Assembly: GCA_945631445.1 (NCBI GenBank)
Contig: CALZCR010000005.1
Location: forward strand, 1 to 18,382
Reading direction: 5' to 3'
Length of the DNA stretch: 18,382 nt
From: an uncultured Corynebacterium sp.
GTDB taxonomy: Bacteria > Actinomycetota > Actinomycetes > Mycobacteriales > Mycobacteriaceae
The translations under genes and the position numbers were made by a program. Each line of letters starts with the position of its first letter. The stretch's first letter is position 1. Below are positions 1 to 18,382 of this stretch, in pieces. Under the pieces are notes generated by a model. The model was not told the origin of the DNA and made no database searches. It saw only the letters and a program-made list of their open reading frames with translations.

Positions 1-3000
1 CCGCAGTACGCCGGCTCCGCACTCGAGGTGCTCAACGTCGAGCGCGACCGCTCGGTCGTCTTCGCCGAAGACGCCGTGGCCAAGCCGAGCGCAGACGTCG
101 ACGAGGGCGCCGAGGAGGCGGGCGAGGTCGACGTCCCCGCCGAGGTCACCGATCAGGCGGACGACCCCGCGCCGACCCCGGCGGCGGTGGCCTCCGCCCC
201 GGTCGGCGAGCGCCCCGCCGACCTCGAGTACGGCGCCGCCGACGCCTTAGAGCTGCTCGTCGCCGTGTGGACCAAGGTCCGCCCGGACCAGATCGGCGCC
301 GCCGACACCATCGAATCGTTGGTCGAAGGCGTCTCCTCCCGCCGCAACCAGGTCCTGCTGGATCTGGGCAACGAGTTCGGCACCGGCTCCATCGACGGCG
401 CCGCCGACGCCCCTTTCTCGGAGCTCTCGGCCACCATCGTCACCATGGCCCGTGGCTACGGCGCCTTCGGCCCCGTGCTCACCGAATCCGTCGCCGACTC
501 CCTGCGTCGGGTCACCGGCCCAACCGGCAAGAAACCCGGCCACATCGCCGAGCGCGTCACCGGGCACTGGCAGCTGGGCCAGGGCTGGGTCGACCACACT
601 ATCGCCGCCCTAGTCATGGGCACCCGCGACGGCGCCTCCCTGCGCGGCGGGGACCTGGCGACCCTGCAGCCGGCCGCCCCGGCCAGCGCCGCCGAGCTGG
701 ACACGCTCATCGACGCCGCCGTGCAGTCGGTGGCCACCACCCACGGAATGCAAGTCGCCCCACCGGCTGCCGGTGGCTCCGCCGGGGGAGTGGTCGACTC
801 CGCGGCCTTAGGCGAGTTCGCCGAGCAGGTCACCGGCGCCGACGGCGTCCTGGCCACCACCGCCCGCGACCTGCTCAAAGCGCTCGGCCTGGATCAGCCC
901 GCATCCGCCTCCTTCGACGCGGCCGACGACAACGCCGAGCTCTTCGACCTGGTCTCCCGCGAGCTGGGCTCCGACTGGCCGCGCCAGGTCGCCCCGCGCT
1001 TTAACGCCGACGAGGCGGTGCTGCTCGACGACCGCTGGGCTTCCGCCCGCGAGGACGTCACCCGCGCGGGCCTCGGCCAGATCGACCCGGTCGCACTCGA
1101 CGTCACCGGCGCGGGCGAGGAAGTCGCCCGCCAGGCCGAACACTTCGAGCTGGCCGAACTGGCCGCCCAGGCCCGCGACACCGCGGCCCTGGAGTTCGCC
1201 GAAGACATCGCCGTGGTCACCGGCGCCTCCCCGAACTCGATCGCCGCGGCGGTCGTCGGCGATCTGCTCGCCGGAGGCGCGACCGTCGTGGTCACCACCT
1301 CCAACCTGGGGCATCAACGCCTGGAGTTCTACAAGGAGCTCTACCGCACCCACGCCCGCGGCCGCGCCGCCCTGTGGATCGTCCCGGCGAATCTCAGCGC
1401 CTACACCGACCTCGATGCGCTGATCGCCTGGATCGGCCAGCAGCAGACCGTCACCGTCGGCGCGGAGGCCAAGGTGGTCAAACCCGCCATGGTGCCGAGC
1501 CTGCTGTTCCCGTTCGCGGCCCCGCGCGTGACCGGTTCGCTGGCCGACGCCGGCGGCGCCGCCGAAACCCAGATGCGCCTGCTGCTGTGGTCCGTCGAGC
1601 GTCTCATCGCCGGCCTGTCCGCCCTCGGCGCCGACACCCACCTCGGCCATCGCCTGCACGTCGTGTTGCCGGGCTCGCCCAACCGCGGCCGCTTCGGCGG
1701 CGACGGCGCCTACGGCGAAGCCAAGGCCGCCCTGGATGCGGTGGTCACCCGCTGGCACGCCGAACCCGTCTGGGGCGAGCGCACCAGCCTGGTGCACGCC
1801 CTGATCGGCTGGGTGCGCGGCACCGGGCTGATGGGCGGCAACGACCCGCTGGTCGAGGCCGTCGAAGCCAAGGGCGTGACCACCTATTCCACCGAGGAGA
1901 TCGCCGAACGTCTGATCAGCCAGGCCAGCGCCCAGGTGCGTTCCGAGGCCGCGTCCGCGCCGGTCACCGCGGACTTCACCGGCGGACTCGGCGAGGCGGA
2001 CATCAACCTCGCCGAGCTGGCAGCCAACCGGCCGCAGACGGATGACGGCCAAGCCGCGGACGCCGAGCGTAAGCTGCCGGCCCTGCCGAGCCCGTACCGC
2101 CGCATCGAGTGGACGGACGCGGACTTCGGCAAGGTCGAGCAGAGACTCGAGGACATGGTCGTCATCGTCGGCGGCGGGGAACTCGGCCCCTACGGCACCT
2201 CCCGCACGCGTTTCGACGCCGAACTCACCGGCGACCTCACCGCCGCCGGCGTCACCGAACTGGCCTGGAACATGGGCCTGATCTCGGCGGCGGACGACGG
2301 CACCTTCCTCGACGTCGACGGCGCCGACATCGCCGAAGAAGAGATCTACGAGCGCTACCACGACGAGGTGCTGGCCGGCGTCGGCATCCGCCGCTACGAC
2401 GACGCGGTCGGCCTCGTCGACAACCTCGCGCCCGAGCTGACCACCGTCTACCTCGAGCACGACCTGACCTTCCAGGTCTCCGACGCCGCCACCGCCCGCA
2501 GCTTCATCGATTCGGACCCCGAGCACACCACCGCGGTCGCCGCCGACGACGGCGAGTGGAGTATCACCCGCACCGCCGGCGCCCCGGTCTCCGTGCCGCG
2601 GCGCATGGCGATGTCGCGCTTTGTCGGCGGGCAGGTGCCCGCCGGCTTCGACCCGTCGGTCTACGGCGTCCCGGCCGACATGCTCGAGAGCATCGACCGG
2701 GTCGCGGTGTGGAACCTCGTCTGCACCGTCGAGGCGTTCCTCTCCGCCGGCTTCACGCCCGCGGAGCTGCTCTCGGCCGTGCACCCGGCGCGCGTGTCCT
2801 CCACGATGGGCACGGGCATGGGCGGCACCGGGTCGATCCGTGGCATGTACGTCGACCGTCTGCTCAACGAGCCGCGCGCCAACGACATCTTGCAGGAGGC
2901 GCTGCCGAACGTGGTGGCCGCGCACGTCATGCAGTCCTATGTGGGCGGTTACGGCCAGATGATCCACCCGGTCGCGGCGTGCGCCACCGCGGCGGTCTCC

Positions 3001-4047
3001 GTGGAGGAGGGCGTGGACAAGATCCGGCTGGGCAAGGCCGACGCGGTGGTGGCCGGCGGCATCGACGACCTGTCCGTCGAGGGCATCGAGGGCTTCGGCA
3101 ACATGAACGCCACCGCTGATTCCGCCGAGATGGAGGCCAAGGGCATCGAGCACCGCTACTTCTCGCGGGCGAACGATCGCCGCCGCGGCGGTTTCGTCGA
3201 GGCCGAGGGCGGCGGCACGCTGTTGCTGCTGCGCGGGTCGTTGGCCTATGAGCTGGGGCTGCCGGTGTTGGGAGTGGTCGGTTTCGCGGAGTCCTTCGCG
3301 GACGGCGCGCACACCTCCATCCCGGCGCCGGGTCTGGGTGCGCTGTCCGCGGCCCGCGGCGGCATGGATTCGCGCCTGGCGCGGGCGCTGGCGGAGTTGG
3401 ACGTCACCCCGGACGACGTGTCGATCGTGTCCAAGCACGACACCTCGACCAACGCCAACGACCCGAACGAGTCGGATCTGCATCACCGCATCGCGGCGGC
3501 CACCGGCCGTGACGCCGGCAAGCCGTTGTACGTGATTTCGCAGAAGTCGCTGACCGGCCACTCCAAGGGCGGTGCGGCGGCGTTCCAGGCGGTCGGCCTG
3601 ACGCAGGTGCTGCGCTCCGGTCTGGTGCCGGCGAACCGCTCGCTGGACTGCGTCGACCCGGCGCTGCGTGAGCACGGCGAGATGGTCTGGCTGCGCAAAC
3701 CGCTGGATCTGCGTTCGGCGGCGCCGAAGGCCGGTGTGCTCACCTCCCTCGGGTTCGGCCACGTCTCTGCGCTGGTGGCGATCGTGCACCCGGGCGCCTT
3801 CTTGGCCGCGGTGCGCGCCGAGCACGGTGAGCGGGCCGCCCGTGATTGGCAGGCTTCCGCCGAGCGGCGGGAGAAGGCCGGACTGCGTCGGGTGTCCCGC
3901 GCGATCCTGGGCCGGGAGGCGCTGTATGAGCGTCCGGTGGAGCGAAACCTCGGCGGTGGCGGCGCCGCGGCCAAGGAGCGGGAGGCCGCGGTGCTGCTCG
4001 ATGAGCGCGCCCGGCTGGTGGACGGTGTGCTGCAGCCGGAGGAGTGA
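1..4047 (+). CDS. fas: Type I fatty-acid synthase, C-terminal part (ACP-KR-KS), 5' partial
   Basis: This is the C-terminal 1,348 residues of a bacterial FAS-I, the cytosolic multienzyme that makes fatty acids for membranes and mycolic acids. The frame is open from base 1, so the gene starts outside the window; the GTG at 28 is internal. Domains seen: ACP at about residues 70-235, with the phosphopantetheine serine at Ser112 (context EGVSSRRNQVLLDLG, which aligns with the fungal Fas ACP); ketoreductase at about 395-650, with VTGAS at 406-410 and Tyr571/Lys575; ketosynthase at about 870-1290, with Cys994 in HPVAACATA, His1146 in SKHDTSTNANDPNE and His1187 in SLTGHSKGG. There is no C-terminal phosphopantetheinyl transferase as in fungal alpha chains; acpS downstream fills that role. 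The position beside acpS and fasR corresponds to fasB of C. glutamicum, but whether a second fas exists cannot be seen. Confidence 0.96.
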   Translation, partial: PQYAGSALEVLNVERDRSVVFAEDAVAKPSADVDEGAEEAGEVDVPAEVTDQADDPAPTPAAVASAPVGERPADLEYGAADALELLVAVWTKVRPDQIGAADTIESLVEGVSSRRNQVLLDLGNEFGTGSIDGAADAPFSELSATIVTMARGYGAFGPVLTESVADSLRRVTGPTGKKPGHIAERVTGHWQLGQGWVDHTIAALVMGTRDGASLRGGDLATLQPAAPASAAELDTLIDAAVQSVATTHGMQVAPPAAGGSAGGVVDSAALGEFAEQVTGADGVLATTARDLLKALGLDQPASASFDAADDNAELFDLVSRELGSDWPRQVAPRFNADEAVLLDDRWASAREDVTRAGLGQIDPVALDVTGAGEEVARQAEHFELAELAAQARDTAALEFAEDIAVVTGASPNSIAAAVVGDLLAGGATVVVTTSNLGHQRLEFYKELYRTHARGRAALWIVPANLSAYTDLDALIAWIGQQQTVTVGAEAKVVKPAMVPSLLFPFAAPRVTGSLADAGGAAETQMRLLLWSVERLIAGLSALGADTHLGHRLHVVLPGSPNRGRFGGDGAYGEAKAALDAVVTRWHAEPVWGERTSLVHALIGWVRGTGLMGGNDPLVEAVEAKGVTTYSTEEIAERLISQASAQVRSEAASAPVTADFTGGLGEADINLAELAANRPQTDDGQAADAERKLPALPSPYRRIEWTDADFGKVEQRLEDMVVIVGGGELGPYGTSRTRFDAELTGDLTAAGVTELAWNMGLISAADDGTFLDVDGADIAEEEIYERYHDEVLAGVGIRRYDDAVGLVDNLAPELTTVYLEHDLTFQVSDAATARSFIDSDPEHTTAVAADDGEWSITRTAGAPVSVPRRMAMSRFVGGQVPAGFDPSVYGVPADMLESIDRVAVWNLVCTVEAFLSAGFTPAELLSAVHPARVSSTMGTGMGGTGSIRGMYVDRLLNEPRANDILQEALPNVVAAHVMQSYVGGYGQMIHPVAACATAAVSVEEGVDKIRLGKADAVVAGGIDDLSVEGIEGFGNMNATADSAEMEAKGIEHRYFSRANDRRRGGFVEAEGGGTLLLLRGSLAYELGLPVLGVVGFAESFADGAHTSIPAPGLGALSAARGGMDSRLARALAELDVTPDDVSIVSKHDTSTNANDPNESDLHHRIAAATGRDAGKPLYVISQKSLTGHSKGGAAAFQAVGLTQVLRSGLVPANRSLDCVDPALREHGEMVWLRKPLDLRSAAPKAGVLTSLGFGHVSALVAIVHPGAFLAAVRAEHGERAARDWQASAERREKAGLRRVSRAILGREALYERPVERNLGGGGAAAKEREAAVLLDERARLVDGVLQPEE

Positions 4048-4062
4048 TTCGGCTGATGTGCT

Positions 4063-4108
4063 GCACAGATGGGGCGGACTGAGGGCCGTTGTTCCGCCCC
4101 TGCTGTGC
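4063..4108 (+). terminator. Stem-loop after fas
   Basis: The inverted repeat lies 15 bases after the fas stop. The inner arms GGGGCGGA (4071-4078) and TCCGCCCC (4093-4100) pair perfectly, and after a 2x2 mismatch the outer arms GCACAG (4063-4068) and CTGTGC (4103-4108) continue the stem. There is no T run after it, so it may be a non-canonical terminator or only a stabilising 3' structure of the fas mRNA. Confidence 0.4.
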
Positions 4109-4200
4109 GCCGACAGAAAGCAATGTCGCTGAGGGCTGGCGCTAAGAATAGATCTGTGGCATAGTGGTTCTTGGTCGCGGTTTCTGTGCGCAGTGTCTAG

Positions 4201-4240
4201 GCGCTCGCAGGAGATATACGACGCGAGCGCTCGGTTTTCT
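4201..4240 (+). terminator. Terminator-like hairpin in the csp upstream region
   Basis: GCGCTCGC (4201-4208) and GCGAGCGC (4223-4230) form a perfect 8-bp stem with a 14-base loop, followed by TCGGTTTTCTT. It is either an intrinsic terminator for transcripts coming from fas or an attenuator within the csp leader, depending on where the csp promoter lies. Confidence 0.45.
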
Positions 4241-4355
4241 TCACCCACGCAGTAACTGCAGAGGTTGATGGTCGCCGAGAGTTTCAAACGACCCGGGTAT
4301 CAGTGAATCATGCTGATGCACGTAGCAACGCCTCATCAGGAATTAGGTAATACAT

Positions 4356-4559
4356 ATGGCACAGGGAACTGTGAAGTGGTTCAACGGCGAAAAGGGCTTC
4401 GGCTTCATCGAGCCTTCCGACGGATCCGCTGACGTCTTCGTCCACTACTCCGAGATCCAGGGCAGCGGCTTCCGCAACCTGGACGAGGGCCAGCAGGTTG
4501 AGTTCGAGGTCGGCGAGGGCGCCAAGGGCCCACAGGCCCAGCAGGTTCGCCCGCTGTAA
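4356..4559 (+). CDS. cspA: Cold-shock domain protein (CspA family)
   Basis: This is a 67-residue single-domain cold-shock protein, a cytosolic RNA/ssDNA chaperone that melts mRNA structure. It begins [23 protein letters not shown]1 is KGFGFI at residues 13-18 and RNP2 is VFVH at 27-30. The full length matches the family, and the acidic, Gly-rich C-terminus is typical of actinobacterial Csps. The ATG is preceded by AGGA and AGGT at 14 and 8 bases. The gene is monocistronic, with a long leader and a strong terminator right after it, and it separates fas from acpS. Which csp paralogue it is cannot be settled without the rest of the genome. Confidence 0.95.
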
Positions 4560-4582
4560 GCTCACCGCTTGCTAACAGAATG

Positions 4583-4612
4583 ACCGCCGCACCTTCGGGT
4601 GCGGCGGTTTTC
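4583..4612 (+). terminator. Intrinsic terminator of cspA
   Basis: An 11-bp perfect stem (4583-4593 with 4598-4608) is closed by a TTCG tetraloop and followed by TTTTCTC. It is a textbook rho-independent terminator, 23 bases after the csp stop. Confidence 0.9.
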
Positions 4613-4702
4613 TCGTTCTCAGGCCAGGGATTTCTCCCCCAGGGACATAAGTACAAGGGATTCGGCGAGACGAGCGTCTCCTGGCTCTGGTTCATCTCGA
4701 TC

Positions 4703-4739
4703 GTGCCCGGCCCCGGGCACGGGACAACCGTGCCAGAAT
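4703..4739 (+). promoter_or_regulatory. Candidate acpS promoter with palindrome
   Basis: A -10-like CAGAAT (4734-4739) ends 8 bases before the acpS ATG, which would give a leaderless or nearly leaderless mRNA. The region where a -35 box would sit is covered by the palindrome GTGCCCGG-cc-CCGGGCAC (4703-4720). A second palindrome, GAGACG-ag-CGTCTC, lies at 4667-4680. Either could bind a regulator; no known operator was matched. Confidence 0.35.
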
Positions 4740-4747
4740 AGGCAACC

Positions 4748-5140
4748 ATGATCGGCATCGACATCGTCCACGTCCCCGCGTTCGCCGGACAACTGGCCAC
4801 CCCGGGCAGCACCTTCCAGAACGTCTTCACCGCCCTAGAGCTGCGCGTCGCCAGCACCAAACCAGACCGGGCGGCGCACCTGGCCGGCCGCTGGGCGGCG
4901 AAGGAGTCGTTCATCAAGGCATGGTCGCAGTCGATCTACGGACGCCCGCCGCTGATCGGCATGGACTCGGTGGACTTCTCCGAAATTGAGGTCCGCCCTG
5001 ACCGGTGGGGGCGGGTGGCGCTGTTTCTCAGCGGGGTCGTCGCCCAGCAGGCGGGCGACCCGCAGACGCACCTGAACATCTCCCACGACGGGGACTACGC
5101 CGTCGCGGTGTGTCAGTTCGTGGCGACCGCGAACAAGTAG
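4748..5140 (+). CDS. acpS: Holo-[acyl-carrier-protein] synthase AcpS
   Basis: The 130-residue protein transfers 4'-phosphopantetheine from CoA to the ACP serine; its natural partner here is the Fas ACP encoded just upstream. The N-terminus has the family motif GIDIVHV with metal-binding Asp5; the second motif, GRWAAKESFIKAW (residues 48-59), has Glu53 and the following lysine; the C-terminal ISHDGDYAVAV (111-121) is also typical. The length is normal for stand-alone AcpS. It has no obvious Shine-Dalgarno sequence and a -10-like box close to the ATG. The last 28 bp overlap the end of fasR on the opposite strand. In mycobacteria fas and acpS are commonly adjacent; here cspA and its terminator separate them. 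Confidence 0.95.
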   Translation: MIGIDIVHVPAFAGQLATPGSTFQNVFTALELRVASTKPDRAAHLAGRWAAKESFIKAWSQSIYGRPPLIGMDSVDFSEIEVRPDRWGRVALFLSGVVAQQAGDPQTHLNISHDGDYAVAVCQFVATANK

Positions 5141-5745
5141 GCCACCAACATGCGCTTGACCTCGTTGACCACGGAGTTGAAATACTCTTCGCCGCGCTCG
5201 TGCAGATCGCGCACGGCGTAGTTGAGCATCGACGACACCGTGTGCACCAAAAACCCGGCCAGGCGGCGCCGGTCGGCGTAGGCGGCGGTGCGGTTGAGCG
5301 GGCGCAGGATGTCGGCGATGATCTCGATGACCTCGCGTTCGGTGTGCGCGCCGGTGTGCCGGGTGGACGGGGTCGACTGCATGGCGTGCCAGACGGCGCG
5401 CCGGGAGGGATCCTCGCGCCACATCTTGGCCAGGTGGTCGATGAACTCGGAGAGGATCTCCGGCCACTGCAGGGCGGGCACCTGGCGGGAGAAGCGGTGC
5501 AGCTCGTTGACCGCCTGCGCGGTGTCGACCCGGTCCAGTTCACAGATCAGCGAGTATTTGTTCGCGAAGAACTGGTAGATCGTGCCGATGGGCACCTCGG
5601 CGCGCTTGGCCACTTCGTCGAAGGTGAAGGACTCGAACCCGACGTCGACGAGCACGCTTCTCGACGCCTGGAGGATCCGGTCGAAGCGCTCCCGGCTGCG
5701 GGCCTGCGCGGGCCGGCGCCGCGGAAGGAGCAGTTCGTCGTCCAT
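5113..5745 (-). CDS. fasR: TetR-family transcriptional regulator, FasR-like
   Basis: The 210-residue TetR regulator has its helix-turn-helix at about residues 40-62 (SFTFDEVAKRAEVPIGTIYQFF) and a divergent ligand-binding C-terminal domain of about 140 residues. In corynebacteria and mycobacteria the TetR protein encoded beside acpS is FasR, which controls fas and acyl-CoA carboxylase genes in response to acyl-CoA; the assignment here rests on the fold plus this position. ATG at 5745 starts 5 bases after the bcp stop, so it is probably co-transcribed and translationally coupled with bcp. Its stop lies inside the acpS coding region, a 28-bp convergent overlap that could allow antisense interference with acpS. 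Confidence 0.88.
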   Translation of the reverse strand: MDDELLLPRRRPAQARSRERFDRILQASRSVLVDVGFESFTFDEVAKRAEVPIGTIYQFFANKYSLICELDRVDTAQAVNELHRFSRQVPALQWPEILSEFIDHLAKMWREDPSRRAVWHAMQSTPSTRHTGAHTEREVIEIIADILRPLNRTAAYADRRRLAGFLVHTVSSMLNYAVRDLHERGEEYFNSVVNEVKRMLVAYLFAVATN

Positions 5746-5750
5746 GCCGA

Positions 5751-6224
5751 TTACGCCGCGATGTCCCTCAGGATGCGGGCGACGTGGCCGGTGGCCTTGA
5801 CGTTGTACTTGGCTAGGGCGACCTTGCCCTCTTCGTCGATCAGCAGGGTGGAGCGGATGACGCCTTGCACGACCCTGCCGTAGTTCTTCTTCTCGCCGAA
5901 GGCGCCCCAGGCGGTCATGACGGACTTGTCCTCGTCGGAGAGCAGGGGGAAGTTGAGGTCCTGGTCGGCCTTGAACTTGGCCAGCTTGTCCACCGGATCC
6001 GGGGAAATGCCGAGGACGTCGATGCCCAGATCACCCAGGGCGGCGAGGTTGTCGCGGAAATCGCAGGCTTGGGTGGTGCAGCCGGGGGTGGCAGCCTTGG
6101 GGTAGAAATACACGAGCACCTTGCGGCCCGCGTAGTCGGACAAGGAGACGGTGTTTCCGGCGTCGTCCGTGAGCGAGAAGGCGGGGGCGGTGTCACCGAC
6201 GGTCAGGCGTGCTGCTTCATTCAT
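5751..6224 (-). CDS. bcp: Thioredoxin-dependent peroxiredoxin (Bcp/PrxQ type)
   Basis: This 157-residue cytosolic thiol peroxidase reduces H2O2 and organic or lipid hydroperoxides with electrons from thioredoxin. The active-site motif YPKAATPGCTTQACDFRD contains the peroxidatic Cys49 and, five residues on, the resolving Cys54, the atypical 2-Cys PrxQ pattern. The start chosen is the ATG at 6224 (MNEAARL) because AAGGTGG sits 5 bases before it; the GTG at 6233 overlaps that Shine-Dalgarno sequence and is less likely. It is first in a unit with fasR (5-bp gap) and diverges from the DUF3618 gene. A TAAGGT -10-like box overlaps the ribosome-binding site. Confidence 0.94.
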   Translation of the reverse strand: MNEAARLTVGDTAPAFSLTDDAGNTVSLSDYAGRKVLVYFYPKAATPGCTTQACDFRDNLAALGDLGIDVLGISPDPVDKLAKFKADQDLNFPLLSDEDKSVMTAWGAFGEKKNYGRVVQGVIRSTLLIDEEGKVALAKYNVKATGHVARILRDIAA

Positions 6225-6249
6225 GCCGTCCACCTTAGCCTGTCAGCCG

Positions 6250-6282
6250 TTGCCGTCATGTGGGGGCGTGAACGATTACACT
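6250..6282 (+). promoter_or_regulatory. Candidate promoter of the DUF3618 gene
   Basis: A good corynebacterial -10 box, TACACT (6277-6282, preceded by GAT), lies 47 bases before the GTG start. The best -35 match upstream is TTGCCG at 6250-6255, but its 21-base spacer is too long, so only the -10 is well supported. Confidence 0.4.
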
Positions 6283-6329
6283 GGCTGTGAGCTTCAGACG
6301 AAAAGACGATTCACTAGGGAGAATAATCC

Positions 6330-6611
6330 GTGGCACGCAACATTGACGAGATTCAGCGCGACATCGCCCGCAGCCGTTCGCAGCTGGCCAACACCTTGGA
6401 CGAGCTGGCCAACCGCACCAAGCCCGCCAACCTGGCGGAGGACGCCAAGCAGGGCGTGGTCAGCAAGCTGCAGGACCCGACGGTCCAAAAGGTGCTCGCC
6501 GGCATCGGCGTCGCCGTCGCCGGCGTCATCGCCTTGAGCGTGGCCCGCGGCCGCAAGCGCAAGAACGACATCAAGGAAATCCAGAAGATGCTCGCGGAGC
6601 GCTCCTTCTAG
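6330..6611 (+). CDS. DUF3618 family small membrane protein
   Basis: The 93-residue protein has an N-terminal amphipathic, charged part (ARNIDEIQRDIARSRSQLANTLDELANRTKP), which is the DUF3618 signature, one hydrophobic helix at about residues 56-73 (VLAGIGVAVAGVIALSVA) and a basic stop-transfer tail (RGRKRKND). It is probably a single-span membrane protein; its function is unknown. The start is GTG at 6330, with AGGGAG 9 bases upstream. It is divergent from bcp and convergent with pncA, whose stop is only 6 bp away with no visible terminator between them. Confidence 0.88.
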   Translation: MARNIDEIQRDIARSRSQLANTLDELANRTKPANLAEDAKQGVVSKLQDPTVQKVLAGIGVAVAGVIALSVARGRKRKNDIKEIQKMLAERSF

Positions 6612-6617
6612 CGCGGC

Positions 6618-7178
6618 CTACACTAGCTCGGCGCCGGCTTTCTCCATCTCCTCGAAGGCTTTGTCGCCGCGGGCGTTGTCCACGGCGGCGCACATGCCGG
6701 TGAGGATGCGCACCGTGAAGCCTTCCTGCAGGGCGTCCAGGGCGGTTGCGCGGACGCAGTGGTCGGTGGCGATGCCCACCACGTCCAGGGACTCGACGTC
6801 GCGTTCGCGCAGCCACGCGGCCAGGCCCGTGCCGTCGGCCTTGCCCTCGAAACCGGAATAGGCGGCCTCGTATTCGCCCTTCCGGAAGTAGGCGTCGATG
6901 GGGGAATCCTGCAATGCCTCGTGCATCTGCGCTCCTTCGGTCTCGGCGACGCAGTGGCGCGGCCAGGAGTCCACGAAATCGGGGTTCTCGGAGAAGTGGG
7001 AGCCCGGATCGATGTGCCAGTCCTGGGTGGCCACGACGTGGGCGTAGGCGTTGACCTTGGCCAGGTCACCTTCCAGGTAGTGGCCGATGGCGGCGGCGAC
7101 CTCGTTGCCGCGGGCGGTGCCCAGGCTGCCGCCGGGGCAGAAGTCGTTTTGAACGTCGACGATGATGAGTGCACGCAT
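6618..7178 (-). CDS. pncA: Nicotinamidase/pyrazinamidase PncA
   Basis: The 186-residue enzyme hydrolyses nicotinamide to nicotinate and ammonia for NAD salvage, and also activates pyrazinamide. The catalytic triad is Asp8 (VDVQNDF), Lys100 (FRKGEYE) and Cys141 (GIATDHCVRATA). The metal ligands Asp53, His55, His61 and His75 (TQDWHIDPGSHF...WPRHC) fit the mycobacterial enzyme with an offset of four. The start at 7178 (MRALIIVDVQ) is chosen by family alignment; an in-frame ATG at 7193 would add MVPIF but has its AAGG directly against the start. It follows the mop gene on the same strand with a 66-bp gap and may have its own promoter. Confidence 0.94.
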   Translation of the reverse strand: MRALIIVDVQNDFCPGGSLGTARGNEVAAAIGHYLEGDLAKVNAYAHVVATQDWHIDPGSHFSENPDFVDSWPRHCVAETEGAQMHEALQDSPIDAYFRKGEYEAAYSGFEGKADGTGLAAWLRERDVESLDVVGIATDHCVRATALDALQEGFTVRILTGMCAAVDNARGDKAFEEMEKAGAELV

Positions 7179-7213
7179 GAAAATCGGGACCATCCTTCAA
7201 TCCGGGGACTATG

Positions 7214-7231
7214 GGGATGATCCCGATGGTA
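7214..7231 (-). promoter_or_regulatory. Candidate pncA promoter and palindrome
   Basis: On the minus strand TACCAT (7231-7226) could be a -10 box, with the palindrome GGGAT-g-ATCCC (7214-7224) at the expected transcription start. This would be a plausible operator position, but no -35 box is clear and no regulator is identified. Confidence 0.3.
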
Positions 7232-7244
7232 GTGCGCCGGCCGG

Positions 7245-7454
7245 TTAGTGGGAGCCGACCATGACGTCGGTGGACTTGATCACGGCCACGGCGTCCTCGC
7301 CTTCGACGAGGTCTAAGTCCTCGATGGCGGAATTGGTGATGTCGGCGGTGATGATCACGTTTTTGGCCACCTCGATCTTCACGATGCCGGTGACGAGGCC
7401 TTTTTCAATCGAGACGATGCGGCCGGTGAACTGGTTGCGGGCGGAGAGCCTCAT
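7245..7454 (-). CDS. mop: Mop/TOBE-domain molybdate-binding protein (molbindin)
   Basis: The 69-residue protein is a single Mop (TOBE-like) domain: MRLSARNQFTGRIVSIEKG at the start, then VTGIVKIEV and ITADITNSAIEDLDL. Such molbindins assemble into oligomers that bind molybdate or tungstate for storage or for handing over to cofactor synthesis. The length equals that of stand-alone molbindins. ATG at 7454 has AAGGAC ending about 7 bases upstream. It lies 55 bp after gntK and has its own -10-like TAGAAT box in that gap. No other molybdenum genes are in the window. Confidence 0.9.
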   Translation of the reverse strand: MRLSARNQFTGRIVSIEKGLVTGIVKIEVAKNVIITADITNSAIEDLDLVEGEDAVAVIKSTDVMVGSH

Positions 7455-7495
7455 TATCAGGTCCTTATTGATCGCTCATGCAGATGTCCTCGCCG

Positions 7496-7501
7496 ATTCT
7501 A
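7496..7501 (-). promoter_or_regulatory. Candidate -10 box of the mop gene
   Basis: TAGAAT (minus strand 7501-7496), 41 bases before the mop ATG, is close to the corynebacterial -10 consensus. No -35 match is obvious, which is common in this group. Confidence 0.4.
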
Positions 7502-7509
7502 ACGACGTT

Positions 7510-8016
7510 TTACTCGAGCGCACTGATCCAGGCGGCCGCGGCGGCGACGATCTCGTCGGGGGTGCCGGAAATGTCGAAGATCCGGCCGGTCTCGTCGGCG
7601 CCGAGGTGCTCCAGGGTGTCCAGCTGGGAGTCGAGCAGGCTGGGCGGCATGAAATGCCCCGGGCGATCCGTCATGCGTTCTTGCAGAAGCTCGGCGCTGC
7701 CGTGCACGTGGACGAACACGGCGCCGGGGGCGGCTTCGCGGATGGCGTCACGGTAGGAGCGCTTGAGCGCGCTGCACCCGATGATGCCGCCGGCGGGGTG
7801 CTCCGTGAGCCATTCGCCGACGAGCTTCAGCCACGGCCACCGGTCCTCATCGGTCAACGGCTCACCGGCGGCCATCTTGTCGATGTTGGACTGCGGGTGC
7901 AGGTCATCGCCGTCGTGGTACGGCAGGCCGATGCGGGCGCCGAGGAGATCACCGACCGTGGATTTACCGGAGCCGGAGACACCCATGACGACGATGTGGC
8001 GAGGGGATTGAGACAT
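7510..8016 (-). CDS. gntK: Gluconokinase, GntK/IdnK type
   Basis: The 168-residue kinase phosphorylates D-gluconate to 6-phosphogluconate for the pentose phosphate pathway. The P-loop is GVSGSGKST at residues 12-20, followed by the family blocks HDGDDLHPQSNIDKMAAG, PLTDEDRWPWL and CSALKRSYRDAIR. The start chosen is ATG at 8016 (MSQSPRH), with AGAAAAG and AAGGAAG upstream. The frame, however, is open without a stop back to GTG 8724, so a longer product of 404 residues with the mannonate-dehydratase-like remnant at its N-terminus is possible. Gluconokinase alone is the normal family length, and the internal site looks functional, so either or both forms could be made. Confidence 0.93.
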   Translation of the reverse strand: MSQSPRHIVVMGVSGSGKSTVGDLLGARIGLPYHDGDDLHPQSNIDKMAAGEPLTDEDRWPWLKLVGEWLTEHPAGGIIGCSALKRSYRDAIREAAPGAVFVHVHGSAELLQERMTDRPGHFMPPSLLDSQLDTLEHLGADETGRIFDISGTPDEIVAAAAAWISALE

Positions 8017-8724
8017 GGTCTTTTCTGCTTCCTTGTGCGTGAACGAATGCATGCGGTGCTGGTGGAGACGGACTCCCAAACCGGGGCCTGCGCCGGGGTA
8101 CAGCCGCCCGGAGCGGAGGGTGTGGGAAGGCTCTAAGGCCGTGAGCAGCGGGCCGGTGTGCGGCCGGTATTCTTGCGGCCCGGCGTTCGGGGTGCTCACG
8201 CCCAGGTGGACGAGGGCGGCCCGGCCCACGGGAGAGACCCAGGGCGGGTTCCGGAATACGACGCTCGCCCCGTCCTCGGCGGCCTGGTCCGCGAGTGCGC
8301 GGGCCGCGGTGACGCCGCCGACCTCCGCCAGGGAAAACCGCCGGTCGGCGGGAAGCGCGCGGGGCAACTCGTCGTCCAGGACGGGGACGCTGGGGCGGAA
8401 CGCGCCGCCGAGGAGTTCGTAGAGGGGGCGGCCCGCTTGCCGGGCCCGCAGATCCCACAGGGCGACGTCGACGGCCGCGTGCGCGGCCCGTGCGACCGCA
8501 GTGGCCGGAGGGCTGCGCTGCAGGCGCTGCTGCGCCTGCAGCGCAGGTGCGCCGACGAGGTCGGCGAGGCGACGGCGGAGATGGTCGGCGACGAGGAGTT
8601 CCCGTCCTCCCAGCGCAACGTCGCCGAGGCCGGTGGCGCCGTCGCCCGCCGTGAGCCGCAGCGTCAGGAAGCGCCGCTCGTCGGTGAAGACGAAGACGTC
8701 GGCGGCGACGATGGCGGCGGTCAC
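8017..8724 (-). pseudogene. Internally deleted mannonate/gluconate dehydratase-like (RspA/ManD) ORF, in frame with gntK
   Basis: These 236 codons keep both ends of an enolase-superfamily RspA/ManD protein. The N-terminal capping domain covers residues 1-107 (VFVFTDERRFLTLRL, GATGLGDVALGGREL, AAVDVALWDLRA, RPLYELLGG), and the last barrel part covers about 131-218 (LAEVGGVTAARALADQA, VSPVGRAALVHL, TPNAGPQEYRPHT, YPGAGPGLGV). The 150-170 residues with the metal ligands are missing, and the region aligned with the conserved barrel histidine reads VVFRNPPWVSPV, so that histidine is lost. The usual tail after GLGV is also gone; the frame runs straight into gntK. GTG at 8724 has AAGGAGAG 8-10 bases upstream. 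Catalysis is unlikely. It could be a decaying gene or a retained N-terminal extension of the kinase. Confidence 0.75.
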
Positions 8725-8790
8725 GGTCTGAGCTCTCCTTGTCGGTGAATGAAAGTGTGCGGCGGCGTGGTCCACGCCAGCCCCTTCACT

Positions 8791-8805
8791 TAAGGTGCTA
8801 CCTTA
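8791..8805. promoter_or_regulatory. Candidate GntR-type operator
   Basis: TAAGGT-gct-ACCTTA is a perfect 6-bp-arm inverted repeat. Its core resembles the GntR1/GntR2 gluconate operator I recall from C. glutamicum (TATGATAGTACCAAT, about 9-10 of 14 positions on one strand). It covers the -10 box of the promoter upstream of the remnant-gntK ORF, as expected for a repressor site. The assignment is inference. Confidence 0.45.
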
Positions 8806-8828
8806 TCGTCTCGGCTGGCGCCGGTCTA
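8800..8828 (-). promoter_or_regulatory. Promoter of the dehydratase remnant-gntK transcript
   Basis: On the minus strand, -35 TAGACC (8828-8823), a 17-base spacer and -10 TAAGGT (8805-8800) form a well-spaced promoter. The predicted leader to GTG 8724 is about 70 bases. The -35 lies within the perfect palindrome GGTCTAGACC (8823-8832) and the -10 within the inverted repeat 8791-8805. Confidence 0.5.
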
Positions 8829-8883
8829 GACCAGTCCCCGCCAGAGGCACGGGCGCCCGCGGGGGAGACGGTCAACTTCCTGC

Positions 8884-10986
8884 TCAGCTGCGCGGCGGCA
8901 CGTTCTCCGGGTACTTCGAGCGGTACATCTCCACGATCAGCTCGGCGACCTGCTTGTAGGTGGTCGAGGCGGTGTTGATGACCAGGTCGTATTCCTCGTC
9001 CACGTTCGGGTCCCACTTGTAGAGTTTCCGGCTCATCTCCGCGCGCAGGCGATCCTCGATCTCGCACTGCTCGGCCGCCTCGGAGGCGGACAACCCGGCC
9101 TTATACATGACGCGTTCGATGCGTTTGTCCAGCGGGGCGATCAGGCGCACGTGCAGCGTGCCGACGACCGGCCCCAGCACCAGGGCGCCGTTGCGCCCCA
9201 GCAGGACGCCGCCGTTTTCTGCGTCCGCGAGCACGCTCTTGGTGTTGTCCTGGGCGATCTGGTGGTTCGACGCGGTGTCCATGGCCGCGGCCATGTCCGT
9301 GTTCTGCGAACCGGAGTAGGACAGGTTGCGCATCCACCGGTTGAAGCCGGAGTCGGACAACAAGGTCGTGCGGTCCGCCTGCGCCAGCGTCTGCGAGCTG
9401 AATTGCTGCCCGATGTAGGGCACCTGGAGCAGCTCGGCGACCATCGGGCTGATGTCCGTGGCGCCGGAACCGCGTTGGCCGAAGATCGTGACGATCGGCG
9501 GGTTCGGGGTGCCCGGGCGGCGCATCAGCGTCGTGCGGCCGTCGCCCAGGTCCGCCTCGCCGACCAGGGTGCGCTCCGCGTCCACGCCCTTGGCTCCGGC
9601 GATGGCGTCTTGAGTGCGGCGTTGTGTCAGGTCTTCGACGACTTGCATGTGGGTGGTGCTGTCCAGGCGGTAGAACATCACGGAGATCATGGCGGCCAGC
9701 GCCAGGATCGCGGGGATGGCGCCGGTGGCCACGCGCAAGCCCATGGCCACGGTCGATCCTTCCAGGACCGCCACGCCGGCGGCGTAGCCGAAGATTCCGA
9801 TCACGAAGCCGCCGACCCAGCCGCCGATGCCCTGGCCGACTTTGCGGGTGAACGAGAGGATGGAGTAGGAGCCGCCCTCGGAGCGGATGCCGGTCTTCCA
9901 CTCGCCGTAGTCGACGGTGTCCGCCTGCATGGAAAACATCATCGCGTTCGAGCCGCCGACGCCCAGGCCGACGATGAACCAGGCGACCAGGGCGATGGAT
10001 AAGGTGCCGCCGGGGATGAAGAAGATCATGGCGTAGCCGACCGCGGCCAACAAGGCGGCGAGCATGTAGCCGTTGCGTTTGCCGTAACGCCGCGTGATGG
10101 CCGGGGCGAAGGAGGCGAAGAAGATCATGCCGATGGTCTGCGCCAGCTGCAGGAAAGCGAAGTAGGCGGCGTTGCCGGTGATCGCGCGCACGTAGTACAA
10201 ACCCACGGCGTTGAACACGAAGTTCGAGGTGAGAAACAGCAAAGCGGTGAGCAGCAGGATCTGCAGCGGGCGGTTCTGGCGCAGCATCTTGAAGGTCTGC
10301 CGGAAGGAAATGCGGCCGGCGGCGCGCGGGACGACTTCCCGGGAATTGGCGAAGCAGATCAGGTACAAGATGATCGCGATGACCGCCAAGACGATGCAGG
10401 TGATCATGAACTGCAGGCGGATGCCGTCGCCCTGGGTGTCCTCGAACTGCGGGGCGACGACCCAGGCCAGGGCGACCGACGCCAGCGACGAGGCGATGGC
10501 GCGGGAGCCGGAGAGCTTGGAGCGGTCCACCGGGTCTTGGGTCATCGCCGAGGCCAACGAGCCGTAGGGGATGTTGACGAAGGAGTACGCCAGCTGGAAC
10601 AGCGCGTCGAAAATGAAGATCCAGGCGATCGCCGCGACCTCGTCCAACCCCGCCGGGGTGGAGAACAGCGCGACGAAGAAGACGGCCAGGGGCGCGGGAC
10701 CGAAGAGCAGGTAGGGCCGCAGTCGACCCCACCGGCTGTTGGTCTTGTCGACGACGTTGCCGGCAATCAGGTCGGCGAAACCGGCCCAGATCTTCGTGAC
10801 GCCGTAGATGGCGCCGGCCACGGCCGCGGACAACCCGACGATGTCGGTCATGTAGACCATCAAAAACATCGACGTCATCATGAACGACAGGTTGTTTCCG
10901 ACGTCGCCGAGCGAATAGGTCAGCACCCGATGACTCGGCATGTTGCCCGCGGGCGCGGAGGCCTTCGGGGTAGTGGTGGTGGACAC
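8884..10986 (-). CDS. GPH-family sugar:cation symporter fused to a cytidylate-kinase-like domain
   Basis: The 700-residue membrane protein has two parts. Residues 17-445 are a 12-helix glycoside-pentoside-hexuronide symporter with DKTNSRWGRLRPYLL (80-94) and MQADTVDYGEWKTGIRSEG (353-371). After a hydrophilic linker, residues 497-692 form a cytosolic Cmk2-type (cytidylate kinase-like) P-loop domain: IVTIFGQRGSGATDI with the loop at 503-512, GGVLLGRNGALVL (592-604), APLDKRIERVM (617-627) and YDLVINTAST (666-675). The frame is continuous, so this is a true fusion as read. GTG at 10986 is chosen because GAGGAGG ends 5 bases upstream. It follows uxuB with a 138-bp gap, so glucuronate or a glucuronide is the likely substrate. 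Some GPH carriers (LacS) carry a regulatory EIIA domain at this same end; a regulatory role for the kinase-like domain is inferred by analogy. Confidence 0.9.
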   Translation of the reverse strand: MSTTTTPKASAPAGNMPSHRVLTYSLGDVGNNLSFMMTSMFLMVYMTDIVGLSAAVAGAIYGVTKIWAGFADLIAGNVVDKTNSRWGRLRPYLLFGPAPLAVFFVALFSTPAGLDEVAAIAWIFIFDALFQLAYSFVNIPYGSLASAMTQDPVDRSKLSGSRAIASSLASVALAWVVAPQFEDTQGDGIRLQFMITCIVLAVIAIILYLICFANSREVVPRAAGRISFRQTFKMLRQNRPLQILLLTALLFLTSNFVFNAVGLYYVRAITGNAAYFAFLQLAQTIGMIFFASFAPAITRRYGKRNGYMLAALLAAVGYAMIFFIPGGTLSIALVAWFIVGLGVGGSNAMMFSMQADTVDYGEWKTGIRSEGGSYSILSFTRKVGQGIGGWVGGFVIGIFGYAAGVAVLEGSTVAMGLRVATGAIPAILALAAMISVMFYRLDSTTHMQVVEDLTQRRTQDAIAGAKGVDAERTLVGEADLGDGRTTLMRRPGTPNPPIVTIFGQRGSGATDISPMVAELLQVPYIGQQFSSQTLAQADRTTLLSDSGFNRWMRNLSYSGSQNTDMAAAMDTASNHQIAQDNTKSVLADAENGGVLLGRNGALVLGPVVGTLHVRLIAPLDKRIERVMYKAGLSASEAAEQCEIEDRLRAEMSRKLYKWDPNVDEEYDLVINTASTTYKQVAELIVEMYRSKYPENVPPRS

Positions 10987-10991
10987 GGTTT

Positions 10992-11020
10992 CCTCCTCGG
11001 GGAAAACCAAGGGGAGGAGG
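10992..11020 (-). promoter_or_regulatory. Hairpin masking the transporter ribosome-binding site
   Basis: On the minus strand CCTCCTC (11020-11014) pairs perfectly with GAGGAGG (10998-10992), which is the Shine-Dalgarno sequence of the transporter, with a 15-base loop. If formed, it blocks initiation at GTG 10986. Confidence 0.5.
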
Positions 11021-11095
11021 TCGTGCCCGAGCGAGTCAGTCCGCCTCACTCCCCGTGGAGCTGCAATCAGTGATGTCTAGCTGTCTTTCCGGTCG

Positions 11096-11123
11096 TGAAA
11101 GCACATGGTGGGGGACACTTTCA
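11096..11123. promoter_or_regulatory. TGAAAG-N16-CTTTCA inverted repeat between uxuB and the transporter gene
   Basis: The arms TGAAAG (11096-11101) and CTTTCA (11118-11123) flank a 16-base spacer immediately after the uxuB stop. It may be an operator for the transporter gene or a weak stem after uxuB. It has no T run, and the 138-bp gap has no clear promoter. Confidence 0.3.
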
Positions 11124-11124
11124 T

Positions 11125-12528
11125 TTAACCCCGCAAAGCGGCGACGTGGGTGCGGATCCGGTCGACGGCCTCCGCATCCCCCGCCAGCCCCAGATCGAGG
11201 GTGGTCACCAGCGCCGCCACCGGGTCATCCAACTGGCGGGCGCCGTCGAGTTCCATGGCGCGGGTGTCGGCGATCTCGTGGGAGGCGCCGTCGCGCAGCA
11301 GGAAAGCGATCCAACCCGCGATGGAGAAGGCCGCCGCGTCGCCCGTGCGCCCGGCGGCCAGCTCCGCCTTCATGATCGGCACCGCGCGCATGCGCTGCTT
11401 GGTGCCGCCGTCGACGGCGATCTGGGCGAGGTTGTGCCGGATGCGCGGATTCTCGAAACGCTCGATCAGGCTGGCCCGGTACTCCGGCACCTTCAGCTCC
11501 GGGGCGGTCAGGTGCCGCTCCGCCTCGTCCCAGAGGGCCTCGACGCGGGCACGGACCTGCTCGTCGCCGATGGCCTCGGCGACGGTGTCATGCCCGCGCA
11601 GCTGCCCGTAGTAGGCCATCAACGAGTGCGAACCGTTGAGCAGCCACAGCTTGCGGCGCTCGAAGTCCTCGATGTCGTCGACGAATTCCACGCCTGCGCG
11701 CTCCCACTCGGGCCGGCCCGCCGGGAACTCGCCCGCGATCACCCAGGAGGCGAAGGGTTCGGTGACCACGGGGGCGGCGTCTATGTGGCCGGTCTGCTTC
11801 TCGACGTCCGCGGCCAGCTGCTCGTCCGTGGCCGGGGTAATGCGGTCGATCGAGGTCGACGGGAAACTCACCTCGCTCTCGATCCACTCGGCCAGATCCG
11901 GGTTGAGCTCGCGGGCCAACCCGATGACCGACGCCTGGGTCAACCGGCCGTTGTCCGCGACGTTGTCGCAGCTCATGACCGCCACCGGGCCCGCGTCGCG
12001 CAAGCGGCGCGCCGCCAGGCCGAGCACCAGCTTGCCGGCCGCGGTGACCAGCGGTCGGTCAAAACCGAAGGGGTCGCCGACCGCCTCCTGCAGGGTCGCG
12101 GCGTCCGCCTGGACGTCGGGGCTGTCGACGTCGAGGGAGCCGTCGTCACGCAAGTGGTAGCCGGCCTCCGTGACGGTGAGGGTGACCACCGCGATCTGCG
12201 GATCGCTGAGCAGGTCCACCAGCCGGGTGGTGTTCGCCGCGTACGCCGGTTCGACCAGGGAGGTGATCAGCTCGTAGTCGTCGCCGGCGCCGGAGCGGGT
12301 GACCAAGGTGAACAACCCGTCCTGGTCTCCCAGGATATTCGCCATCCGGGGGCTGCGGCCGGTGAAAGACGCGTAGCCCCACCGCGGGTTGTCCGGATCC
12401 TGCTCGGACTGCTGGGTGTACCAGACCTGGTGCGCGCGGTGGAAAGCGCCCAGCCCCAAGTGCACCAGGCGGATCGGCGGGGTCGGGGTGTCTTTGGTGC
12501 GGGTCAATGCGTTGGTGTCGGTGCTCAT
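11125..12528 (-). CDS. uxuB: Mannitol dehydrogenase family protein, probable fructuronate reductase
   Basis: This 467-residue NAD(P)-dependent polyol dehydrogenase probably reduces D-fructuronate to D-mannonate. The nucleotide-binding start is LVHLGLGAFHRAHQ (21-34), SCDNVADNG is at 186-194, and the catalytic pattern K-x4-N-x2-H is Lys293, Asn298 and His301 in RKLWLLNGSHSLMAY. The family also contains mannitol 2-dehydrogenase and tagaturonate reductase; fructuronate reductase is preferred because its ATG overlaps the uxaC stop (ATGA, 12525-12528), which means translational coupling in one operon. The length is normal for the family. An in-frame extension upstream to 12786 runs through uxaC antisense-free coding in another frame and is not a real N-terminus. 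Confidence 0.9.
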   Translation of the reverse strand: MSTDTNALTRTKDTPTPPIRLVHLGLGAFHRAHQVWYTQQSEQDPDNPRWGYASFTGRSPRMANILGDQDGLFTLVTRSGAGDDYELITSLVEPAYAANTTRLVDLLSDPQIAVVTLTVTEAGYHLRDDGSLDVDSPDVQADAATLQEAVGDPFGFDRPLVTAAGKLVLGLAARRLRDAGPVAVMSCDNVADNGRLTQASVIGLARELNPDLAEWIESEVSFPSTSIDRITPATDEQLAADVEKQTGHIDAAPVVTEPFASWVIAGEFPAGRPEWERAGVEFVDDIEDFERRKLWLLNGSHSLMAYYGQLRGHDTVAEAIGDEQVRARVEALWDEAERHLTAPELKVPEYRASLIERFENPRIRHNLAQIAVDGGTKQRMRAVPIMKAELAAGRTGDAAAFSIAGWIAFLLRDGASHEIADTRAMELDGARQLDDPVAALVTTLDLGLAGDAEAVDRIRTHVAALRG

Positions 12529-13931
12529 AGCTTGAAAACCCTCCTCGGGGAAGCGTCGATCAAATCGACGATGACGTCGGCGGCGCGGTCCTCGGTCAAC
12601 CGGTGCTCGGCGACCAGGCGGGCCAGGTAACCGGCCTCCACGCGGCGCGAGGTGTTGTGGCGCGCCGGGATGGAGCAGTAGGCCCGGGTGTCGTCGATGA
12701 ATCCGGAGTAGCGGGAGAAACCGGTGGTGCCGGTGGTGTAGGAGCGGAAGCGGCTCATGGCGTCGATCTCGTCGATGAACCACCACGGCGCGCCCGCGTA
12801 GACGGACGGATAGTAGCCGGCCAGCGGGGCGATTTCGCGGGAAAAGGTGGTTTCGTCGATGGTGAAGACGACGAAGTGGAAGTCCTTGTTCTCGCCGAAG
12901 TCGCTGAGCAGCGGCTGCAGCGAGCGGGTGAACTCCATCTGGAACGGGATGTCGTGGCCGACGTCGGCGCCGAACTTCTTAAAGGCGCTGGTGGAGTGGT
13001 TGCGGTACACGCCCGGGTGCAGGGTCATGACCAGGCCGTCGTCCTGGCTCATCTCCGCGAAGCGGTAGGTCATGTTCGCCTCGAAGGCCAGGGCTTCTTC
13101 GAAGGTGGCCTCGCCGCGCATCCCTTTGTCCAGCAGACGCTGGGCCTCGGCGTCGCTCAGCGGGGTGGTCGCCGCGTCGTGGGTGCCGTGGTCGGAGGAG
13201 GTGGCGCCGTGGTCGAGGAAGTATTGGCGGCGGTTGCGCATCGCGGCCAGATACCCCTGGTAGCCGGTCTGGCCGTCGCCGGCGACCTCGATGAGCTTGG
13301 CCACGTTGTCGGCGAACTCCGGTTTGTACATTTTGGTGTAGGCGTCCGGGCGGAAAGTCGGCAGCACGCGCGGGGTAAACGTCGGGTCTTCGGCCAACGC
13401 CTTGTGGTGCGCCAGATCGTCCAGCGGGTCGTCGGTGGTGGCCAGCACCTCGAGGTTGAAGTCCTCGGCCAGGGCGCGCGGGCGGAAATCCGGGCGGGCG
13501 AGGATCTCAGTGAGCTCGTCGTAGATGGCGTCGGCGTTGTCCGCGGAGATGCGGTCCGGGTTGATCTGGAAGACGTGCTCGAATTCCTGCTCCACCCAGT
13601 AACCGGTGGCGGTGCCGGCGTAGAGGTGCCAGTGCGAGCAGAAGATCCGCCACGCCTGGCGCGGGTCGGCCTCGTGGCCGCCGACGCCCAGGTCGGCCAG
13701 ATCCACGCCGGCGGTGTGTAGCACGCGGGTCAGGTAATGGTCGGGGCTGATCAACAGCGCCGTGGGGTTGGGGAAAGGCTCGTCGGCGGTGAACATCGCC
13801 GGATCCAGGTGCCCGTGCGGGGAGATGATCGGCAGATCCTCCACGTGCGCGAGCAATCGGCGGGCGATGTCGCGGGTGCTGGGATCCGCGGGCAACAGGC
13901 GGTCTGGGTGAGCTGCGTGTGAAGTACTCAT
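12525..13931 (-). CDS. uxaC: Uronate (glucuronate) isomerase
   Basis: The 468-residue amidohydrolase-superfamily enzyme interconverts D-glucuronate and D-fructuronate (also galacturonate and tagaturonate), the first step of intracellular hexuronate breakdown. The N-terminal metal motif SPHGHLDP (37-44, with His39 and His41), the middle block TLHPGVYRNHSTSAFKKFG and the late block YYPSVYAGAPWWFID are all characteristic. The length is as in the family, with no disruptions. ATG at 13931 (MSTSHAAHP) is chosen; the open frame extends to 14000 but those residues look unrelated and cross the promoter. It overlaps uxuB by 4 bp, and the -10 sits 6 bases before the start, suggesting a leaderless mRNA. 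Confidence 0.93.
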   Translation of the reverse strand: MSTSHAAHPDRLLPADPSTRDIARRLLAHVEDLPIISPHGHLDPAMFTADEPFPNPTALLISPDHYLTRVLHTAGVDLADLGVGGHEADPRQAWRIFCSHWHLYAGTATGYWVEQEFEHVFQINPDRISADNADAIYDELTEILARPDFRPRALAEDFNLEVLATTDDPLDDLAHHKALAEDPTFTPRVLPTFRPDAYTKMYKPEFADNVAKLIEVAGDGQTGYQGYLAAMRNRRQYFLDHGATSSDHGTHDAATTPLSDAEAQRLLDKGMRGEATFEEALAFEANMTYRFAEMSQDDGLVMTLHPGVYRNHSTSAFKKFGADVGHDIPFQMEFTRSLQPLLSDFGENKDFHFVVFTIDETTFSREIAPLAGYYPSVYAGAPWWFIDEIDAMSRFRSYTTGTTGFSRYSGFIDDTRAYCSIPARHNTSRRVEAGYLARLVAEHRLTEDRAADVIVDLIDASPRRVFKL

Positions 13932-13937
13932 ATTCCC

Positions 13938-13967
13938 ATTCAAGTCGCAGTGACCGGCACAGCACAA
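13938..13967 (-). promoter_or_regulatory. Candidate promoter of uxaC-uxuB
   Basis: On the minus strand, -35 TTGTGC (13967-13962), an 18-base spacer and -10 TTGAAT (13943-13938) end 6 bases before the uxaC ATG. Transcription would start at or near the ATG. The -35 overlaps a possible start codon of the divergent gene. Confidence 0.45.
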
Positions 13968-13975
13968 TGAGTTGC

Positions 13976-14473
13976 ATGAAATTGCCGTCACCTTCCGCAC
14001 GTGGGGCAGCGACTCCTGCCCCGGGCGGGGCCACGGCCCTGCGCGGGGCGTACCCGGAGGGCGGGGTGCAGGCGCCCACGGCGATCGGCGACTACACCAC
14101 CGGCGAGCACCGCATCATCGTCCGCACCATCTCCCTGCCAGAACAATCGGAGCTGCACCTGGAGGACAGCTTCGCCGAGATCGCCGGCGCCTGCGACGGC
14201 CAGACGTTGAGCGGCGCCGACGGCGAGGGGCTGACCCTCACCGCGCTCGACGACGACGCCACCGCCGGTTTCCATCAGTCCGTCACTGCCTCCTCCCCGC
14301 TGTGGGAAGAAGTGATGGCCGAGCTGCTCGCGATGATGGACACGCACAGAGTCGTGTCCCAGGACGGCAACAACGTGGTCGAGGTCATGGGGGTCAACCT
14401 GTCGGAGACCGAGGCCCGCGACGTCCTGAAGGCACAGGAAACCAAGCTCGCCGAGACCGCCGCCGCGCGCTGA
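13976..14473 (+). CDS. Conserved-looking hypothetical protein, function unknown
   Basis: This is a 165-residue soluble acidic protein that I do not recognise. A low-complexity Ala/Gly/Pro N-terminus (about residues 1-30) is followed by a folded-looking part: GDYTTGEHRIIVRTISLPEQSELHLEDSF, acidic stretches, WEEVMAELLAMMDTHRVV, and a charged C-terminal helix ending KLAETAAAR. No signal peptide or membrane segment is seen. The start is ATG 13976; ATG 13967 is possible, and neither has a clear Shine-Dalgarno sequence. Codon use shows the usual G/C third positions, and no competing ORF is better. It is divergent from uxaC with only 44 bp between starts, and convergent with the PEP-mutase-like gene, so its transcription may be tied to uxaC regulation. 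Confidence 0.65.
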   Translation: MKLPSPSARGAATPAPGGATALRGAYPEGGVQAPTAIGDYTTGEHRIIVRTISLPEQSELHLEDSFAEIAGACDGQTLSGADGEGLTLTALDDDATAGFHQSVTASSPLWEEVMAELLAMMDTHRVVSQDGNNVVEVMGVNLSETEARDVLKAQETKLAETAAAR

Positions 14474-14596
14474 CCCGCCGCCGCGCCCGGCGGTCCGGGG
14501 AGAATCCAGCCCCTTCGCAGCCGTCGTGCCGGTGCGACAGCGCGACGACCCTCTCCTCTAAGTCGTCGGCGCTGCCCCTCGACCAGGTTTAAAGCC

Positions 14597-15358
14597 CTAC
14601 GCCCAGTCCGACACCGAGTCGATGAGCACCGCCCGCATCTGCGCCTGCCATCTCGGACCCCACGTCAGACGGCGCACGCCCAGCGACCGCAACGTCTCCC
14701 GGTCGGCCGGGGCGTCGTCGACGGGGTCGACAGTGACGTTGACCGGCACGTCGGTGGAGGCGACGAGACGGCGGATCAGATCTGGCTGGGTGGCGGCGAC
14801 CGGGTACACCGCGCGGGCGCCGGCCTCCACCATCGCCTGGATGCGGCGGGTGGCCTCGCCCTCCGGATCCTCGAACTCCGCGGTGCCGTGCTTCAGGGCG
14901 TCGGTGCGACCGTTGATGACCAGCTCCACCTCCTGCCGGTCCGCCTCCGCGCGCACGGCGGCGATGTAGTCGGCGTGTTCGGTCAGGGTGCGCACGCGCT
15001 TGCCCTCGCGGTGGACGGTGTCCTCGATGTTCAGGCCCACGGCGCCGACGGCGATGACCTGACGGGCCAACTCCGCGCCCGGCAACCCGTAGCCGGACTC
15101 CACGTCGACGGAGACCGGGACGTCCACGGAATCGACGATGCGACGCGTGATCGCCAGATACTGGCCGAAGTCCATGGCCTCCCCGTCCTCGGCGCCGATG
15201 GCGTCGGCCACCGGGTGCGAACCGATGGTCAGCCCCTTGAAACCGGCGTCGACGCACAACCGGGCGCTCCAGACGTCCCACACGGTGGGCAACACCAGCA
15301 TTTCGCCGGAGGTGTGGGCGGCGGCGAAATCCTTGGCTAGTTCACGATTGACGGTCAT
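14597..15358 (-). CDS. Isocitrate lyase/PEP mutase family protein
   Basis: The 253-residue protein has the PEP mutase/isocitrate lyase barrel: LPTVWDVWSARLCVDAGFKGLTIGS at the start, metal-site SVDVESGYG with Asp85 and Glu87, then VGLNIEDTVH (Glu112, Asp113) and ELVINGRTDAL. Members cleave or rearrange C-C or P-C bonds of small 2-oxo or dicarboxylic acids. The K-K-C-G-H loop of isocitrate and methylisocitrate lyases is absent (EDTVHREGKRVRTL instead), so those activities are unlikely; the substrate is unknown. The start at 15358 (MTVNREL) has AGGAGG 9 bases upstream, while the ATG at 15367 has that AGGAGG touching it. It follows the LacI gene by 54 bp on the same strand and is probably co-transcribed. 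Confidence 0.88.
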   Translation of the reverse strand: MTVNRELAKDFAAAHTSGEMLVLPTVWDVWSARLCVDAGFKGLTIGSHPVADAIGAEDGEAMDFGQYLAITRRIVDSVDVPVSVDVESGYGLPGAELARQVIAVGAVGLNIEDTVHREGKRVRTLTEHADYIAAVRAEADRQEVELVINGRTDALKHGTAEFEDPEGEATRRIQAMVEAGARAVYPVAATQPDLIRRLVASTDVPVNVTVDPVDDAPADRETLRSLGVRRLTWGPRWQAQMRAVLIDSVSDWA

Positions 15359-15412
15359 GATGGGCATCCTCCTGGAATACGGCGTGCATGGCGGGACTGG
15401 GAAAAACGTCCC

Positions 15413-16528
15413 TCACTCATCCATCGTGGCAGAACACGCCCGCCGGGTGGAGGACTCCCGCACGATCAACCGCGCGGGCAGCACCCGCGGCTTCGACAAC
15501 GGGCTGTCCAACCCGCGGGCCAGCGCCATGACGTTGGCGGCGGCGACACGCCCGACGGCGCGCAGGGGACCCGAGTCCGTCGTCAAGGAAGGACGGTGCA
15601 CCCCGGCCAGGTCTGTGTCGTCGAACCCGACGATCAACAGATCTTCCGGCGCAGTCACCCCGGCGCGCCGGGCCTGGTCGAGGAAGCCGACCGCGACTAA
15701 GTCGTTGAAGCAGATCACCGCGTCCGTCGGCTGGGTCCGCCACACTTCGAAGGCCCGGCGTCCGCCGCGGATGGTGGGCTGGTCCACGTGCCGTTGGCGC
15801 ACGGTCATGCGCGTCAGTTGTTGGGCTTGTTCCGCCGACAGGGCGGCGGCCCGAGTGAGCACCGTGGGGCTGTCGGCGGGGTCGGTGGCGCCCGCCACGT
15901 CCAGCAGCGCCCGCCAGCGCACCGCGTCCGACCAGGAGTCGGCGGGGCCGGACAGGTAGGTGATCGAGCGGGCGCCTTGGTCGTGGAGGTGCGCCGCCGC
16001 GCGGACCATGCCGTCGTAGTCGTCGACCAGCACGCTCGGCACGCCGGGCACGGGCCGGTTGACGGACACGGTGGGCACGCGCCGCGCGATCTTTTGGATT
16101 TCCCCGCCGCTCAACCGGGTAGAGACCAGGATCAGGCCGTCGACCAGCGGGATCATTCTTTCAATGGCGGCGTGGGTTCGGGGCACGGATTCTTGGACGT
16201 CGGCGGTGAGCACCACCATGTCGCCGACGCGGGCGGCGTGTTCCGCTCCGTGCCACACCTCTTGGAAGAAGGGGTTGGCCATGTCGGCGAGCACGAGTCC
16301 GAGGGTGTTGGTCGCCGGGTTGGGTTTGGGGCGGGTGTCCAGGCGGCGGCCGTAGCCGAGTTCTTCCGCGGCGTCCCGGATTGCGGCGGCGGTGCGGCCG
16401 GAAACCCGGTCGGGCCGGCTGAAGGCCCGCGACACGGTCGAGGCGGACACCCCGGCCCGGTGGGCGACGTCGTAGATGGTCACGGGTGAGGACGTGGGTG
16501 GGGCTGGCCGCGGGTTCGACTCCGACAT
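15413..16528 (-). CDS. LacI-family transcriptional regulator
   Basis: The 371-residue regulator has an N-terminal LacI HTH at residues 17-42 (VTIYDVAHRAGVSASTVSRAF), a hinge helix (AAAIRDAAEELGYG), then a periplasmic-binding-protein-like sensor domain from about 75 (NTLGLVLADMANPFFQEVWHG) to the end, including CFNDLVAVGFLDQARRAGV and LIVGFDDTDLAG. Such proteins repress catabolic genes until a sugar or sugar acid binds, so uxaC-uxuB, the transporter and the adjacent lyase-like gene are candidate targets; this is context only. ATG at 16528 is chosen; TACCCT lies 7 bases before it, suggesting a leaderless mRNA. The open frame continues upstream across the antisense of glsA, which is an artefact. 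Confidence 0.92.
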   Translation of the reverse strand: MSESNPRPAPPTSSPVTIYDVAHRAGVSASTVSRAFSRPDRVSGRTAAAIRDAAEELGYGRRLDTRPKPNPATNTLGLVLADMANPFFQEVWHGAEHAARVGDMVVLTADVQESVPRTHAAIERMIPLVDGLILVSTRLSGGEIQKIARRVPTVSVNRPVPGVPSVLVDDYDGMVRAAAHLHDQGARSITYLSGPADSWSDAVRWRALLDVAGATDPADSPTVLTRAAALSAEQAQQLTRMTVRQRHVDQPTIRGGRRAFEVWRTQPTDAVICFNDLVAVGFLDQARRAGVTAPEDLLIVGFDDTDLAGVHRPSLTTDSGPLRAVGRVAAANVMALARGLDSPLSKPRVLPARLIVRESSTRRACSATMDE

Positions 16529-16535
16529 GACCCTG

Positions 16536-16541
16536 AGGGTA
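16536..16541 (-). promoter_or_regulatory. Candidate -10 box of the lacI gene
   Basis: TACCCT (minus strand 16541-16536) ends 7 bases before the ATG, and no Shine-Dalgarno sequence is present, which fits a leaderless transcript. Confidence 0.4.
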
Positions 16542-16573
16542 GTGCTCGGCGGCGAGGCCGGGGCCTTTAGCGG

Positions 16574-16579
16574 TAGTGT
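16574..16579 (+). promoter_or_regulatory. Candidate -10 box of glsA
   Basis: TAGTGT (16574-16579, preceded by GG) lies 45 bases before the glsA GTG, leaving room for a leader with AGGGAGGA. No -35 is clear. The sequence GGTAGTG occurs here and again at about 16539, next to the lacI start. Confidence 0.35.
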
Positions 16580-16624
16580 GCGGGCATTGACCGGACAGCT
16601 ATTTTCAGGGAGGACTGAACGCGC

Positions 16625-17875
16625 GTGCACAACTTGATCGCCGACTACTTGGAGGAGATCCTTGACGAGGTCCGGGACCACGCGGCCGGGGAGATCCCGA
16701 CCTACATCAGTTCCCTGACCAAGGCGGACCCGGAGTGGCTGGGCATCGCCATGTGCACCACCTCCGGGCGCGTCTACGAGGCGGGCGACACTGATGTCTC
16801 GTTCACGATCCAGTCGGTGTCCAAGCCCTTCATCTATGCTCTGGCCCTCCAGGAGTGCGGGTTGGAGCGGGTGCTGGACGTCGCGGGGATGGAGCCCTCC
16901 GGTGAGGCGTTCAATGAGCTCTCCCTCCGGGAGGAGGACAAACGCCCCCTCAACCCCATGATCAACGCCGGCGCCATCGCGGTGAACCAGTTGATCAACG
17001 GCGAGGAGTCCCCCGTGGCGGACCGTGTCGAGGTCATCCTCGACTTCATGTCCCGGCTGGCGGGCCGGCCGTTGGAGCTGGACGAGGAATCCGCCGTCGA
17101 CGAGCTCGAGAAAGCCGACCGCAACCTCTCCATCGCGCACATGTTGCGCAGCCACGACGTCATCGTCGACGCGGCCCACGACGCGGTGGACAGCTACACC
17201 CGCCAGTGTTCGGCTTTGGTCACTCTCCGCGATCTGGCGGTGATGTCGGGCACTTTGGCCAACGGCGGCGTCCAACCGGTGACGGGGGAGAAGCTGCTGG
17301 ATCCGGAGGTGTGCCGGCAGACGCTGTCGGTGATGAGCTCCTGCGGCATGTATGACGCGGCCGGCCGGTGGATGGCGCGCGTGGGCATCCCGGCCAAGTC
17401 CGGCGTCTCCGGCGGGTTGATCGGCACCCTGCCCGGGCAGCTGGGCATCGCGACGCTGTCTCCGCGCCTGGATCCGGCCGGCAATTCCGTCCGCGGCGTC
17501 GACGTCTTCGAGAACTTGTCGACGGACATGGGGTTGCACTTGATGTCCACCGAGCACCGCACGGGTTCCCACGCGGTGCGTTCCGTCGACCGCAGCGGCG
17601 AGGACACCATCATCACGCTGCAGGGCGTGGTGACCTTCACCGCCGCCGAAGAGATCTTGCACAAGCTCAACAGCCTGGATTTCGTCTCTGAGCGCGTCGT
17701 CTTGGACGTCAGCCGCGTCATCGATTCGCATTCGATGGGGCGGCGCATGCTCAAGGAGCAGCTGCAGCGCATCCGGGAGGCCGGCTACGACATCGCGGTG
17801 GTGGATCCGGACGCGGAGCTGCGCGGGCGCCAGCTTTCCGACGGTTCGCAGATCCCGCTGGCCCAAGACCTGTAG
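16625..17875 (+). CDS. glsA: Glutaminase with C-terminal STAS domain
   Basis: This 416-residue cytosolic enzyme hydrolyses L-glutamine to glutamate and ammonia. The serine-beta-lactamase-like glutaminase domain covers about residues 1-310, with the catalytic S-x-x-K motif Ser64-Val-Ser-Lys67 (FTIQSVSKPFIY), then NPMINAGAIAV and GVSGGLIGTLPGQLGIA. From about 325 a STAS domain follows (TIITLQGVVTFTAAEEIL, VVLDVSRVIDSHSMGRRML, AGYDIAVVDPD); STAS domains bind partners or nucleotides and can be serine-phosphorylated, so it is probably regulatory. Glutaminases with C-terminal STAS domains are known in actinobacteria. GTG at 16625 has AGGGAGGA about 10 bases upstream. It diverges from lacI with 96 bp between. 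Confidence 0.94.
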   Translation: MHNLIADYLEEILDEVRDHAAGEIPTYISSLTKADPEWLGIAMCTTSGRVYEAGDTDVSFTIQSVSKPFIYALALQECGLERVLDVAGMEPSGEAFNELSLREEDKRPLNPMINAGAIAVNQLINGEESPVADRVEVILDFMSRLAGRPLELDEESAVDELEKADRNLSIAHMLRSHDVIVDAAHDAVDSYTRQCSALVTLRDLAVMSGTLANGGVQPVTGEKLLDPEVCRQTLSVMSSCGMYDAAGRWMARVGIPAKSGVSGGLIGTLPGQLGIATLSPRLDPAGNSVRGVDVFENLSTDMGLHLMSTEHRTGSHAVRSVDRSGEDTIITLQGVVTFTAAEEILHKLNSLDFVSERVVLDVSRVIDSHSMGRRMLKEQLQRIREAGYDIAVVDPDAELRGRQLSDGSQIPLAQDL

Positions 17876-17962
17876 GCGGTCTGGTCTGCCCGGCCCGCGC
17901 GTGGGGCAGGCGATGCCGGGGCCGGCCGTTGCCCTGTCAGGGGTGGGGGCCGGAGACCAGCA

Positions 17963-17999
17963 TGCAAACAACCCCTCTCCGAAGAATCCCGGAGAGGGG
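17963..17999 (-). terminator. Intrinsic terminator of tRNA-Lys
   Basis: On the minus strand a perfect 10-bp stem, CCCCTCTCCG (17999-17990) with CGGAGAGGGG (17981-17972), has an 8-base loop and is followed by TTGTTTGC. It starts 7 bases after the tRNA CCA end. The same stem could also stop transcripts from glsA on the plus strand, though without a T run. Confidence 0.75.
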
Positions 18000-18005
18000 C
18001 TGTGG

Positions 18006-18081
18006 TGGTGCGCCATCCTGGGATCGAACCAGGGACCCACTGATTAAGAGTCAGTTGCTCTACCAACTGAGCTAATGGCGC
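18006..18081 (-). tRNA. tRNA-Lys (anticodon CTT)
   Basis: The 76-base cloverleaf includes an encoded CCA. The acceptor arms GCGCCAT and ATGGCGC pair fully; the D arm is GCTC/GAGC; the anticodon arm is ACTGA-CTCTTAA-TCAGT with anticodon CTT at 18048-18046; the T arm is CCTGG-TTCGATC-CCAGG. The discriminator is A at 18009. It reads AAG, the dominant lysine codon in this GC-rich genome. Confidence 0.97.
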
Positions 18082-18152
18082 GTGCTGCTGGACTGTGCTC
18101 CACAGTGAGGCTCTCGCTTCTCTGTGCTGCGTTGTCTGTGCAACGAGAAGAA

Positions 18153-18181
18153 ATATTACGCACTAAAGTTAAAAAGGTAAA
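18153..18181 (-). promoter_or_regulatory. Candidate tRNA-Lys promoter
   Basis: On the minus strand, -35 TTTACC (18181-18176), a 17-base spacer and -10 TAATAT (18158-18153) are well spaced and lie in a locally AT-rich stretch. The primary transcript would carry a 5' leader of about 65 bases before the tRNA. Confidence 0.5.
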
Positions 18182-18221
18182 ATCGCCTGGTCAAGACGCG
18201 TTTTTTGCATCTCCCGCACAA

Positions 18222-18290
18222 CGTTTGGGGCATCAGGCTCCCCCTGGGGTCGGGAAGATACTTCCAAACGGCCTGGAGAGCGGATAGTCT
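18222..18290 (+). promoter_or_regulatory. Upstream region of the right-edge gene: inverted repeat and -10 box
   Basis: CGTTTGG (18222-18228) and CCAAACG (18264-18270) form a perfect 7-bp inverted repeat with a 35-base interior that contains a smaller CCCC/GGGG pair. A -10-like TAGTCT (18285-18290, preceded by GGA) follows, with TTCCAA 17 bases upstream overlapping the right arm. The repeat could be an operator for the gene starting at 18356. Confidence 0.35.
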
Positions 18291-18355
18291 ACAGAGGTTA
18301 TTTTTTTGGGGGCGGACCATAGGGTGCGGCCGCAGCCCACGGGGGAAGAGTAGTT

Positions 18356-18382
18356 GTGAGTGGAAAAATGATGAAGAGGAAC
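18356..18382 (+). CDS. Start of an unidentified gene, 3' partial
   Basis: GTG at 18356 opens a frame reading MSGKMMKRN to the window edge, with GGGGGAAGAG ending 5 bases upstream as a Shine-Dalgarno sequence. ATG codons at 18368 and 18371 are alternative starts. Nine codons are too few to recognise a family; the basic start could be the beginning of a signal peptide or a small cytosolic protein. Confidence 0.4.

Follow-up and report, generated by a model that had tools for sequence, protein, structure and literature searches.

Regulatory domains fused to carriers are a known kind of arrangement, found in LacS and in other proteins. LacS is a carrier of the GPH family that is regulated by a fused EIIA-like domain, and CBS, cyclic-nucleotide-binding, PAS, UspA and EIIA-like domains are among the fused sensor domains that recur in carriers, as described in PMC10710835. 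Two further systems are relevant for comparison, namely the GusB/UidB glucuronide carrier (NF007353; GPH family, TC 2.A.2) and the Cytidylate_kin2 family (PF13189), whose structures 3hdt and 3fdi are labelled "putative kinase" and "uncharacterized protein", respectively. The protein analysed in this study is similar to LacS in being a GPH carrier with a C-terminal fused domain, but it gave no match to the PTS EIIA family at E 0.001 and a CMP-kinase fold is predicted in its place. GusB is its best NCBIfam match (438 bits), and the genes of its relatives are linked to those of beta-glucuronidase and glucuronate isomerase; unlike GusB, however, it has about 250 extra C-terminal residues and it scores below the equivalog cut-off of 528. 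The fused domain shares family and fold with PF13189 proteins (Cmk2 below), although its motif is mostly G[SA]GA[ST] in the GPH-fused group and GSGG[RH] in the others.

The gene is located in a stretch of 18,382 nucleotides from an uncultured Corynebacterium sp., referred to below as the window (Table 1). The coordinates given in an earlier sequence-only reading were right, whereas the strand, left unstated there, is minus: all 700 codons are open on that strand, and a stop is present in the plus-strand reading. The claim that a symporter and a Cmk2-type domain form one chain was confirmed by Pfam profile search, in which PF13347 (residues 24-442, 288.7 bits, cut-off 27) and PF13189 (residues 498-673, 109.6 bits, profile positions 1-175 of 176, above the gathering cut-off) were both matched in the single frame. 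Moreover, all four Cmk2 motifs quoted in that reading (GQRGSGATDI, LGRNGALVL, APLDKRIERV and YDLVINT) are present in the translation. The linker between the two domains exists as proposed, but its length is set here at about 54 residues instead of 50, and it is the least conserved region of the protein (0.52 vs 0.78 for the transmembrane bundle).

Table 1. Positions of the fusion gene, its parts and the neighbouring genes in the window.
Feature	Coordinates	Strand	Details
GPH-Cmk2 fusion gene	8884..10986	-	single open frame, 700 aa, GTG start at 10986
Putative ribosome-binding site GAGGAGG	10992..10998	-	by sequence reading
GPH/MelB-type carrier	9661..10929	-	residues 20-442; 12 membrane helices as read
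Linker	9499..9660	-	residues 443-496; helix 443-466, then loop (AF2 model)
Cmk2 (CMP-kinase-fold) domain	8908..9498	-	residues 497-693
GQRGSGATDI	9451..9480	-	residues 503-512; P-loop position, Ala509 replacing the Walker lysine
GntK-type gluconokinase	7510..8016	-	TIGR01313, 181.9 bits (cut-off 113.75), on joint frame 7510-8772
manD, internally deleted	8020..8772	-	in frame with gntK; matches residues 3-114 and 259-394 only of intact ManD
UxuB-like reductase, mannitol dehydrogenase family	11125..12528	-	PF01232 and PF08125
UxaC glucuronate isomerase	12525..13931	-	NF002794, 602.2 bits (cut-off 387); 4-bp overlap with the reductase gene
PEP-mutase/isocitrate-lyase family protein	14597..15367	-	PF13714, 200.8 bits
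LacI-family regulator	15413..16528	-	PF00356, PF13377

The GPH-Cmk2 fusion is real and conserved. Among 201 genomes of the same genus, Corynebacterium, 22 carry it in one frame and 17 of these copies are located on contigs longer than 2 Mb, which rules out the assembly join or frameshift considered in the sequence-only reading, and likewise the absence of the architecture from relatives. In the two-contig genome G406, the gene is present at 97% identity on a contig of 2.8 Mb. Broken copies were found in two genomes of the 201 (G462 and G404), and a third (G434) retains a C-terminal remnant only. In a homolog search, for which 8000 candidates were scored, both domains were present in all 120 homologs listed, these being the best 120 of 618 database matches, and 79 of the 80 matches listed in another database search were GPH-Cmk2 proteins. 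The hosts of the listed homologs include Corynebacterium, with C. glutamicum among them (P0031), Tessaracoccus, Knoellia, Ornithinimicrobium, Trueperella and others. The dN/dS ratios (NG86) between the window and G406, the closest pair, quoted because several other pairs were near saturation, were 0.053 (Cmk2), 0.059 (carrier) and 0.084 (linker), and the Cmk2 half is thus under selection as strong as the carrier. A database protein with 37 member sequences (P0123), which begins as UxaC and ends as the Cmk2 domain does, was considered as an independent UxaC-Cmk2 fusion and rejected; it is read as the product of an in-frame deletion, apparently across the cluster, that removed what lay between the beginning of uxaC and the final part of the carrier gene.

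The carrier half belongs to the GPH:cation symporters (TIGR00792, 355.5 bits, cut-off 231.35) and has a MelB-like fold. Residues D72 and K382 are kept in it, and A68 takes the position of MelB D55. In an alignment of 63 fusion proteins, hand-picked out of the best 120 of 618 matches, the residue at the position of MelB D59 is retained, and all 63 proteins differ from the MelB melibiose permease in having Ala at the D55 position and Asn at the D19 and D124 positions. Since D59 is kept and D55 is replaced throughout, coupling to protons rather than to sodium would be expected, given the roles that we take these MelB positions to have.

The surroundings of the gene bear on the substrate. UxaC is encoded in all 24 genomes that carry the fusion, whether whole (22) or broken (2), compared with 30/201 overall (Fisher p 8e-26, uncorrected for kinship among genomes). 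UxaC, UxuB, the carrier and GntK stand together in 23 of the 24 genus loci, which agrees with the uronate linkage noticed in the sequence-only reading; in the exception, G008, UxaC is located elsewhere in the genome and a GH3 gene is nearby. A LacI-type gene lies upstream of the cluster in 22/24 loci. The name UxuB rests on this context, as the reductase reached no equivalog cut-off: its best NCBIfam match was D-arabinitol dehydrogenase (279 bits, cut-off 600), and it scored 244.8 bits (cut-off 603) against fructuronate reductase PRK15037. Of the 24 clusters, 11 contain an inserted beta-glucuronidase gene (a two-piece match in G462) and 8 encode a full-length ManD; GusA of L010 and ManD of L012 score over their equivalog cut-offs. 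With UxaC, UxuB and GntK in nearly every genus locus, the carrier is therefore most likely a glucuronide/hexuronide importer, GusB-like by context even though it stays below the GusB equivalog cut-off. The hexuronate or glucuronide substrate suggested earlier is thus upheld by the beta-glucuronidase genes and by the GusB match. In six loci outside the genus, no match to UxaC or UxuB of the window was found within the fetched flank (cut short in L018). The carrier adjoins a GH3 glycosidase in two of the loci outside the genus (L014, L017) and an alpha/beta hydrolase in another (L013); in L015 and L019, the single neighbour searched in each gave no clear match. The GH3 loci show that the fused domain stays while the neighbours of the carrier change.

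Several features of the cluster were observed besides the fusion. In the window, manD (mannonate dehydratase) lacks residues 115-258 and shares one reading frame with the gntK that follows it (7510-8772, minus strand), and at the corresponding place in the closest genome, G406, no ManD match was found. A hole in the pathway is visible in 13 genomes that have the UxaC-UxuB-carrier-GntK cluster without a full-length ManD (e.g., L109, L111 and L112, which correspond to G406, G486 and G450): the window keeps a remnant, 10 show only partial matches of 25-30%, and 2 show none. UxuA was absent in the 4 of these 13 genomes in which it was searched for. The idea that Cmk2 might stand in for the missing mannonate dehydratase was rejected because Cmk2 is present both with and without ManD. 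The PEP-mutase-family gene of the cluster was matched in only two (L109 and L130) of 28 loci, and a glutaminase with a C-terminal STAS-like domain is encoded at 16625-17875 (plus strand) of the window.

The Cmk2 domain, folded and compared alone because the full model gave carrier matches only, is predicted to have a CMP-kinase-like fold, and this fold matches CMP kinases solved with CMP or CDP, so that a nucleotide-pocket fold, on whose absence the sequence-only reading would have been abandoned, is predicted. By sequence, the domain is not a canonical cytidylate kinase. No match to PF02224 was found in the fusion protein at E 0.001, and a separate canonical enzyme is encoded in the genome (G000:C168, PF02224, 241.7 bits). 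The lack of the Walker lysine, stated for Cmk2-type proteins in the sequence-only reading, holds in all 63 GPH-fused homologs, where the column contains Ala in 57, Gly in 4 and Val in 2. Eight positions are invariant in these 63 proteins (G506, I512, N599, R622, R625, R648, D667 and N671), and R598 is kept in 62; a set of 38 fused and free Cmk2 domains shows no variation at G506, V594, G597, R598, R622, D645, R648 and Y666. R622 corresponds to Arg in 88 and Lys in 15 of 105 other Cmk2 domains, D645 to Asp in 89 and Glu in 12, and R648 to Arg in 104, which suggests a pocket less strict than that of the GPH-fused domains. The Walker lysine is absent from all of these 105 as well, a biased count, as the search pattern admitted only G, A or S at that position; in the 13 of 118 domains missed by the pattern, no lysine was seen there by eye. 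As phosphate-binding residues are kept and the catalytic lysine is lost, a binding domain would fit better than an enzyme, the roles of the residues being presumably those of their CMP-kinase counterparts. The NMP-binding segment (535-580) is the weakest-conserved part of the domain (0.57) and has low pLDDT, and for this reason no ligand can be named. This weak segment and the less strict pocket of the other Cmk2 domains speak against the sensing role proposed below.

These features may be combined in the following model, to which we give about an even chance: a non-catalytic, ligand-sensing domain modulates a proton-coupled glucuronide importer. The protein would be a GusB-like glucuronide/hexuronide:cation symporter with a catalytically degenerate CMP-kinase-fold module at its cytosolic C-terminus. 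The Cmk2 domain would bind a cytosolic nucleotide or a phosphorylated sugar, and its ligand state would alter the activity of the carrier through the linker helix (443-466), much as the EIIA domain does in LacS, with another fold and another signal. The imported glucuronide would be proton-coupled. What is shown is limited to sequence, predicted fold and gene context; nucleotide binding and the gating of uptake by Cmk2 are inferred.

An active small-molecule kinase, with other residues in place of the lysine and with a nucleotide or the imported sugar as its substrate, would make the fusion a device for transport-coupled phosphorylation. This explanation is unlikely in view of the missing lysine, and GntK is already encoded in 23 of the 24 clusters. 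Moreover, Cmk2 occurs in the 8 clusters with an intact ManD as well as in those without it, and the domain is kept where the neighbour of the carrier is a GH3 gene. The suggestion of the sequence-only reading that the domain acts on the incoming uronate is weakened on similar grounds, namely the lost lysine, the retention of the domain beside GH3 rather than uxaC (L014, L017, L125) and the presence of homologous domains on unrelated transporters. The lost lysine and the little-conserved NMP-binding segment would also agree with a structural or assembly module that binds no ligand and serves oligomerisation, folding, carrier stability or the tethering of UxaC/UxuB, as would the company that the domain keeps with the cluster across the genus. 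Such a module seems rather improbable, however, since the phosphate-binding positions G506, R598, R622 and R648 are among the most conserved ones and since in some genomes the cluster relies on unfused homologs that have no Cmk2.

These unfused carriers count against the sensing domain as well. Six genus genomes have UxaC without the fusion. In three species (G429, G461 and G469), the place in the cluster is taken by an unfused GPH carrier (36-38% identity), and the domain is therefore dispensable for a working cluster; in the other three (G364, G472 and G498), no unfused GPH carrier was found. G515 has fused and unfused carriers in tandem. In the carrier tree, the 19 fused and 4 unfused proteins are separated by a 100/100 branch, while rooting with distant rows placed the unfused carriers inside the fused set, beside L125 (82/82), on an untrusted branch 4.6 changes long.

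A further point against sensing by the fused domain comes from free-standing Cmk2 genes in glucuronate clusters that have no fused carrier. In G088, such a gene is flanked by uxuB, 21 bp away, and by a GH3 gene, and a search of this genome (96% complete, 960 contigs) found no GPH carrier. In G083, which is outside the genus, a free Cmk2 gene precedes a beta-glucuronidase gene by 22 bp (both within 8730-11202 of L142). Both cases link Cmk2 to the use of glucuronides where no fused carrier is present and, because the domain is free-standing there and no cis gating can take place, they count against a purely cis-gating role. In a midpoint-rooted tree of 53 Cmk2 rows, which gave long-branch warnings, the GPH-fused domains group together (100/96), and the row nearest to this group is the free-standing Cmk2 of G088 (100/98). 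This placement, together with the two gene neighbourhoods and the failure to find a GPH carrier in G088, would suit a pathway-level regulator, a metabolite sensor that controls the enzymes or the repressor, with the free form being older and the linkage to the carrier incidental. We consider it very improbable, as there are only two such cases, the G088 gene may be a product of fission in a fragmented assembly, and the covalent link is kept in 22 genus genomes.

Fusion of Cmk2 to membrane proteins extends beyond the GPH family. A search with a DUF6198-fused Cmk2 query returned 118 proteins, of which 109 were fused to DUF6198, 2 to MATE, 1 to MFS and 1 to TerC, and 5 had PF13189 alone; these shares are not frequencies, because the query itself favours DUF6198 fusions. 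The Pfam assignment was repeated for all four MATE, MFS and TerC fusions. As in the GPH fusion, Cmk2 follows the membrane protein in one chain, but the membrane parts are unrelated or distant, and the Cmk2 domains of these proteins form another group in the tree, with long branches. The unrelated membrane parts and the separate groups mean that Cmk2 was attached to membrane proteins on more than one occasion. We suspect that some frames of 750-814 aa, which scored weakly against PF13189, are Cmk-Der fusions.

The evidence that Cmk2 genes generally accompany transporters is weak. In a survey of 52 Cmk2 loci based on crude transmembrane counts, same-strand neighbours with at least 3 transmembrane segments were found for 13/52 Cmk2 genes vs 58/442 other genes of the same loci, those with at least 5 for 7/52 vs 19/442, and those with at least 6 for 5/52 vs 18/442; an earlier script, in which fused membrane parts were counted too, gave 7/52 vs 35/329. 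This weak enrichment is a further point against the sensing role. By eye, 19 of the 52 loci had a transporter gene that was either fused to Cmk2 or no more than 100 bp away on the same strand (6 MFS, 2 KdpC, 9 ABC permease and 2 DUF6198), an after-the-fact reading without a matched control, in which transporter identity came from Pfam for 9 of the 19 and from a similar sequence for the remainder, and in which all 9 ABC permease cases belong to one family (f54). In L143 (5486-7740) and L200 (5397-7243), an MFS gene and a free-standing Cmk2 gene overlap by 1 bp. In the potassium-pump clusters of L150 and L151, a free-standing Cmk2 gene directly follows kdpC and precedes a kdpD-like gene, a label that we presume from its sequence.

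The architecture is already visible in protein databases, where several such carriers among the matches listed are named "cytidylate kinase family protein". A literature search at the level of titles and abstract beginnings found no paper on a GPH-Cmk2 fusion among those listed. C-terminal fusions to MFS carriers were reportedly treated by Willson et al. in 2019, and that work may include this architecture. The word "cytidylate" is absent from the main text of PMC10710835, and the searched terms are absent from the main text of PMC7806268.

The control of finished carriers is less understood than the control of their genes. More tentatively than the model for the single protein, and with clearly less than an even chance, Cmk2, a kinase fold without its catalytic lysine, may be an unrecognised plug-in regulatory domain that was attached separately to GPH, DUF6198, MATE, MFS and TerC proteins and that, in Corynebacterium and its relatives, reads a cytosolic nucleotide or phosphorylated sugar and thereby gates glucuronide uptake. 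For annotation, the gain is that a sugar importer hidden behind the name of a cytidylate kinase family protein becomes recognisable. The natural copy in C. glutamicum makes a direct test possible and, if the proposal is true, a degenerate nucleotide-kinase fold carried by several unrelated transporters would be an added type of sensor.
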